Positions 1 to 64,000 of a stretch of 64,000 nt of DNA are shown here, one piece after another. The stretch is from Alphaproteobacteria bacterium (GTDB lineage: Bacteria; Pseudomonadota; Alphaproteobacteria; Ferrovibrionales; Ferrovibrionaceae): contig CANJGB010000009.1 in the NCBI GenBank assembly GCA_947473805.1, forward strand, positions 1 through 64,000, written 5' to 3'. The notes under the pieces were generated by a model. The model was not told where the DNA came from and did no database searches. It saw nothing but the letters and a program-made list of their open reading frames with translations. Position numbers and translations under genes: made by a program. Positions within the stretch are counted from its first letter, which is position 1. The number at the start of each line of letters is the position of its first letter.

Positions 1-2
1 CC

Positions 3-581
3 GCACTGGTCTTCGACGAGTACGACGCCGGCCGGCCCGACGTGATGTTCGTGATCCAGCGCGTGCTGGAGGTCGAGGGCAAGCTGACCCTGCTTGACCA
101 GAACCGCGTCATCCGGCCACACCCGGCTTTCCGCCTGTTCGCGACCACCAACACGGTGGGCCTCGGCGACACGACCGGCCTGTATCACGGCACGCAGCAG
201 ATCAACCAGGGCCAGATGGACCGCTGGTCGATCGTCAGCACGCTGAACTACCTGCCGCACGACGACGAAGTGAACATCGTGCTGGCCAAGTCGACGAGCT
301 ACAACGACGACAAGGGCCGCAAGACAATCTCAGCCATGGTTGCGGTGGCGGACCTGACGCGCTCCGGCTTCATGGCCGGCGACATCTCGACCGTCATGAG
401 CCCGCGCACGGTCATCACGTGGGCCGAAAATGCGCGCATCTTCGGCGATGTCGGCTTCGGTTTCCGCGTCACCTTCCTGAACAAGTGCGACGAAATCGAA
501 CGGCCGATCATCGCCGAGTACTATCAGCGCTGCTTCGGCGTCGAGCTGCCTGAATCGGCGGCCAAGATCGACCTTAACTGA
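3..581 (+). CDS. cobS: Cobaltochelatase subunit CobS (5'-truncated by window edge)
   Basis: AAA+ ATPase subunit of the aerobic, ATP-dependent cobaltochelatase (CobNST), which inserts cobalt into hydrogenobyrinate a,c-diamide during B12 synthesis. The reading frame is already open at base 3. The first residues include a Walker-B-like VFDEYD, so the N-terminal part with the Walker A loop lies left of the window. The stretch with [17 protein letters not shown] and the MDRWSIV arginine-finger region are typical of CobS. It ends 11 bases before cobT on the same strand, consistent with a cobST operon. Identification is firm; only the C-terminal ~193 residues are visible. Confidence 0.95.
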
Positions 582-592
582 CGCCCGGCCCC

Positions 593-2473
593 ATGCCCGC
601 CAGCAAGCAGGAAGGGCCGCTGGAACCGTTCAAGCGCGCGGTTGCTGCCGCTATGCGCGCCATGTCCGACGATCGCGAGCTGCAGGTCAGCTATGGGCCC
701 GAGACCCCGGCGCTCCGTGGCCAGCGCGCCCGCCTGCCCCTGCCCTCGCGCGACCTGAGCACTGCCGAGGTGGCGCAGGTGCGCGGCGTGGCCGATGGCA
801 TGGCGCTGCGCCTGAAGCATCACGACGACAGCGTGCATGGCCGCAACCTACCGATGGGCGGAACTGCGCGCGCGGTGTTCGATGCCGCCGAACAGGCACG
901 TATCGAGGCGCTGGGCGCACGGCACATGATCGGCGTGGCGCAGAACCTGACCGCCGCGCTGGAAGAGCGCTGCCGGGTGAAAGGCTATTCCCGCGTAACC
1001 GACCGTTCGGAAGCACCACTGTCCGAAGCTGTCGGCCTGATCGTGCGCGAGCGCCTGACCGGCGAACCCCCGCCGCCCTCGGCGCGCAAACTGGTCGACC
1101 TGTGGCGCCCGCATATCGAGGAAAAGGCCGCCCGCGACCTGGACGAACTGATCGCCCGCGTCGATGACCAGCAGGCCTTTGCCAAGGCGGCGCGCCGCCT
1201 GATCCGCGACCTCGACCTGGGCGAGGACGAGGGCGGCGACAGCGAAGAGAACGATGAGGCCGGCGAAGACGACCAGGCCAAGCCGCCCGAAAGCGCCGGC
1301 GACAAGGGCGCCGACGAGTCCGAGCAGCAGGAGTCGCCGGGGGCCGAAGACGCCGATGGCGAAGATGCCAGCGGCGGCGCCGAGGCGGAAAGCGAAGGCA
1401 GCCAGGCTGGTCAGCAGCAGATGTCCGGCTCCGGCGAAGAGGCAGGCCGCGGCAAGCGGCCGATGCACCCCGAGGGCGATGCGGCAAACCGCGCGAATGA
1501 ACCCGGTTATCGCCCCTTCACGACGCAGTTCGACGAGATCGTCGAAGCCGACGACCTGTGCGACGTGGACGAACTGGCCCGCCTGCGCGGCCACCTGGAC
1601 CAGCAGTTGCTGCACATGCAGACGGTGGTCGGCCGCCTGGCCAACCGGTTGCAGCGCCGGCTGCTGGCAAAGCAGAACCGGTCGTGGGAATTCGACCTGG
1701 AGGAAGGCGTCCTCGACGCGTCGCGCCTGGCGCGCATCATCGCCAACCCGACCCTGCCGCTCAGCTACAAGCGCGAGCTCGAGACCGACTTCCGCGACAC
1801 GGTCGTGTCGCTGCTGATCGACAATTCCGGTTCGATGCGCGGCCGGCCGATTGCCGTCGCCGCCATGTGCGCCGACATCCTGGCCCGCACGCTGGAACGC
1901 TGTGCGGTGAAGGTTGAGATCCTGGGCTTCACCACCCGCGCGTGGAAAGGCGGCCAGAGCCGCGAGAAGTGGCTGGGCGAGGGCAAGCCCGCCAGTCCCG
2001 GACGTCTGAACGACCTGCGCCACATCATCTACAAGAATGCCGACGCGCCGTGGCGGCGGGCGCGGCGCAACTTGGGCCTGATGCTGCGCGAAGGCCTGCT
2101 GAAGGAGAACATCGACGGCGAGGCGCTGCTGTGGGCGCACAGCCGGCTGATCGCCCGCACCGAGCAGCGGCGTATCCTGATGGTCATCTCGGACGGCGCG
2201 CCGGTGGACGATTCGACGCTATCGGTAAACGCCGGCAATTACCTGGACCGCCATCTGCGCGAGGTGATCCGCTGGATCGAAGCGCGCTCGCCCGTCGAAC
2301 TGACCGCCATCGGCATCGGCCACGACGTCACGCGCTACTACCGCCGCGCCGTCACCATCGTCGATGCCGAGCAGCTGGGCGGCGCGATGATGGACAAGCT
2401 GGCAGAGCTGTTCGAAGAAGACGACATCTCGCCCATCGCCGTGCCCGGCCGCCGGGCGGGCGTACGGCGCTAA
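593..2473 (+). CDS. cobT: Cobaltochelatase subunit CobT
   Basis: 626-residue partner of CobS in cobalt insertion into the corrin ring. Three parts are visible: an N-terminal CobT-specific region (about 1-200), a highly acidic Asp/Glu/Gly/Ser linker (about 200-300), and a C-terminal von Willebrand A domain whose MIDAS motif DNSGSM lies near residue 413. Length and layout match the family. It lies directly downstream of cobS and 7 bases before an esterase-like gene, an order seen in other alphaproteobacteria (family knowledge). Confidence 0.96.
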
Positions 2474-2480
2474 CCATCCC

Positions 2481-3458
2481 ATGAGGCTGGCGCAGCTCAT
2501 CCTGCTGCTGGCGCTGGTCATCTGCCCTGCTTTTGCGGCCGACCGCATCCAGTTGCAGAGCGCGCCGGCGCTTTTGGACCTCGACAACCGCGACCGCAGT
2601 GACGTCGGCCGCCTGGCCTGGCGCGGCGGCGTTGTGGTCAGCAGCAGCGACAGCCGCTTCGGCGGCTATTCCGGCCTGGAGATCCTGGACGACGGCCGGC
2701 GACTTCTGGCCCTGTCGGACGTCGGACACTGGCTGCTGGCAGATATCGCGTATGACGCCGCCGGCAACCTCGCTGGCCTCGGCAACAGCACCTTCGCGCC
2801 GCTGCTGGGCGTGGACGGCAAGCCGACCGACAGCAAGCGGCTGAACGACGCCGAGGCACTGCGGCGGCAGGCGGACGGCAGCTACCTTGTCGCGTTCGAG
2901 CGGGCACACCGCGTCGCCCGATTCCGCGCAGGCGCGGATGGCTTGCCGCTGGATAGTTCCGCCGAAGCCGTTGCCACACCGCGCGGCGTGGCAGGCCAGC
3001 CGGACAATGGCGGGCTGGAGGCCATGGCGGTGCTGGCCGGTGGCGCCCTGCTGCTGATCAGCGAGGATGGCCGCACGCCCGAGGGACACGCCCAGGCCTG
3101 GCTGCGCGATGCGGAAGGAACCTGGCACGACCTGGCCTATCGCGTGACGCCGCCATTCGTGCCGGTCGATGCCACCGTGCTGCCGGATGGCCGCCTGCTG
3201 GTGCTGGAGCGGCGCTATCACCCCATCGGGGGCGTCGGCGCGCGCCTTGCTATCGTCAACGCCGATACGATCCGCGCGGGCGCGGTGCTGCAGGGCGAGG
3301 AGATTGCGAACCTGGCGGCGCCGGTCACGGTCGACAACTTCGAAGCGGTGGCCGCTCGGCGGGGCGCGCGAGGTGAGACGCTGCTCTACCTGATGTCCGA
3401 CGACAACCAGAACCCGTTGCAGCAGACGCTGCTGTTCCTGTTCGAGCTCAGGCCTTAA
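2481..3458 (+). CDS. Esterase-like activity of phytase family protein, exported
   Basis: 325 residues with a signal peptide of about 20 residues ending near AFAA, so probably periplasmic. The pattern SGLEI...LLALSDVG near the N-terminus and the later NGGLEAMAVL/VDNFEAVAA blades fit the beta-propeller 'esterase-like activity of phytase' family (PF13449), whose substrates are poorly known. It starts 7 bases after cobT and is probably co-transcribed. The 3' end overlaps the convergent VUT-family gene by 11 bases. A second, longer member lies at 10371-11735. Confidence 0.8.
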   Translation: MRLAQLILLLALVICPAFAADRIQLQSAPALLDLDNRDRSDVGRLAWRGGVVVSSSDSRFGGYSGLEILDDGRRLLALSDVGHWLLADIAYDAAGNLAGLGNSTFAPLLGVDGKPTDSKRLNDAEALRRQADGSYLVAFERAHRVARFRAGADGLPLDSSAEAVATPRGVAGQPDNGGLEAMAVLAGGALLLISEDGRTPEGHAQAWLRDAEGTWHDLAYRVTPPFVPVDATVLPDGRLLVLERRYHPIGGVGARLAIVNADTIRAGAVLQGEEIANLAAPVTVDNFEAVAARRGARGETLLYLMSDDNQNPLQQTLLFLFELRP

Positions 3459-3969
3459 GGGGCACCATCGCCATGGCGGCGCGGTAAGGGGCCAACAGCA
3501 AAGCCGCGAAGACCAGTTTCACCGCGAAGTCGCCGAGCGCCAGCGTCACCCACGGCACATCGGTCTCGACAAAGGCCAGGGTAAAGAACACCGCGGTGTC
3601 GAGCGCGGAGGCCAGAACCGACGACACCAGCGGGGCACGCCACCAGGTGGCGCGACGCAACCGGTCGAAGAGCGCGATGTCGGCATATTGCGCAGCCAGG
3701 AAGGCGGTGCCCGAGGCGACGGCGATGCGCGGCTCGGACAGCCAGGCGGAGGCCAGCACTGCGGCGGCGAAGCCGCCCCAGGCCGTGCGGCGCGCCGCGG
3801 TCGGGCCGAGGAAGCGATTGGTCAGGTCGCCGACCAGGAAGCTGAAAGGATAGGTGAAGGCGCCCCAGGTCAGCCACGAACCGAGCGGGTACTGCACCAG
3901 AACATTGGAAGCCGTCACCACGACAACCATGGCGACGACGGGCAGGATCAGGCGACGGTCAGGGATCAT
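3448..3969 (-). CDS. VUT/YhhQ-family membrane protein, probable queuosine-precursor transporter
   Basis: 173 residues with about five hydrophobic segments. The features YPFSFLVGDLTNRFLG and the later S...DTAVFF segment are typical of the vitamin-uptake-like YhhQ family, which imports the queuosine precursors preQ0/preQ1 in characterised members. The ATG at 3969 is chosen; the only upstream in-frame start is a TTG four codons earlier. The gene begins just after the rpmB terminator, so it may need its own promoter. Substrate is inferred from the family. Confidence 0.8.
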   Translation of the reverse strand: MIPDRRLILPVVAMVVVVTASNVLVQYPLGSWLTWGAFTYPFSFLVGDLTNRFLGPTAARRTAWGGFAAAVLASAWLSEPRIAVASGTAFLAAQYADIALFDRLRRATWWRAPLVSSVLASALDTAVFFTLAFVETDVPWVTLALGDFAVKLVFAALLLAPYRAAMAMVPLKA

Positions 3970-3979
3970 GCATGGGCCC

Positions 3980-4010
3980 AAAAACGAAACGGCCCGCGAG
4001 AGCGGGCCGC
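3980..4010 (-). terminator. Rho-independent terminator of rpmB
   Basis: On the minus strand a GGCCCGC/GCGGGCC stem with a TCTC loop (3991-4008) is followed by GTTTCGTTTTT. It lies immediately after the rpmB stop codon and just before the VUT-family start. Confidence 0.8.
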
Positions 4011-4031
4011 GTCTTGCCGAAGATCCGCCGA

Positions 4032-4322
4032 TCAGGCGGCCTTGGCGGTCACCTTCTTGAGCGCCCGCTTCAGGCGGACGGCATCGGGCGACAGCTTGTC
4101 GTCGGAAGTCTTGAGCAGCCAGGCGTCGATGCCGCCATTGTGCTCGACCGAGCGCAGGCCATGGGCCGACACCTTGAGCCGCACATTGCGGCGGAGCATG
4201 TCGCTCATGAACACAACTTCGCGCACGTTCGGCAGGAAGCGCCGGCGGCTCTTGTTGTTGGCATGGCTGACATTGTTACCGGTCTGAACGCCCTTGCCGG
4301 TCACTTCGCAACGACGCGCCAT
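4032..4322 (-). CDS. rpmB: 50S ribosomal protein L28
   Basis: 96 residues, small and basic, starting [11 protein letters not shown], the standard L28 N-terminus, followed by the [17 protein letters not shown] segment. This is a component of the large ribosomal subunit. It is monocistronic in appearance: an intrinsic terminator follows directly and the upstream neighbour meaB ends about 100 bases away. No unusual feature apart from a short Ala/Lys tail. Confidence 0.98.
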
Positions 4323-4418
4323 CGTGCTGTCTCCGCTCGAAAAACTGGCCGAAATCCGGCCCTAGCCGGGGCGATCCCCGGCGGGAAGGGCGGTTTCTAG
4401 GCCACAAGAGGCCGGCGG

Positions 4419-5450
4419 TCAAGTCGGGCGGTTGCCATCGCCCCGAAGACCCAGAAAGGCGGCCAGCAGGCGGCGGGCCGCGGCGGTCGGGGTTACCCGC
4501 CCGACCCGGACCTCGGCCTCCATTCGGGGCAGCCGGGCAGCCACGGTGGAATCGGCCCGAAGCTCGTCCACCAGCCCGTCCGACAATTCGCGCCACATCC
4601 AGGCCAGGGCCTGATCGGCCCGGCGGCGCTCCCACTCCCCGGCCGGTTCCAGCGCCGCCCGGTAGGCCTGGATGGCCTGCCAGATATCGGCAATCCCGGT
4701 GCGCTGCACGGCGGAGGCCAGCATCACCTGCGGATGCCACAGCGGCGAGCGCGGGCGCATCAGCCGCAACGCGGCGGCATAGTCGCCCTTGGCGAGGCGC
4801 GCCACCTTGAGCAGGTCGCCATCGGCCTTGTTGACCACGACGAGGTCGGCCAGTTCCATGATGCCGCGCTTGATGCCCTGCAGGTCGTCGCCACCGCCCG
4901 GCGCCAGCAGCAGCATGAACATGTCGACCATGTCGGCGACCGTGGTTTCCGACTGGCCGACACCGACGGTTTCCACCAGCACGACGTCGAAGCCTGCGGC
5001 CTCGACCAGCAGCATGGCCTCGCGCGTGCGGCGCGCCACCCCGCCCAGCGTGCGTCCGGCGGGCGATGGCCGGATGAAGGCGTTGGGGTCGCGGACCAGT
5101 TCCTCCATCCGCGTCTTGTCGCCGAGGATCGAACCACCGGAGCGGGCCGAGGAAGGATCGACCGCGAGCACCGCGACGCGCAGGCCCTGGCCCGTCAGGT
5201 ACTTGCCGAACGCCTCGATGAAGGTCGACTTGCCGACGCCGGGCGTGCCGGTAATGCCGATGCGCACGGCCTTGCCCGCATGGGGCAGGATGGCGGCCAG
5301 CAGTGCGGCGGACTGTTCCTGGTGGTCGGCGCGGGTCGATTCCGCGAGCGTGATGGCGCGGGCGAGCGAGCGGCGGTCACCGGCCAGGATGCCGGCCTGA
5401 AGCGCCGGAATATCGGGCCCGGAACGGACGGAGGTGGCGGCACGTTGCAT
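4419..5450 (-). CDS. meaB: Methylmalonyl-CoA mutase-associated GTPase MeaB
   Basis: 343-residue G3E-family GTPase that protects and reloads the adenosylcobalamin cofactor of methylmalonyl-CoA mutase. The P-loop GTPGVGKST lies at residues 68-76, followed by the [18 protein letters not shown] segment typical of MeaB/ArgK, and NKAD as the guanine-specificity motif. An open frame extends upstream to 5621, but the ATG at 5450 gives the normal family length and avoids overlap with the divergent gene at 5524. The mutase itself is 2.6 kb away at 8070-10220 on the same strand. Confidence 0.95.
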
Positions 5451-5523
5451 TCGCGAACCATAGCTGCCCCCACCCAAAACTGGTACGACCTTGTGTAAGC
5501 CGTGCCCCGCCCAGGAGCCCCGA

Positions 5524-6348
5524 ATGGCCAGATCCCTGCGACTATTGCTTGCGCTCGGCCTCGGGGCGCTGACGCCTCTCGCGGCCCATGCCGCGGCGCC
5601 GTTGAAGCTGGGCCTGGTCATGCAGGTCTATGCCGGCGGGATCAACGTGATGACGGTGGAATCGGCAACCGAGATCGCCGACGGGCGCTATGCCATGCGC
5701 GCCACCGCCCTGACCCTCGGCATGGCCAATTTCCTGACCCGTTTTCAGCTCGACACCAAGAGCGAGGGCAAGGTCGGCGATGACGGCGTGGTGCCGCAAC
5801 GCTTCGAGTCGCAGAGCAATGGCCGGCTGGGCCGCCGCATGACCGTGACGCAATGGGACGATGCCGGCCTGGCGCAGGTGGTGGTGCAGGAACCCAGCAT
5901 CAAGTCGGACGACCGCGTGCCGGTAACCGAGGCGCAGCGGCGCAATACGGTCGATCCGCTGCTGGCCGGCGTCCTGCGCGCGCTGACGACGCTGACAAGC
6001 GAACCCTGCACCGGCACCACGCGCGTGTTCGACGGCCGCCGGCGCTATGACCTGGGGTTCAAGCCGGCGGGGGAAGAACCGCTGGGCTCAAACCGCTACT
6101 CCGCTTTTGCCGGCATGGCGATCAAGTGCGACGTGAAGTACGACCTGATCGCCGGGCAGAAGAAGGAACCGAACGACGCGGAAAAAGCCGCCGACAATCC
6201 GATCAGCCTGTGGGTGACGCGCGACGTGGACAAGCGCCTGTGGCTGCCGGTGCGTCTGGAGATCGACAATCCGTTCGGCAACATCATCATCCACCTGGTC
6301 CGCGCCGACATTGACGGCGAGACGAAGCTGAAAATGGCGCCGAACTAG
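5524..6348 (+). CDS. DUF3108 domain-containing exported protein
   Basis: 274 residues. ATG 5524 is chosen because AGGAG (5513-5517) sits 6 bases upstream and the product then begins with a clean signal peptide cut near AHAA. The body matches the DUF3108 beta-rich periplasmic family: tolerance of a repeated strand pattern, the [13 protein letters not shown] segment, and FDGRRRYDL near the middle. Function of the family is unknown. It is divergent from meaB and overlaps the convergent MAPEG gene by 4 bases at its stop codon. Confidence 0.75.
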
Positions 6349-6743
6349 AGCTTCGTCCCGAAGAAGCCGGCAATCGCGACCAGGCTGGCGGCGAGGATCT
6401 GCAGCCAGGTCAGAAGGATGCCGGTGAAGCGGCCAAGCGAGGTGCCGGGCTTGCTGTTCAGCCCTTGCGCATGGGCCAGCCGCGCCACGATGATCCAGAC
6501 GCCCAGCACATGCACGACCCAGCCGCTGGAGCCGATGCTTTCCACGACCAGCAGCAGGACCAGCGCCAAGGGCACGTATTCACTGAAATTGCCGTGCACG
6601 CGGATGGCGCGGGCAAGGTCTTTATTGCCGCCGTCGCCGATGCCGACGCCGTACTTGAAGCGCATGCGGGCGATGCGCCAGCTCAGTGGCACGTAGATCA
6701 GTCCCAAAAGGCCGGCATAGAGCGCGGTGATATGCCCGATCAT
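6345..6743 (-). CDS. MAPEG family membrane protein
   Basis: 132 residues and four hydrophobic segments, with R.R..Y.VGIGDGG and RVHGNFSEYVPLALVLL, the hallmark of bacterial MAPEG proteins (membrane-associated proteins in eicosanoid and glutathione metabolism). Catalytic activity of bacterial members is generally untested. ATG 6743 is chosen because a purine-rich GGGGGAGGGGAG lies just upstream; longer in-frame extensions contain none. It converges on the DUF3108 gene. Confidence 0.85.
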   Translation of the reverse strand: MIGHITALYAGLLGLIYVPLSWRIARMRFKYGVGIGDGGNKDLARAIRVHGNFSEYVPLALVLLLVVESIGSSGWVVHVLGVWIIVARLAHAQGLNSKPGTSLGRFTGILLTWLQILAASLVAIAGFFGTKL

Positions 6744-6780
6744 GTCTCCCCTCCCCCAAACATTCGGCCGCAACCCTAGC

Positions 6781-6826
6781 ATCAAAAATTCGCTGGCCGG
6801 AACGGCGGATTTCCGCCGTTCCGGCC
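6781..6826 (-). terminator. Probable intrinsic terminator / long perfect inverted repeat
   Basis: GGCCGGAACGGCGGA (6795-6809) and its exact complement (6812-6826) form a 15-bp stem with a 2-base centre. Read on the minus strand it is followed by AGCGAATTTTTG. It sits between the lipoprotein gene (minus, ends 7034) and the MAPEG gene, and would stop leftward transcription. The T-run is short, so this could instead be a repeat element. Confidence 0.5.
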
Positions 6827-6836
6827 GGCATTCCCA

Positions 6837-6930
6837 GCTTATTTCCGCTATGTCCCGCTTAGATTCGGCGAGTCTGGCTTAGATTCCGCGTCGCCCGCTT
6901 AGATTCACGCATTCTGGCTTGTTTCGGCTT
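6837..6930. repeat. 20-bp tandem repeat, about 4-5 copies
   Basis: GCTT recurs exactly every 20 bases at 6837, 6857, 6877, 6897 and 6917. The three central units share GCTTAGATTC, and alternating units end in TCTG or CCC. It occupies the gene-free stretch between the MAPEG start (6743) and the end of the lipoprotein gene (7034). No gene that it could belong to is convincing. Confidence 0.8.
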
Positions 6931-7033
6931 CGCTTCCGCCGCCGCTGACCTGGCACGCCGGTTAAGAACGACCACGAAGGCTATCAGGAATAAGGCGAAA
7001 TGTAAAGTAAATATTCCTATGCTCGATGGCGCT

Positions 7034-7414
7034 TCAGGCAGCACCTGGGTCGAAGTGGCCGACACAGCAAGGGTCGCGCGTGGCCCAGCAATAGGCGTGG
7101 AACTGTTCGTGATGCAGCGTGTCTGCGAGCCGCCACCCCGCCAGACCCTGCGAGAGCACGATCTGGCGCCGGACCAGATCGTAATATCCGTTGACCCTGC
7201 GACCGGGGAGGAACTGCAGACTTTCGGCAGGCAGGAACACGACCGGCACGATGACCGTCTCCGGGGTGGCGCGACAGCCCTGCGGCAACCTATAGCCGTC
7301 GCCATCGGTCGCAAACCTCACCGGCTCGGCAGCGCACGCCGTCAGGCACAGCATGAAGACGAGCGCGACGATACGGCGCACAAGAGCAATGTGAATTTGA
7401 ACTACCTGCGCCAT
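7034..7414 (-). CDS. Small lipoprotein with HEXXH motif, unknown function
   Basis: 126 residues from the ATG at 7414. The N-terminus is a lipoprotein signal with lipobox L-T-A-C, so the mature protein should be membrane-anchored. Near the C-terminus DTLHHEQFHAYCW contains HEQFH, a match to the HEXXH zinc-metallopeptidase motif. The protein is short for a peptidase and ends about 20 residues after the motif, so a third zinc ligand is not obvious. I do not recognise the family. It stands alone, flanked by repeats on both sides. Confidence 0.6.
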   Translation of the reverse strand: MAQVVQIHIALVRRIVALVFMLCLTACAAEPVRFATDGDGYRLPQGCRATPETVIVPVVFLPAESLQFLPGRRVNGYYDLVRRQIVLSQGLAGWRLADTLHHEQFHAYCWATRDPCCVGHFDPGAA

Positions 7415-7745
7415 CAGCGAATTCCTTGCCTGAGTTGCAGGCATGCTCGCGGAAGCGCTTGAAGCGGTCCTTAAACACTCGGTGCGAATTCACGCGAAAT
7501 GGCGCGCGACTTTCCGGCAATCTCCGCGGAAAAAATCGCGATGCATGAAAAGGCTGAGGATTCAGGCCGGCTTCAGAGTCGATGCTGCGGCGCGGCAAAC
7601 TTCCGGGGCGACACCCGATGCGCCGATCAATTAGGTGATCGGCGCTGATCAATGAAGCTTATTTCGTCATGGCCGGACTTGTTCCGGCCATCTTTGGCCG
7701 ACGGCATGAGATGCCCGGGACAAGCCCGGGCATGACAATTTCTCG
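7415..7745. other. Gene-free interval containing a palindromic repeat
   Basis: 331 bases between two leftward genes. The right part (7666-7736) is the palindromic repeat described separately. The left part is presumably the promoter region of the lipoprotein gene. A 63-codon open frame on the plus strand here has no ribosome-binding site or recognisable features. Confidence 0.6.
7666..7736. repeat. Alphaproteobacterial extragenic palindromic repeat (two hairpins)
   Basis: Two adjacent hairpins: ATGGCCGGA/TCCGGCCAT (7669-7691, loop CTTGT) and ATGCCCGGG/CCCGGGCAT (7711-7733, loop ACAAG), enclosed by an outer GTCATG...CATGAC pair. The wording GTCATGGCCGGACTTGTTCC resembles the widespread extragenic repeats of alphaproteobacterial genomes. 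It lies between two small exported-protein genes. Confidence 0.75.
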
Positions 7746-8063
7746 TTAACGGGCGCGCGGGCGAGTGGTGGGATTCTTTTCGGCGCAACCGTTGCTGTAT
7801 GGGCTTACCCGACAGCGATCGACCTGCTCCTGCCGACTGTAGTGGTCGTATCGTTCGCGCCAATCCGGCTCGGTATCATAGTAGGGCGTCACGCCACTTC
7901 GACCATTCAGTCTGAGATCATTACCTGTATCAGGAGTGGACACCGAAGGATCGCGACTGAGTTTCAATCCTTGGCCAGTAGCCTGGGCAGCCACCGGAAA
8001 CGATTCAAAAACCAACAGGCCGATAAGCACGACAGAGACGACTGGGCATGATCGACCGGTCAT
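7746..8063 (-). CDS. Small exported protein, unknown function
   Basis: 105 residues from ATG 8063 (a GTG two codons upstream is an alternative). A hydrophobic signal peptide ends near VAAQA. The remainder is polar, with two Cys near the C-terminus (DRCRV and NGCAEK) that could form a disulfide in the periplasm. No family recognised. It starts 6 bases after the methylmalonyl-CoA mutase stop codon, so it may be expressed from the same transcript. Confidence 0.5.
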   Translation of the reverse strand: MTGRSCPVVSVVLIGLLVFESFPVAAQATGQGLKLSRDPSVSTPDTGNDLRLNGRSGVTPYYDTEPDWRERYDHYSRQEQVDRCRVSPYSNGCAEKNPTTRPRAR

Positions 8064-8069
8064 GGGCAC

Positions 8070-10220
8070 CTACGCCGCCTTGGCCGCCTGCGCGCGGATG
8101 AGGGCAATGATCTCGGCGGCGGCGGCCGGGATGTTGGTACCGGGGCCGTAGATGGCGGCGACGCCGAACTGGCGCAGCATGTCGTAGTCCTGCGGCGGGA
8201 TGACGCCGCCGCAGATGACCAGCGTGTCCTCGGCGCCGAGGCGCTTCAGTTCCGCGATCAGCGCCGGCACCAGCGTCTTGTGGCCGGCGGCCTGCGACGA
8301 GATGCCAACGACATGGACGTCGTTCTCGACCGCGTCGCGCGCGGCCTCTTCCGGCGTCTGGAACAGCGGACCGATATCGACGTCGAAACCGATGTCGGCG
8401 AAAGCGGTGGCGATCACCTTGGCGCCGCGGTCGTGGCCGTCCTGGCCCAGCTTCACCACCAAGATGCGCGGGCGGCGGCCCTCCTGCTCTGCGAAGTCTG
8501 CGACTTCCTTCTGGATCTTCGCGTAGCCTTCGTCGCCTTCGTAGGCGGAGCCGTACACGCCCGAGATCGAGCGGATGACAGCGCGGTGGCGGGTGAAGAC
8601 CTTTTCCATCGCGTCCGACATTTCGCCGACGGTGGCGCGGGCGCGCGCGGCATCGACGCAGAGCGCCAGCAGGTTGCCATTGCCGGCGGCGCCCTTTTCC
8701 AGCGCCTCGATGGCGGCCTGGAACTTCACCTTGTCGCGGGTGTTGCGGATGGTCTTGAGACGGGCAACCTGCGCCTCGCGCACCTGCGCGTTGTCGACGT
8801 CGCGGATTTCCGGCTTGTCGTCGGTCCTGGGGCGGTACTTGTTGACGCCAACGACGACTTCCTCGGCGCGGTCGATGCGCGCCTGCTTCAGCGCCGCGGC
8901 CTCCTCGATGCGCAGCTTGGGCATGCCGCTCTCGACCGCCTTGGTCATGCCGCCGAGGGATTCGACCTCCTCGATCAGCTTCCACGCCTCGTCGGCCAGC
9001 TGGGCGGTCAGCGCCTCGACATAGTATGAGCCACCGAGCGGATCAACCACATGGGTAACGCCGGTTTCCTCGGCCAGGATCAGCTGCGTGTTGCGGGCGA
9101 TGCGGGCGGAGAATTCGGTCGGCAGGGCGATCGCCTCATCGAGGGCGTTGGTGTGCAGCGACTGGGTGCCGCCCAGGACGGCGGCCATGGCCTCGAACGC
9201 GGTGCGCACGACGTTGTTGTAGGGGTCCTGCTCGGTGAGCGACACGCCGGACGTCTGGCAATGGGTGCGCAGCATCAGGCTGGACTGCTTCTTCGGCTTG
9301 TAGTCGGCCATGATGCGGGCCCAGAGCTGGCGCGCGGCGCGCAGCTTGGCCACTTCCATGAAGAAGTTCATGCCGATGGCGAAGAAGAACGACAGGCGGC
9401 CGGCGAACTCGTCGACATTCAGGCCGCGGGCCAAAGCGGCACGGACATATTCGCGGCCGTCGGCCAGCGTGAAGGCCAGTTCCTGCACCGCCGTCGCGCC
9501 CGCCTCCTGCATGTGATAGCCGGAAATCGAGATCGAGTTGAACTTCGGCATGTGCTTCGACGTGTAGTCGATGATGTCCGCAATGATCCGCATCGAGGGT
9601 TCGGGCGGATAGATGTAGGTGTTGCGGACCATGAACTCCTTGAGGATGTCGTTCTGGATCGTGCCGGCCAGCTTTTCCGGCCCCACGCCCTGCTCCTCGC
9701 CCGCGACGATGTAGGACGCGAGGATCGGCAGCACCGCGCCGTTCATGGTCATCGACACCGACATCTTGTCGAGCGGGATGCCGTCGAACAGGATTTTCAT
9801 GTCCTCGACGGAATCGATGGCGACGCCGGCCTTGCCCACATCGCCAACTACGCGCGGGTGGTCGCTGTCATAGCCGCGATGGGTGGCGAGGTCGAAGGCG
9901 ACCGAAATGCCCTGCTGACCGGCGGCGAGGTTCTTGCGGTAGAAGGCGTTCGACTCCTCGGCGGTCGAGAAGCCGGCATACTGGCGGATGGTCCAGGCGC
10001 GGTTGGCGTACATCGAGCCGCGCACGCCGCGGGTGAACGGCGCGAAGCCCGGCAGCTCGCCCATGGCGGACAGGTCCTTGACGTCGTCGGCGGTGTAAAG
10101 CGGCTTGACCGCGAACCCCTCGGGCGTGTTCCAGGTCAGGCTGTCGGCCGGCTTGCCGGACAGTTCCTTCTCGACCAGGGCGGCCCAGTCAGCCGGGGTT
10201 TTCTTCGGAAAATCGCTCAT
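8070..10220 (-). CDS. scpA: Methylmalonyl-CoA mutase, single-chain
   Basis: 716 residues. Adenosylcobalamin-dependent conversion between (R)-methylmalonyl-CoA and succinyl-CoA, the last step of propionate catabolism. The N-terminal TIM-barrel carries the substrate-binding segment around [15 protein letters not shown]. The C-terminal B12-binding domain contains [13 protein letters not shown], the DxHxxG motif whose His coordinates cobalt. ATG 10220 begins the [12 protein letters not shown] start usual for this enzyme; the longer frame to 10283 is unlikely. Its chaperone meaB and the corrin chelatase genes cobST are within 10 kb. Confidence 0.97.
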
Positions 10221-10370
10221 CGCACCCTCGCACCTAGCGGCCTGATGTTGCGCCGCCGCAAAGGGCATTTCTGGCGCTGTCACCGATGGATGTCAAACGG
10301 TCACCGAACCTTAAGAGCGGCGTCACGCGCGGTTGGTACGAGGGGATCCCCACATCCAACCGGTGAACCC

Positions 10371-11735
10371 ATGAACCACCTCCGCTCCGTCGCCATCGCC
10401 GCCGCAGCGCTGGCCGCCCTGCCCGCGCTGGCCCAGCAGCAATATCCAGCCACCCTGGCCGGCCATTCGATCCTGCCGGCCGCAACCTACGTGCCGGCGC
10501 CGGCGGACGCGCCCGCCGCGCTGCAGACCTCGGGCAAGTTCACTGCCCCCGACCGCAAGCGGGTGACCGCGATCGGCTCCATCCGCGGCGTTGATTCAGC
10601 GTCCGACCCCAAGGCGCCGCGCACCACCGGCATCGACCTGCCATTTACGGGCCAGCCGGTGCAGGGCTTTTCCGGCATCAAGAAGGTGGGCGACGGCACG
10701 TTCTGGGTGCTGACCGACAACGGTTTCGGCAGCAAGGTCAACTCGCCCGACGCGGCCCTGATGTTCCACCAGGTGCGGCCGGACTGGACCGGCGGCAAGA
10801 CCAGCCTGCTGAAGACCAATTTCCTGCACGACCCGGACAAGGTAATTCCGTTCGCCATCGTCAACGAAGGCACGGCAGCGCGCTACCTGACCGGCAGCGA
10901 CTTCGACATCGAGAGCATCCAGCCGGTGGGCGACGCGGTGTACTTCGGTGACGAGTTCGGCCCCTACCTGATCCGCGCGGACCGCACCGGCAAGATCACC
11001 GGGTTCTGGGAGACGAAGCTGGACGGCGCGGTTTTGCGCTCGCCGGACAATTACATGATCTCGACCCCGCCGGCGCCCGGCCCGGTCGCCTTCCAGGTCA
11101 GGCGCAGCAAGGGCTTCGAGGGCATGGCGGCCTCGCCCGACGGCAGCAAGCTGTATCCGCTGCTGGAAGGGCCGGTGTGGGACGCGAAGACCAACAACTG
11201 GGAAATGAAGGAAGGCCGGCAGTACCTGCGCATCCTGGAATTCGATGTGCAGAAGGGCGACTGGACCGGTAAGAGCTGGAAATATCCGCTGGAGGCCAAT
11301 GGCAACGCCATCGGCGACTTCAACATGATCGACGCGACCAGCGGCCTGATCATCGAGCGCGACGACGGCGAGGGCGACGCGGCCAAGGCCTGCGCCGGCG
11401 AAGCGAAGCCCGACTGTTTCAACATGCCGGCAAAGTTCAAGCGCGTGTACAAGATCGACATGGCCCAGGCCGATGGCGAGGGCTTCGTGAAGAAGGTCGG
11501 CTATATCGACCTGATGGCGATCAACGACCCTGACAAGAAGGCGCGGGTGCCGCTGACCGACGGCAAGCTGACCTTCCCGTTCTTCACCATCGAGAATGTC
11601 GAAGTGATCGACGCCGAGCACATCCTGGTCGGCAACGACAACAACCTGCCGTTCTCGTCGGGCCGCGCCATCGGCCGCGCCGACGACAACGAGTTCGTCC
11701 TGCTGAAGGCGGCGGAACTGCTCAAGGCGAAGTAA
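10371..11735 (+). CDS. Esterase-like activity of phytase family protein, exported (second copy)
   Basis: 454 residues with a signal peptide cut after ALAQ. The beta-propeller motifs FSGIKKVGDGTFWVLTDNG, GFEGMAASPDGSKLYPLLEG and TIENVEVIDAEHILVGNDNN place it in the PF13449 phytase-like esterase family, as for 2481-3458 but longer. It is probably periplasmic; substrate unknown. It is divergent from the mutase (150-base gap) and ended by a strong terminator. A frame open from 9051 covers the mutase in antisense and is not coding. Confidence 0.85.
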   Translation: MNHLRSVAIAAAALAALPALAQQQYPATLAGHSILPAATYVPAPADAPAALQTSGKFTAPDRKRVTAIGSIRGVDSASDPKAPRTTGIDLPFTGQPVQGFSGIKKVGDGTFWVLTDNGFGSKVNSPDAALMFHQVRPDWTGGKTSLLKTNFLHDPDKVIPFAIVNEGTAARYLTGSDFDIESIQPVGDAVYFGDEFGPYLIRADRTGKITGFWETKLDGAVLRSPDNYMISTPPAPGPVAFQVRRSKGFEGMAASPDGSKLYPLLEGPVWDAKTNNWEMKEGRQYLRILEFDVQKGDWTGKSWKYPLEANGNAIGDFNMIDATSGLIIERDDGEGDAAKACAGEAKPDCFNMPAKFKRVYKIDMAQADGEGFVKKVGYIDLMAINDPDKKARVPLTDGKLTFPFFTIENVEVIDAEHILVGNDNNLPFSSGRAIGRADDNEFVLLKAAELLKAK

Positions 11736-11749
11736 CCACGACCGACTGC

Positions 11750-11788
11750 AGGCGGCGGCGCCCCGGAGGCTCCGCCGCCTCTTTTTTT
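11750..11788 (+). terminator. Rho-independent terminator
   Basis: AGGCGGCGG ... CCGCCGCCT stem followed by CTTTTTTT, 15 bases after the stop of the phytase-like esterase gene. Confidence 0.9.
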
Positions 11789-11790
11789 GC

Positions 11791-12210
11791 CTATTTCGCG
11801 TCCACGTCGTCGCACGCGGTGTCGATGCCGCCGGATTTCAGCGTCTCGCGCGCCTTGCGCGCCAGCGCTTCGTACCGATAGCGGAACGCCTCCAGTTCCT
11901 CGGCGGTCAGCTCCTCGAGATCCAGCATGGCGTTGTGGGCGCCCTCGACAGAGCGGATCAGCTCGTCCAGCTTGATGTGGACGGCGGCGGCGTCGCGGTT
12001 CTGGGTGTTCTGGATCAGGAACACCATCAGGAAGGTGACGATGGTGGTGCCGGTATTGATGACCAGCTGCCAGGTGTCGGAATAGCCGAACAGCGGGCCG
12101 GTGACCGCCCAGACGACAATGATCAGGGCAGCGAGACCGAAGGTAACGGGTTTGCCGCTCCAGCTGGCCGTGACCGTGGCGAAATCGCCGAATATCTTGC
12201 TGATATTCAT
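11791..12210 (-). CDS. Low-affinity iron permease family protein
   Basis: 139 residues with two adjacent transmembrane segments (about 24-43 and 50-68) and a long charged, probably helical C-terminal tail. The FLMVFLIQNTQNRD.AA.H.KLDELIR segment is diagnostic of the small bacterial family PF04120. The name derives from a yeast iron permease; iron transport by the bacterial proteins is not well established. It is convergent with the preceding gene across a shared terminator. Confidence 0.9.
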   Translation of the reverse strand: MNISKIFGDFATVTASWSGKPVTFGLAALIIVVWAVTGPLFGYSDTWQLVINTGTTIVTFLMVFLIQNTQNRDAAAVHIKLDELIRSVEGAHNAMLDLEELTAEELEAFRYRYEALARKARETLKSGGIDTACDDVDAK

Positions 12211-12265
12211 TCACCATCCTCGCGCATGGTAGCCGCGCCCGGGTGGCGCTATTATCTACAACGTC

Positions 12266-14752
12266 ATGTCGTCCCATGAGTTGCCGCCGTCCCGAGGCCC
12301 GGTCCGTGTCGTCCTCGGCCCGACCAATACCGGCAAGACGCACCTGGCGGTGGAGCGGATGCTGGGCCATGCCACCGGCATAATCGGCCTGCCGCTGCGC
12401 CTGCTGGCGCGGGAAATCTACGACCGGATCAGCGCCGCGAAGGGGCCGCGCCGGGTGGCGCTGGTCACCGGCGAGGAAAAGATCGTGCCGCCGCACCCGC
12501 AATGGTTCGTCTGCACCGTCGAGGCCATGCCGCTGGACCGCAGCTTCGAATTCCTGGCGATCGACGAAATCCAGCTGATGGCCGATGCCGAACGCGGCCA
12601 CGTGTTCACCGAGCGCCTGCTGCACGCGCGCGGCACGGCCGAGACGATGTTCATGGGGGCGGACACGGTGCGCCACCTGATCAAGCGGCTGGTGCCCGGC
12701 GCGGAGTTCGAGACGCGCGAGCGCCTGTCACACCTGTCCTATGCCGGGCCGAAGAAGCTGTCGCGCCTGCCGCGCCGCAGCGCCATCGTCGCGTTCTCGT
12801 CCGCCGACGTGTACGGCATCGCGGAACTGGTGCGGCACCAGCGCGGGGGTGCGGCGGTGGTGATGGGCGCGCTAAGCCCGCGCACGCGCAACGCCCAGGT
12901 GGCGATGTACCAGTCGGGCGAGGTGGACTTTCTGGTGGCGACCGACGCCATCGGCATGGGCCTGAACATGGACGTGGACCATGTGGCCTTCGCCGCGACG
13001 CGCAAGTTCGACGGCGTGACCGCGCGCAGCCTGACGCCGTCGGAACTGGGGCAGATTGCCGGCCGCGCCGGGCGCAACATGAACAACGGCACGTTCGGCA
13101 CCACGGCCGAGATCGGCCCGCTGGAACCGGACATGGTCGAGAAGATCGAGAACCACCGGTTCGACCCGGTCGTGCAGGCGCGCTGGCGCAACCGGGCGCT
13201 GGAGTTCCGCGATGTCGGCGCGCTGCTGCGTTCGCTGGACGCGCCGCCGCCGATGGAGGGGCTGGTCAAGGCGCGCGAGGCCGAGGACTACATGACGCTG
13301 CGCGCGCTGGCGCCCGACCGCGAGGTGATCGAGCGGGTGCGCCACCCGGGCCATGTGCGCCTGCTGTGGCAGGTGTGTCAGATTCCCGATTTCCGCAAGA
13401 CGCTGCGCGACCAGCATGTGCGGCTGGCGCGCGAGATTTTCCTGCACCTGGCCGAGCGCGAGGGCGTACTGCCCACCGACTGGGTGGCGCGTCAGGTGGC
13501 GCGGCTGGAGCGCACCGACGGCGAAATCGACACCCTGGCCGGGCGGCTGGCGCATATCCGCACCTGGACCTACATCGCCCATCGCGGCGACTGGCTGGCG
13601 GATTCCGCGCACTGGCAGGAACGCGCGCGCGCCATCGAGGACAAGCTGTCGGACGCGCTGCACGAGCGGCTGACCCAGCGGTTCGTCGACCGGCGCGCGG
13701 CGGCGCTGGCGCGCGGGTTGCGCTCTGATCCCGACATGGGTGCGCAGGTGGGCGACGACGGCGCGGTCATGGTGGCGGACCAGTTCATCGGCACGCTGAA
13801 CGGGCTGGTGTTCCTGCCCGATGGCGATGCGCGCGGGCCTGAGGGGCGCACGCTGCGCAACGCGGCGAACCGCACGCTGGGCCAGGCGATTGCCGCGCGC
13901 GCGGGCGAAATCGCCAATGGCGGCGAACTTGTACTGGGCGGCGATGGCGCGATCCGCTGGCGCGGTGCGGAGATTGCGCGGCTGCGTGGCGGCGACCACG
14001 TGCTGCGGCCACGCCTTGTCATGATTGGCGGCGAGGAACTGGACGGCGCGTTGCGCGACCGGCTGGTGAAGCGTCTGGAGACCTTCGTCGCCGGCGAAAT
14101 CAGCCGCCGCCTGGCGCCCCTGCACAAGCTGGAGACGGCGGACCTGGCGGGCATGACCCGCGGCCTGGCCTATCAGCTGGGTGAAGGCCTGGGCGTGCTG
14201 CTGCGCGACGAGGTGGTCGAGCAGGTGCGTGCGCTGGACCAGCCGGAGCGGCACAAACTGCGCCGCCTCGGCGTCACGTTCGGCGAAACATCCTTGTTCA
14301 TGCCGGCGTTGCTGAAGCCGGACGCCGCGGCGCTGAAGGGCCTGTTGTGGTCGATCCGTTACAACGCGCCCGTCGCGGCGCCGCCACTGCCGGGTCTGAC
14401 CTCATTGGTAGTGCCGCCGGACCGGCCGCGCGATCCGCGCTGGTGGCTGGCGGCAGGGTTCGTGCGCACGGGCGAACGGGCCATCCGCATCGACATGCTG
14501 GAGCGCGTGGCGCTGCTGGCGCGCAAGGCGGCCGAGGGCGGGCCGTTCACGCCGACGGTGGACATGCTGTCACTGCTGGGCTGCGGCACCGCGGACCTGC
14601 CGCCAGTGCTGCGCCTGCTGGGCTATGTGCCCGATGAGGCCGACAAGTTCCGCCGCAAGCCGCATGGCAAAGGCCGGCGGCCACGCAAGGTCGAGGTGCC
14701 GGTCGACGAGCATTCGCCGTTCGCGCGCCTGAAGGAGCTGAAGGCCGGGTGA
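12266..14752 (+). CDS. Suv3-like DExH-box RNA helicase
   Basis: 828 residues. Motif I GPTNTGKT at residues 18-25, motif II DEIQ at 99-102, and motif VI around QIAGRAGRN mark a superfamily 2 helicase of the Suv3 type. Mitochondrial Suv3 unwinds RNA for the degradosome, and the alphaproteobacterial homologues presumably act in RNA turnover. The C-terminal ~300 residues hold the Suv3 C-terminal region and a basic tail. The stop overlaps the start of the S4 gene by 4 bases, so the two are translationally coupled. Confidence 0.93.
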   Translation: MSSHELPPSRGPVRVVLGPTNTGKTHLAVERMLGHATGIIGLPLRLLAREIYDRISAAKGPRRVALVTGEEKIVPPHPQWFVCTVEAMPLDRSFEFLAIDEIQLMADAERGHVFTERLLHARGTAETMFMGADTVRHLIKRLVPGAEFETRERLSHLSYAGPKKLSRLPRRSAIVAFSSADVYGIAELVRHQRGGAAVVMGALSPRTRNAQVAMYQSGEVDFLVATDAIGMGLNMDVDHVAFAATRKFDGVTARSLTPSELGQIAGRAGRNMNNGTFGTTAEIGPLEPDMVEKIENHRFDPVVQARWRNRALEFRDVGALLRSLDAPPPMEGLVKAREAEDYMTLRALAPDREVIERVRHPGHVRLLWQVCQIPDFRKTLRDQHVRLAREIFLHLAEREGVLPTDWVARQVARLERTDGEIDTLAGRLAHIRTWTYIAHRGDWLADSAHWQERARAIEDKLSDALHERLTQRFVDRRAAALARGLRSDPDMGAQVGDDGAVMVADQFIGTLNGLVFLPDGDARGPEGRTLRNAANRTLGQAIAARAGEIANGGELVLGGDGAIRWRGAEIARLRGGDHVLRPRLVMIGGEELDGALRDRLVKRLETFVAGEISRRLAPLHKLETADLAGMTRGLAYQLGEGLGVLLRDEVVEQVRALDQPERHKLRRLGVTFGETSLFMPALLKPDAAALKGLLWSIRYNAPVAAPPLPGLTSLVVPPDRPRDPRWWLAAGFVRTGERAIRIDMLERVALLARKAAEGGPFTPTVDMLSLLGCGTADLPPVLRLLGYVPDEADKFRRKPHGKGRRPRKVEVPVDEHSPFARLKELKAG

Positions 14753-15018
14753 GCGCGAGCATCCGCCTCGACAAATGGCTGTGGCAGGCGCGCTTCGTGA
14801 GAAGCCGCACGCTGGCACAGGGGTTCCTCGAGACGCATATCGTGCGGGTCAACCGGGTGCCGGCGGCCAAGACCAGCACGCCGGTTGCAGTGGGCGACGT
14901 GCTGACCCTGCCGTTCGAGCGCGGGGTGCGGGTCGTCCGGGTCCTGGCGCTGGGGACAAGACGGGGCCCGCCCGCCGAGGCGCGGAGCCTATACGAGGAG
15001 ATTCTGGACTTGTCTTGA
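14749..15018 (+). CDS. S4-domain RNA-binding protein (Hsp15-like)
   Basis: 89 residues starting at GTG 14749, which overlaps the helicase stop. The S4 fold is shown by [20 protein letters not shown] and the following V.VNR...K.S..V..GD segment, as in the heat-shock protein Hsp15 that recycles stalled 50S subunits. It is shorter than E. coli Hsp15 and lacks most of the C-terminal extension. The overlap with a helicase suggests a joint role in RNA handling. Confidence 0.9.
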
Positions 15019-15021
15019 ACG

Positions 15022-15058
15022 CGGGGCGCGCAACGTGATACGCAGTGCCCCGTTTTTC
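15022..15058 (+). terminator. Rho-independent terminator after the S4 gene
   Basis: CGGGGC (15022-15027) pairs with GCCCCG (15047-15052), with an additional inner GCG/CGC pair, followed by TTTTT. It lies between the S4 gene stop and fdxA. Confidence 0.65.
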
Positions 15059-15079
15059 CGCGTCCGGAAGTCCGACCCC

Positions 15080-15418
15080 ATGACCTATGTCGTCACCGAA
15101 GCCTGCATCAAGTGCAAGTTCATGGACTGCGTCGAGGTTTGCCCCGTCGATTGTTTCTACGAGGGCGACAACATGCTGGTCATCCATCCGGACGAATGCA
15201 TCGATTGCGGCGTCTGCGAGCCGGAATGCCCGCCCGAGGCGATCATCCCCGACACAGATTCAGCCGCCAACCGATGGCTGGAACTGAACCGGGAATATTC
15301 CACCAAATGGCCGAACATCACCCGCAAGGGCGAGGCGCCGGCCGATGCCGAGGAATGGCGCGGCAAGGACGGGAAGTTCGAACAGCATTTCAGCCCGAAG
15401 CCCGGCCAGGGCACCTGA
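15080..15418 (+). CDS. fdxA: Ferredoxin FdxA (7Fe-8S type)
   Basis: 112 residues. The N-terminal cluster region has Cys 9, 12, 17, 21 and 25 and the second has Cys 40, 43, 46 and 50, the pattern of FdxA ferredoxins with one [3Fe-4S] and one [4Fe-4S] cluster. The long C-terminal tail ([15 protein letters not shown]) is typical of the proteobacterial protein. It is an electron carrier of uncertain partners. ATG 15080 gives the conserved [13 protein letters not shown] start. It precedes the CarD gene, an order common in alphaproteobacteria. Confidence 0.95.
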
Positions 15419-15744
15419 CCGCCGCGAAAACGCCGCGAACTGTTCTACCTAGGTTCCGGGCAATTGCCCCGGAATCCCGTTTTGTAACGCCCTGAGGGGC
15501 GTCCGGGACTACCAAATTGTCACTTTTTCTGTTACAAGATAACGCAATAAGCGGCGGATAAATCCGCCAGCGCCGGCAAGTGGGGCCGTGGCGCATGGCT
15601 GCCCTTCCGAGGCTGATCCTCCGACGGATGGACCGGTAGCCTGTCTGGGACTTCGGGGAACGAAATTTTGGCGTGGACATGCGGGCCATCGCGCGCCCGC
15701 GCCGACCGGGTATCACGGTCGGTCAGGTGGTTTGAGAGGCAAAA
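15419..15744. other. Intergenic region fdxA-carD
   Basis: 326 bases. It holds a probable fdxA terminator (15454-15484), a small CGCCC/GGGCG hairpin (15488-15501) and an AT-richer stretch around 15510-15550. There TTGTCA (15517) could be a -35 element, but no good -10 follows at 16-18 bases. No open frame with start signals is seen; the frame open from 15588 is an alternate frame of the carD gene. Confidence 0.5.
15454..15484 (+). terminator. Probable fdxA terminator
   Basis: TTCCGGGC / GCCCCGGAA hairpin with a one-base bulge, followed by TCCCGTTTTGT. It is 36 bases after the fdxA stop. Confidence 0.5.
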
Positions 15745-16701
15745 ATGGTGAAGAAGTCGACATCGAATTCCCGTCCGGCGGCCAAGGCCCGCGCCACCAA
15801 GGCTGTGGCGGCATCACGCCCCGCTGGCGCCGCCAAGAAATCCGCCCCCAAGGCAGCGGCCAAGCCAGTCGCCAAGCCGGTGGCAAAGGCCAAGGCCCAG
15901 GAGGCGGTGAAGAGCAAGGCGAAGCAGGCCCCCGCCAAAGTGGCAGCGCCCGTAAAGGCCAAGGAAATCAAGGCGAAGGCAGCCCCGGCACCGGTCACCA
16001 AGGCCGCGCCCGCCGTCAAGGCGGCCCCGGTTGTGAAGGCCGCCCCGGTTGTGAAGGCGGCCCCGGCACCCAAGGCCGCCGCGCCGGTGGCGCCGCCGCG
16101 CCCGACCTTGGTACCGCCGTCGGCCGCGCCCCGCCCGCCGATGATGGGCGGTCCGAAGATGAACCAGCCGCCGTCCATGAAGGTGGCGCCGCCGCCCCTG
16201 CCGGTGCGACCCAAAATCACCTTTGCCGTGCACGATCTGGTCGTTTACCCCACCCATGGTGTGGGCAAGATCGTTCGCATCGACAGGCAGGAGATCGCCG
16301 GTTTCCAGCTGGAACTTCTGGTTGTAGAATTCGAAAAAGACAAGCTGACGGTTTCAGTGCCGGTGGCCAAGGCCGCCTCGCTGGGCACGCGCCGGCTTTC
16401 CTCCCCGCAACAGATGCGGAACGCCTTGGAAACCCTCAAGGGCCGGGCCCGGATCAAGCGGGCCATGTGGAGCCGCCGGGCGCAGGAATACGAAGCGAAA
16501 ATCAATTCCGGCGACCCCATTTCCATCGCGGAAGTGGTGCGGGACTTGCATCGGAACGCCGGCCAGCCGGACCAGTCCTATAGCGAACGGCAGATCTACG
16601 AGAAGGCGCTCGACCGCCTGGCGCATGAACTCGCAGCGGTTGAAAAGATTGACGACGATACCGCCGCCAAACGCCTAGAGAAGATGCTCAAGGCGGCGTA
16701 A
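15745..16701 (+). CDS. CarD-family transcription regulator with long Lys/Ala/Pro N-terminal extension
   Basis: 318 residues. The C-terminal half (about 157-318) is a CarD/CdnL domain, which binds the RNA polymerase beta subunit and stabilises the open promoter complex: FAVHDLVVYPTHGVGKI, then the helical segment with LSSPQQMRNALETLKGRARIKRAMWSRR. Residues 1-150 are an added low-complexity tail of Lys, Ala, Pro and Val, with AAPVVK/AAPAPK hexapeptide repeats around residues 87-112, resembling histone H1-like tails. Typical alphaproteobacterial CarD proteins are about 170 residues. ATG 15745 follows GAGAGG. A strong terminator follows the gene. Confidence 0.93.
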   Translation: MVKKSTSNSRPAAKARATKAVAASRPAGAAKKSAPKAAAKPVAKPVAKAKAQEAVKSKAKQAPAKVAAPVKAKEIKAKAAPAPVTKAAPAVKAAPVVKAAPVVKAAPAPKAAAPVAPPRPTLVPPSAAPRPPMMGGPKMNQPPSMKVAPPPLPVRPKITFAVHDLVVYPTHGVGKIVRIDRQEIAGFQLELLVVEFEKDKLTVSVPVAKAASLGTRRLSSPQQMRNALETLKGRARIKRAMWSRRAQEYEAKINSGDPISIAEVVRDLHRNAGQPDQSYSERQIYEKALDRLAHELAAVEKIDDDTAAKRLEKMLKAA

Positions 16702-16735
16702 GATAACCTCGATCGCCATGATCTACTCAGTTGCG

Positions 16736-16769
16736 GGGCCTGGCGCGAGTCGCCAGGCCCTTCTTTTTT
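16736..16769 (+). terminator. Rho-independent terminator after carD-family gene
   Basis: Perfect 10-bp stem GGGCCTGGCG/CGCCAGGCCC with loop CGAGT, followed by TTCTTTTTTCC. 35 bases after the stop codon. Confidence 0.95.
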
Positions 16770-16800
16770 CCTACTCCCGTTTTTTTAGGTCCTGACCGTG

Positions 16801-17598
16801 ATGGGTACCGAGTCGTTCGGCCACATCGCATGCGCGAAACGCGTCTGGACCGTCGCCGCGATTCATGGCGATGCCGACAAGCTGGTCCGCCTGCATGACG
16901 CGCTCGACGAGCGCTTCCAGTTGGGCGACCGCATCGTCTATCTCGGCAATTTCCTCGGCCGCGGCGCGCAGGTCGTGCAAACCATCGACGAGCTGGTGAG
17001 TTTTCGCCGCCACCTGCTGGCGAAGCCGGGCATGGAGCCGGGCGACATCGTCTATCTGCGCGGCGCGCAGGAGGAGATGTGGCGCAAACTGTTGGAGATC
17101 CAGTTCGCGCGCGACCCGCGCGAGGTGTTCGCCTGGATGCTGAATGAAGGCGTCGGCGCGACGCTGGCGGCCTATGGCGGCGACGTGGACCGCGCGCCGG
17201 CAACCTTCCGCGAAGGCACCCTGGCCACGGGCCGCTGGACCGCGACGCTGCGCGCCGCGGTGCGCGGCCGGCCCGGACACGACGAAGTCATGGGTTCGCT
17301 CAGGCGCGCGGCGATGACAACCGGCGGCGAATTGCTGTTCGTCAGTGCCGGTGTCGATCCGACACGACCGATCGACGAGCAGGGCGACACGTTCTGGTGG
17401 GGCTCCGGCTACATGGCGACGATGAGCGAACCCTATGCCGGCTTCCGCCTGGTCGTGCGCGGCTACGACCGCGGGCGGCAGAAGGCGCAGGTCGGTCACG
17501 TCACGGCGCTGATCGACGGCGGTTGCGGCTTTGGCGGCACGCTGAACGCAGCCTGCTTCACCCTGGACGGCCATCCCGCGGACTGGATCGAAATCTAG
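16801..17598 (+). CDS. Metallophosphoesterase-fold protein lacking the metal-binding residues
   Basis: 265 residues. The order of segments is that of a calcineurin-like Ser/Thr phosphatase, but each metal-binding motif is altered. Motif I reads A20-I-H22 rather than DxH. Motif II reads GNFLGRG (49-55) rather than GDxxDRG. Motif III reads RGAQE (87-91) rather than RGNHE. No C-terminal GH.H-type motif is visible. The fold is inferred from this alignment of motifs. If correct, the protein cannot bind the usual dinuclear metal centre and is probably a structural or regulatory pseudophosphatase. It lies between the carD and rpoH-like genes. A GTG at 16798 is an alternative start. Confidence 0.65.
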   Translation: MGTESFGHIACAKRVWTVAAIHGDADKLVRLHDALDERFQLGDRIVYLGNFLGRGAQVVQTIDELVSFRRHLLAKPGMEPGDIVYLRGAQEEMWRKLLEIQFARDPREVFAWMLNEGVGATLAAYGGDVDRAPATFREGTLATGRWTATLRAAVRGRPGHDEVMGSLRRAAMTTGGELLFVSAGVDPTRPIDEQGDTFWWGSGYMATMSEPYAGFRLVVRGYDRGRQKAQVGHVTALIDGGCGFGGTLNAACFTLDGHPADWIEI

Positions 17599-17713
17599 CG
17601 CAAGTTCCACCTGTGACCTCTTTCACCTAGCCGTGAACCGTGGCCACGCCCCGCTCGTATATCTCCCCGAGGGTGCCGGCATTTCGCCGGGTCGCTGCTG
17701 ACGGAGACGTGCC

Positions 17714-18610
17714 ATGGCCCATATCGACATGCCCGACACGCAGCGCGCCAACCGGCGCTTCGTCAAGAGCGCCATGGCCGCGCCGCTGCTGACGGCGGAC
17801 CATGAGCACGAACTGGCGCAGCGGTGGCGCGAGAACGGGGACGAGGCGGCGCTGCACGAGCTGGTGTCGGCCTATATCCGCCTGGTCGTGGCGACCGCAT
17901 CGCGCTTCCGCAATTATGGACTGCCGATCGGCGATCTGGTGCAGGAAGGCAATATCGGCCTGATGCAGGCAGCGGCGCGGTTCGAACCGCAGCGCAATAT
18001 CCGCTTTGCCACCTATGCCACCTGGTGGATCCGCTCGGCGATGCAGGACTTCGTGTTGCGCAACTGGTCAATCGTCCGTACCGGCACGACGTCGGCACAC
18101 AAGTCGCTGTTCTTCAATCTGCGCCGGCTGCGCGCGCGGATCGAGCGCCATGGCGCGGCGACCGGCACCGGCGCGATGACGGATGCGGTGCGCCGGCGCA
18201 TCGCCACAGAACTGAAGGTCGAGGTCGGCGACGTCGAGCAGATGGAAAGCCGCCTGGCTTCCGACCGCTCGCTCAACACACCGATCAGCGAGGATGGCGA
18301 AACCGACTGGCAGGACCTGCTGGCGGACGAGCGTCCGTCACCCGAGGAAACCGTGCAGGCCCGCCACGACGGCGCAGCGCGGGCACGGTGGCTGCGGGAT
18401 GCGCTGGCCTATCTCAGCCCGCGCGAACGCCGCATCATCACCGAGCGGCGCCTGCGCGACGAGAGCTCGACGCTGCAATCGCTGGGCAACAACCTGGGAA
18501 TCAGCAAGGAACGCGTGCGCCAGATCGAACATCAGGCGCTGGCCAAACTTAAGCAGCGCCTGACCGCACTCGCCGGCAGCCCGGAGCAGATGGGTCTGCT
18601 GCCGGCGTAA
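17714..18610 (+). CDS. rpoH: RNA polymerase sigma factor RpoH-like (sigma-32)
   Basis: 298 residues, sigma-70 family group 3. Region 2 with GLPIGDLVQEGNIGLMQAA and the RFATYATWWIRSAMQDF promoter-melting segment is followed by the RpoH box (KSLFFNLRRLRARI), which distinguishes heat-shock sigma factors. Region 4 ends with a helix-turn-helix (LGISKERVRQIEHQAL). It directs RNA polymerase to heat-shock or related stress promoters. Alphaproteobacteria often carry two rpoH genes; whether this is rpoH1 or rpoH2 cannot be decided here. Confidence 0.93.
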   Translation: MAHIDMPDTQRANRRFVKSAMAAPLLTADHEHELAQRWRENGDEAALHELVSAYIRLVVATASRFRNYGLPIGDLVQEGNIGLMQAAARFEPQRNIRFATYATWWIRSAMQDFVLRNWSIVRTGTTSAHKSLFFNLRRLRARIERHGAATGTGAMTDAVRRRIATELKVEVGDVEQMESRLASDRSLNTPISEDGETDWQDLLADERPSPEETVQARHDGAARARWLRDALAYLSPRERRIITERRLRDESSTLQSLGNNLGISKERVRQIEHQALAKLKQRLTALAGSPEQMGLLPA

Positions 18611-18616
18611 CGCGCT

Positions 18617-20053
18617 TTATTCGACGATCTTGACCCGCTGGCCGGGGGCAATGCCCTCGCCGGGCCGCAAGCCGTTCAGGGTACGGAAGCGGTCGAGCTG
18701 GAAATCGTCGTAGGGCATCCGCCGGGCGAAGCTCTCCTCGGTATCACCCTGACGCACCGGCAGCACGCGAAGCCGCAGCGGGTGCAATTGCGCCAGCTCC
18801 TGCGCGCTCAGCCGGTGGAAGGTGTGCACGGCGCGGATCAGGTCGGGCTCGACCTGGGACGCGATGCGCGGCGGCACCACGAACATGAAGCGGTAAATGG
18901 CGTCGCCCGTGCTGATGGCGACGAGCCGGGCGACCATCTGGCCGCTGGATGCCTTGACCGCAGCACGGCCCGTCGCGGCCGGCATGCCATTGATGGTGAT
19001 GTTCTGCACGTCCTGCAGCTGGGCGTTCTGCGCCCAGACGCGGGTCAGGTAGTCGAGCGGCGCGGTGCGCGCGTAGCGCTTGTCCACGGCTGAGTCGAAC
19101 ACCATGCGTACGCCGTCGGGCCGCGTGCCGGTCAGCGCCGCCGCACCGTTCATCAGGTAGAAACCCTGCGGCGCGGTGAAGCCGATCTTCAGGTCCGGGT
19201 GGCTGAAAGTGCGGCCGCGGATGAAGCCCTGGTCGGGCGTGTCGCCATAGAGCATGCCGTCGATGCGGTCGAGATAGGCGTCGCGGCGATAGATCTGGCC
19301 GCCCTGTACCGCGCCGAGTTCGGTCATCGTGCGCTCGACCCGATCCACGGTGCGCGGATGCGTCTGTATCATGTTGAATTCCAGCTCGCCACCCGGCCGG
19401 CCCAGCATCTTCATCGTCAGCGCGGTGTCGTCGTTCAGCGTCTGCAGGAAGGCCGGCATGGCCTGGGGCGCGTAGCCGGTGCGGGCGATGGTCTTGAGGC
19501 CCAGGCCATCGGCCTCGTCCTCCTGCTCGCGGCTGCCCTTCTGCAGATACAGGGCGCCGCCCTGGGAGACGATGTCGCCCACGGCACTGGTGCCGAGCAG
19601 CAGGCTGCCGAGCACGCCGGCCAGGCCGGCGCCGATCTGCGTTGCCACCGCCTTGCTGTAGCGCTGCGCCGAGTGACGGGCGGTGACATGGCCCATTTCA
19701 TGGCCCAAGACACCGGCCAGCTCGGCCTCGTTGTTGGCGATCGCCATGATGCCGCGCGTGATGTAGACGTAGCCGCCCGGCAGCGCGAAAGCATTCACCA
19801 GCGGTGTGTTGAGCAGCGTGAAGCGCCATTCCGGCTGTGGCGTCTCGACGTTCGGCACCATCGTGTAGCCGATCTGGACCACGTACTCGTCCAGGCCCTT
19901 TTCGGTGTAGACGCCGCCGTTCTCGGCCAGGGCGTTCACATGCTCCTGGGCGCCAACCTTGCGTTCCTCGTCGGGCGACATGAACGCGGTGAACTGCGCA
20001 TGCGCCGGCACGGCGGCGGCAACAAAGCAGGCAATCAGCAGCGCGCGCTTCAC
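18617..20053 (-). CDS. Periplasmic M48-family zinc metalloprotease (BepA/YfgC-like)
   Basis: 478 residues with a signal peptide cut after PAHAQ. The zinc site HEMGH is at 118-122, with a later EQEDEAD segment (about 178-184) supplying the usual third ligand. The C-terminal ~80 residues contain a LysM-like segment (RQGDTEESFA...NGL.PGE.I.PGQ.VKI). Related proteases assist outer-membrane protein assembly or degrade misfolded envelope proteins. The start overlaps the stop of the upstream SNase-like gene by 4 bases, so they form an operon. Confidence 0.9.
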   Translation of the reverse strand: MKRALLIACFVAAAVPAHAQFTAFMSPDEERKVGAQEHVNALAENGGVYTEKGLDEYVVQIGYTMVPNVETPQPEWRFTLLNTPLVNAFALPGGYVYITRGIMAIANNEAELAGVLGHEMGHVTARHSAQRYSKAVATQIGAGLAGVLGSLLLGTSAVGDIVSQGGALYLQKGSREQEDEADGLGLKTIARTGYAPQAMPAFLQTLNDDTALTMKMLGRPGGELEFNMIQTHPRTVDRVERTMTELGAVQGGQIYRRDAYLDRIDGMLYGDTPDQGFIRGRTFSHPDLKIGFTAPQGFYLMNGAAALTGTRPDGVRMVFDSAVDKRYARTAPLDYLTRVWAQNAQLQDVQNITINGMPAATGRAAVKASSGQMVARLVAISTGDAIYRFMFVVPPRIASQVEPDLIRAVHTFHRLSAQELAQLHPLRLRVLPVRQGDTEESFARRMPYDDFQLDRFRTLNGLRPGEGIAPGQRVKIVE

Positions 20054-20844
20054 GGCAATACCTCGATCTGTTCGGGATGGGTCGCTTCGATCATCGGTCC
20101 GTTAACCTGTTTCAGCCAGCCCCTGACGCGGATACGGCGCCCGGCGAGGCTTTCGGGCGCGAGACCGGCCGTGCGAAACGCCGCACGGTTCCGGTCGGGA
20201 ATGCTAACGGTGAAATCCTCGCGCCAGTTCGTGCCAAAATTAAGGTAGGTGCGGCCCTGGGCGCCACCGGTGGCGGCAACCACGCCCTCGACGAGCTGGA
20301 ACGTGTCGGTCGCGCGCGCCAGTTCGGCCACATCCTTCACCGCATCGCGCACGCGGTAGAACGGATCGGCCCAGATGCCGCGGCGGGCCGTGCGCGCCGC
20401 CTCCTCGGCCGCATGCAGTTGCGGCGCCAGTGCCCGGTTGTCGGGGAAGGTGTAGACCCTGGCCAGGCCGCGCCGCAGCATCTCGCCCTGCACCCACCGC
20501 GCATCGTCGCCGTCGATGAAAAGATGGGCGAGGACGCAGCCGTGCCGATCGGCGGCCTCGCCCCCGTGGCGCAACACCAGGCGGCGTTGCAGCGCAATCT
20601 GCTGCAAGGCGCGCTTCGACTCCTCGGCCAGGGGCCAGGCGGGGAAATTGGTGCGGCCGAGGGGGAGCTTTGGCGCCTGGATGCCGACAAGGCGCACCTC
20701 GCGTTTGTCGTCGAGACGCAGCGTGTCGCCGTCGATCACCTCGACCACGGTGCCGCTGCCGCCATCGCGCAGGCCTTTGACTTCGGCCGCACAGACGGGG
20801 GTCGCGAACAGGAGAAGCAGGACGCAGAACAGCCGGGCGCGCAT
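20050..20844 (-). CDS. Thermonuclease-fold (SNase-like) exported protein, catalytic residues altered
   Basis: 264 residues with a signal peptide (cut near CAAE), so periplasmic. An SNase domain (about 28-150) is recognisable from VVEVIDGDTLRL and VRLVGI. Compared with staphylococcal nuclease, the Asp and Arg at the first positions are present, but the DTPE segment reads QAPK and the YGR segment with the catalytic Arg reads HGC. Cleavage activity is therefore doubtful. A second beta-rich domain follows (about 175-264). It is translationally coupled to the M48 protease, suggesting an envelope role. Confidence 0.75.
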   Translation of the reverse strand: MRARLFCVLLLLFATPVCAAEVKGLRDGGSGTVVEVIDGDTLRLDDKREVRLVGIQAPKLPLGRTNFPAWPLAEESKRALQQIALQRRLVLRHGGEAADRHGCVLAHLFIDGDDARWVQGEMLRRGLARVYTFPDNRALAPQLHAAEEAARTARRGIWADPFYRVRDAVKDVAELARATDTFQLVEGVVAATGGAQGRTYLNFGTNWREDFTVSIPDRNRAAFRTAGLAPESLAGRRIRVRGWLKQVNGPMIEATHPEQIEVLP

Positions 20845-20863
20845 GGCCGGCAGATTAACACGG

Positions 20864-22822
20864 TCAGTTCGGTTTCGGCTCGCCCGCCATCAGCTTGGTG
20901 CAGTCGCTGTCGCGTTCCAGGCCCGGCTCGATAAAGGCCAGGATCGAGGCCAGCGGGGTGAGCAGAACACCTAGCGCCACGGCCCCCGCCGCACGGGCGG
21001 CCAGCGGCCCCGGCGAGATGCCGATGCTGGGCTTGCCGAAATGGCCCTTGATGGTGATCGGCGTGCGGATGGCGAAGATGCTGGGGTCCTTGGGGTGGGC
21101 CAGCAGTTTCAGGTCCAGCGCCTCGTGGCCCAGATCGATCTTGCCGTCGGCGGTCAGCGTGCTGTCGGTGGTGTCGACGACAAGGACGCGGGGATTGAGC
21201 ACGCCGCTCTGCACGGCGAAATCGACCACGGCGCAGCGGATGGCGACCTTCTTGTCACCAGCCAGCGCAAAGCCGGCAGCCTCGGCAATGTCGAGGCCGG
21301 CGAGTTCGATGCCGAGGTTGGACAATTGCCCGTCACCCATGACGACGCGGATGTCGCCATCGGAACTGGCCAGCGACTTGGCGATGGTGTCGCCCGTGCC
21401 ATTGAGGCGTATGCGACCGTCGATGCGGCCATTGCCGCGGTCCTTCAGTCCCGCCTCGTCGAGGAAGCGTTCGAGGCGGAAGCGGCGCAGACCGATGTCG
21501 TAGCGGGTCTGGACCTGGGCGTTGCGGGCGTCGATGTCGATATTGGCGATGACATCGCCCTGGGCGATGGAGACCTTGAGCGGCTTGAAGCGCAGCACGC
21601 CGTCCTTCATGTCGAGGTCGAGATCGACCTTCTCCAGCGGCGTGTTCGGGGCCAGCACCTTGTCGGCGCGGTACTTTAACTGGGCATCAACGTCGCGCAC
21701 CTGCTTGATGTTCAGCGGGGCGTCAGGAAGCACGCGCACGAAGTCCTCGCCCGGCAGCGGCTTGCGCGGGACGGCCTTGACCTCGTTTCCCTGCGCCTGG
21801 ACCTTGATGCCGATCAGCGGGCCAACGTCGCGATAGTCGAGGCTGCGCGATACGAGATCGGCCTTGATGAACAGGCGCGGACGGCCGGGATCGATTTCCA
21901 CCCGGCCGCCGAGATCGCTCTTGCCGACCAGGCCGGCCAGGCGCTCGATCGTCCAGACGCCCTCGCTGCGCAGCAGATGCCCCTTGAGGTCGTAGGGCGG
22001 GGTTTCGGGCAGCGGCACGCCGGTCATCTTGGTCAGGCGGCCGAGATTGTCGCCCTTGAGGGCGACATCCAGCTTCACGCCTTCGAACGTCACGGGATCG
22101 TCCAGCGTGCCGGCGAAGCGGGCGCTGGTCGACGTAGCGTCGATGTCGAGGCGCAAGGGATAGGGTTCATTGTCGGCGCGCAATTGCAGCAGCGAGCCGG
22201 CGACGAGCTTGAGCTTGAACGGTTCGCCCTGCAGGCGGCCCTGGCCGCTGATCGACACGTCCTGGCGGCCCTGGCCGCCGGTGCCGGTGACCGAGGCGAT
22301 ATCGCCGTCGATATCGAGGCCGGCCTTCGCGTCACGATAGACCAGCTTGCCGCTTTCAATCGCGAGCATGCCGATCAGAGGAAATTCGGTGCGGTCCTCG
22401 GGCAGGACGACATCCTTTGCCGCCTTGGCGCCGAGACTCCAGTTCGCCTCGCCATTGGCACGGCGCTCGAGCACCAGCTTCGGCTTTACCAGGCGGACCT
22501 CGGGCAGGACCAGCCGGCCGCGCAGCAATTGCCAAGCGTCGACCACAACCTCGATGCGCTCGGCGGACGCCATTTCGGCATCCCTGCTCCACTCGGCATT
22601 AGCCAGGTGGAAGTCCTGCAAGATCAGGCGGGGTTTACCCGACCAGCGGATGCTCAGGTCGCCCTCGACGGCGGTCTTGCGGCCGGCCTTGTCGGACGCA
22701 TAGCGACCCGCCGGGTGCTTCACCCAGTTGATGTCGTAGACGAGAAAATAATAGCCCGCCCCCGCCACCGCGGCGACGAACGCGGCGGTGGCGCCCAGCG
22801 CCCACTTCCAGCCCCGGCGCAT
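20864..22822 (-). CDS. AsmA family protein
   Basis: 652 residues. One N-terminal transmembrane helix (about 8-29) is followed by a large beta-rich periplasmic domain. The AsmA N-terminal pattern RYASDKAGRKTAVEGDLSIRWSGKPRLILQDF and the C-terminal segment GIELAGLDIAEAAGFALAGDKKVAIRC are characteristic. AsmA-like proteins are proposed to move phospholipids between membranes. It lies 6 bases after the small membrane-protein gene at 22829-22960 and probably shares its transcript. Confidence 0.92.
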   Translation of the reverse strand: MRRGWKWALGATAAFVAAVAGAGYYFLVYDINWVKHPAGRYASDKAGRKTAVEGDLSIRWSGKPRLILQDFHLANAEWSRDAEMASAERIEVVVDAWQLLRGRLVLPEVRLVKPKLVLERRANGEANWSLGAKAAKDVVLPEDRTEFPLIGMLAIESGKLVYRDAKAGLDIDGDIASVTGTGGQGRQDVSISGQGRLQGEPFKLKLVAGSLLQLRADNEPYPLRLDIDATSTSARFAGTLDDPVTFEGVKLDVALKGDNLGRLTKMTGVPLPETPPYDLKGHLLRSEGVWTIERLAGLVGKSDLGGRVEIDPGRPRLFIKADLVSRSLDYRDVGPLIGIKVQAQGNEVKAVPRKPLPGEDFVRVLPDAPLNIKQVRDVDAQLKYRADKVLAPNTPLEKVDLDLDMKDGVLRFKPLKVSIAQGDVIANIDIDARNAQVQTRYDIGLRRFRLERFLDEAGLKDRGNGRIDGRIRLNGTGDTIAKSLASSDGDIRVVMGDGQLSNLGIELAGLDIAEAAGFALAGDKKVAIRCAVVDFAVQSGVLNPRVLVVDTTDSTLTADGKIDLGHEALDLKLLAHPKDPSIFAIRTPITIKGHFGKPSIGISPGPLAARAAGAVALGVLLTPLASILAFIEPGLERDSDCTKLMAGEPKPN

Positions 22823-22828
22823 CGGCCG

Positions 22829-22960
22829 TTACGAGAAGGCGTAGGTGGCGACGAACGCGATAACGACACCGGCCAGCGACAGGGCCAGCACATAACGCAT
22901 GACCCCCAGCTTGATGCCGCTGCGCGCGTCGGTCGGCGTGATCTCGGTGTGTTCTTCCAT
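22829..22960 (-). CDS. Small single-span membrane protein, 43 aa
   Basis: A short gene reading MEEHTEITPTDARSGIK then a hydrophobic helix (VLALSLAGVVIAFVATYAF). It starts at ATG 22960, with GGAGCC about 8 bases upstream, and stops 6 bases before the AsmA gene. The polar N-terminus with an ARSG-type motif and a single C-terminal helix suggest a membrane-anchored small protein. I recall similar short proteins in alphaproteobacteria but no function. Supported by start context, tight spacing and composition. Confidence 0.6.
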   Translation of the reverse strand: MEEHTEITPTDARSGIKLGVMRYVLALSLAGVVIAFVATYAFS

Positions 22961-23081
22961 AACAGGCTCCTCCGGCATAACAAACGGGCGGGGGACCAAA
23001 TGGTTCATGCCGTTTCCGGTGGTGAAGGGTGGACAAATTCCGTCGTTTCCCTAGAGTGCGCGGATAGCGAGGGGATTGCAC

Positions 23082-23606
23082 ATGCGGAACCTGTTGTTGG
23101 GTCTGACCGGCGGCCTGCTGATCGCGGGCGCCACCTTGTCGGCGGCGCCGGCGAGCGCGCAGCAGGCGGGTGACCCTGCCTTCATCGCGGTTTCCGCCGG
23201 TTATTTCGATGCCAACAAGCGCAAGAACAGCGCCTTCGAAGGCCGCCTGGAATGGCGTGGCGGCGAGGAACACAAGCTGTGGATTTTCAAGCCGTTCGCC
23301 GGCGTGATGGGGACCTCCGATGGCGGCGCCTATGGCTTCGGCGGCGTGCTGATCGACATCTATTTCGGCAACCGCCTGGTGCTGACCCCCAGCTTTGCTC
23401 CGGGCGCCTATGCCAAAGGCAGCGGCAAGGACCTGGGCAGCGTGCTGGAATTCCGCTCGGGCCTGGAACTGTCGTACCGGTTCGATGACCGCTCGCGCCT
23501 CGGCATTGGCATCAGCCACATGTCGAACGCCAGCCTGGGCAACAAGAACCCAGGCGAAGAGACCGTCTTCGTCACCTACGCGATTCCGGTCGGCGACCTG
23601 TTCTGA
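23082..23606 (+). CDS. Acyloxyacyl hydrolase / lipid A 3-O-deacylase (PagL-like)
   Basis: 174 residues with a signal peptide cut near ASAQQ, then alternating beta-strands of an 8-stranded outer-membrane barrel. The motif GIGISHMSNASLGNKNPGEE places His146 and Ser148 at the PagL catalytic positions, with Glu160 as a candidate third residue. Characterised PagL proteins remove the 3-O-linked acyl chain of lipid A. ATG 23082 is preferred to the TTG two codons upstream. It is divergent from the AsmA operon, another envelope gene set. Confidence 0.85.
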   Translation: MRNLLLGLTGGLLIAGATLSAAPASAQQAGDPAFIAVSAGYFDANKRKNSAFEGRLEWRGGEEHKLWIFKPFAGVMGTSDGGAYGFGGVLIDIYFGNRLVLTPSFAPGAYAKGSGKDLGSVLEFRSGLELSYRFDDRSRLGIGISHMSNASLGNKNPGEETVFVTYAIPVGDLF

Positions 23607-23663
23607 GCCCAGGTTGACGCCCCGGCGTCGCCTTCCTAGAACTGACCCGCCGCAACCGGCTGC

Positions 23664-23740
<77 letters not shown>

Positions 23741-23885
23741 TCCTGCTTCGCGCGTTGCGCTTCGCAGGATTGGCACGCCGACATTCGCGAAGAAGCGCTT
23801 TTGGTAAAAAGTTTCCGCGGGGCGGGAACCCAAAAGCCGCATCCCCGTTAGTCATGCCGTTGGGGGCCTCACTTCGGAGGCAGGC

Positions 23886-24059
23886 ATGCGTGATCTGTTC
23901 TTGGCCCTGGTCGTTGCGACAACTTTGGCCGCAGGCGGAAACACCGATCACAAGGTCGCGGTGGCCAACCTGCCGCCGGCCACACAGAACATTACGGCCG
24001 TCGCGGCGGCGCCCAGGCCAGGCGAAAAACTGACGGAAACGCAGCGAATCGTCCGGTAG
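23886..24059 (+). CDS. Small exported protein, 57 aa
   Basis: ATG 23886 is preceded by GGAGG (23876-23880) with a 5-base spacer, a strong start signal. The product begins MRDLFLALVVATTLAAGG, a short signal peptide, followed by a polar stretch ending TETQRIVR. No family recognised. It lies between the tRNA and the peroxiredoxin gene. Confidence 0.5.
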   Translation: MRDLFLALVVATTLAAGGNTDHKVAVANLPPATQNITAVAAAPRPGEKLTETQRIVR

Positions 24060-24081
24060 ACGTCTCCGTTCGACTATTTAC

Positions 24082-24094
24082 TGGAATTATTCCA
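24082..24094. promoter_or_regulatory. Perfect 13-bp palindrome, candidate Fur-family operator
   Basis: TGGAATTATTCCA is an odd-centred perfect palindrome 8 bases upstream of the -35 element of the peroxiredoxin promoter. Its form is similar to the operators of Fur-family regulators in alphaproteobacteria (Irr-type boxes contain GAATTATTC-like cores). Which regulator binds is inference. Confidence 0.5.
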
Positions 24095-24101
24095 AACTAC
24101 C

Positions 24102-24130
24102 TTGCCAAGGGGCCAGAGGGCCTCTATATT
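24102..24130 (+). promoter_or_regulatory. Sigma-70-type promoter of the peroxiredoxin gene
   Basis: TTGCCA (24102-24107), a 17-base spacer, and TATATT (24125-24130), 37 bases upstream of the start codon. Confidence 0.65.
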
Positions 24131-24166
24131 CCGGCTATCTGCAATTAATTCTCAATTGGAGTGCTC

Positions 24167-24730
24167 ATGGCCCAGACGAAACCCGCCGCGGAAGGCAGCC
24201 GCGTCCCCAACGTCATCTTCAAGACCCGCGTCCGCGACGAGAGCGTCGGCGGCCCGAACCCGTTCCGCTGGCAGGACCTGAGCACCGAAGAGCTGTTCAA
24301 GGGCAAGAAGATCGTCCTGTTCTCGCTACCTGGCGCGTTCACGCCGACCTGCTCGTCGACCCACCTGCCCGGCTACGAGGCCGGGTTCGCCGAATTCCAG
24401 GAGCTGGGCGTCGACAAGGTCGTCTGTCTGAGCGTGAACGACGCCTTCGTCATGTTCCAGTGGGGCAAGTCGCAGGGCGTGAAGAACGTGTTTCTGCTGC
24501 CGGACGGCTCGGCCGACTTCACCCGCGGCATGGGCATGCTGGTGAAGAAGGATAATCTCGGCTTCGGCGAGCGTTCGTGGCGCTACTCGATGTACGTCGA
24601 TGACGGCGTGATCAAGAAGCTGTTCATCGAGCCGGGCTTCGCGCACGACTGCCCGACCGACCCGTTCGAGGTTTCGGATGCCGAGACCATGCTGAAGTAC
24701 CTGCGCGAGCACAACAAGAAGGCGGCCTGA
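24167..24730 (+). CDS. Peroxiredoxin (Prx5-type)
   Basis: 187 residues. The peroxidatic cysteine lies in [10 protein letters not shown], the typical context of Prx5/AhpE-like thiol peroxidases, and the helix preceding it ([14 protein letters not shown]) is conserved. It reduces hydrogen peroxide or organic peroxides using glutathione or glutaredoxin in family members. A second Cys (FAHDCPTD) is a candidate resolving residue. ATG 24167 follows TTGGAG. A clear promoter and a palindromic operator lie upstream, so regulated expression is likely. Confidence 0.93.
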
Positions 24731-24731
24731 G

Positions 24732-25508
24732 TCAGGCCGGCACCGTCGCCCTGGCCAGCATGTAAAAAGCGACCAGGGCGACGACTGCCGCGAAGATGCG
24801 GCTGAGCAGCGCGCGACGGGTGGCGAGCCGGCCGGCCAGAAAAATGTCGGCACCACCCCCCACCATGCCGCCGGCAACAAACCGCGCCGCCACGCCCCAG
24901 TCGACGAAACCCGACATCGCATAGTTCACCGCCGTGACCGAACCGAACACCGCCACGGAAAACAGCGACGATCCCACGGCATTGAGCATGGACATGCCCG
25001 AGCCCAGGATGATGCCGGGCACGATCAGAAATCCGCCGCCGATGCCGAAAAATCCGGACAGCAGCCCGGTCGCCAGGCCGATTGCCACCAGCCGGAGCGC
25101 AATCGGACGGGTAAGGCGAACCTCTGCACTGCCCTCTGAGCGGCGAGGCAGTGCCATCGACACCGCGACCGCCAGCATCACCAAGGCAAAGAGGACGAGC
25201 AGGGTCCGCCCGTCCACCAGCTTGCCGAGGGTTGAACCGATCCAGGCGCCGGCAATGCCGGCTCCTGCAAACGTCACCGCGCAGGGCCATTTGACGTTGC
25301 CGGCGCGGGCGTGGCCCACGAGGTTGAATGCCGCATTCAGCGCCACGGCGACCGAACTGGTGCCGATCGCCACATGGGCATCGCGAATGCCGACCACGTA
25401 GAGCAGCAGGGGCACGGCGAGGACCGAACCGCCGCCGCCCAGCAGACCCAGCAAGAAGCCGACGAGGCCACCCGATGCGATGGCGGCAGCCGACTCGAAA
25501 GTCAGCAT
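24732..25508 (-). CDS. Sulfite exporter TauE/SafE family permease
   Basis: 258 residues with about eight transmembrane helices. The glycine-rich SGGLVGFLLGLLGGGGSVLAVPLLLY segment near the N-terminus and its repeat GLLSGFFGIGGGFLIVPG define the TauE/SafE fold. It is probably a sulfite or sulfur-compound exporter, because it lies downstream of a BigR-like sulfide sensor (45-base gap, same strand) and divergent from a persulfide dioxygenase. This is the layout of bacterial sulfide-detoxification loci. Confidence 0.9.
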   Translation of the reverse strand: MLTFESAAAIASGGLVGFLLGLLGGGGSVLAVPLLLYVVGIRDAHVAIGTSSVAVALNAAFNLVGHARAGNVKWPCAVTFAGAGIAGAWIGSTLGKLVDGRTLLVLFALVMLAVAVSMALPRRSEGSAEVRLTRPIALRLVAIGLATGLLSGFFGIGGGFLIVPGIILGSGMSMLNAVGSSLFSVAVFGSVTAVNYAMSGFVDWGVAARFVAGGMVGGGADIFLAGRLATRRALLSRIFAAVVALVAFYMLARATVPA

Positions 25509-25553
25509 CCGCGGACCATCAGGTCAAGGAGCCGCACCGGGAGACGAGCGTCA

Positions 25554-25898
25554 TCACCGACTTCCTTTCCTGCGCACCCGTGCCCCGCCCCTGGGAGCGC
25601 AGAAAAGATTTGCGAGAACTTCGAGTACCTGCGGCACCCCGTGTCCCGACAACGAGTACCAGATCGTCTGGCCGTCGCGACGGGTGGCAACCAGCCCGTC
25701 TTCACGCAATAGGGCGAGGTGCTGCGACAAGGCCGACTGCGACAACCCGACAGTCGCGACCAACTGGCCGACCGACCGTTCGCCGCCCACGAGCTGGCAA
25801 AGAACGAGAAGGCGGTTTTCATTGGCTAGCGCCTTGAGCAGACGGACGGCATCAGCGGCATTCCGCTGCAGTTCGGCAGGATCGATGGCCAGTTCCAT
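25554..25898 (-). CDS. bigR: ArsR-family repressor, BigR/SqrR-like sulfide sensor
   Basis: 114 residues, winged helix-turn-helix (recognition helix around SQSALSQHLALLREDGLV). Cys34 (VLCQLVGGE) and Cys100 (NLFCAPR) correspond in position to the two cysteines that BigR/SqrR repressors join by a disulfide or polysulfide bridge when sulfide species are present. ATG 25898 is chosen. It is divergent from the persulfide dioxygenase gene, with a palindrome between them, so it probably controls both directions. Confidence 0.85.
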   Translation of the reverse strand: MELAIDPAELQRNAADAVRLLKALANENRLLVLCQLVGGERSVGQLVATVGLSQSALSQHLALLREDGLVATRRDGQTIWYSLSGHGVPQVLEVLANLFCAPRGGARVRRKGSR

Positions 25899-25917
25899 GA
25901 AGCTCACTCTTGCAAGT

Positions 25918-25952
25918 TGACATTACTTTAGAGTTATCTAATATATATGTCA
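25918..25952. promoter_or_regulatory. Candidate BigR operator in the divergent promoter
   Basis: The AT-rich core TTAGAGTTATCTAA (25928-25941) is a palindrome with 5-base arms. It is enclosed by TGACAT (25918) and ATGTCA (25947), nearly symmetric around the same centre. The position between bigR and the dioxygenase gene and the AT-rich composition fit a BigR-type site. Confidence 0.6.
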
Positions 25953-25975
25953 ATCCCCCGCCGAGGAGACAAGCC

Positions 25976-26842
25976 ATGCCGGCCGCGCCCATGGTCCACG
26001 CGTTTTTCCACGAGCCGACGTTCACGGTTACCTACGTGGTAGCGGATCCGGTAACGCGCCGCGCCGCACTGATCGACCCGGTCCTGGACTACGACAACAA
26101 ATCAGGACGCCCCCATACGCGCTCGATCGATGCCACACTGGCCAGCGCCGCCGCCGACGGTCTGACCATCGACCTGATCATCGACACCCACGTCCATGCC
26201 GACCACCTGAGTGCCGCGCAGCATGCGAAGGCGCGAACCGGCGCGCCGGTATTGATCGGCGACCAGGTACCCGTCGTGCAGCGGGCGTTCCGCCCGGTCT
26301 TCGGCGCGACGGACATGGCGACCGACGGCAGCCAGTTCGACCGCCTGATCGCCGACGGCGAAGAACTGATGCTGGGCCAGGTGCCTATTCGCGCGATGCA
26401 TACGCCTGGCCACACGCCGGCCTGCATGACCTACATCATCGGGGACGCGGCCTTTGTCGGCGACACGCTGTTCATGCCGGACTACGGCACGGCGCGCTGT
26501 GACTTTCCCGGCGGCGATGCGCACATCCTGTACCGGTCGATCCGGCGCATTTTTGACCTGCCGCCGGCCACGCGCATCTTCACCTGTCACGACTACAAGG
26601 CGCCAGGCCGCGACAGCTATGCGTGGGAAAGCAGCGTGGCGTTACAACGGGCCACCAATATCCATATCCACGACGGGATCGACGAGGCGGCATTTGTCGC
26701 CATGCGCACTGACCGCGACGCGAAGCTGGACCTGCCGGCCCTGATCCTGCCGTCGGTGCAGGTCAACATGCGCGGCGGGAAGTTTCCGCCGCCGGAAAGC
26801 GACGGGCACGTTTACCTGCGCGTGCCCGTCGACCGGTTCTAG
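25976..26842 (+). CDS. blh: Persulfide dioxygenase, Blh/ETHE1-like metallo-hydrolase
   Basis: 288 residues, metallo-beta-lactamase fold. THVHADHL places His72, His74, Asp76 and His77 at the metal site; later HTPGHTPAC and the FVGDTLF segment complete it. Homologues beside bigR oxidise glutathione persulfide to sulfite, which fits the neighbouring TauE exporter. ATG 25976 follows GAGGAGA. No sulfide:quinone reductase or rhodanese gene is next to it here, so the upstream oxidation step must be encoded elsewhere. Confidence 0.92.
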   Translation: MPAAPMVHAFFHEPTFTVTYVVADPVTRRAALIDPVLDYDNKSGRPHTRSIDATLASAAADGLTIDLIIDTHVHADHLSAAQHAKARTGAPVLIGDQVPVVQRAFRPVFGATDMATDGSQFDRLIADGEELMLGQVPIRAMHTPGHTPACMTYIIGDAAFVGDTLFMPDYGTARCDFPGGDAHILYRSIRRIFDLPPATRIFTCHDYKAPGRDSYAWESSVALQRATNIHIHDGIDEAAFVAMRTDRDAKLDLPALILPSVQVNMRGGKFPPPESDGHVYLRVPVDRF

Positions 26843-26847
26843 GCGGC

Positions 26848-27522
26848 CTAGCCCACCGCCGCCGCGACCGCCGGCCAGACTTCCACGGCGCCGCGATAGA
26901 TCATTTCAAGCGCGACGTAGAGGATGACGAGAAGGCCGACATAGGCGATCCAGCGGTGCTTCTGCAGCAGGCGCGCAATAAAGCTGGCCGCAAGCCCCAT
27001 CAGCGCGATGGACAGCGCCAGGCCGAAGATCAGCACCACCGGATGTTCACGCGCCGCACCCGCGACCGCGAGCACATTGTCGAGCGACATGGAGAGGTCG
27101 GCAATGACGATCTGCCAGGCGGCCTGGGCGAAGGTTTTGCGCGGCGCGCCGCCCGCCACCGTGCCGTCCGCATTGAGGTCGGCGTCGGCCAGCGCCTCGG
27201 CACCGGCCAGCTCCTCGGCGTGCGACGTGCGCAGTTCGCGCCACATTTTCCAGCATACCCACAGCAGCAGAATGCCACCCCCCAACAGCAACCCGACAAT
27301 GGCCAGCAACTGGGTTGTCAGGCCGGCAAAAATGATACGCAACACGGTCGCCGCGATAATGCCGATCAGAATCGCTTTGGCGCGCTGGTCGCGCGGCAGG
27401 CCGGCGGCGGCAAGGCCGATAACGATCGCGTTGTCGCCCGCGAGCACCAGGTCGATCGCAATGACCTGAAGCAGCGCCGTCATCGCCTCGGCGGTAAACA
27501 GACCGGTGAAAAATTCAGTCAA
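26848..27522 (-). CDS. TerC family (YjbE-type) integral membrane protein
   Basis: 224 residues with seven hydrophobic helices. The two inverted-repeat motifs DLVLAGDNAIVIG (about 25-37) and DLSMSLDNVLAVAG (about 142-155) carry the conserved acidic residues of TerC proteins, several of which export manganese. The cytoplasmic loop between them is acidic. The start is a TTG at 27522, with GGAGGAGGG about 7 bases upstream. A promoter 200 bases upstream leaves a long structured leader, described separately. Confidence 0.9.
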   Translation of the reverse strand: MTEFFTGLFTAEAMTALLQVIAIDLVLAGDNAIVIGLAAAGLPRDQRAKAILIGIIAATVLRIIFAGLTTQLLAIVGLLLGGGILLLWVCWKMWRELRTSHAEELAGAEALADADLNADGTVAGGAPRKTFAQAAWQIVIADLSMSLDNVLAVAGAAREHPVVLIFGLALSIALMGLAASFIARLLQKHRWIAYVGLLVILYVALEMIYRGAVEVWPAVAAAVG

Positions 27523-27556
27523 GGGAAACCCTCCTCCGCAGTTCAGGGAAGAGCGT

Positions 27557-27654
27557 CTCGCGGCATGCCGCGTCCGCTGTCGAACGTCCCGGGAGAAGCC
27601 TCACGGCGCAAGGCTGGCGCCGCAATAGAGCTTCGGTCAGGAAGGTGCCGCGAG
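27557..27654 (-). promoter_or_regulatory. Structured 5' leader of the TerC gene, candidate riboswitch
   Basis: On the minus strand CTCGCGGCA (27654-27646) is exactly complementary to TGCCGCGAG (27565-27557), closing an ~80-base interior with a CGGCGC/GCGCCG hairpin (27604-27622). GGAGTGG precedes and GAGAC follows, which is loosely like the yybP-ykoY manganese riboswitch found before TerC-type genes. The invariant GGGGAGTAG core is absent, so the class is uncertain. A further perfect GCAGTCC/GGACTGC hairpin lies at 27684-27701. Confidence 0.35.
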
Positions 27655-27727
27655 CCACTCCATCGGAAATCCAGTCCGACATCGCAGTCCACAGGGACTG
27701 CCAGAGGGGCCCGGCCTGGCGCGACAA

Positions 27728-27756
27728 AATGTAGCGGGCCGCCCGGCCGTACTCAA
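27728..27756 (-). promoter_or_regulatory. Sigma-70-type promoter of the TerC gene
   Basis: Read on the minus strand: TTGAGT, a 17-base spacer, TACATT. It is 16 bases after the LysR gene stop and predicts a leader of about 200 bases before the TTG start. Confidence 0.6.
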
Positions 27757-27772
27757 GGGGCAAAGGCCCGAA

Positions 27773-28729
27773 TCAGGCCTTTTTCCGCACCGCCGGAGCG
27801 CGGGCCTTGGCCGGCGTCTTGCGCGACACCAGGGCCACGAAGGCGGCCAGGATGGGCGACGCGTCATTGCGCCGCCAGACCATGCTGACTGACAGCGGCA
27901 CCGAGAAATCCTCGAGCTTGCGCAAGACGACGCCGGGCGCCTCGCGGCCGCGCTGCAGTTCGTCCACGAAACAAACGCCCATGCCGGCGGAAACCAGGTT
28001 CAGGCGCGCCTCGGACGTGTTGACCTCGGCGATGATACGCGGGGTCAGGCCGCCCATGTGGCAGGCCATCATCATCCGGTCGTAAATCGACGCGCGCATG
28101 CGGGCATAGGCGCTGGCGCCCTGTTCGTTCCAGCCACGCGGCCCCCAGATGAAGTTCTCGTTCTTCATGTCCTTGAGGTACAGGCGCTTGCGGCTGTTGA
28201 GCGGATGGTCGCGCGGCAGGGCCAGCAGGAAGTCGTGTTCGAGGATGGGGAGGAATTCGAGTTCACCCGAATCCTCGGGCGGGCCGTAGAAGAAGCCGGC
28301 ATCGATCTCGCCGTTCAGGATCGCGTCGGCCTGGTTGGCCGACACCATCGGCGCGAGCCGCAGATCGACGCCGGGATTCTCGGCACGGAAGGTGCGCAGC
28401 CAGAACGGCACCAGGTCGTCGCGCGCGGCGATGCCATTGAACGCGACGCGGAACGTGCCGAGTTCGCCGCGCTGGATGCGGCGCGCGCGATGCACCGCAT
28501 TCTCGTAATCAGCAAGGATACGCTTGGCGTCGGCAAGCAGCGAGGCGCCCGCCGCCGTCAGCTTCGCACCGCCCGGCCGACGCTCGAACAGGGTCAGTTC
28601 CAGCTCGGCCTCAAACTCCTGGATGCGGCGCGACAGGGCAGACTGCGTCATGTTCAGACGCCCGGCGGCGCGCTTGAAGTGCTGGTCCTCGGCGACCGTC
28701 GCGAAATAGGGCAGATGCCGGATGCTCAT
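27773..28729 (-). CDS. LysR-family transcription regulator
   Basis: 318 residues. The N-terminal winged HTH is typical (FATVAEDQHFKRAAGRLNMTQSALSRRIQEFE). The C-terminal substrate-binding domain is of ordinary length plus a short basic tail. ATG 28729 gives the usual start; a longer frame to 28786 is not needed. It is divergent from the TctC-BKACE-TauD-AKR operon and probably regulates it in response to a catabolic intermediate. Confidence 0.92.
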   Translation of the reverse strand: MSIRHLPYFATVAEDQHFKRAAGRLNMTQSALSRRIQEFEAELELTLFERRPGGAKLTAAGASLLADAKRILADYENAVHRARRIQRGELGTFRVAFNGIAARDDLVPFWLRTFRAENPGVDLRLAPMVSANQADAILNGEIDAGFFYGPPEDSGELEFLPILEHDFLLALPRDHPLNSRKRLYLKDMKNENFIWGPRGWNEQGASAYARMRASIYDRMMMACHMGGLTPRIIAEVNTSEARLNLVSAGMGVCFVDELQRGREAPGVVLRKLEDFSVPLSVSMVWRRNDASPILAAFVALVSRKTPAKARAPAVRKKA

Positions 28730-28855
28730 GGGCGGGCAGGATGCAGAAACTCGATCTGCCCGGCAAGGAAATAGCATTGGCCGCATAGCCCACGCGTTCG
28801 ATATGCTGTCGCCAAAGCAGGAAGCAACAGCTTCCAGTATCGGGGAGGAAATAGA

Positions 28856-29821
28856 ATGAACCGTCTTGCCGGGATTGCCTTGTCGCTTGCCGTAATGCTT
28901 GGGGCCGCCACCGGCATGGCACAGGCACAGGACTATCCCACCAAGCCCATCAAGCTGATCGGCCCGTTCGCGGCGGGCGGCAGCGGTGATGTCACCGCAC
29001 GCCTTATCGCCGACTTCCTGGAAAAGCGCTGGGGCCAGTCGGTCATCGTCGAGAATCGCGTGGGTGGCGGCGGCCTGCTGGGTTCCGACGCGGTAAAGCG
29101 CGCCGCGCCTGATGGCTACACCCTGTTGATGGGTTATGACGGCATCACCAGCTTCTCGCTATTCCTGAAGGACAATACGCTGGACCAGACCAAGGACCTG
29201 GCGCCGATTTCGCTGCTGGTCCGCTACCCGCTGGTCATGCTGACCTCGACAGCCCTGCCCGTTAAGACCACGCAGGAATTCATCGCCTACGCCAAGGCCA
29301 ATCCGGGCAAGATCAACTACGGCATCATCACCAATTCGCCGTCGCACCTGTACGGCGCGCTGCTGGCCAAGAAGGCCGGGCTCGACATGGCCTTCATCCC
29401 CTATCCGGGCGCGGCGGCGCTGACCCAGTCGATGCTGGCCGGCGAAACGCATGCCACCATGAGCCTGTATGGCAGCTTCGTGCCGGCCATCAAGGACGGC
29501 AAGGTCATCGCGCTGAACTCGATGTCGACCGAGCGCATGAAACAGGCGCCGGACGTGCCGACCATGCGCGAGGGCGGCGTCGATATCCTGGCGTCGATCT
29601 GGTACGGCCTGTTCGCGCCGGCCGGCACGCCGCAGCCGATCATCGACAAGCTGGCCGCGGCGGCGAAGGACTGGACCAAGGCGCCGAACGTGATCGAGCA
29701 GGCCGAGCGTCTGCGCATGGACCTGGTTGGCGGCACGCCGGCGGAACTGGCCAAGCTGATCGTCGATGACACCGCCGCCCGCGCCGAGGCGGCCAAAGCC
29801 GGCAACATCCAGCCGCAATAG
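28856..29821 (+). CDS. TctC/Bug-type solute-binding protein (first copy)
   Basis: 321 residues with a signal peptide cut after AQAQ. The TctC signature appears as YPTKPIKLIGPFAAGGSGDV near the N-terminus and KRAAPDGYTLLMG. These periplasmic proteins capture carboxylates for tripartite tricarboxylate transporters, but no tctA/tctB membrane gene is present in the window. First gene of an operon with a BKACE enzyme, a dioxygenase and an aldo/keto reductase, so its ligand is likely their substrate. Confidence 0.92.
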   Translation: MNRLAGIALSLAVMLGAATGMAQAQDYPTKPIKLIGPFAAGGSGDVTARLIADFLEKRWGQSVIVENRVGGGGLLGSDAVKRAAPDGYTLLMGYDGITSFSLFLKDNTLDQTKDLAPISLLVRYPLVMLTSTALPVKTTQEFIAYAKANPGKINYGIITNSPSHLYGALLAKKAGLDMAFIPYPGAAALTQSMLAGETHATMSLYGSFVPAIKDGKVIALNSMSTERMKQAPDVPTMREGGVDILASIWYGLFAPAGTPQPIIDKLAAAAKDWTKAPNVIEQAERLRMDLVGGTPAELAKLIVDDTAARAEAAKAGNIQPQ

Positions 29822-29845
29822 CGCATCCGGACAGGGAATACCGCC

Positions 29846-30754
29846 ATGGACAAGCTGATCATCAAGGTGGCGCTGAACGAGTGGGTAATGAAGGAGACCA
29901 ATCCCCACGCCCCCTACGGGCCGGAGGAGATCGCCCAGGACATCGTGCGCTGCCACAAGGCGGGCGCCACGGTGTTCCATTTCCATGCGCGCGATCCGAA
30001 GACCGGCGAGCAGCGCCGCACCGATGCCAAGCTGTTCGCCGAGGCATTCCGCCTGGCGCAGGCGGAAGTGGACTGCATCATCGCGCCGGGCTACCAGCCG
30101 AATCCCATTGAGGTGCGTTTCGCCCACTGGGAGACGCTGGCGAATGATCCCAGCCTGCGGTTCGAGATGGGCGTGTACGACGTCGGCGCCTTCAACCTCA
30201 CCAATTACGAGGAACTGAAGAACCTGTCGCGCTCGCAGCTGGAGGGCTTTTTCAACACCCACCAGGAAATGAAGTTCTGCTTCGACTTTGCGAAGAAGCT
30301 GGACATCTTTTACACGCTGGGCATCCGCGAGCCGGGGCACCTGCGCTCGTGCCTGGCCTATTACCGCAACGGCTGGCTGCCCGGCCCGCTGCTGCTGAAA
30401 TTCTACATGAGCGAGAAGCACCCCTACGGTCTGCCGCCGACGGTGCGCGGCCTGCAGATGTACCTGGACATGATCGACCAGGACGTGCCGCACCTGTGGT
30501 TCACCGAGATCAAGGGCAGCCATGTGCACATCCCGCTGACCAGCATCGCGGTCGCCATGGGCGGGCACATCCGCACCGGCCTTGGCGACAACTGGATCAT
30601 CAACGACAAGCCGATCAGCAACCTGGAGTTCGTCGAGACATTCGCCAACATCGCGGAGCGTTGCGGCCGCGGCGTGGCGACCACGGCGGAGGCCCGCAAG
30701 ATGATGGGCGGCAAAACCATCGCGAAGGCGCCCGCCAAGGCGGCCGCGCACTAA
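29846..30754 (+). CDS. 3-keto-5-aminohexanoate cleavage family (BKACE) enzyme
   Basis: 302 residues, TIM-barrel. The zinc-binding HFHARD segment places His45 and His47. BKACE enzymes condense a beta-keto acid with acetyl-CoA and cleave it to acetoacetate and a new acyl-CoA. In characterised members a Glu in a GLEDN segment also contacts the metal; here the segment reads GLGDN, so substrate or metal geometry may differ. The stop codon overlaps the start of the dioxygenase gene by one base. Confidence 0.88.
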   Translation: MDKLIIKVALNEWVMKETNPHAPYGPEEIAQDIVRCHKAGATVFHFHARDPKTGEQRRTDAKLFAEAFRLAQAEVDCIIAPGYQPNPIEVRFAHWETLANDPSLRFEMGVYDVGAFNLTNYEELKNLSRSQLEGFFNTHQEMKFCFDFAKKLDIFYTLGIREPGHLRSCLAYYRNGWLPGPLLLKFYMSEKHPYGLPPTVRGLQMYLDMIDQDVPHLWFTEIKGSHVHIPLTSIAVAMGGHIRTGLGDNWIINDKPISNLEFVETFANIAERCGRGVATTAEARKMMGGKTIAKAPAKAAAH

Positions 30755-31677
30755 TGTCGGCGCGCGACAGCGGCTATCGCAGGATCCACGTGCGCCCCAT
30801 TGCGGGCGCGCTGGGCGCCGAGATCGACGGGGTCGATCTGTCGCAGCCGATGGACGCCGAAACGCGGGCCGAAGTCCACCGCGCCTGGCTGGAGAACCTG
30901 GTCGTATTCTTCCGCGGCCAGGACCTGGACATTGCCGGCATGGAACGCGTCGGACGCTGCTTCGGCGACCTGACGGTGACGCCGCACAACATGACCGAAC
31001 CGGGGTCGGACTACGTGCATCGCATGATCCGCGACGCCGCCGCCGTGCCCGGGTCGCGCAATTACGGCGACCGCTGGCACACCGACCAGGTGGTGAAGGA
31101 GCGGCCGATCGCCGGCATCGTCCTGCACGCGCTGGACTGCCCGCCTTTTGGCGGTGACACGATGTTCGCCAATCTGTACCTGGCCTACGAGACGCTGTCG
31201 GACGGTATGAAGGCCATGTGCGAGGCGCTGATGCTGGTGCACAGCCCGTCGGGCCCGTTCAGCTCGAAGCCGCTGACCGACCAGAAGGGCACCAAGAACA
31301 TCGTCAACATGACGCCGGAGCAGCTGCAGGAGTATCTGCGGCGGGAAACGGCGCACCCGCTGGTGCGCATCCATCCCGAGACCGGCCGCCGCCTGCTGTA
31401 CACCACCGGCGACTTCGCGATCCGCTTCAAGGACATGACCGAGGCGGAGAGCCGGCCGCTGATCGACATGCTGAACCGCCACGCCAGCCGGCCGGAATTC
31501 ACCTGCCGCTTTCACTGGACCAAGGGCGCGGTTGCGCTGATCGACAACCGCTGCTGCCAGCATTATGCGGTCAACGACTATGCCGGCTTCCGCCGCGAGA
31601 TGCTGCGGGTGGAGATCGACGACAAGGTACGCCCCTATGGCCCGGCGGCGCCCCTGCCGGCCGATCAGGCCGCCTGA
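30754..31677 (+). CDS. TauD/TfdA-family 2-oxoglutarate/Fe(II) dioxygenase
   Basis: 307 residues. WHTDQV supplies the HxD iron ligands (His109, Asp111); the second His is in the QHYAVNDY segment near residue 270. Family members hydroxylate a substrate beside a heteroatom or carboxylate while decarboxylating 2-oxoglutarate. It is coupled by start/stop overlaps to both neighbours, the BKACE enzyme upstream and the aldo/keto reductase downstream. Substrate unknown. Confidence 0.92.
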   Translation: MSARDSGYRRIHVRPIAGALGAEIDGVDLSQPMDAETRAEVHRAWLENLVVFFRGQDLDIAGMERVGRCFGDLTVTPHNMTEPGSDYVHRMIRDAAAVPGSRNYGDRWHTDQVVKERPIAGIVLHALDCPPFGGDTMFANLYLAYETLSDGMKAMCEALMLVHSPSGPFSSKPLTDQKGTKNIVNMTPEQLQEYLRRETAHPLVRIHPETGRRLLYTTGDFAIRFKDMTEAESRPLIDMLNRHASRPEFTCRFHWTKGAVALIDNRCCQHYAVNDYAGFRREMLRVEIDDKVRPYGPAAPLPADQAA

Positions 31678-32702
31678 TGCAATACCAGCAGTTCGGCAAG
31701 ACGGGCCTGTTCGTCAGCCGCCTGTGCCTAGGCACCGGCACGTTCGGCAAGGCACGGCTGGGCACCGGCATCAGCCAGGCGGAGGCTGACCGCATGGTGG
31801 GCCAGGCGCTGGATGCCGGCATAAACCTGTTCGACACGTCCGACGTCTATGGCGGCGGCGAGGCCGAGGTCATGCTGGGCAAGGCGCTGGGCAAGCGGCG
31901 GCGTGAGGCGGTGGTCGCGACCAAGGCGCATGCGCGCACCGGCCAGGGGCCGAACGATGTCGGCCAGTCGCGCGTGCACCTGATGCAGGCGCTGGAGCGG
32001 AGTCTGAAGGAACTGGGCACCGACTGCATCGATCTGTACCAGATGCACCAGCCCGACCCCTATACCCGGTTCGAGGAAAGCCTGCGTACGCTGGACGATG
32101 CCATTCGCCAGGGCAAGGTACGCTACATCGGCTGTTCCAACCTGATGGCCTGGCAGGTGATGCAGGCCTCGAAAGTCGCGGCGCTGAACGGGTTCGAGGA
32201 GTTCGCATCGATCCAGGCCTATTACTCGGTTGCCGGTCGCGACATCGAGCGCGAGATCGCGCCATTGGCGGTGGACCAGAAGCTGGCGCTCCTGATCTAC
32301 AGCCCGCTGGCCGGAGCGCTGCTGACCGGCGCGATCCGCCGGGACAAGGCGGCAGACCCGGGCACGCGGCGCAGCATCGTGCAGTTCCCGCCGGTCGAGA
32401 TGGACCGTGCCTATGCGGTGATCGACGTGCTGGAAAAGGCGGCGGCGCGACACGGCGCGACGGTGCCGCGCGTGGCCCTGGCCTGGCTGCTGCACCGGCC
32501 GTTCGTCACCAGCGTGATCATCGGCGCCCGAACCGCGCCACAATTGCAGGAGAATATCCTGGCTGCCGGCTTGGAGCTGACCGCAGAGGACCTGAAGGAA
32601 ATTGATGCGGCCAGCCGCCTGCCGGTAGAATACCCGTCTTGGTCGCGCGACTTGTCCGCCCCGCGCGAGCCCTTGACCGGTAGGGTCGTCAATCGTCTAT
32701 AA
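31677..32702 (+). CDS. Aldo/keto reductase
   Basis: 341 residues, TIM-barrel NADPH-dependent oxidoreductase. The catalytic tetrad is visible: Asp53 and Tyr58 (FDTSDVYGGGEAE), Lys83 (ATKAH) and His124 (QMHQPD). It starts at ATG 31677, overlapping the dioxygenase stop. It is the last gene of the operon that begins with the first TctC gene, and probably reduces or oxidises a carbonyl intermediate of that pathway. Confidence 0.93.
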   Translation: MQYQQFGKTGLFVSRLCLGTGTFGKARLGTGISQAEADRMVGQALDAGINLFDTSDVYGGGEAEVMLGKALGKRRREAVVATKAHARTGQGPNDVGQSRVHLMQALERSLKELGTDCIDLYQMHQPDPYTRFEESLRTLDDAIRQGKVRYIGCSNLMAWQVMQASKVAALNGFEEFASIQAYYSVAGRDIEREIAPLAVDQKLALLIYSPLAGALLTGAIRRDKAADPGTRRSIVQFPPVEMDRAYAVIDVLEKAAARHGATVPRVALAWLLHRPFVTSVIIGARTAPQLQENILAAGLELTAEDLKEIDAASRLPVEYPSWSRDLSAPREPLTGRVVNRL

Positions 32703-32755
32703 GCGGGCGCCAACAGGGAATGTCCCGAAACAGGGACTGTCAGGGAGTAGCCGCA

Positions 32756-33724
32756 ATGAAGTTCGCCACGAAACTCTTCGCCGCGGGCCTGGCCATGCTG
32801 GCCGGCGCCGCTGTCGCGCAGCCGACCTATCCGGGCCGGCAGATTACCATCGTCGTGCCGTTCCCGGCCGGCGGCCAGCAGGATATCGAGGCGCGCGCGC
32901 TTGCCGATTCGATGCAGCGGCGCATGGGACAGCCTGTCATCGTCGAAAACCGCCCGGGCGCCGGCGCGGCCATCGGCATTGGCTACGTCGCCAAGGCGGC
33001 ACCCGATGGCTACACCGTCCTGGTCACCGGCGCCGGTGCGGCGCTGCTGCACCTGGTGCAGAAGAATCTGGGCTTCGACAACACCAAGGACATCGTCCCT
33101 GTGTCGATGCTGAGCAACGGCACCAGCCTGATCGTCGCGCCGAAGGAAGTCGGTGCGAAGAACTGGCCCGAATTCATGGAAATCGCCAAGAAGAACCCCG
33201 GCAAACTGAACTATGCCACGCTGGGCGTCAGTTCGGTCTCGCTGGCGATGGAGGGGCTGCGCAATGCGGCGGGCAACCTGCCGATGACGGACATTCCCTA
33301 CAAGGGTTCGGCCGAGTACATCACCGCCGCGCTCCGCAATGACGTGCAGCTGATCCTGTCGACCATCGGCAGTTTCAAGCAGCATATCGATGCTGGCGCC
33401 TTCGTCCCGATGATGCAGGTCGCGGAGAAGCGTAACGCCGCCTTCCCGAACGTGCCGACCACGAAGGAGCTGGGCTATGGCGAGAAGATCCGCCCGTTCG
33501 CCTGGACCGGCGTGTTCGTGCCGGCCGGCACGCCGCAGCCGATCATCAACCGCATCTACGAAGAGGTCGCCTTCTACGTGAAGCAGCCGGAATCGCTGAA
33601 GCGCGCCGAGGGTTACTACACCGACCTGGTCGGTTCGACGCCGGCGGACTTCAAAAACGTCTACGACGCCGACATCGCGGCGTGGGGGGCGGTGGCCAAG
33701 TCGATCAACCTGCAGCCGCAGTAA
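32756..33724 (+). CDS. TctC/Bug-type solute-binding protein (second copy)
   Basis: 322 residues with a signal peptide cut near AVAQP. YPGRQITIVVPFPAGGQQD and AKAAPDGYTVLV are the TctC signatures. It resembles the first copy at 28856 but is clearly divergent, so it probably binds a different carboxylate. ATG 32756 is chosen over an upstream in-frame GTG-type start to give a clean signal peptide. A terminator follows directly. No transporter membrane subunits are nearby. Confidence 0.92.
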   Translation: MKFATKLFAAGLAMLAGAAVAQPTYPGRQITIVVPFPAGGQQDIEARALADSMQRRMGQPVIVENRPGAGAAIGIGYVAKAAPDGYTVLVTGAGAALLHLVQKNLGFDNTKDIVPVSMLSNGTSLIVAPKEVGAKNWPEFMEIAKKNPGKLNYATLGVSSVSLAMEGLRNAAGNLPMTDIPYKGSAEYITAALRNDVQLILSTIGSFKQHIDAGAFVPMMQVAEKRNAAFPNVPTTKELGYGEKIRPFAWTGVFVPAGTPQPIINRIYEEVAFYVKQPESLKRAEGYYTDLVGSTPADFKNVYDADIAAWGAVAKSINLQPQ

Positions 33725-33746
33725 GCGCGTCCGCAGGAAAAGAACG

Positions 33747-33776
33747 GGGCGGCGCTGGCAGGCGCCGCCCTTTTTT
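33747..33776 (+). terminator. Rho-independent terminator
   Basis: GGGCGGCG/CGCCGCCC stem around CTGGCAGG followed by TTTTTT, 22 bases after the second TctC gene. Confidence 0.92.
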
Positions 33777-33793
33777 ATGCCGGAGGAAAATGC

Positions 33794-34597
33794 ATGACCA
33801 CCGTCAACCCGACCGTGCGCCTCGCCGATTACGGCGACAAGTACGAGCATATCAAGCTGGAACGGCGCGACGGCATCCTGCAGATGACGTTCCACAGCGG
33901 CGGGGACTCGTTCCGCATGTCGGGCCTGGGCCATGCCGAGATCGCCGATGCGTTCTATCACGTGGGCGCCGACCACGAGAACAAGGTGGTCATCATGACC
34001 GGCACGGGCGATGCCTTCAGCGCCAACTGGGAGCGCGGCTCGTTCGACAAGAGCACCGCCGATGCCCATGCGCGCATCCACTACGAGGGCCGGCGCATCC
34101 TGCACAACCTGCTGGACGTGGAATCCATCGTCATCTCGGCGATCAACGGACCCTCGATCGTCCACCCCTTTCCCGTCTGCGCTGACATCGTTCTGTGTTC
34201 GGACAATGCGGCGTTCCAGGACAACCACGTGGCCAAGGGCGGCGTGGTGGCCGGCGACGGCGCCAACATCATATGGCAGCATCTGCTGGGCCCGACGCGG
34301 GGCAAGTACTTCCTGCTGACCGGCCAGTTGCTGTCGGCGCAGGAGGCGCTGGCGCTGGGCGTGGTGAACGAGGTGCTGCCGCGCGACAAGCTGCTGGCGC
34401 GGGCGTGGCAGCTGGCCGAGCAGCTGGCGCAGAAGCCGCAGACGACGCTGCGCTATTCGCGCCTGGTACTGAACCAGCACTATCGCCGCCTGATGCTGGA
34501 CGACCTGTCGTTCAGCTATGGCATGCAGAAACTGGGACAGGCGACGGCGGCGCCGAAGTCCAGCGATCCCAATTGGGGTACAGGCGCAAAGTCGTGA
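33794..34597 (+). CDS. Crotonase-family beta-diketone hydrolase, 6-oxocamphor hydrolase-like
   Basis: 267 residues. The start KYEHIKLERRDGIL, the middle HENKVVIMTGTGDAF and the segment FQDNHVAKGGVVAGDGANIIW align by eye with Rhodococcus 6-oxocamphor hydrolase rather than with ordinary enoyl-CoA hydratases. His124, His145 and Asp155 fall at its catalytic His/His/Asp positions (recalled as 122, 145 and 154). That enzyme cleaves the C-C bond of a cyclic 1,3-diketone to open a ring. It overlaps the start of a CoA transferase gene by 4 bases, so ring-opened product may be activated to a CoA ester next. Confidence 0.78.
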   Translation: MTTVNPTVRLADYGDKYEHIKLERRDGILQMTFHSGGDSFRMSGLGHAEIADAFYHVGADHENKVVIMTGTGDAFSANWERGSFDKSTADAHARIHYEGRRILHNLLDVESIVISAINGPSIVHPFPVCADIVLCSDNAAFQDNHVAKGGVVAGDGANIIWQHLLGPTRGKYFLLTGQLLSAQEALALGVVNEVLPRDKLLARAWQLAEQLAQKPQTTLRYSRLVLNQHYRRLMLDDLSFSYGMQKLGQATAAPKSSDPNWGTGAKS

Positions 34598-36003
34598 TCG
34601 ACGCCGCCCATCCGCCAGCGGCCGACACGCTGCGGTATCTGCTCGACGCGCTGGGCCTGGAGCCGGTGGGCAAGATCAGCATCACCGGCCAGGATTATCC
34701 CGAGATCAGCCCGCATCGCCTGGCCAGCGCAAGTGCAGCGGCGCTGGCGGCGCTGGGCACCGCTGTGGCCAATGTCTGGCGCGTGCGCAGCGGCGCGGCG
34801 CAGGATGTGGCGGTGGATACGGCGCGCGCGATCCAGGCGCTCCGCACCTATCACTACAGCCTGAAGAATGGCCGTCGCCTGCCCGGGGGCAAGGGCCCGC
34901 TGCAGGCCTATCACCGGACAGTGGACGGGCGCTGGATTTACATCTACGGCCACCACATTTTCGGGCATTTCATGGATGCCGCGCTGGAACTGCTCAATTG
35001 CGCGCACCATGCCACCGCCATCGATGCCGCCATCGCGAAGTGGAACGGGTTTGAGCTGGAAGAGGCGCTGAACGCGCGCGGTGTGCCGGCCGCCATCGTC
35101 CGCACCGAGGCGGAATGGGCCGCGCATCCGCAGGGGCAGTGGCTGGCCGCGCGGCCGGTCGTCGACATCGAGCGGACTGGCGACAGCGTACCGGAACCCC
35201 TGCCGCCCGGACAGCGGCCACTGTCGGGTGTGCGCGTTCTGGACCTGACACACATTCTCTGTGGCCCCTACATCACCCGCGCGCTGGCCGAACAGGGCGC
35301 TGACGTGTTGCGCCTGTCGTCGGTCGATGTGCGCGATCCGGAATCGGTCCTGGTCGATACCGGCTGGGGCAAGAGGTCCGCCTATATCGACCTCAACAAC
35401 GACGCTGACCTGCAGCAGGTGCGTCGCCTGATCGCGGATGCCGACATTGTCGTGCAAAGCTTCCGCCCCGGTGCGCTGGACCGCCTGGGCCTGGCGGCGG
35501 GCGACATGGCCCGGTTGCGTCCGGGTATCACCGTGGTCTCGGTCTCGGCCTACGGCACCGGCGGCCCATGGGCATCGCGGGGCGCCCTTGAGGCGCTGGG
35601 GCAAGCGGTAGCCGGCATATCGGATGCCGAGGCACTGGACGGGCGCCCGCGCTCGGTCCGCACCGGCACGATGAACGACTATCTGGGCGCCTATCTCGGC
35701 GCGGCAGGCGCGCTGGCAGCACTGCTGCGCCGGCACCGCTCGGGCGGCAGCCACCATGTGAAGGTGTCGCTGGCGCGAACCTCGATGTGGGTGCGCGAAC
35801 TGGGCACCATGCCGGAGGCGTCCGCGCATATGGCGAAGCCTTATGCCGAGCCGGTGGCGCCGACGCTCTTGACGGCGGCAACGCCCTACGGCGAGGTGAC
35901 GGCGCTACGGTCGGCCATCGACTATTCGGCGACGCCGGGACGGTGGGACCTGCCGACCGCACCGCTGGGCTCTGGCACCGCGCAATGGCTACCGCGGGGA
36001 TAG
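34594..36003 (+). CDS. CaiB/BaiF-type CoA transferase with rearranged domain order
   Basis: 469 residues from GTG 34594. The usual N-terminal family signature (LSGVRVLDLTHILCGPYITRAL) begins only at residue about 210, and the protein ends soon after the first large domain. Residues 1-205 instead resemble the C-terminal part of a normal CaiB protein, for example NGFELEEALNARGVPAAIVRTEAEW. The chain therefore looks like C-terminal part followed by N-terminal part. The acyl-anhydride-forming Asp could be in the MNDYLGAYLGA segment. Class III CoA transferases move CoA between carboxylates. It is coupled to the 6-oxocamphor-hydrolase-like gene. Confidence 0.82.
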   Translation: MIDAAHPPAADTLRYLLDALGLEPVGKISITGQDYPEISPHRLASASAAALAALGTAVANVWRVRSGAAQDVAVDTARAIQALRTYHYSLKNGRRLPGGKGPLQAYHRTVDGRWIYIYGHHIFGHFMDAALELLNCAHHATAIDAAIAKWNGFELEEALNARGVPAAIVRTEAEWAAHPQGQWLAARPVVDIERTGDSVPEPLPPGQRPLSGVRVLDLTHILCGPYITRALAEQGADVLRLSSVDVRDPESVLVDTGWGKRSAYIDLNNDADLQQVRRLIADADIVVQSFRPGALDRLGLAAGDMARLRPGITVVSVSAYGTGGPWASRGALEALGQAVAGISDAEALDGRPRSVRTGTMNDYLGAYLGAAGALAALLRRHRSGGSHHVKVSLARTSMWVRELGTMPEASAHMAKPYAEPVAPTLLTAATPYGEVTALRSAIDYSATPGRWDLPTAPLGSGTAQWLPRG

Positions 36004-36013
36004 GGAGAAAATA

Positions 36014-36955
36014 ATGGTCGGCAGCGACTTTGCCCTTGAAGGCCAGCGCGTCCTGGTCACCGGCGGTTCCGGCAATCTCGGCGGCGAGATTGCCTGCGCC
36101 CTGGCCAAGCACAACACGGTCTATGGCTCGGCGCGGTTCGGCAAACCGGCCGACCGCGCCTATGTCGAGAAAGCGGGAGTCATTCCGGTCGTGCATACTC
36201 TGGGCACCGACCCGCTGTCCGCCCTGCCGCCCGATATCGACTACATTTTCAACTTCGGCGCCATCCTGCCGAGCGGCACCACGAAATCGGCCTCCACCGT
36301 CGATGCGCCAATGGAGATGGTGGGGCGCGTCAACTCGTTGATCCAGGGTGAGATGATGCGCCACTGGCCGAGGCTGAAAGGCTTCGTGCAGGCATCGTCC
36401 AGCACGGTGTACCAGTACCAGCCCAAACCGCTGTCGGAAGACGACCCGGTCGGCGCCAATTTCGGCGTCTATTCGGCAACCAAATATGCCGGCGAGATGG
36501 TCGCGACCTTTGCCGCCAGCCTGTACGAGATTCCGACGCTGATCCTGCGCATCTTCCATTCCTACGGACCGCGCGGCGGGCCGGTCACCGACCGGCTGAA
36601 GCTGATCGCCAGCGGACAGGCCGTGCCGGTCCGGGCGCCGGGGCCGAATATCTGCTGCCCGCTTTATTCCGAGGACTTCCTCCGCATCGCCCTTAATGCC
36701 CTGGGGCAAGCGACGCCCGCAGCGCTGGTCATGAATATCGGCGGCGAGCCCGTGACTCAGGAAGACTATGTCGCGATGATCGGCAAGCAGTTAGGTGTCG
36801 AGCCGAAGTTCGCGCCCAATCCGGCCATGAACCCGTCGCCGCAGGCGGACCTGACCAAGATGAAGCGGATCGGCGGCCGCCCGCGCATTTCCGTCGAGGA
36901 AGGCATCAGGCGCGCGATCGCGTTCAATTTCCCGGAAGGGTTCAGGCCCCGGTAA
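36014..36955 (+). CDS. NAD(P)-dependent epimerase/dehydratase family protein (extended SDR)
   Basis: 313 residues. Rossmann motif VTGGSGNLGG near residue 16; catalytic Tyr-x-x-x-Lys in VYSATKYAGE; Ser in QASSSTVYQ. The general reaction is oxidation, reduction or epimerisation of a hydroxyl group with bound NAD(P). Third gene of the operon with the diketone hydrolase and CoA transferase (10-base gap). One of four extended-SDR proteins in this region. It overlaps the convergent enoyl-CoA hydratase gene by 14 bases. Confidence 0.85.
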   Translation: MVGSDFALEGQRVLVTGGSGNLGGEIACALAKHNTVYGSARFGKPADRAYVEKAGVIPVVHTLGTDPLSALPPDIDYIFNFGAILPSGTTKSASTVDAPMEMVGRVNSLIQGEMMRHWPRLKGFVQASSSTVYQYQPKPLSEDDPVGANFGVYSATKYAGEMVATFAASLYEIPTLILRIFHSYGPRGGPVTDRLKLIASGQAVPVRAPGPNICCPLYSEDFLRIALNALGQATPAALVMNIGGEPVTQEDYVAMIGKQLGVEPKFAPNPAMNPSPQADLTKMKRIGGRPRISVEEGIRRAIAFNFPEGFRPR

Positions 36956-37712
36956 AGCGCGGCAGGCGTTTCTCGCGGATCGCCTGGATGCCCTCGGCCG
37001 CGTCGTGGGTGGTGTTCATCAGCGGGATGGCGAGGCTCTCGTTCGGCAGGAAATCCTCGAGCGTGGCCCAGTTCTTCTGCATCAGGCGTTTGGACACGCC
37101 GATGGCCATGGTGGGACCGGCGGCAAGTTCGGTCGCCATGTCATTGGCCGCGCCATCCAGCTCATTGTCCGGCAGGGTGCGGAAGGTGACGCCGATCTCG
37201 CGCGCCTCGGCCGAGTCGATGATCCTGCTGGTATAGGCAAGATGCTTGGCCATTTGCAGGCCCAGGCGCTGCACCAGCAGGAACAATGCGCCGCAATCGC
37301 CGACCAGACCGATGCGGCTGAAGGCGTAGGAGAAGCGTGCGGTTTCCGACGCGAGCAGGAAGTCGCAAGCCAGCGCCAGGGAAAAGCCCGAGCCGACTGC
37401 CGGGCCGCGTACGGCCGCGATGACCGGCTTTTCCATGTTGTACAGATTGGTCACGACCGAGTGGGCGCGCGACATCCGCGTGCGCGCTTCCGCCGGCGTC
37501 TTCGGGAAGCTGGCGCCGGTATCGGCGCCGGCGCAGAAGGCCGTTCCCGCGCCAGTGAGGATGACAGCGCGGACATTGCTGTCCTCGCGCACCTCGGCGG
37601 TATAGTCGCCCAGCAGGCGCCAGAGTTCCGGCGTGGTGGCGTTCTTGCGCTCGGGCCGGTTCAGCCGGATGGTGGCCACTGCACCGTTCTTCGTCAGTTC
37701 GACTTCCGCCAC
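36942..37712 (-). CDS. Enoyl-CoA hydratase/isomerase family protein
   Basis: 256 residues, crotonase fold. The oxyanion-hole segments AFCAGAD and GPAVGSGFSLALACD are conserved. The catalytic Glu positions are replaced by FSRIGLVGDCG, so hydration by the standard two-Glu mechanism is uncertain and an isomerase or hydrolase role is possible. Last gene of a leftward three-gene set with an extended SDR (14-base gap) and a nitroreductase. Confidence 0.88.
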   Translation of the reverse strand: MAEVELTKNGAVATIRLNRPERKNATTPELWRLLGDYTAEVREDSNVRAVILTGAGTAFCAGADTGASFPKTPAEARTRMSRAHSVVTNLYNMEKPVIAAVRGPAVGSGFSLALACDFLLASETARFSYAFSRIGLVGDCGALFLLVQRLGLQMAKHLAYTSRIIDSAEAREIGVTFRTLPDNELDGAANDMATELAAGPTMAIGVSKRLMQKNWATLEDFLPNESLAIPLMNTTHDAAEGIQAIREKRLPRFTGA

Positions 37713-37726
37713 GATCTGCTCCCTCT

Positions 37727-38851
37727 CTAGCGTCCCTTTTCGTCGACCTGGCCGCCGACCGACGGTTTTTTCGGATGGGCGTAGGTGTGGACGGCCTCGA
37801 GATTCGGCTTCATCGGCTCGAACTTCGCCGTCAGCGCCTCAAGCTCCGCCTTCACCTTGTCCTCGAGCGCATAGTCGAACTTGTCGGGGAAGTTGCGGTC
37901 GGCCTGCCAGTCGAGCGGGTTCTGCTGGTACCAGCGCACGGTGTCGGCCAGGGCATCGACCGGCTTCACCTTGTCGCGGTAGTTAAGCAACCGCTTCGCC
38001 TTGGAAATGTCGGCCAGCGCCATGTCGGTGACGGTGCCGGCGTAGAACAGGAAATTGGTCACCGTCCAGCGCAGGGCATTCGGGACATCCACAATGTCGA
38101 GCTTCGCGCCCATGGCGCCGGCGATGAGCTCCACCCACTGGGCGAGGGTGTACTGCACCTCATCCGCCGGGTTGAAGATTTCACCCCAGGCCGTGTCGCT
38201 GTCGAGCGCCAGCATCAGGTAGTGCGCCGCGTTCACCGCCGAACAGCGGCCGTTGGTCACCAGCCCGGCCATGGGCAGGTTCACGGACGTGCGGCCATCC
38301 TGCACCCGCTTGATGACCGACCATTCGACCGACCCCAGTGCGCGCGGGCCGTAGATGTAGGGGTAGCGGAACAAGGTGGCCTTGTACGCGCCGGCGCGGT
38401 GGCGCGACATGACAGCCTCCTCGGCCGCGTGCATCTTGACGGCGAACCGCTTCGACTTGCTGTCGGGGATATGCGCTCCATCGCCCAGCGGGCCGTCCTC
38501 GGGTGTCAGCAATTGCATGCCGCGCGGATAGGTGCCGGACGGATCGAGATAGCCGGCATAGATCGGCCGGCCACCGACGGTGATGAACTTCTCGCAGCGG
38601 TGGGCGAATACGTCGGCCAGAACCTCGAGCCGGCCATAGAGGCCGAACACGATGTCGAACTTTTCGCCCCTCAGCGCGTCCTGCAGCGGCTCGGCGAAAT
38701 GGCGGTCGGCGTGGATGTGGCGCACGTCGGGCAGGCCCGGCGGTTCATGCACGCCGCGGTGCAGGATTGTCACATCGTGCCCGCGGTCGAGCAGGTCCTG
38801 GATCACGTAGGGACCAGACGGTCCGGTGCCGCCGACGACAAGTGCTTTCAT
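37727..38851 (-). CDS. NAD(P)-dependent epimerase/dehydratase family protein
   Basis: 374 residues. It starts KALVVGGTGPSGPYVIQDLLDRGHDVTILHRG, a Rossmann segment with the GxxGxxG spacing of extended SDRs, and ATG 38851 has GGAGGAAAC directly upstream. The classical YxxxK is not obvious, so the exact chemistry cannot be assigned. It is co-directional with the nitroreductase gene (25-base gap) and the crotonase gene. Confidence 0.8.
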   Translation of the reverse strand: MKALVVGGTGPSGPYVIQDLLDRGHDVTILHRGVHEPPGLPDVRHIHADRHFAEPLQDALRGEKFDIVFGLYGRLEVLADVFAHRCEKFITVGGRPIYAGYLDPSGTYPRGMQLLTPEDGPLGDGAHIPDSKSKRFAVKMHAAEEAVMSRHRAGAYKATLFRYPYIYGPRALGSVEWSVIKRVQDGRTSVNLPMAGLVTNGRCSAVNAAHYLMLALDSDTAWGEIFNPADEVQYTLAQWVELIAGAMGAKLDIVDVPNALRWTVTNFLFYAGTVTDMALADISKAKRLLNYRDKVKPVDALADTVRWYQQNPLDWQADRNFPDKFDYALEDKVKAELEALTAKFEPMKPNLEAVHTYAHPKKPSVGGQVDEKGR

Positions 38852-38876
38852 GTTTCCTCCCGGTAGCGGGAGAAGA

Positions 38877-39581
38877 CTAGCCGCCCGGCGAGGCCGGAGC
38901 CAGTGGCAGCCACCTGTCCTGCCAGCCGTCGTCGGGCTGCGCCTCGGCAAAGGACCATGCCGCGCCCCAGCGTTCCATGTACACGGCGCGCTTCACCGGC
39001 TTGCGCCGCACGGGACCTTGGCGATCGGTCGGGTATCCGATGGGCAGCAGGCAATAGATGTCGTTGTCGTCAGGGATGGCGAGCGCCTGCATCAGTTCGG
39101 CGCGACCAGCGGTGAGCGGAAAGTTGAAGATGGAACTGCCGAGGCCGAGCGCACGGGCCGCCAGCAAAAGATTCTGCACCGCCGGGAAAATGCCGCTGCC
39201 CGGCGTATTCTGCGTGCCGCGCCGCGCGCAAACGACGATGATGGCCGGGACCTCAGCGAAATTGTCGACGAGATCGGCAGTCGATTGCAGCGACAGGCGC
39301 TGGCCGCGCGGCAAGGTGTCGAGCGCGGCGGGCGTCGCGACATATTTCGCGTAATACGGCCCCCAGGCCGCGGCCGCCCAGGCCTGCATACGCTGCTTCA
39401 GGTCGGGATCGGTGATGACCACGAAGCGCCAGTTCTGGGTGTTGGAATTGCTGGGCGCGCGGATGGCGGCGTCGAACAGCTGGAACATCACCTCGTCGGG
39501 AATGGGATCGGGGCGAAAACGGCGCAGCGCGCGGGTGGTGTACAGCGCCTCGAACAGGCCGAGGACGGGCTTATCCGGCAT
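38877..39581 (-). CDS. Nitroreductase family protein
   Basis: 234 residues, FMN-dependent oxidoreductase fold. The N-terminal TTRALRRFRPDPIPDEV and RAPSNSNTQNWRFVVI segments bind FMN in this family; FPAVQNLLLAARALGLGSS is the second conserved block. Besides nitro groups, such enzymes reduce enones or quinones, which would suit a catabolic cluster. It heads a leftward operon and is divergent from the Rieske oxygenase gene. Confidence 0.9.
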   Translation of the reverse strand: MPDKPVLGLFEALYTTRALRRFRPDPIPDEVMFQLFDAAIRAPSNSNTQNWRFVVITDPDLKQRMQAWAAAAWGPYYAKYVATPAALDTLPRGQRLSLQSTADLVDNFAEVPAIIVVCARRGTQNTPGSGIFPAVQNLLLAARALGLGSSIFNFPLTAGRAELMQALAIPDDNDIYCLLPIGYPTDRQGPVRRKPVKRAVYMERWGAAWSFAEAQPDDGWQDRWLPLAPASPGG

Positions 39582-39743
39582 GGCTTAGTCATCCTGAATC
39601 GTGCGGGCGCAGCTTGCCATAAAACCGGCCGGAGGGCCGCTTCCCACATGCTGAAACGGCCTGAAAAGCGCGGCTTGCCGGGCCCGCGCGTTCGGGCGGA
39701 TAATACCTGCCGGGCGGAACACGCGACAACGGGCACACAGACA

Positions 39744-40979
39744 ATGGCGGACACGCGACCCCTCACCCAGGCCTTTCCGTTCCTCGGCACCGGTCCGGTC
39801 TCGACGGAGCCCTATACCTCGCCGGAATTCTTCGAGCTGGAAAAGGAGCGCATTTTCCGCCGCGAGTGGCTGAACCTGGCGCGCGACGAGGAACTTCCGA
39901 ACCCCGGCGACTTCGTGGTGCGCGAGATCGAGCCGTGCAACGCGTCGATCATCCTGGTGCGCGGCGAGGACAGGGTGGTGCGCGCCTTCCACAACATCTG
40001 CTCGCATCGCGGCAACAAGCTGGTCTTCGCCGAGAAAGGCACCAATTCCAGCTTCATGTGCCGCTATCACGGCTGGACGTATGGCCTGGATGGCGCGCTG
40101 AAACTGGTCACGGCGCAGGACAAGTTCTTCAACCTGGACCGCGCCGATTGCGCCCTTCCTGCGGTGCATTGCGAGACGTGGAGCGGGTTCATCTTCGTCA
40201 ACCTGTCGCAGCCGCGGCAAAGCTTACGCGAATTCCTGGGCGGCTGGGCCGACTTCGCCACGGGTTATCCGTTCGAGCGCGGCACCGCACCGGCCTACAT
40301 GTCGTACGAGCTGAAGGCGAACTGGAAGATCGCGGTGGATGCATTCCAGGAGACCTATCACCTGGGCTACCTGCACCGGAAGACGATGCGGAACATGTAT
40401 TTCACGCCGCAAGACCATAGCGGCAGCTTCCTGTCGATCGACCTGTACGGACCGCACCGGCGCTATTCCGTCTGGGCCAATGGCGACTACAAGCCGCCGG
40501 AGAGCGCCACGGTGGAACACCTGGCGCGACGGTTCGGCCGCAACATCAACGCGGGTGCAACGGCCGGCGAAACGCCGATCACCGACCTGTGCCCGGGCCT
40601 GAACCCGACGCGGGCGAAGAACTGGTGCTGGGAGAACGCGTTCGTGTTTCCCAACCTGGTCGTGACCTTCACACCGGAAATCTGGATCCTGAGCCGTTTC
40701 TGGCCCCTGGCGCAGGACCGCACCCGCTGGGAAAACATCACCTTCTATCCGAAGCCGAAGACGGCCAGCGAACGCTTCTCGCGCGAATACGGATTCTGCC
40801 ACCTGCGCGACGTGGCGGCGGAAGATGTGGACACGATGGAGGGCACGACCAAGGCGCTGCTGTCGGGCGCGCGCAAGACGATGCACCTGCAGGACAGCGA
40901 GATTGGCGTGCGGCATCTGCTGCATACGGTCGAAAACTATGTGCGGCCCAAGCCCGGCCGCGCCGTGGCGGCGGAGTGA
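39744..40979 (+). CDS. Rieske-type aromatic-ring-hydroxylating oxygenase, alpha subunit
   Basis: 411 residues. The Rieske [2Fe-2S] ligands are Cys86, His88, Cys106 and His109 (CSHRG...CRYHGW). The mononuclear iron site is in the following domain, with His206 and His211 (QETYHLGYLH). Such oxygenases insert oxygen into aromatic or other cyclic compounds using electrons from a separate reductase, which is not in the window. ATG 39744 begins the protein; the frame open from 38826 is antisense to the nitroreductase. A small partner gene follows after 2 bases. Confidence 0.93.
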   Translation: MADTRPLTQAFPFLGTGPVSTEPYTSPEFFELEKERIFRREWLNLARDEELPNPGDFVVREIEPCNASIILVRGEDRVVRAFHNICSHRGNKLVFAEKGTNSSFMCRYHGWTYGLDGALKLVTAQDKFFNLDRADCALPAVHCETWSGFIFVNLSQPRQSLREFLGGWADFATGYPFERGTAPAYMSYELKANWKIAVDAFQETYHLGYLHRKTMRNMYFTPQDHSGSFLSIDLYGPHRRYSVWANGDYKPPESATVEHLARRFGRNINAGATAGETPITDLCPGLNPTRAKNWCWENAFVFPNLVVTFTPEIWILSRFWPLAQDRTRWENITFYPKPKTASERFSREYGFCHLRDVAAEDVDTMEGTTKALLSGARKTMHLQDSEIGVRHLLHTVENYVRPKPGRAVAAE

Positions 40980-40981
40980 CC

Positions 40982-41314
40982 ATGCCCTACCTGCCGGAGA
41001 AGTATGCCGACCTGGAACAGTTCTGCGCCGAATGGGCGCTGGAGACATCGCAGGAGCGGCACCTGAAGCGGGCGTCGTCCTCGATGTCGGAGCTGCAGGC
41101 GTTTTACGACGCCATAACGCCGCGGGCCGCAGAGATACTCACCTATCTCGACACGTTTCCGCTGGACGCCCTGCCGGCGGCGGAGCGACGCCTGCTGAAC
41201 CTCTGCCTGTCGCTGGCCGATGTTTCGCTGTCGGTCGAGAAGTACCGCGTACCGCTGCTGCCCGACGCGCCCTATTCGACGAAGTTTCGAGCGGACACAT
41301 CGGCACTAGGCTGA
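40982..41314 (+). CDS. Small protein partner of Rieske oxygenase, 110 aa
   Basis: 110 residues, acidic, mostly helical, starting MPYLPEKYADLEQFCAEWAL and containing the QAFYDAITPRAAEILTYLD segment. It begins 2 bases after the oxygenase stop codon. I recall similar small proteins directly after Rieske alpha subunits in other proteobacterial clusters, but no assigned function. It is not similar to the beta subunits of ring-hydroxylating dioxygenases, which are larger. Confidence 0.7.
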   Translation: MPYLPEKYADLEQFCAEWALETSQERHLKRASSSMSELQAFYDAITPRAAEILTYLDTFPLDALPAAERRLLNLCLSLADVSLSVEKYRVPLLPDAPYSTKFRADTSALG

Positions 41315-41333
41315 ACCACCCCGGAGGAATCAC

Positions 41334-42179
41334 GTGAACAATCTACTGGCGGGACAAACCGCCTTCATTACCGGCGGCAGCGGCAGCATCGGGCTGGCGA
41401 CCGCGAAGCGTCTGGCTGAGGACGGCGCGGCCGTCCTGCTGATGGGGCGCGGCCAGGCGGCACTGGACAAGGCGCGCGATGCAGTGCTGCAGCACGCACC
41501 AGGCGCGAAGGTCGAGATATTTGCCGGCGACGCCTGTGTCGAGGCCGATGTCGAGGCGGCGGCGAAACAGGCCCATGCAATGCAGGGGCGGCTGGACATC
41601 TTGGTGCCGACCGTCGGCGGCGGCGGCGGCTTCAAGCCGATCCTGCTGAACGACGTGGCCAGTTTCCGCGAGAGCATGGACCGCAACCTGGTCAGCGCCT
41701 TCATCGCGGCCAAGACCTGCGTGCCGCTAATGACCCATGGCGGGGCCATCGTATTCCTGTCGGCCACATCGGCGCGCCTGGGCATTGCCTGGCTGTCGGC
41801 GGGCGCCACGGCGAAGAGCGGCATCGAGGGTTTCATGCGCTCGGCGGCGGAAGAATTCGGCGCGGCGAACATCCGTTGCAACGCCGTGCGGCCGGGCCTG
41901 ACCGTGGGTGGCAACGCAGCACTCATGGCGCCCGAGGTGAAGCAGGCCTATATGGACCAGTCGCCGCTGGCCAAGGCACAGAACCGTGTCGGCAAACCGG
42001 AAGACATCGCACAGGCGATCCGCTTCCTGGCCGGCCCAGAATCAAGCTGGATTACCGGACAGAGCATCGCCGTCGATGGCGGCAACGAACTGCGCCGCAA
42101 CCCGGACCTGTTCGACATGGTGGCGAAGGTTCACGGCAAGCCGGCGATGGACGCGGTGCGGCAGGGGCGCAAGCCATAA
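41334..42179 (+). CDS. Short-chain dehydrogenase/reductase, catalytic Tyr absent
   Basis: 281 residues. The cofactor motif ITGGSGSIGLATAKRL is intact, and the NNAG-equivalent reads PTVGGGGGF. At the active site SATSARLGIAWLSAGATAK has Gly where the YxxxK tyrosine is expected, with the Lys retained. This is reminiscent of 2,4-dienoyl-CoA reductases, which also lack the standard YxxxK. It is third in the Rieske operon (19-base gap) and precedes a CoA transferase gene. Confidence 0.85.
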   Translation: MNNLLAGQTAFITGGSGSIGLATAKRLAEDGAAVLLMGRGQAALDKARDAVLQHAPGAKVEIFAGDACVEADVEAAAKQAHAMQGRLDILVPTVGGGGGFKPILLNDVASFRESMDRNLVSAFIAAKTCVPLMTHGGAIVFLSATSARLGIAWLSAGATAKSGIEGFMRSAAEEFGAANIRCNAVRPGLTVGGNAALMAPEVKQAYMDQSPLAKAQNRVGKPEDIAQAIRFLAGPESSWITGQSIAVDGGNELRRNPDLFDMVAKVHGKPAMDAVRQGRKP

Positions 42180-42264
42180 CTGCCACGCGCTTTGCCCAAA
42201 ACCCGTTTGACAAATGTTGTCCGGACCAGTCAATTCCCCGCCGTAAATCCGCAAGGGGAACGAC

Positions 42265-43413
42265 ATGAACAAGGGACCGCTGGCCGGCGCAAAGATCATC
42301 GAACTGGCCGGTATCGGGCCGGGGCCGATGTGCGCCATGACGCTGGCCGATCTCGGCGCCACGGTGCTGCGCATCGATCGGCCAACCGCCAGCGACCTCG
42401 GCATTCCGCGCCCGGTGAAGTTCGATCTGCTGATGCGCAACCGGCGGGTCATCCGTGTCGACCTGAAGAAACCGGAGGGCGTGGAGTTTGTCCTGAAGCT
42501 GGTCGAGGACTCGGACGCGCTGATAGAGGGCTTTCGCCCCGGCGTCACCGAGCGTCTGGGCCTGGGCCCGGATGTGTGTCTGGCCCGTAATCCGAAGCTG
42601 GTCTATGGCCGCATGACCGGCTGGGGCCAGACAGGACCGTATGCGAAGGCGGCCGGTCACGACATGAACTATATCGCGCTGACCGGAGCGCTGGCCGCCA
42701 TCGGGCGCGCCGGACAACCGCCGACGCCGCCATTGAACTTCATCGGCGACTATGTCGGCGCCATGTACCTCGGCCTGGGCATGACGGCGGCCATGTGGGA
42801 AGCGAAGACATCGGGCAAAGGCCAGGTGGTCGATGCCGCGATGTGCGATACGTCCGCATCGTTCATGACCAATTTTTACGGCCTGTTCGCGGCGGGCATG
42901 TGGTCGTGCGAGCGCGGCACCAACATCCTGGACAGTGGCGCGCCTTTCTTCGACGTCTATGAGTGCAAGGATGGCAAGTGGCTGTCGGTCGCCCCGATCG
43001 AAGCGAAATTCTACGAGCAGTTCCTGAGGATCGCGGGAATCGATCCGGCGTCAATGAAACCGCAGAACGACCGCCAGCACTGGGCCGGGAACAAGGTGCG
43101 GATCGCCGCCGCCCTGAAGCAGAAGACGCGCGACGAATGGGCAGCGCTGTACGACGGCACCGATGCCTGCGTTTCGCCAGTACTGGACTTCACCGAGGCG
43201 CCGCAGCACCCGCACTTCAAGGCGCGCCAGACCTTTGCTGAAATCGACGGCGTCATGCAGCCCATGCCCTCGCCCCGCTTCAGCCGCACCCCACCGGGCG
43301 TGCCGACGCCCCCCGACAAGGCGGGCAATGACGAGGCGCACCTGGCGCTGGCGCCGTGGAACCTGGACGAAACGGCGACGGCGGCGCTGAAGAAAAGCGG
43401 CGTTCTGGTCTAG
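42265..43413 (+). CDS. CaiB/BaiF-type CoA transferase, alpha-methylacyl-CoA racemase-like
   Basis: 382 residues, normal family order. The start GPLAGAKIIELAGIGPGPMCAMTLADLGATVLRID is that of alpha-methylacyl-CoA racemases (Amacr/Mcr), and AAGHDMNYIALTGAL and NFIGDYVGAMYL supply the His and Asp used for proton exchange there. It probably epimerises a 2-methyl-branched acyl-CoA, otherwise it transfers CoA. It is downstream of the Rieske-SDR genes and overlaps the convergent epimerase gene by 4 bases. Confidence 0.87.
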   Translation: MNKGPLAGAKIIELAGIGPGPMCAMTLADLGATVLRIDRPTASDLGIPRPVKFDLLMRNRRVIRVDLKKPEGVEFVLKLVEDSDALIEGFRPGVTERLGLGPDVCLARNPKLVYGRMTGWGQTGPYAKAAGHDMNYIALTGALAAIGRAGQPPTPPLNFIGDYVGAMYLGLGMTAAMWEAKTSGKGQVVDAAMCDTSASFMTNFYGLFAAGMWSCERGTNILDSGAPFFDVYECKDGKWLSVAPIEAKFYEQFLRIAGIDPASMKPQNDRQHWAGNKVRIAAALKQKTRDEWAALYDGTDACVSPVLDFTEAPQHPHFKARQTFAEIDGVMQPMPSPRFSRTPPGVPTPPDKAGNDEAHLALAPWNLDETATAALKKSGVLV

Positions 43414-44327
43414 TTCTTGATGCGCACGGCGAACTCGGCGACGACCTTGCCGATGTCGTCCTGCGCCGGCTGCCAGCCCCATTCCTCGCGGGCATATTTG
43501 TCGCTGAAGCGGCGGACCGGGGGCTGGCGCGACGGCTTCTTGGCGAACTCGACCTTGAAGCCCGGATAGAGCTTCTCCAGTTCCGCGGCCATTTCGGTCG
43601 CCATGACCGGGCGCGGGACGCCGAGTACCGAATAACAGTACGTCTTTAGCTGCTCGCGCGGCGCGGCGGCCAGCGCGATGGCGGCGCGCGCGGCATCGGT
43701 GACGGTCATCATGTGCGCGTTGGAACCCGACACGCCCTCGACACACAGGTGCGGCCTCCCGACAAGCGCATCCTCGATCATCGGCGCAACCCAGTGGTAA
43801 GCGGCCCGGTCGCCCGGCGCGATGATCAGGGGATAGCGGATGGTGCGGAAGTCGAGCTTGAAGCGGTCCTGATACCAGCGCCCCAGATTCTCGCCGAACA
43901 CCTTGGAGCAGCCGTAGAACGTATTCGGCCGCTGCAGCGAATAGTCGTCGATGACCTCGGCCAGGTCGCGACCGTAAATGCCGTTGCTGCTGACGTAGAG
44001 CACCTGCGGCACGGCGCAGATGCGGGCCGCCTCGAGCACATTGTGCGCGCCAACCACGTTGACCTGGAAGGCCAGCTGGTGGCGCTCCTCGGCGAGGCCC
44101 GTGAGCATGGCGGCGAAGTGGTAGATGCGCGTCGGCTTGCACTCGCGCACCATGTCGAGGAATTCGTTGAAGATCGAGATATCGCAGCCGGCGAACGTCA
44201 CGCCGTCAGGCAGGGCGGCAGCGGGCGGGCGTACATCGGAAGCAATGACCTTCTCGCCGGCCGCGGCCAGCTGCTTCACCACTTCCCAACCGATCAGTCC
44301 GGCGGCGCCGGTCACCAGCAATGTCAT
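43410..44327 (-). CDS. NAD-dependent epimerase/dehydratase family protein (paralogue A)
   Basis: 305 residues. VTGAAGLIGWEVVKQL is the NAD-binding motif; FYGCSKVFGENLGRWY supplies a YxxxK-type motif. It is a close relative of the protein at 46745-47671: PTRIYHFAAML, YVSS.G.YGRDL..VIDDYSLQRP and KYAREEWGW.P recur in both. It is the terminal gene after a branched-chain-type binding protein on the same strand, with a terminator between them. Confidence 0.88.
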   Translation of the reverse strand: MTLLVTGAAGLIGWEVVKQLAAAGEKVIASDVRPPAAALPDGVTFAGCDISIFNEFLDMVRECKPTRIYHFAAMLTGLAEERHQLAFQVNVVGAHNVLEAARICAVPQVLYVSSNGIYGRDLAEVIDDYSLQRPNTFYGCSKVFGENLGRWYQDRFKLDFRTIRYPLIIAPGDRAAYHWVAPMIEDALVGRPHLCVEGVSGSNAHMMTVTDAARAAIALAAAPREQLKTYCYSVLGVPRPVMATEMAAELEKLYPGFKVEFAKKPSRQPPVRRFSDKYAREEWGWQPAQDDIGKVVAEFAVRIKN

Positions 44328-44357
44328 CGCTCAACTCCACGCCCGGCAAAAGGGCAG

Positions 44358-44390
44358 CAAAAAGGGCGGGAGCGCGAACGCCCCCGCCCC
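44358..44390 (-). terminator. Rho-independent terminator after the branched-chain-type binding protein gene
   Basis: Read on the minus strand: GGGCGGGGGCG / CGCTCCCGCCC stem around TTC, followed by TTTTTGC. 14 bases after the stop codon at 44404. Confidence 0.88.
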
Positions 44391-44403
44391 AAATGGCAGT
44401 CTA

Positions 44404-45624
44404 TCAGGCCTTCTTCAGCAGCGGGCAGTTGGTGTCCGCCAGCGGATAGGCCTCGGCGGCCGGGATCGTGTTGATGTGCTCGAGATAGTCCCACGGCTCC
44501 TTCGAGTCTTCCGGCTTCTTGACGCGCATGAAGTGGATGTCGGCGACCAGCCGGCCATCCTCGCGCAGGAACGCATTCTTCGCGTAGACGTCGTTGACGC
44601 GGGTCTTGCGCATCTGCGCGATCACCGCGGCCGGATCGGTGTTGCCGACATCCCGCACGGCGTTCAGGTAATGGCCCACCACCGAGTAGGTCGCTGCCTG
44701 CACCGCGTTCGGCATCTGGTTGTGGTCCTTGAAGAGGCGCATCGAGAAGGCGCGCGTCTCCGCATTCAGGTTCCAGTACCAGGAGTCGGCGAAGCCGAAG
44801 CCCTGCGCGATCTTGAGGCCCATGCCGTGCACGTCGTTGACGCTGCTCTGGGTCGCGCAGATCTTCTGCGTCAGCTTGAACTCGTTGATGGTCTTGACCG
44901 AATTGACGACGTCGGGGCCGGCATTGTTGAGGACGATGACGTCGGCCTTCGACTGCTGCGCCTGCAGGATGAAGGACGACATGTCCTGTACGCCAAACGG
45001 ATGCTTCACGCTGCCGACGGTCTTGCCACCCAGTTCGTCGATGATCGGGCGCAGCGCCGCTTCGCCGCCGAGGCCGGTAGCGTTGTCAACGGACAGGAAG
45101 AAGAAGGTCTTCGCGCCCTGCTTGATCATCGCGTTGATGCCGGCCTTGCCGATGGCCGAGGAACTGAACAGCCAGTTCATCGAATTGTTGTTGCAGGCCT
45201 CGTTGGTGATGCGCGGCGAACTGCCGTCGGAACCGATCAGCAGCTTGTTCTTTGCCTTCACCACTTCCTGCACCGCGAACACACAGGCGCTGAGCGGCAC
45301 GTCGGTGATGGCGTCGACACCGTCCTGGTCGAACCACTTCTGCGCGATGCTCGACGCAATGTCGGGCTTGTTCTGGTGGTCGGCGACGTAAACCTCTACC
45401 GGGATGCCCGGGTTCTTCGCCTGGAAGTCGGCGACAGCAAGACGCACGCACTTCTCGGCAACCGGGCCGGAATAGGCGGCGTACTGGCTGGAGAAATCGC
45501 CCAGATGGGCAACCTTGATCGGCTTGGTGAAGCGGCTCTGCGCCAGGGGCGAACGCGCGATGAAGGGGGCTGCGAGCGCGGCCGACGCGGTAACAAGCGC
45601 AGTTCTGCGAGTGATCTTGACCAT
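44404..45624 (-). CDS. Branched-chain-type ABC transporter substrate-binding protein
   Basis: 406 residues. A KITRRTALV twin-arginine signal begins the ATG 45624 product, so it is probably exported folded by Tat. The body follows the LivJ/LivK type-1 binding-protein fold (KVAHLGDFSSQYAAYSGP, then VDAITDVPLSACVFAVQEV). Related orphan binding proteins in catabolic clusters take up aromatic or other organic acids. No livHMGF genes occur in the window. A purine-rich GGGAGGAC lies upstream of the start. Confidence 0.9.
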   Translation of the reverse strand: MVKITRRTALVTASAALAAPFIARSPLAQSRFTKPIKVAHLGDFSSQYAAYSGPVAEKCVRLAVADFQAKNPGIPVEVYVADHQNKPDIASSIAQKWFDQDGVDAITDVPLSACVFAVQEVVKAKNKLLIGSDGSSPRITNEACNNNSMNWLFSSSAIGKAGINAMIKQGAKTFFFLSVDNATGLGGEAALRPIIDELGGKTVGSVKHPFGVQDMSSFILQAQQSKADVIVLNNAGPDVVNSVKTINEFKLTQKICATQSSVNDVHGMGLKIAQGFGFADSWYWNLNAETRAFSMRLFKDHNQMPNAVQAATYSVVGHYLNAVRDVGNTDPAAVIAQMRKTRVNDVYAKNAFLREDGRLVADIHFMRVKKPEDSKEPWDYLEHINTIPAAEAYPLADTNCPLLKKA

Positions 45625-45673
45625 ATTTATGTCCTCCCAGGAGCGCCGCATTTGCGGGCGCATCGTTCGTAGC

Positions 45674-45700
45674 CATATAGCGGACGGCGTCCGCATATAT
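45674..45700. promoter_or_regulatory. Palindrome upstream of the branched-chain-type binding protein gene
   Basis: GCGGACGGCGTCCGC (45680-45694) is a perfect 15-base palindrome flanked by ATATA and ATATAT, about 55 bases upstream of the start codon. It could be an operator or a leader hairpin. Confidence 0.4.
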
Positions 45701-45750
45701 CCGGACAGGTTATGCCATAGTGGACGGCACCGGCGCAATCGGAGCAACCC

Positions 45751-46650
45751 TTATGCCGGTGATTTCGCCCCCTTGGAAACAATTGAAATGAGCGCCTGCA
45801 GCGCCGGGGAAACGCCGCGCGGCAGCCACACCACGGCGAGGTCGGAATAGAGATAGTCCGGCAGATCGGTGACGGTCAGGAAGGTTACCCCCTCGATCTG
45901 CGTGGAGCGCGCCGTTGCCGGCATCAGGGCGACCCCCACGCCGCCTGCGACGAGGCTGAGCATGGTGTTTTCCTGGCGGGACTCCTGCGCCACATTCGGT
46001 ACAAAGCCGGCTTCGCGGCAGGCCGAGATGAGCTTGGACTGCAGGTCGGGACTGGCGACATGCGGCGTTACCACGAAAGGCTGCCGCGCCAGTTCGTTTA
46101 GGCGAATCTTTTTGCGCCGCGCCAAAGCGGAACCGGACGGAACCACGGCGACAAACTCACTTCGTTCGACGGTCTGCAACGCGAACTCGTCGGTACCCTC
46201 GAAGGGAACGTAGAGAAAACCCAGGTCGATCGATCCGTCGCGAAGGGCCCTGACCTGGTCGATGGTCGCCATTTCGTCGAGCTGAACCTCGACATCAGGC
46301 CATTCCTCGCGAAACAGACGGACGGCGCGCGGCAAACCGCAGAACAGGGCGCGGGACACGAAGCCAACGGACAGCCGGCCAATCTCGCCCGCCGCCGCGC
46401 GGCGGGCGAGCCGGGCGGCACGGTCAACCTGCTGCAAGGCCTGGCGACTCTCGATCAGGAAGACCGCTCCCGCCGGCGTTAACGTCACCTGGCGCTTGGT
46501 CCGTTCGAACAGGCGCACGCCGATGGAGACCTCAAGCCGCTTGATCGACTGGCTGAGTGGCGGCTGCGCCATGTTCAGCCGCCGGGCGGCGCGGCCGAAG
46601 TGCAGCTCCTCGGCCACGGCGACGAAATGCCTTAAGTGGTGCAGTTCCAT
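45751..46650 (-). CDS. LysR-family transcription regulator
   Basis: 299 residues. The N-terminal HTH reads FVAVAEELHFGRAARRLNMAQPPLSQSIKRLE, matching the BenM/CatM-like group that senses aromatic acid intermediates. ATG 46650 is chosen; the upstream frame to 46941 is antisense to the next gene. It is divergent from the epimerase gene at 46745 and lies upstream of the binding-protein gene on the same strand; either may be its target. Confidence 0.92.
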   Translation of the reverse strand: MELHHLRHFVAVAEELHFGRAARRLNMAQPPLSQSIKRLEVSIGVRLFERTKRQVTLTPAGAVFLIESRQALQQVDRAARLARRAAAGEIGRLSVGFVSRALFCGLPRAVRLFREEWPDVEVQLDEMATIDQVRALRDGSIDLGFLYVPFEGTDEFALQTVERSEFVAVVPSGSALARRKKIRLNELARQPFVVTPHVASPDLQSKLISACREAGFVPNVAQESRQENTMLSLVAGGVGVALMPATARSTQIEGVTFLTVTDLPDYLYSDLAVVWLPRGVSPALQALISIVSKGAKSPA

Positions 46651-46744
46651 CGGTGAGACTGTCCGTGTCTTACAAAGCCCGGATTTGATATTAGGCACTT
46701 GTGGGGGCGGATAGTAGTCTTGCCGCCAACAAGGGAGGAAAAAC

Positions 46745-47671
46745 ATGGCTGTCATCGTCACCGGGGGTGCCGGCATTATCGGCGCGGAAACCGTTCGCCA
46801 GCTTGTCGCGCGCGGCGAAACCGTGGTGGCCGCCGACCTTCGCCCACCGAAACTGCCCGTCGACATAGCCGGCAAGGTGCGCTTCGCCCGCGTGGATGTC
46901 AGCATTTTCGAGGAAGTTCTGGACCTCGTCATGGAGGTCAAGCCGACGCGGATCTACCACTTCGCCGCCATGCTGAGCCAGGAGGCCGAGCGGCGCCATG
47001 CCCTCGCCTTTCGTGTCAACGTCATGGGCGCGCACAACATCATGGAGGCGGCGCGCATCGGCGGCGTGCCGCGCCTGCTGTACGTCAGCAGCATCGGCGT
47101 CTACGGCCGCGACCTGCCGGACGTCATCGACGACTATTCGCTGCAGCGCCCGGACATCCACTATGGCTGCGCCAAGCTGTTCGGCGAAAACTTGGGACGC
47201 TGGTATTTCGACAAGTTCAAGCTGGACGTTCGCGCCATCCGCTACCCCATGGTGGCAGGCGTGGGTGATCGCGCGCTCGCGCACTGGTCGGCGCCGATGA
47301 TCGAGGATGCGATCGCACGGCGACACCACACCTGCGTGGAAGCCGCGCGCAACTCCACCTCGATCCTGATCACGGAGGCGGATTCAGGGCGCGCCGCGAT
47401 TGAACTGCTGGAGGCGCCGGTCGAAAAGATCAAGACCCGCTGTTACACCGTGCTCGGCATGAAGCAATCGACGGTGGTCGAGGATCTGGGCCGCGAACTG
47501 GAGAAGCGGTACCCCGGCTTCAAGGCCGAATATACCCGCGAGCAGAAGCCGAAACTGTTCCGCGTCATCGACGACCGCTACGCCCGCGAGGAATGGGGCT
47601 GGAAGCCGTCGCACGACACGCTGGACAAGCTGCTGGCGCACTTCGAGGCGCGGGTGAAGGAAGCCGCCTGA
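46745..47671 (+). CDS. NAD-dependent epimerase/dehydratase family protein (paralogue B)
   Basis: 308 residues. VTGGAGIIGAETVRQL binds the cofactor; IHYGCAKLFGENLGRWY holds the YxxxK motif. Clearly paralogous with the 43410-44327 protein over its whole length. Start ATG 46745 follows GGGAGGAAAAA. Divergent from a LysR gene and convergent with the UGSC fusion gene, so it is monocistronic. Confidence 0.88.
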   Translation: MAVIVTGGAGIIGAETVRQLVARGETVVAADLRPPKLPVDIAGKVRFARVDVSIFEEVLDLVMEVKPTRIYHFAAMLSQEAERRHALAFRVNVMGAHNIMEAARIGGVPRLLYVSSIGVYGRDLPDVIDDYSLQRPDIHYGCAKLFGENLGRWYFDKFKLDVRAIRYPMVAGVGDRALAHWSAPMIEDAIARRHHTCVEAARNSTSILITEADSGRAAIELLEAPVEKIKTRCYTVLGMKQSTVVEDLGRELEKRYPGFKAEYTREQKPKLFRVIDDRYAREEWGWKPSHDTLDKLLAHFEARVKEAA

Positions 47672-47720
47672 GCCGAGGTCTCAACGGCCGCGGGGAAAGA
47701 CCGCGCGGCCGCCCCTGGCC

Positions 47721-49451
47721 TTACACCCTACGGATCGCCTTGGTGACCGAGTGGGTGCCGCCGATGAAGAACAGGCTGCGGCCGGCGTCGCCGCCAACCA
47801 CGATGATGTCGAAGCATTCCGGGCCGTTATAGACCGGCACTTCAGTCTCGGGCCGGTCCAGCAGCCAGGTCATCTTCGGATGCAGCGTGGTGAACAGGTC
47901 CTGCGGCTTGTTCAGCATCAGCTTGCCGAACGGCATCTTGCTCTGCTTGTAGAGCTTCATCTTGATGTCATCGGTCGACCAGCCGGCATCGGCGAACACC
48001 TGGGCGTGTTCCGGGCACATCATGATGAGGTTCTGGAACAGGCCGTTGAACGGGTAGCCGGAATCGCGCGGGCCGCCCTTCTTGATCAGCCACATGCCCG
48101 AGTTCGGGCTGGCGCAGGCGTTCGACGTGACGGTGGCGAAATTCTCGATCAGCTTTTCGGCATCGGAATTGTGGAAGTCGAAGAACTCGGTCTGGCCGTA
48201 GGGCACGTTGATCGTGACCGTCGATTCCGAAGCATCAAAGCCCTGCTCGACGCGATAGGGCTTCCACGGGTTGCGCGCCTCGTTCTCGGCGACGCAGGCG
48301 GAGAACTTGCCGGCGCTGCCGATGGTGTCCATGTCGCTGACGCCCGGATAGGAATGGCCGACATTCATCATGATCAGACGCAGCGCACGGCCGATGCTGA
48401 CATTTACCTGCGAGATGGAGCCCGGCCCCAGCGCGCAGACGCCGCTGTTCATGCCGATTTCCTTGGTGATCGCTCCCGATACCAGGACCAGCGGGAATTG
48501 CGGACCGGTGGACATGGCCCAGGTGCGCAGGCCGATGGAGGCATCGAGCGCGCAATCCATCATCGCCATGATGACCGGCATCGCCGCCGGCTTGCAGCCG
48601 GCCATAACGGCGTTGGCGGCGATCTTGCTGACCGTTCCGATGCCGAAGCCCGGCGCGAACTTACCGACGACCTCGTCACCCGGCCGGCCCGAGGCCTTGA
48701 TCATGGCCGCGACCTTTTCCGGCGTCGGCGGGACCAGCGGCATGCCGTCGCTCCAGCCGCGCTTGATGAAGTCGGTCGTCATGTTGTCCCAGGCGTCGAG
48801 CTGGTCGAGGCCATCATAGTCCAGTTCCGGCGCCTGGCCGATGACCACGTGCTCGAACTGCGGCAGGGCGGCCATGGCCTCGCGGTCCTTGGTCAGGCCT
48901 TCGATCACCTTCTCGAACGAATCATCGACCAGCTTCTGCAGCTCGGGCTCGGTGCGATTGGTGAACGTCTGCGGCACGATGACCGGGCAGGCCTCGGGCA
49001 CGCCGAAGGTCTTGCAGCTGAAATGGGCGTCCTCGTCGAATACCTCGGCGGTGTAGCCGACAGTGGCGATGCCACGGCGCTCCAGTTCGCACATGTCGCG
49101 GATCAGCCACGAGGTACACGACCCGCAATCCGCAGTCGTCGCGATGCAGACGTCGATCTCCTGCTTCATCATGTCAAGCTGGGCGGGCGACGCGTAGCGC
49201 GTGATGCCGCCGTTCTCGCCGACGATGAAGTTGAAGGTCACGTTCTTGAACCGCTTGGCCAACTTGTCCTGGACCATGCGCAGCGCGATGTCGCCGTTAT
49301 TCTTACCGTTCCAGTACAGGCCGATGCGCTTGCCATCCAGCGTCTTTGGCCGCTTGGCGGCGGGATGCCTCTCGGCATCCGCCTGGTCGGCCGCGCCGTC
49401 GGCGACGGGGTTGATAATCTTGAGCGTGGTTTGCACCATTGCCTTGTCCAT
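47721..49451 (-). CDS. UGSC-family (Cys form) fusion protein, unknown function
   Basis: 576 residues. Residues about 40-205 form a UGSC-like domain: TTADCGSCTSW has Cys109-Gly-Ser-Cys112 where the family may carry selenocysteine-Gly-Ser-Cys, a likely redox motif. Residues about 215-576 form a second conserved domain beginning FIKRGWSDGMPLVPPTPEKV and KIAANAVMAGCKP, which I recall as a separate protein next to UGSC proteins in other genomes. It is rich in Cys (FSACVAENE, SNACASPNSG, MMCPEH). No biochemical function is known to me. Downstream of a luciferase-like monooxygenase and an alpha/beta hydrolase on the same strand. Confidence 0.75.
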   Translation of the reverse strand: MDKAMVQTTLKIINPVADGAADQADAERHPAAKRPKTLDGKRIGLYWNGKNNGDIALRMVQDKLAKRFKNVTFNFIVGENGGITRYASPAQLDMMKQEIDVCIATTADCGSCTSWLIRDMCELERRGIATVGYTAEVFDEDAHFSCKTFGVPEACPVIVPQTFTNRTEPELQKLVDDSFEKVIEGLTKDREAMAALPQFEHVVIGQAPELDYDGLDQLDAWDNMTTDFIKRGWSDGMPLVPPTPEKVAAMIKASGRPGDEVVGKFAPGFGIGTVSKIAANAVMAGCKPAAMPVIMAMMDCALDASIGLRTWAMSTGPQFPLVLVSGAITKEIGMNSGVCALGPGSISQVNVSIGRALRLIMMNVGHSYPGVSDMDTIGSAGKFSACVAENEARNPWKPYRVEQGFDASESTVTINVPYGQTEFFDFHNSDAEKLIENFATVTSNACASPNSGMWLIKKGGPRDSGYPFNGLFQNLIMMCPEHAQVFADAGWSTDDIKMKLYKQSKMPFGKLMLNKPQDLFTTLHPKMTWLLDRPETEVPVYNGPECFDIIVVGGDAGRSLFFIGGTHSVTKAIRRV

Positions 49452-49505
49452 GGCTTTTCCTCCCGGGCCTGGTCCGCGCGTCCGCGGCCAGCCTTATTTT
49501 GCAGT

Positions 49506-50687
49506 CTATTCCGCCGCCGCACTCAGGTGCAGTTCCTTTAGGCGCGGCACTACCTCGCTTCCGAACAGGTACAGGCTGTCGCGGTTTTCCTCGTCTTCCA
49601 GCATGCCGCCCATCTGGACGATCATGTTGCCGACACCGCCCATGGCGGTCGAGAAGCGCATGATCTGTTCGGCGACCTGGTCCGGTGTGCCGCAGAACAG
49701 CATCCCGGCCTGGACGAACTCGTCGATCGTCGGCGGGTTCGACATCTTGCGGCCGTCCGGCAGCGTCTTGTTGTAGAAAAAGCTGATCGCGCCCTGGTTT
49801 GGCAGCAGCCGGGCATTGTCTGCCACGCTCATATAGCCCGGCGGATTGAGCTTGGCCGGCGGCGTACGCTCGGTCGCATGGGCATAGGAAGCGACCCGGG
49901 CTCCGCGCTCCCGCGCCGTCTTCTCGTCCTTGGCGACGGCGACCATGCCGAGATAGGCGATGCGCTCTGGCGGCGCCGCCCGGCCGTGCGTCTGGGCAAA
50001 GGTCTCACGATAGGCGTCGAACACGCCCTTCGAGCCGTAGCCCGTGGTGAATGTGGCCATGGTATAGCCGCGCCGGGCGATTTCGCGCGCATTGTTGCCG
50101 CTGAACGTCGGCATCCAGATCGGCGGATGCGGCTGCTGGAAGCAGCGCGGGATGACGTTGATGTTGCGGTACTGGTAGTTCTCGCTTTCCCAGCTTACGG
50201 GCCCGTCGTGGCTGGTAAAGGCCTTCAGCAACAGGTCGTGCGCCTCCCAGAACCGGTCCATGTTGCGGACCGGGTTCTGGTTGGAAATCGGCAATTCGTA
50301 ACCAGCGCCCTTGACCAGGCCGAGTTCCAGCCGGCCGCCCGACATGGTGTCGACATAGGCAGCCTCTTCCGCGACGCGGTAGGGGTCGGGCCGGTTGAAC
50401 AGCGGCACGCCCAGCGCCAGGAGGCGCGCATTCTTGGTCACGCGCGCCAGAATGCTCAGGGTGAGCATGCACGACACGGACATACAGGTGTACGAGGCGT
50501 GGTGCTCGTTCACCATGATGTTCATGCCGAGCTGGTCGGCCAGCGTCCATTCGTCGATGCAACGGTTCAGCAGGCGGTGGGCGACCGCGGGTTCGGCCAG
50601 CTTGCTGCCGGGATCGGTGCGCAGCGGACCCTGGATTTCATCCCAGACCGGGTAGTAGCCCTGCTCGGAAAAATAATAGAACTTCAT
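49506..50687 (-). CDS. Luciferase-like (LLM class) flavin-dependent monooxygenase
   Basis: 393 residues, TIM-barrel of the bacterial luciferase superfamily. The segments WTLADQLGMNIMVNEHHAS, LALGVPLFNRPDPYRVAEE and MSGGRLELGLVKG are characteristic. It would use FMNH2 or F420 supplied by a separate reductase. ATG 50687 overlaps the upstream hydrolase stop by 4 bases; the gap to the UGSC gene is 54 bases, so the three form a probable operon. Substrate unknown. Confidence 0.9.
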   Translation of the reverse strand: MKFYYFSEQGYYPVWDEIQGPLRTDPGSKLAEPAVAHRLLNRCIDEWTLADQLGMNIMVNEHHASYTCMSVSCMLTLSILARVTKNARLLALGVPLFNRPDPYRVAEEAAYVDTMSGGRLELGLVKGAGYELPISNQNPVRNMDRFWEAHDLLLKAFTSHDGPVSWESENYQYRNINVIPRCFQQPHPPIWMPTFSGNNAREIARRGYTMATFTTGYGSKGVFDAYRETFAQTHGRAAPPERIAYLGMVAVAKDEKTARERGARVASYAHATERTPPAKLNPPGYMSVADNARLLPNQGAISFFYNKTLPDGRKMSNPPTIDEFVQAGMLFCGTPDQVAEQIMRFSTAMGGVGNMIVQMGGMLEDEENRDSLYLFGSEVVPRLKELHLSAAAE

Positions 50688-51484
50688 GCCCGGATTCCTT
50701 TCCGGCTGGGCGTCGCGGCGCCCGCGAAGCGCACGACGTGATCGGCGAACGTCGCCACCTGTTCGACATGAGGAAGGTGGCCGCAGGACGGAATGACCTC
50801 GAGCGACGCGGACGGCAACGTACCGGCCAAGGCGCGGCCGTAGTCGAGATTGACCACGCGGTCGTTGGCGCCCCACAGGACGAGGGTTGGCAGATCGACG
50901 CGGTGCAGCCGCTGGCGCAGCTTGGGGTCGTAGAGGGTCGGTGACCAGCTGAACAGGGTAAAGGCCTCGCGGTTGCGGGCAATGCGGGCCAGTTGGGGTT
51001 CCGGAACCTTCGTATAGTCGACAGCGAAACGCGCGACGTCATGGAACAGCAGCGGCGGAATCTCGGCCGGCGTCAGGGCAAACAGGTCGGCAATATCGCG
51101 CGTGTCGCGGCTGCCGAACTTCACGCCGACGGCATCAGCCAGGACGAGGCGCGACAGGCGCGCGGTCGACTTGATCGCCATTTCCATCGCCAGCCAGCCG
51201 CCGAACGAGGCGCCGCACAGCACGACATCCGTCAGATCCAGCTCGTCGAGCAGGTCGAGATAGAAATAGGCCAGGTCGTCGATGGTCGAGAAATTCGCCG
51301 GCAGGTCGGTTCCACCGAAACCGGGGTGCGACGGGGCAATCACGTCGAACGACTTTGACAGCAGGTCGATGGCCGGCTGGGCCGCCTCGACGCCATCGCC
51401 GGAATGGAGGAACAGCAGCGCCGGGCCGCTGCCCTTGCGCACCATTTCAACCGACAGGCCGGCTATCTGTATTTTGTCTGCCAT
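50684..51484 (-). CDS. Alpha/beta-fold hydrolase
   Basis: 266 residues. The nucleophile elbow CGASFGG, the acid in LWGANDRVV and the His in SCGHLPHVE form the usual Ser-Asp-His triad; the oxyanion loop is FLHSGDG. First gene of the hydrolase/monooxygenase/UGSC set, suggesting it cleaves an ester, lactone or C-C bond of the monooxygenase product or substrate. ATG 51484 is chosen over a start 6 codons upstream. Confidence 0.9.
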   Translation of the reverse strand: MADKIQIAGLSVEMVRKGSGPALLFLHSGDGVEAAQPAIDLLSKSFDVIAPSHPGFGGTDLPANFSTIDDLAYFYLDLLDELDLTDVVLCGASFGGWLAMEMAIKSTARLSRLVLADAVGVKFGSRDTRDIADLFALTPAEIPPLLFHDVARFAVDYTKVPEPQLARIARNREAFTLFSWSPTLYDPKLRQRLHRVDLPTLVLWGANDRVVNLDYGRALAGTLPSASLEVIPSCGHLPHVEQVATFADHVVRFAGAATPSRKGIRA

Positions 51485-51553
51485 CGCTCCCTCTGGCGTC
51501 ACGTCGATTACTCGATCTCGGTCAAGGGTAGCGCAGGAAATGTCTTGTATCCA

Positions 51554-51593
51554 ATATCAATTACGCCAGTTTTAAGACTAATTGCATATCAAT
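51554..51593. promoter_or_regulatory. AT-rich divergent promoter region with direct repeats
   Basis: ATATCAAT occurs at 51554-51561 and 51586-51593, 32 bases apart (about three helical turns), within an AT-rich island between two divergent hydrolase genes. Candidate regulator-binding half-sites. Confidence 0.3.
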
Positions 51594-51655
51594 AAACCGC
51601 GACGTCTTGGCAAGTCTTTCCGCCGTGCTATTGCTTCGTCCTTGGAGGAACCGCC

Positions 51656-52378
51656 ATGCGCAATGAAACCATAAGCTACCGGGACGGCGACGCCGACCTG
51701 CGCGGCCAGCTTTATTTCGACGAGACCAAGACTGGCAAAAGGCCAGGCATCCTGGTCATGCCGCCGGGATCGGGCCTGGGCGAGCACAGCAAGGAGCGCG
51801 CCCAGCGGCTGGCGAAGCTGGGTTATGTCGCGCTGGCGGGTGATCCGTTCGGCGGTGGCGCGGTGGCCGGCAATTACGAGGAAGCGGAGAAGTTCGCCGC
51901 CCTGTTCCGCGACGACGCGCTGCGGTTCCGCCAGCGCGTGCGCGTGTCGCTGGATGCCTTGGCCGCGCGGCCCGAAGTGGACAGCACGCGGATGGGTGCG
52001 ATCGGCTTTTGCATGGGCGGCACGTTCGTGCTGGAACTGGCGCGCAGTGGCGCGCCTGTCAAAGGCGTCGTGACATTCCACGGCCTTCTGGAGGCGAAGC
52101 GGCCGGCGCAGGCCGGCGAGATCAAGGCGAAGGTGCTGGTCTGCAACGGCGCGGAAGACCCGCTGGTACCGCAAACAGCCATCGACGGCTTCACGGCGGA
52201 AATGACGGCGGCGCAGGTGGACTGGCAGATCATCAACTATGCCGGCGCGAAGCACAGCTTTACCAATCCGCTGGCCGGCAACTACGGACGGCCGGACCTG
52301 GCCTATCACGAACATGCGGACACGCACTCCTGGACAGCGATGACGCGCTTCTTCGCCGACCTGTTCAGCGTCCGATGA
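51656..52378 (+). CDS. Dienelactone hydrolase family protein
   Basis: 240 residues. GFCMGG carries the Cys nucleophile of dienelactone hydrolases; the Asp (GAEDPLV) and His (AKHSFTN) complete the triad. Family members open lactone rings, for example in chloroaromatic degradation. Its stop overlaps the start of a second alpha/beta hydrolase by 4 bases, so these two are coupled. Confidence 0.92.
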   Translation: MRNETISYRDGDADLRGQLYFDETKTGKRPGILVMPPGSGLGEHSKERAQRLAKLGYVALAGDPFGGGAVAGNYEEAEKFAALFRDDALRFRQRVRVSLDALAARPEVDSTRMGAIGFCMGGTFVLELARSGAPVKGVVTFHGLLEAKRPAQAGEIKAKVLVCNGAEDPLVPQTAIDGFTAEMTAAQVDWQIINYAGAKHSFTNPLAGNYGRPDLAYHEHADTHSWTAMTRFFADLFSVR

Positions 52379-53265
52379 CACCCGACCTGTCGGCGGTGCC
52401 GCAAGCGGCGCCCGGGCGCAGCGCGGCCGAATACATCGCCGGAATCGAGAAACTGTCCTTGTTGCGGCACACGTCCCTGCCCTATGGCGGGCAGATGACG
52501 TGGCGCGTTTGGCAAAGCGATCCGGCCCTGCCCGTCCTGCTGCTGTTTCACGGCGGCGGCGGCTCGTGGCTGCACTGGGTCCGCAATGTCGTGCCGCTGT
52601 CGCGGCATTTCACCCTGATGGTTGCCGACCTGCCGGGTCTCGGCGACAGCGACCCGCCTGACGACCTGAAGGACATCTGTTCGGTAGCGCGCGGCGTGGC
52701 GCACGGCATAGATCAGATCGTACCGGCGGGACGGGGCTATGACATTTGCGGCTTCTCGTTCGGCGCCATAGTCGGCGCCCATGTCTCGACGCTGGTGGAC
52801 CAGCGCCTGCGCAGCGTGGTGCTGACCGGGCCAGGCGGCCTGGAGCTGAGCGAGAAGCCCTGGGCGCCGCCAGTGCCGATGAAAGCGAGCATGGCACCCG
52901 ACGAACTGGTGAACGCCGCGCGGCGTAACCTGGAAATCCTGATGCTGGCCGACCCGGCTCAGGTGGACGGCGTGGCCATCTACAGCCAGATCGCCGGCGT
53001 CCTCAGCGCCCGGACGAAAAGCCGGCACATGTCGCGCACCTGGATGCTGAGCAAGTGCCTGCCCCAGGTGACGACGCGGATGCATGCGATCTGGGGCGAG
53101 CTGGACGTGACCGCCCATCCCTATATGCACGAGCGCGAGGCTCTGCTGCGGAAGTACCAGCCGGACATCGCCTTCCGGGTCATTCCCGGCGCCGGCCACT
53201 GGGTCGCCTATGAAAAGGCCGACCAGTTCAACGAGACACTGGTCGGCCTGATCGGCGGAAAATAG
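52375..53265 (+). CDS. Alpha/beta-fold hydrolase
   Basis: 296 residues. LLFHGGGGSWLHW forms the oxyanion loop, CGFSFGA the nucleophile elbow, WGELDVTA probably the acid region and GAGHWVAYE the catalytic His. It is translationally coupled to the dienelactone hydrolase gene. Substrate unknown; an ester or C-C hydrolase role in the same pathway is likely. The gene ends 8 bases before the convergent acyl-CoA dehydrogenase. Confidence 0.88.
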   Translation: MTPDLSAVPQAAPGRSAAEYIAGIEKLSLLRHTSLPYGGQMTWRVWQSDPALPVLLLFHGGGGSWLHWVRNVVPLSRHFTLMVADLPGLGDSDPPDDLKDICSVARGVAHGIDQIVPAGRGYDICGFSFGAIVGAHVSTLVDQRLRSVVLTGPGGLELSEKPWAPPVPMKASMAPDELVNAARRNLEILMLADPAQVDGVAIYSQIAGVLSARTKSRHMSRTWMLSKCLPQVTTRMHAIWGELDVTAHPYMHEREALLRKYQPDIAFRVIPGAGHWVAYEKADQFNETLVGLIGGK

Positions 53266-53273
53266 ACGCGCGA

Positions 53274-54509
53274 CTAGAGGTCGACGTCGCCGTCGAGGAG
53301 CGACTTCACGATCTGGCGGCGCATGATCTCGCGGCTGCCATCGGCAACATTGATACGCCGCAGCATGATGTAGGCCTCGGTCAGGTACATCTCGTTGGTG
53401 AAGCCGATGGCGCCATGGGTCTGGATGACCTGGTCCAGGCAGCGCGCGCCGATCTCGGCGGCGTAGGACTTGGCCATGGAGAGTTCCTTGGTCGCCGGCA
53501 GGCCACGGTCCAGCAGCTCGGCGGCATTGCGGCCCATCAAGTGGGCAGCATGCACCTCGGTCGCACGTTCCGCGAGCGGGAACGTGACGCCCTGGTACTC
53601 GCTGATCGGCTTGCCGAAGGTATGGCGAATCTTGGTGTAGTCGAGCGCCATTTCCAGGCCCCAGCGGCACACGCCGATGGCGCGCGACGCATTGTACAGG
53701 CGGCCCAGCGAGACGCCGAGCATGGCCGTACGGAAACCCTTGTGCAGTTCGCCGATCAGCTGGTGCGGCTCGACGCGCACATTGTCGAAGCGCAGGATGC
53801 CCTCGTCGCCGCCGGCATGGCCCCACATCTTGATGACGGACTCGACCGAGAAGCCCTCGGACTTGGTCGGCACGATGAAGGCGCTGATGCCGCCCTTGCG
53901 CTTCGCGGCCAGCTCAGGCTCGGTCACCGCGAACACGACGACGTAATCGGCCTGCGGGCTGTTCGAGGTCCAGATCTTGCCGCCGGTGATCCGCCAGCCG
54001 TCACCATCGGGCACGGCGCGGGTTTTCATCGCCATGGCGTCGGAACCGGCATCAGGCTCCGACATGCCGAAGCACATCGTCGTCTTGCCTTCCATCAGGC
54101 CCGGCAGATATTCGTCCTGCGCGCGCTTGGTGAGGTTGCGCAGCACCGGGCTGGGCCCCTTGGCCCAGTGGCTGACCATGTAGTGGCCGATCCAGTACTT
54201 CATGCCGCAGAGGTGATAGATGCGCTCCCAGGCGGCGTAGTAGGCGAGCAGACCCAGGCCGCCGCCACCAAACTCGGCCGGCGCGCTCATCTGGTAGAAG
54301 CCCGCCTTGGCCGACGCCTGGCGCACTTCGCTGACCAGCTGCCAGACTTCCTTGCTATAGGCGCCGTTGGCGCCGTACTTGCGGCGCTCGTCATCGAACA
54401 GGGCCGCGTGCTTTTCGTGGCGCGGGAACACTTCGGCGCGGATGAAGGACTCGATCGCGCTGCGGATGTCCTGGATGTCCTCGGAATATTCGTGGGCTAT
54501 GGCCACCAT
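53274..54509 (-). CDS. Acyl-CoA dehydrogenase
   Basis: 411 residues, FAD-dependent alpha,beta-dehydrogenation of an acyl-CoA. MCFGMSEPDAGSDAMAMKTRA and the WRITGGKIWTSN block bind FAD and substrate. At the position of the usual EGT catalytic base the sequence reads VADGSREIMR, as in ACAD10/11-like enzymes that use Asp. ATG 54509 gives normal length. It is 74 bases after the DUF35 gene and may end that operon. A second dehydrogenase lies at 58054. Confidence 0.92.
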   Translation of the reverse strand: MVAIAHEYSEDIQDIRSAIESFIRAEVFPRHEKHAALFDDERRKYGANGAYSKEVWQLVSEVRQASAKAGFYQMSAPAEFGGGGLGLLAYYAAWERIYHLCGMKYWIGHYMVSHWAKGPSPVLRNLTKRAQDEYLPGLMEGKTTMCFGMSEPDAGSDAMAMKTRAVPDGDGWRITGGKIWTSNSPQADYVVVFAVTEPELAAKRKGGISAFIVPTKSEGFSVESVIKMWGHAGGDEGILRFDNVRVEPHQLIGELHKGFRTAMLGVSLGRLYNASRAIGVCRWGLEMALDYTKIRHTFGKPISEYQGVTFPLAERATEVHAAHLMGRNAAELLDRGLPATKELSMAKSYAAEIGARCLDQVIQTHGAIGFTNEMYLTEAYIMLRRINVADGSREIMRRQIVKSLLDGDVDL

Positions 54510-54583
54510 GAACGCGTCCTCCCTGCCGGCTCCGGCTGTTGCGGGCCGAAAGCAAAAATCAAATGAGCGGTGATACCCGCAGC

Positions 54584-54970
54584 CTACTTCACCGGCGCGA
54601 ACATGGGAATGGCCACGCCGTTGTCCGCTTGACGGAACGTCAGCGCCACATCCATGCCGATATGCACCTCGCCGGCATCGACGATGTGGGTCAGCATGGT
54701 CGGCCCCTCGGCCAGCGTCACGTAGGCGATGGTGAAGGGATCGGCCTTCGACGCCATTGTGCTGTGGGAATAGATCCTGGCCTTGCCGCTGCCCTCGGCC
54801 CATTCGGTCTTGTCGCTGAAGCAGAATGGGCAGACGGCGCGCGGGTACCAGTGGGCACGGGTGCAGGCCGTGCACTTGCGCACCAGGAACTTGCCGGTCG
54901 CGGCGGCGGCGTAGAATTCCTTGGCGATCGGGTCGTTGACGTCCGGGCCGGGGATCGTGCTGGTGGTCAT
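54584..54970 (-). CDS. DUF35 OB-fold / Zn-ribbon protein, partner of thiolase-like enzyme
   Basis: 128 residues. A four-Cys zinc ribbon (KCTACTRAHWYPRAVCPFC) precedes an OB-fold, the DUF35 layout. In steroid side-chain degradation a DUF35 domain (ChsH2) forms the active complex with the thiolase-fold aldolase Ltp2. Here it follows a thiolase-like gene with a 5-base gap, so the same partnership is inferred. ATG 54970 is chosen; the open frame upstream is antisense-frame overlap with the thiolase gene. Confidence 0.88.
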   Translation of the reverse strand: MTTSTIPGPDVNDPIAKEFYAAAATGKFLVRKCTACTRAHWYPRAVCPFCFSDKTEWAEGSGKARIYSHSTMASKADPFTIAYVTLAEGPTMLTHIVDAGEVHIGMDVALTFRQADNGVAIPMFAPVK

Positions 54971-54975
54971 GTCGG

Positions 54976-56142
54976 TCACTCGCGCTCGAGGATCAGGGTC
55001 GCGCTGCCGTGGCGCGCGGCCAGCATGCCGCCGATGCCGTTGACGGCGGCGAGGTTGCAGTTCTTCACCTGCACCGCAGGATGCGCCTCGCCACGCAACT
55101 GGCGTACGGCCTCGACGATCTTGGTCATGCCGCCGCGGTTCGACGGATGGCTGCTGCACAGGCTGCCGCCATCGGTGTTGAACGGCAGCTTGCCGACGCC
55201 AGAGATCAAATTGCCGTCGGCGACGAACTTGCCGCCCTCGCCCTTGGCGCAAAAGCCCATGTCTTCCAGCTGCATCAACACGGTGATGGTGAAGCTGTCG
55301 TAGATGCCGGCATACTTGATGTCGGCCGGCTTCACGCCGGCTTCCGCAAATGCGATCGGGCCGGAAACCTTCGCGCCACAATAGGTGAGGTCGATATCGC
55401 CACCGCCCGTACCCTTGATCGCCTCGCCCGCGCCCAGCACCTTGACCAGCGGGCGCTTGAGGCTTCTGGCGATTTCCGGGCGGGTGACAATCACCGCGCC
55501 GCCGCCGTCGCTGACCACGCAGCAGTCGAGGCGATGCAGCGGATCGGACACGAACGGGGAGTTGATCACCTCGTCGACGGTGACCACCTTGGGCAGCATG
55601 GCGTTCGGGTTGTACTGCGCGTGCTGCGAGGCCGCGACCTTGATCCAGGCCAGTTGCTCGCTGGTGGTGCCGAACTCGTGCATGTGCCGGCGCGCGCACA
55701 TCGCGTACATGTTGATGGTCGCCGGGCGGAACGGGCTGTCCCACACCGCTTCGGGGCCGGGTGAGCCGACGACGCGGGGCTTGGTGCCGCTGCGCCCCTC
55801 GCTGCGGGCCCGGCCGGCAAGGGTCACCAGTGCGACATTGCATTTGCCCGCGGCAATCGCCTGGGCCGCATGGCTGACGTGGGCCAGGTAGGACGAACCG
55901 CCGAACTCGGTGGAATCGGCGTGGCGAACCTTCAGGTTCATGTAATCGATCATGGAGAGCGGGCCGAGGCCCGCCGCATCGCCGGCGCAGAAATAGCCGT
56001 CGATATCATCCTTGCTGAGGCCCGCATCGGCGAGCGCGCCGCGCGCGACCTCGGCGTGAAGCTGTGGACTGCTCTTCTCGGGCGCCATCCGGGTCGGATG
56101 CTCGAATGCGCCGACGATATATGCCTGACCCTTGATGCTCAT
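54976..56142 (-). CDS. Thiolase-fold protein lacking the nucleophilic Cys (Ltp2-like lyase)
   Basis: 388 residues, SCP-x/lipid-transfer thiolase superfamily. Where thiolases carry NxCxSG the sequence reads STEFGGSSYLAH, with no Cys, so ordinary Claisen chemistry is unlikely. The AGIYDSFTITVLMQLEDMGF segment with a Tyr resembles the Ltp2 aldolase group. Paired with the DUF35 gene directly downstream, it is predicted to be an acyl-CoA retro-aldolase or related C-C lyase. It fits behind the dehydrogenase and hydratase in this operon. Confidence 0.82.
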   Translation of the reverse strand: MSIKGQAYIVGAFEHPTRMAPEKSSPQLHAEVARGALADAGLSKDDIDGYFCAGDAAGLGPLSMIDYMNLKVRHADSTEFGGSSYLAHVSHAAQAIAAGKCNVALVTLAGRARSEGRSGTKPRVVGSPGPEAVWDSPFRPATINMYAMCARRHMHEFGTTSEQLAWIKVAASQHAQYNPNAMLPKVVTVDEVINSPFVSDPLHRLDCCVVSDGGGAVIVTRPEIARSLKRPLVKVLGAGEAIKGTGGGDIDLTYCGAKVSGPIAFAEAGVKPADIKYAGIYDSFTITVLMQLEDMGFCAKGEGGKFVADGNLISGVGKLPFNTDGGSLCSSHPSNRGGMTKIVEAVRQLRGEAHPAVQVKNCNLAAVNGIGGMLAARHGSATLILERE

Positions 56143-56186
56143 GCCCGTTCCTGACGTTTCCTGCGCTGCTTCCTATACTGAAGGCC

Positions 56187-57563
56187 CTAGGGAGCGGCAA
56201 GGGCCTGACGCAAAGCGGCCATGTCAGGCTGCTTTTCCAGGTCCATGACGACGGCCAGCAGGCGCTCGACCCGGTCCGGCCCAAAGCGGCGGCCGGCATT
56301 GGCGCGATATTTTTCGACGATATCGGCCGCCGACAGTGGCCTGGCATCGGCGCCACGGTTGATGGATTCGCGGTGGCGAATCTCTCGTCCGCCGGTCATC
56401 GCGATCACAAGCTCGCCGGAATAGTAACGGGGGTACGGGCTGTCCGGATCGAGAATATAGGAGACCTTGCCCGCCAGCGCTGCGGCGCGCGGATCGGTCC
56501 GCGCCGGCGGCTCCAGTTCATCCAACGTGAAGCGTCCACGCAGCAGCGCGGTGGCCACGGCATATTGGAGGCTGAATTGCGCCTCGTAGGCACTTTGCGG
56601 CGCGTGCTTCGCCGCTTGCGGCTCGCACACCACATCGACAATGCCGGCAGGCACCAGGGCGGTGATTCCGGTAATGGCCCCGGGATCGACTTCGTCGCGC
56701 AGCGCCAGCGCGGCATCGATGAAGGCGTGATTGAAGTGACAGGCGGGGAACGGCTTGATCGCCACCTTGCCGGTTTCCCAGTCGTCGCCGAGGCGTTCGA
56801 AGAAGGTAGCGTCGAAGGTTGCGCCAGCTGCGTAAGTTTTGAACAGGCCGAAGCGGCCCTCATAGGCCTGCGACGGCCCCTTGAAGCCCGCCTTCGCGAA
56901 CGCCGCCGCGGTCACGCCCGCCATGGCGGCCCAGCCCGGATGCAGGCGCTTGGTCCAGGCACCATCGGACAGGAATTCCAGGCCGCCCGACGCCATGGAC
57001 AGCGCGATGCCCTGCGCATCCACAAGCTGGTCGGTGCTGAGCCCGGTCAGCCGGCCGGCGGCAAGGACAGCGCCGAAAGCGTTGACCACGCCGGTCGGGT
57101 GGAAACCCGCCTTGTGGAACGCACCCCCAGCTGCCGCACCAATGCGGGCCGAGGTCTCGACGCCGATGATGTAGGCGGCGAGCAGATCACGACCGTCGAG
57201 GCCATGTTCGCAGGCAAGGCCGAAAGCCGCAGGAAAGATGCCAGCGGAGGTATGCACCACGCTGGCCGTGTGGGTGTCGTCGTAGTCGAGGCCGTGGACC
57301 AGCAGGCCGTTCATCGCCACCGCGTCGCGCAGCGGCAGGCCCTCGGAAAACCCGATGACCGCATGCGAACCGGAGCCACCGAGGCCCTGCAGCGCCTTGA
57401 GCGTGACGGCGGCGAAGTCGTAGCCGCCGGAAGCCATCGCGATACCGAGCGAGTCCAGGATGTGCAGCCTCGCGCGCTCGCGGATTCCAGCCGGCACGTC
57501 CTCCAGCCGCAAGGTTGCGGCGAAATTCGCCAGCGTCCGCGACAGGGAGGCCTTGTCGTCCAT
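56187..57563 (-). CDS. MmgE/PrpD family protein
   Basis: 458 residues, the size and pattern of 2-methylcitrate dehydratase-like proteins (GLLVHGLDYDDTHTASVVHTSAG near residue 95; KPFPACHFNHAFIDAAL near residue 270). Known members dehydrate or isomerise tricarboxylates; many in catabolic clusters have unknown substrates. It starts 2 bases after the MaoC gene stop, so it belongs to the ACAD-MaoC operon. Confidence 0.92.
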   Translation of the reverse strand: MDDKASLSRTLANFAATLRLEDVPAGIRERARLHILDSLGIAMASGGYDFAAVTLKALQGLGGSGSHAVIGFSEGLPLRDAVAMNGLLVHGLDYDDTHTASVVHTSAGIFPAAFGLACEHGLDGRDLLAAYIIGVETSARIGAAAGGAFHKAGFHPTGVVNAFGAVLAAGRLTGLSTDQLVDAQGIALSMASGGLEFLSDGAWTKRLHPGWAAMAGVTAAAFAKAGFKGPSQAYEGRFGLFKTYAAGATFDATFFERLGDDWETGKVAIKPFPACHFNHAFIDAALALRDEVDPGAITGITALVPAGIVDVVCEPQAAKHAPQSAYEAQFSLQYAVATALLRGRFTLDELEPPARTDPRAAALAGKVSYILDPDSPYPRYYSGELVIAMTGGREIRHRESINRGADARPLSAADIVEKYRANAGRRFGPDRVERLLAVVMDLEKQPDMAALRQALAAP

Positions 57564-57565
57564 GC

Positions 57566-58048
57566 CTATTTAGCGCGACCCGAGGGACCTGACGCACGCT
57601 TGGGGATGAGGCTGATGCGCTCGAACGTCATGAAGACCGTACCGTCAGCCTTGTAGCCCTCGGTCTTGGTCGTCACTACGCCGGCGCCAGGGCGGGAACC
57701 ACTTTCGCGCACGTCGATGACGGTGGAGCGCGCGTATATGGTGTCGCCCGGAAACACCGGCGCAGTCAGCCGGATGTCGCGCCAGCCCAGATTGGCAATT
57801 GCGTTGATGCTGATGTCGGCGACGGTCATGCCGACGACGATGGCCAGCGTCAGCGTGCTGTTGACGAGCGGCTTGCCGAACTCGGTCCCTGCCGCGAAGT
57901 TTGCATCGCAGTGCAGCGGGTGCTGGTTCATGGTCAGCAGGCTGAAATGGATGTTGTCAGTTTCGGTGATCGTCCGGCCCGGCCAGTGCTTGTAGGTATT
58001 GCCGGTCTTGAAATCCTCGAAGAAATTGCCGCGCGGTTCGTCGCTCAT
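57566..58048 (-). CDS. MaoC-family dehydratase (hot-dog fold hydratase)
   Basis: 160 residues. The sequence TITETDNIHFSLLTMNQHPLHCDANFAAGTEFGKPLVNS carries the conserved Asp and His of R-specific enoyl-CoA hydratases, close to mesaconyl-CoA hydratase types. It adds water to an enoyl-CoA made by the adjacent dehydrogenase (5-base gap). Part of the leftward operon beginning at 59253. Confidence 0.93.
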   Translation of the reverse strand: MSDEPRGNFFEDFKTGNTYKHWPGRTITETDNIHFSLLTMNQHPLHCDANFAAGTEFGKPLVNSTLTLAIVVGMTVADISINAIANLGWRDIRLTAPVFPGDTIYARSTVIDVRESGSRPGAGVVTTKTEGYKADGTVFMTFERISLIPKRASGPSGRAK

Positions 58049-58053
58049 TCTGC

Positions 58054-59253
58054 TTAGGCCTTCTTGCCGCTCTTGCTGCGTTCCAGTACCTGCCGCGCGA
58101 TGATCATGCGCTGCATCTCGTTGGTGCCCTCGCCGATCACCAGCAGCGGCGCGTCGCGGTACAGGCGCTCGACGATGAACTCCTTCGAATAACCGTAGCC
58201 GCCGTGGATGCGCATCGATTCGGCCGCGTTCTCCATCGCCGCCTCGGTGGCGAACAGTTTGGCCATGCCGGCCTCCATGTCGCAGCGGCGGCCGGCGTCG
58301 TAGGCCTCGGCGGCGTACTGGACCAGCAGGCGGCTGGCGTGGACGCGTGTGACCATATCGCCCAGCTTAAGCTGGATCGCCTGGTGCTCGCAGATCGGCT
58401 TGCCGAAGGTGTGGCGGATCTGGCTGTACGACACCGCTTCGTCCAAAGCCGCCTGGGCCACGCCGACGCCGCGCGAGGCGACATTGATGCGGCCGAGTTC
58501 CAGCCCGCCCAGCGCGTGCTGCAGTCCCCTGCCCTCGACGCCGCCGATCAGGCAATCGGCATCGATCTTGTAGTCCTCGAAGATCAGTTCGGCGGAATCA
58601 ATACCCTTGTAGCCCAGCTTCTCCAGCTTGCGGCTGACGCGAAAGCCGTCACGCTTCTCGGCCAGGAACAGGCTCATGCCCTTGTGGCGCGGGTTGGCCG
58701 CCGGGTCGGTCTTCACCAGCAGGGCGAAGCACTGGCCATAGATGCCGTTGCTGATCCACGTCTTGGTGCCGTTGATGGTGTAGTTCCCGTCGGTGCCCTT
58801 TTTTGCGAGCGTGCGCACCGCCTGCAGATCGGTGCCGCAATCGGGTTCGGTCAGGGCCAGGCCGCCGCGAATCTCACCGGTGGCGAAGCGCGGCAGGAAG
58901 CGCTGCTTCTGTTCCGCCGTGCCGAAGCGCTGCACCGCGCTGGCCATGATCAGGTGCGAATTGAAAATGCCGGTCAGCGACATCCACACCGTGGCGATGC
59001 GCTCGACGATCTTGGCATAGACCGAAGCAGACAGGCCGAGGCCGCCATATTCCTGCGCGATGATGGCGCCGAACAGGCCCAGTTCCTTCATGTGGCCGAC
59101 AATTTCCTCAGGGTAAATGTCGTCGTGTTCCAGCTTCTGCGCATAGGGGCGGACATGCCGTTCCAGGAAGCGGTCAACACTGTCGAGGATGATTGCGGTC
59201 TGCTCGGAATCCGCTGCGGACGTCGTGTCGCTACCGGCCACGTGGGACCTCAT
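58054..59253 (-). CDS. Acyl-CoA dehydrogenase
   Basis: 399 residues. ALTEPDCGTDLQAVRT and the NGTKTWISNG block bind FAD; VIGEGTNEMQRMI contains the EGT segment that supplies the catalytic Glu in many family members. First gene of the operon ACAD, MaoC, MmgE/PrpD, thiolase, DUF35 and ACAD. Divergent from a GntR/HutC-type regulator that probably controls it. Confidence 0.94.
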   Translation of the reverse strand: MRSHVAGSDTTSAADSEQTAIILDSVDRFLERHVRPYAQKLEHDDIYPEEIVGHMKELGLFGAIIAQEYGGLGLSASVYAKIVERIATVWMSLTGIFNSHLIMASAVQRFGTAEQKQRFLPRFATGEIRGGLALTEPDCGTDLQAVRTLAKKGTDGNYTINGTKTWISNGIYGQCFALLVKTDPAANPRHKGMSLFLAEKRDGFRVSRKLEKLGYKGIDSAELIFEDYKIDADCLIGGVEGRGLQHALGGLELGRINVASRGVGVAQAALDEAVSYSQIRHTFGKPICEHQAIQLKLGDMVTRVHASRLLVQYAAEAYDAGRRCDMEAGMAKLFATEAAMENAAESMRIHGGYGYSKEFIVERLYRDAPLLVIGEGTNEMQRMIIARQVLERSKSGKKA

Positions 59254-59294
59254 TCTTGCCTGGAAAGAACCGCAGGGGTTTTGCCCTGTTTTTG

Positions 59295-59306
59295 TTGTTC
59301 GGACAA
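59295..59306. promoter_or_regulatory. Candidate GntR/HutC-type operator
   Basis: TTGTTCGGACAA is an inverted repeat (TTGT/ACAA arms) midway between the acyl-CoA dehydrogenase operon and the divergent GntR-family gene. The TTGT...ACAA form is usual for this regulator family. Confidence 0.4.
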
Positions 59307-59404
59307 ATTATTTTTGACGCCGCGGCGACGCTGGCGCAGCCGTGCGACGGAATTGCCGGTAGAATGGCCGCGCGCCAGACGGGCGCAAAGGGGAAACGGC
59401 ACAA

Positions 59405-60193
59405 ATGCCAGTCAGGGCAGGTAAAAAGACGGGACCGGGCAGGGCGATCGACGCCGCCGGCCCGCTGTACATGAAGATCGTCCGTGCGCTGTCGGCAGAC
59501 ATCCTTTCAGGAAAGATGGCAGTAGGCGCCCGCCTGCCGACGGAAGCCGCGCTGTGCCGCCAGTTCAATGTGAGCCGGCACACCTTGCGCGAGGCGTTGC
59601 GGCACCTGCGCGAGGCGGGGCTGATCTCATCGCGGCAGGGCTCGGGCTCGGTCGTGACGGGATCGGGAGAGCCGCGACGCTACGTCCATGCAGTGTCGTC
59701 GCTGTCGGAGCTGCTGCAATACGCCCGGGACACCCGCTTCGAGATTGACCGCACGGCGATGGTGACCGCGGATGGCAAGCTGGCGGCACGGCTGAACTGC
59801 AGTCCGGGACGCCGCTGGCTGTATGTGACCGGCTATCGCTACGTGCAGGCGGACGAGCCGCCGATCTGCTGGGTCGAGGTCTATATTCACGCCAGCCTCG
59901 CGCGTGTTGGCACGCTGCTGAAGCGCAATACCGGCTCGGTCTTCGGCCTGATCGAGAAGCAGTCGGGCGAGCGGATCGAGGAAGTGGGGCAGACGCTGCG
60001 CGCGGCTGTCATCCCCAGGGCAGTCGCCACGGGGCTGGACGCCAAAGCGGGCTCGGCGGCGCTGGAGATCGAGCGCGTCTACAAATCAGCAAAGCAGCGC
60101 GTGCTGGAAGTCTCGTTCAGCCTGCACCCGCTGGACCGGTTCAGCTATTCGATGGTGATCCGGCGCGAACCGAGTGGCAGGAAGCGAGCCTGA
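59405..60193 (+). CDS. GntR-family (HutC/UTRA) transcription regulator
   Basis: 262 residues. N-terminal winged HTH (LPTEAALCRQFNVSRHTLREALRHLREAGLISSRQGSGS) followed by a UTRA ligand-binding domain (about 100-250). It probably represses or activates the adjacent divergent acyl-CoA operon in response to a pathway acid. The gene ends exactly where the convergent enoyl-CoA hydratase gene ends. Confidence 0.92.
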   Translation: MPVRAGKKTGPGRAIDAAGPLYMKIVRALSADILSGKMAVGARLPTEAALCRQFNVSRHTLREALRHLREAGLISSRQGSGSVVTGSGEPRRYVHAVSSLSELLQYARDTRFEIDRTAMVTADGKLAARLNCSPGRRWLYVTGYRYVQADEPPICWVEVYIHASLARVGTLLKRNTGSVFGLIEKQSGERIEEVGQTLRAAVIPRAVATGLDAKAGSAALEIERVYKSAKQRVLEVSFSLHPLDRFSYSMVIRREPSGRKRA

Positions 60194-60970
60194 TCAACGG
60201 CCCTTGAAGTCGGGCTTGCGCTTGGCGCGGAATGCGGCGAGTCCTTCCTGATGATCTTCGCTTTCCATCAGCTGGGGCTGGATCAGCAGTTCGGCTTCGA
60301 GATATTCGTCCAGCGTCGTCGCATCGCTGACGTGGAACAGGCGCTTGGTCAGCTGATAGGCAAAGGTGGCCCCTGCCGCGAAATCAGCTGCCATCTTGCG
60401 CGCGGTCGGCAGCAGGTCGGCATCGGGAAGCACCTGGTTGACCAGGCTGGACTGCAGCGCCTCTTCCGCCCCGATGGTGCGACCGGAGAAGACGAGGTCT
60501 TTTGCCTTGGTCAGACCGGCGCGACGGGTGAGGAAATAGACCAGGCCGCCATCGGGAGCGAGGCCAAGCCGGGTAAAGGGCGAGCCGAACCGCGCCGAGG
60601 CGCCAGCCAGGATGATGTCGGAGGCAAGCGCCAGGCTCCAGCCGATGCCGACCGCCGGGCCAGCCACGGCGGCAATAACCGGCTTGTCGAATTTTGCCAG
60701 CGCACGAACGAACGGCAGGACTGCGTCGCGATAACGCGCGCGGGCGCCGGTAATGCCGCGCTGCTTCAGGTGATCGACATCGACGCCGGCACAGAACATG
60801 CCGCCCGCGCCCGTCAGGATGAGGGCGCGCACATTGTCGTCGGACATGGCGGCGCGGAGGTGATCTTCCATCTGGCGACGCATGTCGGCGGTCAGCGCGT
60901 TGCGCTTTTCCACGTGATCGATGGTCAGGGTCGCAAAACCCGCTGTATCCAGTTCGAGAGCGACTTTCAC
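60194..60970 (-). CDS. Enoyl-CoA hydratase/isomerase family protein
   Basis: 258 residues from GTG 60970, chosen because the product then starts VKVALELDTAGFATLTIDHVEKRNAL like other crotonases. FCAGVDVDHL and GPAVGIGWSLALASD form the oxyanion hole; PFTRLGLAPDGGLVYFL is the region of the second active-site acid, here Asp. Probably hydrates or isomerises an enoyl-CoA of the same pathway. Confidence 0.9.
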   Translation of the reverse strand: MKVALELDTAGFATLTIDHVEKRNALTADMRRQMEDHLRAAMSDDNVRALILTGAGGMFCAGVDVDHLKQRGITGARARYRDAVLPFVRALAKFDKPVIAAVAGPAVGIGWSLALASDIILAGASARFGSPFTRLGLAPDGGLVYFLTRRAGLTKAKDLVFSGRTIGAEEALQSSLVNQVLPDADLLPTARKMAADFAAGATFAYQLTKRLFHVSDATTLDEYLEAELLIQPQLMESEDHQEGLAAFRAKRKPDFKGR

Positions 60971-61061
60971 CTGGCACCGTCCCCTTAGTCCCGCGCAAAC
61001 GCGGGCGAAGCTAACAGCGGGGTCGCACCGCGACAAGCGCACCTGATATCATGCCAGATGG

Positions 61062-61077
61062 TGGCACGGCTCTTGCT
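61062..61077 (+). promoter_or_regulatory. Sigma-54 (RpoN) -24/-12 promoter of nasT
   Basis: TGGCACGGCTCTTGCT matches the sigma-54 consensus TGGCACG-N4-TTGCW exactly, with GG and GC separated by 10 bases. Transcription should start near 61088. GCACC half-sites at 60974, 61025 and 61039 are possible remnants of NtrC-like sites. Confidence 0.75.
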
Positions 61078-61114
61078 GCCTATATCCCACTTTACCAAAT
61101 CGGACGATCACAAC

Positions 61115-61702
61115 TTGAGTGGCCTGCGCATTCTCCTGGTGGACGAGAACCCCGACCGTGCCGCATGGCTGGACGAGGCGCTGCGCGGCCACGGCTACGA
61201 CCTTGTGGCGCAGGTATTGCCCAACATGCTGACGGCGGCCAAGGTCCGCGACACGTCGCCGGACGTCATCATCGTCGATATCGAATCGCCGAGCCGCGAC
61301 ACCATCGAGAGCATGCGCCAGATCAATGCCGAGCAGCCGCGGCCGATCGTCATGTTCGTCGACCAGTCGGACGAGGGAAACATCCAGCAGGCCATGCAGG
61401 CAGGCGTTTCCGCCTACATCATCGACGGGCTGGACCCCAAGCGGGTGAAGCAGATCCTCGACGTCGCCATCGCCCGGTTCCGCGAATTCCAGGCGTTGCG
61501 CGACGAACTGAAGAAGACCAAGGACACCCTCGCCGACCGCAAGCTGATCGACCGCGCCAAGGCGATCCTGATGCGCGAGCGCGGCCTGACCGAGGAGGCC
61601 GCGCATGCCGCGCTGCAGCGCCTGGCCATGGACCGGCAGCAGCGGCTGGGCGAAGTGGCCGAGGCGCTTATCGCCTTTGCCGGCGTGCTGAAGAAAAAAT
61701 AG
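61115..61702 (+). CDS. nasT: ANTAR-domain response regulator NasT (antiterminator)
   Basis: 195 residues from TTG 61115. An upstream ATG at 61058 lies inside or before the sigma-54 promoter, so it should not be in the transcript. A receiver-like domain (RILLVDENPDRAAWL...VDIESPSRD) is followed by a coiled linker and a C-terminal ANTAR RNA-binding domain (about 135-190; LIDRAKAILMRERGLTEEAAHAALQR). NasT-type proteins bind paired hexaloop hairpins in nitrate-assimilation leaders and prevent termination. Exactly such a leader follows before nrtA. The NasS sensor that usually restrains NasT is not in the window. Confidence 0.88.
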   Translation: MSGLRILLVDENPDRAAWLDEALRGHGYDLVAQVLPNMLTAAKVRDTSPDVIIVDIESPSRDTIESMRQINAEQPRPIVMFVDQSDEGNIQQAMQAGVSAYIIDGLDPKRVKQILDVAIARFREFQALRDELKKTKDTLADRKLIDRAKAILMRERGLTEEAAHAALQRLAMDRQQRLGEVAEALIAFAGVLKKK

Positions 61703-61820
61703 GCCGCTGCACAGGGTGAAAGCATAACCGCCCCTTTTTTGTGCACTGCAATATCTGGCCTGAAATTTAGACGCCCGATTAACTTATTGAAAAATATCAA
61801 CTAACCCGCACATCGGCGAC

Positions 61821-61836
61821 TGGCACGGTTACTGCT
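61821..61836 (+). promoter_or_regulatory. Sigma-54 (RpoN) -24/-12 promoter of the nrt operon
   Basis: TGGCACGGTTACTGCT, preceded by C, keeps the -24 TGGCACG, the 10-base GG-to-GC distance, and TGCT at -12. The predicted transcript start is near 61847, just before the first leader hairpin at 61848. Confidence 0.72.
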
Positions 61837-61847
61837 TAGTTAAGTTT

Positions 61848-61918
61848 GTGCGGCGCAATGGCGCGTCGTGCGGCGGAACCCCAGCGGTTCCAGAAATTGA
61901 ATTCGGACAATGGCGTCC
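61848..61918 (+). promoter_or_regulatory. ANTAR-responsive RNA leader, two AATGGC hexaloop hairpins
   Basis: P1: a 9-bp stem (61848-61856 with 61863-61871, including G-T pairs) closing the hexaloop AATGGC (61857-61862). P2: GGAC/GTCC (61905-61908, 61915-61918) closing an identical hexaloop AATGGC (61909-61914). ANTAR targets are pairs of hexaloops with A at position 1 and G at position 4, which both satisfy. A GGAACC/GGTTCC hairpin lies between them (61875-61891). Confidence 0.75.
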
Positions 61919-61959
61919 AGCGATGCTGCCTTTTGGCAGTGGTTGCGGACGCCTTTTTT
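61912..61959 (+). terminator. Attenuator (intrinsic terminator) overlapping leader hairpin P2
   Basis: GGCGTCC (61912-61918) pairs with GGACGCC (61947-61953), with an inner CTGCC/GGCAG stem-loop, followed by TTTTTT. Its 5' arm is the loop end and 3' arm of P2, so P2 and the terminator exclude each other. It stops transcription 40 bases before nrtA unless antiterminated. Confidence 0.85.
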
Positions 61960-61998
61960 ATTGCCCGCCGCGTGGGGCGGCACAGACGGAGAGCAACG

Positions 61999-63327
61999 AT
62001 GAGCAAGCCGGGCGACATGGTGCTGAACAAGGGCGTGGGGTTTAACCGTCGGAGCGTTTTGAAGGGTGGCGCGGGCGCACTGGCGCTGCTGGCCGCGACA
62101 CGGGCGCAATTCCCGTCGGGTGCGTTTGCGCAGGCCGCGGGGCCCGAGGTCAAGGGTACCACGCTGGGCTATATCGCGCTGACCGACGCCTCGCCGCTGA
62201 TCATCGCGCAGGAAAAGGGCCTGTTCGCGAAGTACGGCCTGACCGAGATGAACATCGCCAAGCAGGCCTCGTGGGGCGCCACGCGCGACAATATCGAACT
62301 GGGCGCGGGCAGCGGCGGCATTGACGGCGCCCACATCCTGACGCCGATGCCCTACCTGATCAGCACCGGCAAGATCACCAAGGGCAACGTAAAGATCCCG
62401 ATGTCGATGCTGGCGCGACTCAACACCAACGGCCAGTCGATCTCGGTCTCCAAGACGTACGCCAACATGGGCGTGACCACCAACGCCAAGACCCTCGGCG
62501 CCGCCTTCAAGAAGGCCAAGGCGGACGGCAAGGAAATCAAGTGCGCGGTGACCTTTCCCGGCGGCACCCACGACATGTGGATGCGCTACTGGCTGGCCGC
62601 GAACGGCATCGATCCGGAGAAGGACGTCTCGACCATCACCGTGCCGCCGCCGCAGATGGTGGCCAACATGAAGGTCAACACCATGGAGGCCTTCTGCGTC
62701 GGCGAGCCGTGGAACTCCCAGCTCGTCCACCAGGGTATCGGCTTCACCGCGCTGGTGACCGGCGAGTTGTGGAAGGACCACCCTGAAAAGTCGCTGAGCA
62801 TCCGCGCCGACTGGGTGGAGAAGAACCCGAAGGCGACGAAGGCCATCATCATGGCCGTCCAGGAAGCGCAAATGTGGTCGGACAAGCCGGAGAACAAGAA
62901 GGAACTCTGCACCATCGTCGGCGGCCGCGACTGGTTCAAGGTGCCGGTCGAGGACATTCTCGACCGCCAGAGCGGCGAGATCGACTACGGCGACGCCGGC
63001 CGGAAGGTGAAGGTGGGTCTCGACAGCCCGCTGGTCATGAAGTTCTGGCGTGACTTCGCGTCCTACCCGTACCAGAGCCACGACCTGTGGTTCCTGACCG
63101 AGAACATTCGCTGGGGCTACCTGCCGGCCGACACCGACACCAAGGCACTGATTGCCCAGGTGAACCGCGAGGACCTGTGGCGCGATGCGGCGAAGTCGCT
63201 GGGCGTCGCCGCGGCCGAGATCCCGACCTCAACCTCGCGCGGCAAGGAAACCTTCTTCGACGGCAAGGTCTTCGATCCGGCCAACCCTGCCGCCTACCTG
63301 AAAAGCCTGGGCATTACCCGCGTCTAG
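61999..63327 (+). CDS. nrtA: Nitrate ABC transporter substrate-binding protein NrtA
   Basis: 442 residues. A twin-arginine signal (FNRRSVLKGG, Arg17-Arg18) precedes a CmpA/NrtA-type binding domain: LGYIALTDASPLIIAQEKGLF, AHILTPMPYLIS, CAVTFPGGTHDMWMRYWLAANG. It presents nitrate (or nitrite/cyanate in relatives) to the NrtB/C transporter. The start ATG 61999 has GGAGAG upstream and lies beyond the attenuator, so expression depends on read-through. Followed by nrtB after 14 bases. Confidence 0.93.
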   Translation: MSKPGDMVLNKGVGFNRRSVLKGGAGALALLAATRAQFPSGAFAQAAGPEVKGTTLGYIALTDASPLIIAQEKGLFAKYGLTEMNIAKQASWGATRDNIELGAGSGGIDGAHILTPMPYLISTGKITKGNVKIPMSMLARLNTNGQSISVSKTYANMGVTTNAKTLGAAFKKAKADGKEIKCAVTFPGGTHDMWMRYWLAANGIDPEKDVSTITVPPPQMVANMKVNTMEAFCVGEPWNSQLVHQGIGFTALVTGELWKDHPEKSLSIRADWVEKNPKATKAIIMAVQEAQMWSDKPENKKELCTIVGGRDWFKVPVEDILDRQSGEIDYGDAGRKVKVGLDSPLVMKFWRDFASYPYQSHDLWFLTENIRWGYLPADTDTKALIAQVNREDLWRDAAKSLGVAAAEIPTSTSRGKETFFDGKVFDPANPAAYLKSLGITRV

Positions 63328-63341
63328 AGACGGAGCTTCGC

Positions 63342-64000
63342 ATGACGATCAAGGCAGATACTTTCGCCAAGTCCGGCCTGGGCGAAGGCCTGCTTCCCGC
63401 CAGCCTCGTCCCCCGGCTTGTCGCCGGGGGCAAGGCGGCGGCGGCGCGGGTGGTCCCCCCGCTACTATTCCTCGCCCTCCTGCTCGCGATCTGGGAGATC
63501 GCCTGTTCGCGCGCCGGCTCGCCGCTGCCGCCGCCGTCAAAGGTGGTCAGTGACACCTGGACACTGATTGTCGATCCGTTCTTCGACAAGGGCGGCATGA
63601 ACAAGGGCCTGTTCTGGCACCTGGCGTCGAGCCTGAAGCGCGTCGCCATGGGCTTCTCCATCGCCGCCGTCGTGGGTATCGCGCTGGGCGTGCTGGTCGG
63701 CCAGTCGACCTTGGCCTTCCGCGGTCTGGACCCGATTTTCCAGGTGTTTCGCACCGTGCCGCCGCTGGCCTGGCTGCCGCTGTCGCTCGCCGCGCTCAGG
63801 CAGGCGGAACCTTCGGCAATCTTCGTCATCGCCATCACGGCGATCTGGCCGATCATCCTGAACACCGCAGTCGGCATCCGGAACATTCCGCAGGACTACC
63901 GCAACATCTCACGCGTGCTGCAGCTCAATGGCGCCGAATATTTCTTCAAGATCATGCTGCCGGCGACGGTGCCGTTCATGTTCACGGGCCTGAAGATCGG
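63342..64000 (+). CDS. nrtB: Nitrate ABC transporter permease NrtB (3'-truncated by window edge)
   Basis: The first ~219 residues of a permease, starting at ATG 63342 (GGAG 10 bases upstream). A hydrophobic helix LLFLALLLAIWEIACS is followed by the family segment SLKRVAMGFSIAAVVGIALGVLVG, then FRTVPPLAWLPLSLAA and VGIRNIPQDYRNISRVLQLNGAEYFFKIMLPATVPFMFTGL, the NrtB/SsuC-type coupling loop. It continues beyond base 64000. No stop codon is seen in frame. It should be followed by the ATPase gene nrtC. Confidence 0.92.
   Translation, partial: MTIKADTFAKSGLGEGLLPASLVPRLVAGGKAAAARVVPPLLFLALLLAIWEIACSRAGSPLPPPSKVVSDTWTLIVDPFFDKGGMNKGLFWHLASSLKRVAMGFSIAAVVGIALGVLVGQSTLAFRGLDPIFQVFRTVPPLAWLPLSLAALRQAEPSAIFVIAITAIWPIILNTAVGIRNIPQDYRNISRVLQLNGAEYFFKIMLPATVPFMFTGLKI

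Follow-up and report, generated by a model that had tools for sequence, protein, structure and literature searches.

Gene context of the leader

The window, by which we mean the whole 64-kb stretch of DNA that was analysed, ends inside a nitrate operon preceded by nasT and by a structured leader (Table 1). Beyond the window, the operon continues after nrtB with a nasS-like gene (C9:64219-65478), nrtD, nirB and nasA. As in NasS-NasT systems, nasT is encoded with the nitrate operon. The nrtA product clusters with cyanobacterial NrtA in the tree. The original prediction had placed an ANTAR protein directly upstream of the leader. Its Pfam domains confirm a receiver-ANTAR protein, and the search of the 3.3-Mb genome (assembly around 95% complete) gave no other ANTAR protein. 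The start codon of nasT is probably TTG 61115, since both the relatives and the sigma-54 motif just upstream favour it and a start at ATG 61058 would make the gene overlap the promoter.

Table 1. Features of the nasT-nrtA region in the window
Feature	Position	Strand	Basis
Sigma-54 promoter motif TGGCACGGCTCTTGC before nasT	61062-61076	+	GG-N10-GC element
nasT, receiver-ANTAR antiterminator	61115-61702	+	PF03861, 65 bits; PF00072, 47 bits
TTTTGTGCAnTGCA-like motif	61734-61751	+	seen by eye in several relatives upstream of the nrtA promoter
Sigma-54 promoter motif TGGCACGGTTACTGC of the nrtA operon	61821-61835	+	consensus match; also before orthologous leaders
P1 hairpin	61847-61872	+	folding; covariation in 11 leaders
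Linker hairpin GGAACC-CCAGC-GGTTCC, between P1 and P2	61875-61891	+	folding
P2 hairpin GGAC-AATGGC-GTCC, putative antiterminator	61905-61918	+	folding
Intrinsic terminator with T6	61912-61959	+	folding, z = -5.95
nrtA, nitrate-binding protein, twin-arginine-type signal	61999-63327	+	PF13379, 344 bits
nrtB, nitrate permease (continues beyond the window)	63342-64000	+	TIGR01183, 325.8 bits

The two sigma-54 motifs are nearly identical, an element similar to the nasT-side one is found at the same place in most of the family relatives, and the genome has a sigma-54 gene. Transcription of the nrtA operon is predicted to start around 61847, i.e. at the foot of P1. The TTTTGTGCAnTGCA-like motif lies about 70-85 nt 5' of the sigma-54 promoter of the operon and is a candidate site for NtrC or another activator. 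A promoter and terminator scanner, whose scope is sigma-70 promoters and terminators with short stems and loops, found neither the sigma-54 promoter nor the terminator. Since it is blind to both elements, we located them by pattern and folding.

Structure of the leader

P1 has a stem of 10 bp, 4 of them G-U, and the hexaloop AATGGC (61857-61862). The same hexaloop (61909-61914) is found in P2, where 61905-61908 pair with 61915-61918. The outer stem of the terminator consists of 7 bp (61912-61918 with 61947-61953), the inner stem lies within 61920-61946, and a TTTTTT tract (61954-61959) closes the structure. The positions 61912-61918 are common to P2, as the end of its loop and its 3' arm, and to the 5' arm of the terminator. 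Thus the leader shows the features of the dual-hexaloop motif: both loops have A at the first and G at the fourth position (A1/G4), and P2 overlaps and excludes the terminator.

The original prediction had described these elements at the same coordinates, and the identical loops, the T6 terminator and the shared stretch of 61912-61918 all agree exactly with what we found. Its claim that P2 and the terminator are mutually exclusive is likewise borne out, both by the overlap and by the folding of the two states. The predicted distance of 38 bases between the hairpins is correct for a 4-bp core of P1, and the full 10-bp stem leaves a gap of 32 nt. The leader was also called compact, which has to be corrected, because this gap is long and contains an additional hairpin (61875-61891) that had gone unmentioned. 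The 4-bp stem of P2, part of the reason for that word, is the rule in the family and no peculiarity.

The folding z-score was -3.6 for the whole leader and -5.95 for the terminator alone. The state with the terminator has a folding energy of -54.1 kcal/mol versus -48.1 kcal/mol when P2 is forced, around 6 kcal/mol in favour of the terminator, and the P2 hairpin alone is weak (-5.5 kcal/mol). When the growing transcript was folded, P2 formed first, yielded to other pairing, formed again and was displaced once the last bases of the terminator emerged.

The full motif, i.e. two A1/G4 hexaloop hairpins with an overlapping terminator, occurs once in the window; the mean over 40 dinucleotide-shuffled windows was 0.025, and none of 3000 shuffles of the nasT-nrtA intergenic region contained it. 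A further A1/G4 hexaloop abuts P2 (61893-61904, GAA-ATTGAA-TTC); its 3-bp stem is too weak and it is probably a chance occurrence.

At its own thresholds Rfam gave no match on the leader, and no general ANTAR family matched it. The sub-threshold matches to U4, rpfG and narK were discarded as chance, or as having only the promoter-like stretch in common. Elsewhere in the window, a terC RNA (RF03067) matched above its gathering score at 27667-27722 on the minus strand (58.9 bits). We also ran a covariance model of the family hairpins over the genome, and no second convincing target was found; the further matches that were checked were coding-like sequence with no terminator. As the genome has a single ANTAR protein and no second convincing target, it appears to hold one NasT and one leader.

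Conservation in the family

The family sample comprised 18 genomes, 13 of them with NasT (that of the window and 12 others), and in all 13 the leader is placed between nasT and the nitrate operon. Covariation was analysed in a loop-anchored alignment of the 11 distinct leader sequences. In P1, 7 of 9 pairs had changes on both sides. There were 21 compensated cells compared with 5.5 in shuffles (0 of 500 shuffles reached 21), a count somewhat biased toward pairing by the choice of P1, for which the longest hexaloop stem 5' of P2 was taken. The covariation score collapsed on sliding the pairing.

In the loop of P1 neither A1 nor G4 ever varies. The same holds for G4 of P2, and its A1 has a single exception, in G004. 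The whole P2 hairpin is identical in 11 of the 13 leaders and its stem GGAC/GTCC in all 13. This invariance is expected, as the stretch would be needed by the terminator as well as by the hairpin that binds the protein. The alignment of homologous leaders, put forward as a check of the original prediction, agrees with it for the kept loops and the compensated P1, and the invariant P2 stem gives no covariation signal within the family. In more distant leaders the P2 stem and the terminator arm change jointly (GAAC, TGGC, CAGC, AGGC, CGGC), which can serve as an illustration only, since these sites were selected for pairing.

The linker between P1 and P2

If the linker hairpin is skipped, about 14-15 unpaired nucleotides remain between P1 and P2 in the window. 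In EutV leaders the linker has 5-12 nt, one of 14 nt cuts the induction drastically and 20 additional nucleotides abolish antitermination in vitro (PMC3369931, PMC8934654); a curation of actinobacterial ANTAR leaders allowed 2-25 nt (PMC8164766). The 32 nt of the window fall outside both ranges, which do not imply a requirement for NasT leaders.

Within the family, the linker has 8-10 nt in 4 genomes (3 distinct sequences: G015, G017, and G016 with G007, which are identical) and 31-63 nt in the others. The short linkers are unstructured. By folding, the linker of all 7 long-linker leaders with two hexaloops is a single outer helix that leaves 5-14 bases unpaired. In five sister sequences the tip of this element, CCT-CCCC-AGG, is invariant and 3 of 14 pairs show a compensatory change. 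Against shuffles, the numbers of exterior unpaired bases in the long linkers were not significant, and the energies were modestly lower (z between -0.9 and -2.5). Since these tests are modest, it is only tentatively that we propose the intervening hairpin as a bridge over the gap of 31-63 nt, leaving about 5-14 unpaired bases. Such a bridged distance would be near the 8-10 nt of the short-linker sisters and around the EutV limit.

The position of the middle hairpin is also where a third NasT-type hexaloop hairpin is found in sphingomonads and in two family genomes (G001 and G004, with a third A1/G4 hexaloop hairpin within the linker). In sphingomonad leaders, 37 of 41 sites had three R1/G4 hexaloop hairpins compared with 9 of 4100 shuffles. 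These three-hexaloop leaders lie before the nitrate operon (L065:10595-10740, L060, L075 and other sphingomonads; also L017 and L021), and we found no description of a three-hairpin ANTAR leader in the literature cited here. In Paracoccus, the hairpins HI and HII were placed 137 and 91 bp before nasA (PMC5424462), thus wide spacing may also occur outside this family.

One genus holds orthologous leaders with linkers of either 8-10 nt or 53-63 nt, the latter structured, and its NasT proteins are around 73-76% identical to that of the window. This contrast is a natural experiment on the distance permitted between ANTAR hairpins, for which the lengthening of EutV leaders had revealed a strict limit.

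The nasS-like gene behind the leader

In 74 of the 80 loci compared, the nasS-like gene directly follows nasT, before any leader, at a median distance of 5 nt (measured to the first aligned residue). Among the exceptions are the window and its relatives in the family, which have the gene after the leader, and a gammaproteobacterial MAG (L040) with a similar arrangement. The product of C9:64219-65478 is an NrtA-like binding-protein paralogue that falls between the NasS and the NrtA/NrtC types in the tree, a placement that is not decisive.

From its sequence and context, this gene is probably the NasS sensor. It might instead encode a regulatory domain for the transporter, comparable to the C-terminal part of NrtC in cyanobacteria, and indeed the NrtC C-terminal domains match the protein nearly as well as NrtA does (218 versus 226 bits) and the gene sits between nrtB and nrtD. 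However, the protein has no evident signal peptide, the genome search returned no other NasS candidate, and the gene tracks nasT: each of the 13 nasT-bearing family genomes has it, and the 5 that lack nasT do not. Furthermore, one relative (G012) keeps nasT, leader, nasS-like gene and nirB together although the transporter genes are absent, which disfavours a stand-alone NrtC C-terminal domain, and in G001 and G004 its relative directly follows the leader. We therefore regard an NrtC-like role as unlikely; if it were true, the feedback described below would fail and the switch itself would stand.

If the gene is NasS, its position after the leader means that NasT would promote the production of the protein that inhibits it. 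This predicts a negative feedback that the usual nasTS-first order lacks. A lineage that combines a helix-bridged linker with a sensor gene controlled by the very switch it regulates is conceivable, somewhat short of an even chance in our judgement.

Probable antitermination by NasT

Taking together the promoter motif, the two hairpins, the exclusive terminator, the covariation of P1 and the only ANTAR protein with its apparently single leader, we estimate a probability of about 0.9 that the leader is a NasT-dependent transcription antitermination switch of the nitrate operon. The original prediction had drawn the control by NasT from ANTAR systems, and the sequence checks proposed with it speak for this reading. 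It is well supported that it belongs to a known kind, the NasT leaders of the dual-hexaloop ANTAR class, which can be compared with the leaders of NasT, NasR and EutV.

The switch would work as follows. When nitrogen is limiting, the sigma-54 RNA polymerase would initiate around 61847, probably together with NtrC, whose action on the nrtA promoter we infer. If there is no nitrate, NasS would hold NasT, P2 would be outcompeted, and the terminator would form and stop transcription around 61959. When nitrate or nitrite binds to NasS, NasT would be released, bind the two A1/G4 hexaloops and hold P2, blocking the outer 7 bp of the terminator, and the polymerase would read through into nrtA, nrtB, nasS, nrtD, nirB and nasA. 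The linker hairpin may bring the two loops effectively closer together. The binding of NasT and the control by nitrate through NasS are expected by analogy with the work on Paracoccus, Klebsiella and Enterococcus (PMC3795266, PMC5424462, PMC7496416, PMC3369931). In Paracoccus, NasT does bind the leader of nasA (PMC3795266), and a mutation of hairpin HI abolishes growth on nitrate (PMC5424462).

Several points count against the switch. The gap of 32 nt would be excessive by the standard of EutV, with its 5-12 nt, where extension abolishes activity. In the folding model P2 is weak and the terminator state is the better one by 6 kcal/mol, and P2, invariant in the family, shows no covariation of its pairing. 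Finally, in Paracoccus the HI mutation kills expression, whereas the HII mutation has little effect on expression with nitrate (PMC5424462), which by analogy may speak against a decisive P2. Together with the long structured linker, this last result would fit an antitermination in which NasT acts mainly via P1 and the linker hairpin as a recruitment site, P2 being secondary. We consider this improbable, because P2 is the most conserved element in the family and the length of the linker varies between 8 and 63 nt, with no structure in the short linkers. Less credible still is a plain terminator that ends the nasT transcripts or constitutively attenuates nrtA, with incidental hexaloops: it is strong and lies between two genes, and the shared stretch could be chance. 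However, the 11 distinct leaders differ in sequence and yet keep the loops and the P1 pairing, P2 does not vary, the intergenic shuffles never produced the local motif, and a promoter motif stands between nasT and the leader.

The mechanism of the NasT switch is already known, and therefore the locus is mainly a clean, well-documented further NasT leader, of comparative use and recognised by no Rfam family at threshold. It is ordinary in mechanism and mildly unusual in linker and wiring.

Comparison with known systems

In the ami system of Pseudomonas, AmiC, an inhibitor of the substrate-binding-protein type, and AmiR, an ANTAR protein, form a sensor pair, a parallel also noted in the literature, and amiC lies inside the controlled operon. 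The locus described here resembles it in having the probable inhibitor gene within the operon; unlike this locus, ami senses amides and has the ANTAR gene inside the operon as well.

Regarding the covariance search for an ANTAR motif, also proposed with the original prediction, the only relevant match in Rfam was P11 (RF00625) below threshold, with 27.5 bits against a gathering threshold of 70, so that by the rule of Rfam the leader is not a member of this family. Nevertheless, promoter, hairpins and terminator are arranged in the P11 consensus as they are in the leader. The alignment to the model covers the sigma-54 promoter, the P2 hexaloop hairpin and the terminator (61809-61953); P11 differs in its short linker. 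This family, named "Pseudomonas sRNA P11", itself resembles an ANTAR nas leader with sigma-54 promoter, hexaloop hairpins and terminator, and the P11 sRNA may therefore be the terminated leader transcript.

The EutV/EutW-controlled eut leaders and the general dual-hexaloop ANTAR motif (Ramesh et al. 2012, PMC3369931) share with the window two A1/G4 hexaloop hairpins, the second of which overlaps the terminator. However, the EutV system has a linker of 5-12 nt and is activated by phosphorylation via EutW, whereas the window has 32 nt with an inserted hairpin. The Klebsiella nasF leader with NasR is similar in its two-hairpin motif and in that an ANTAR protein responding to nitrate antiterminates a nitrate assimilation operon (PMC7496416); NasR senses nitrate in its own fused domain, whereas a separate sensor is expected here. 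The NasS-NasT leaders (Paracoccus denitrificans nasA, Bradyrhizobium nosR and nirA, and Azotobacter nas) have, like the window, nasT upstream, a noncoding leader bearing hairpins and nitrate assimilation genes behind it (PMC3795266, PMC5424462, PMC6759348). In those systems nasS lies beside nasT and before the leader, whereas here the nasS-like gene belongs to the operon behind the switch.
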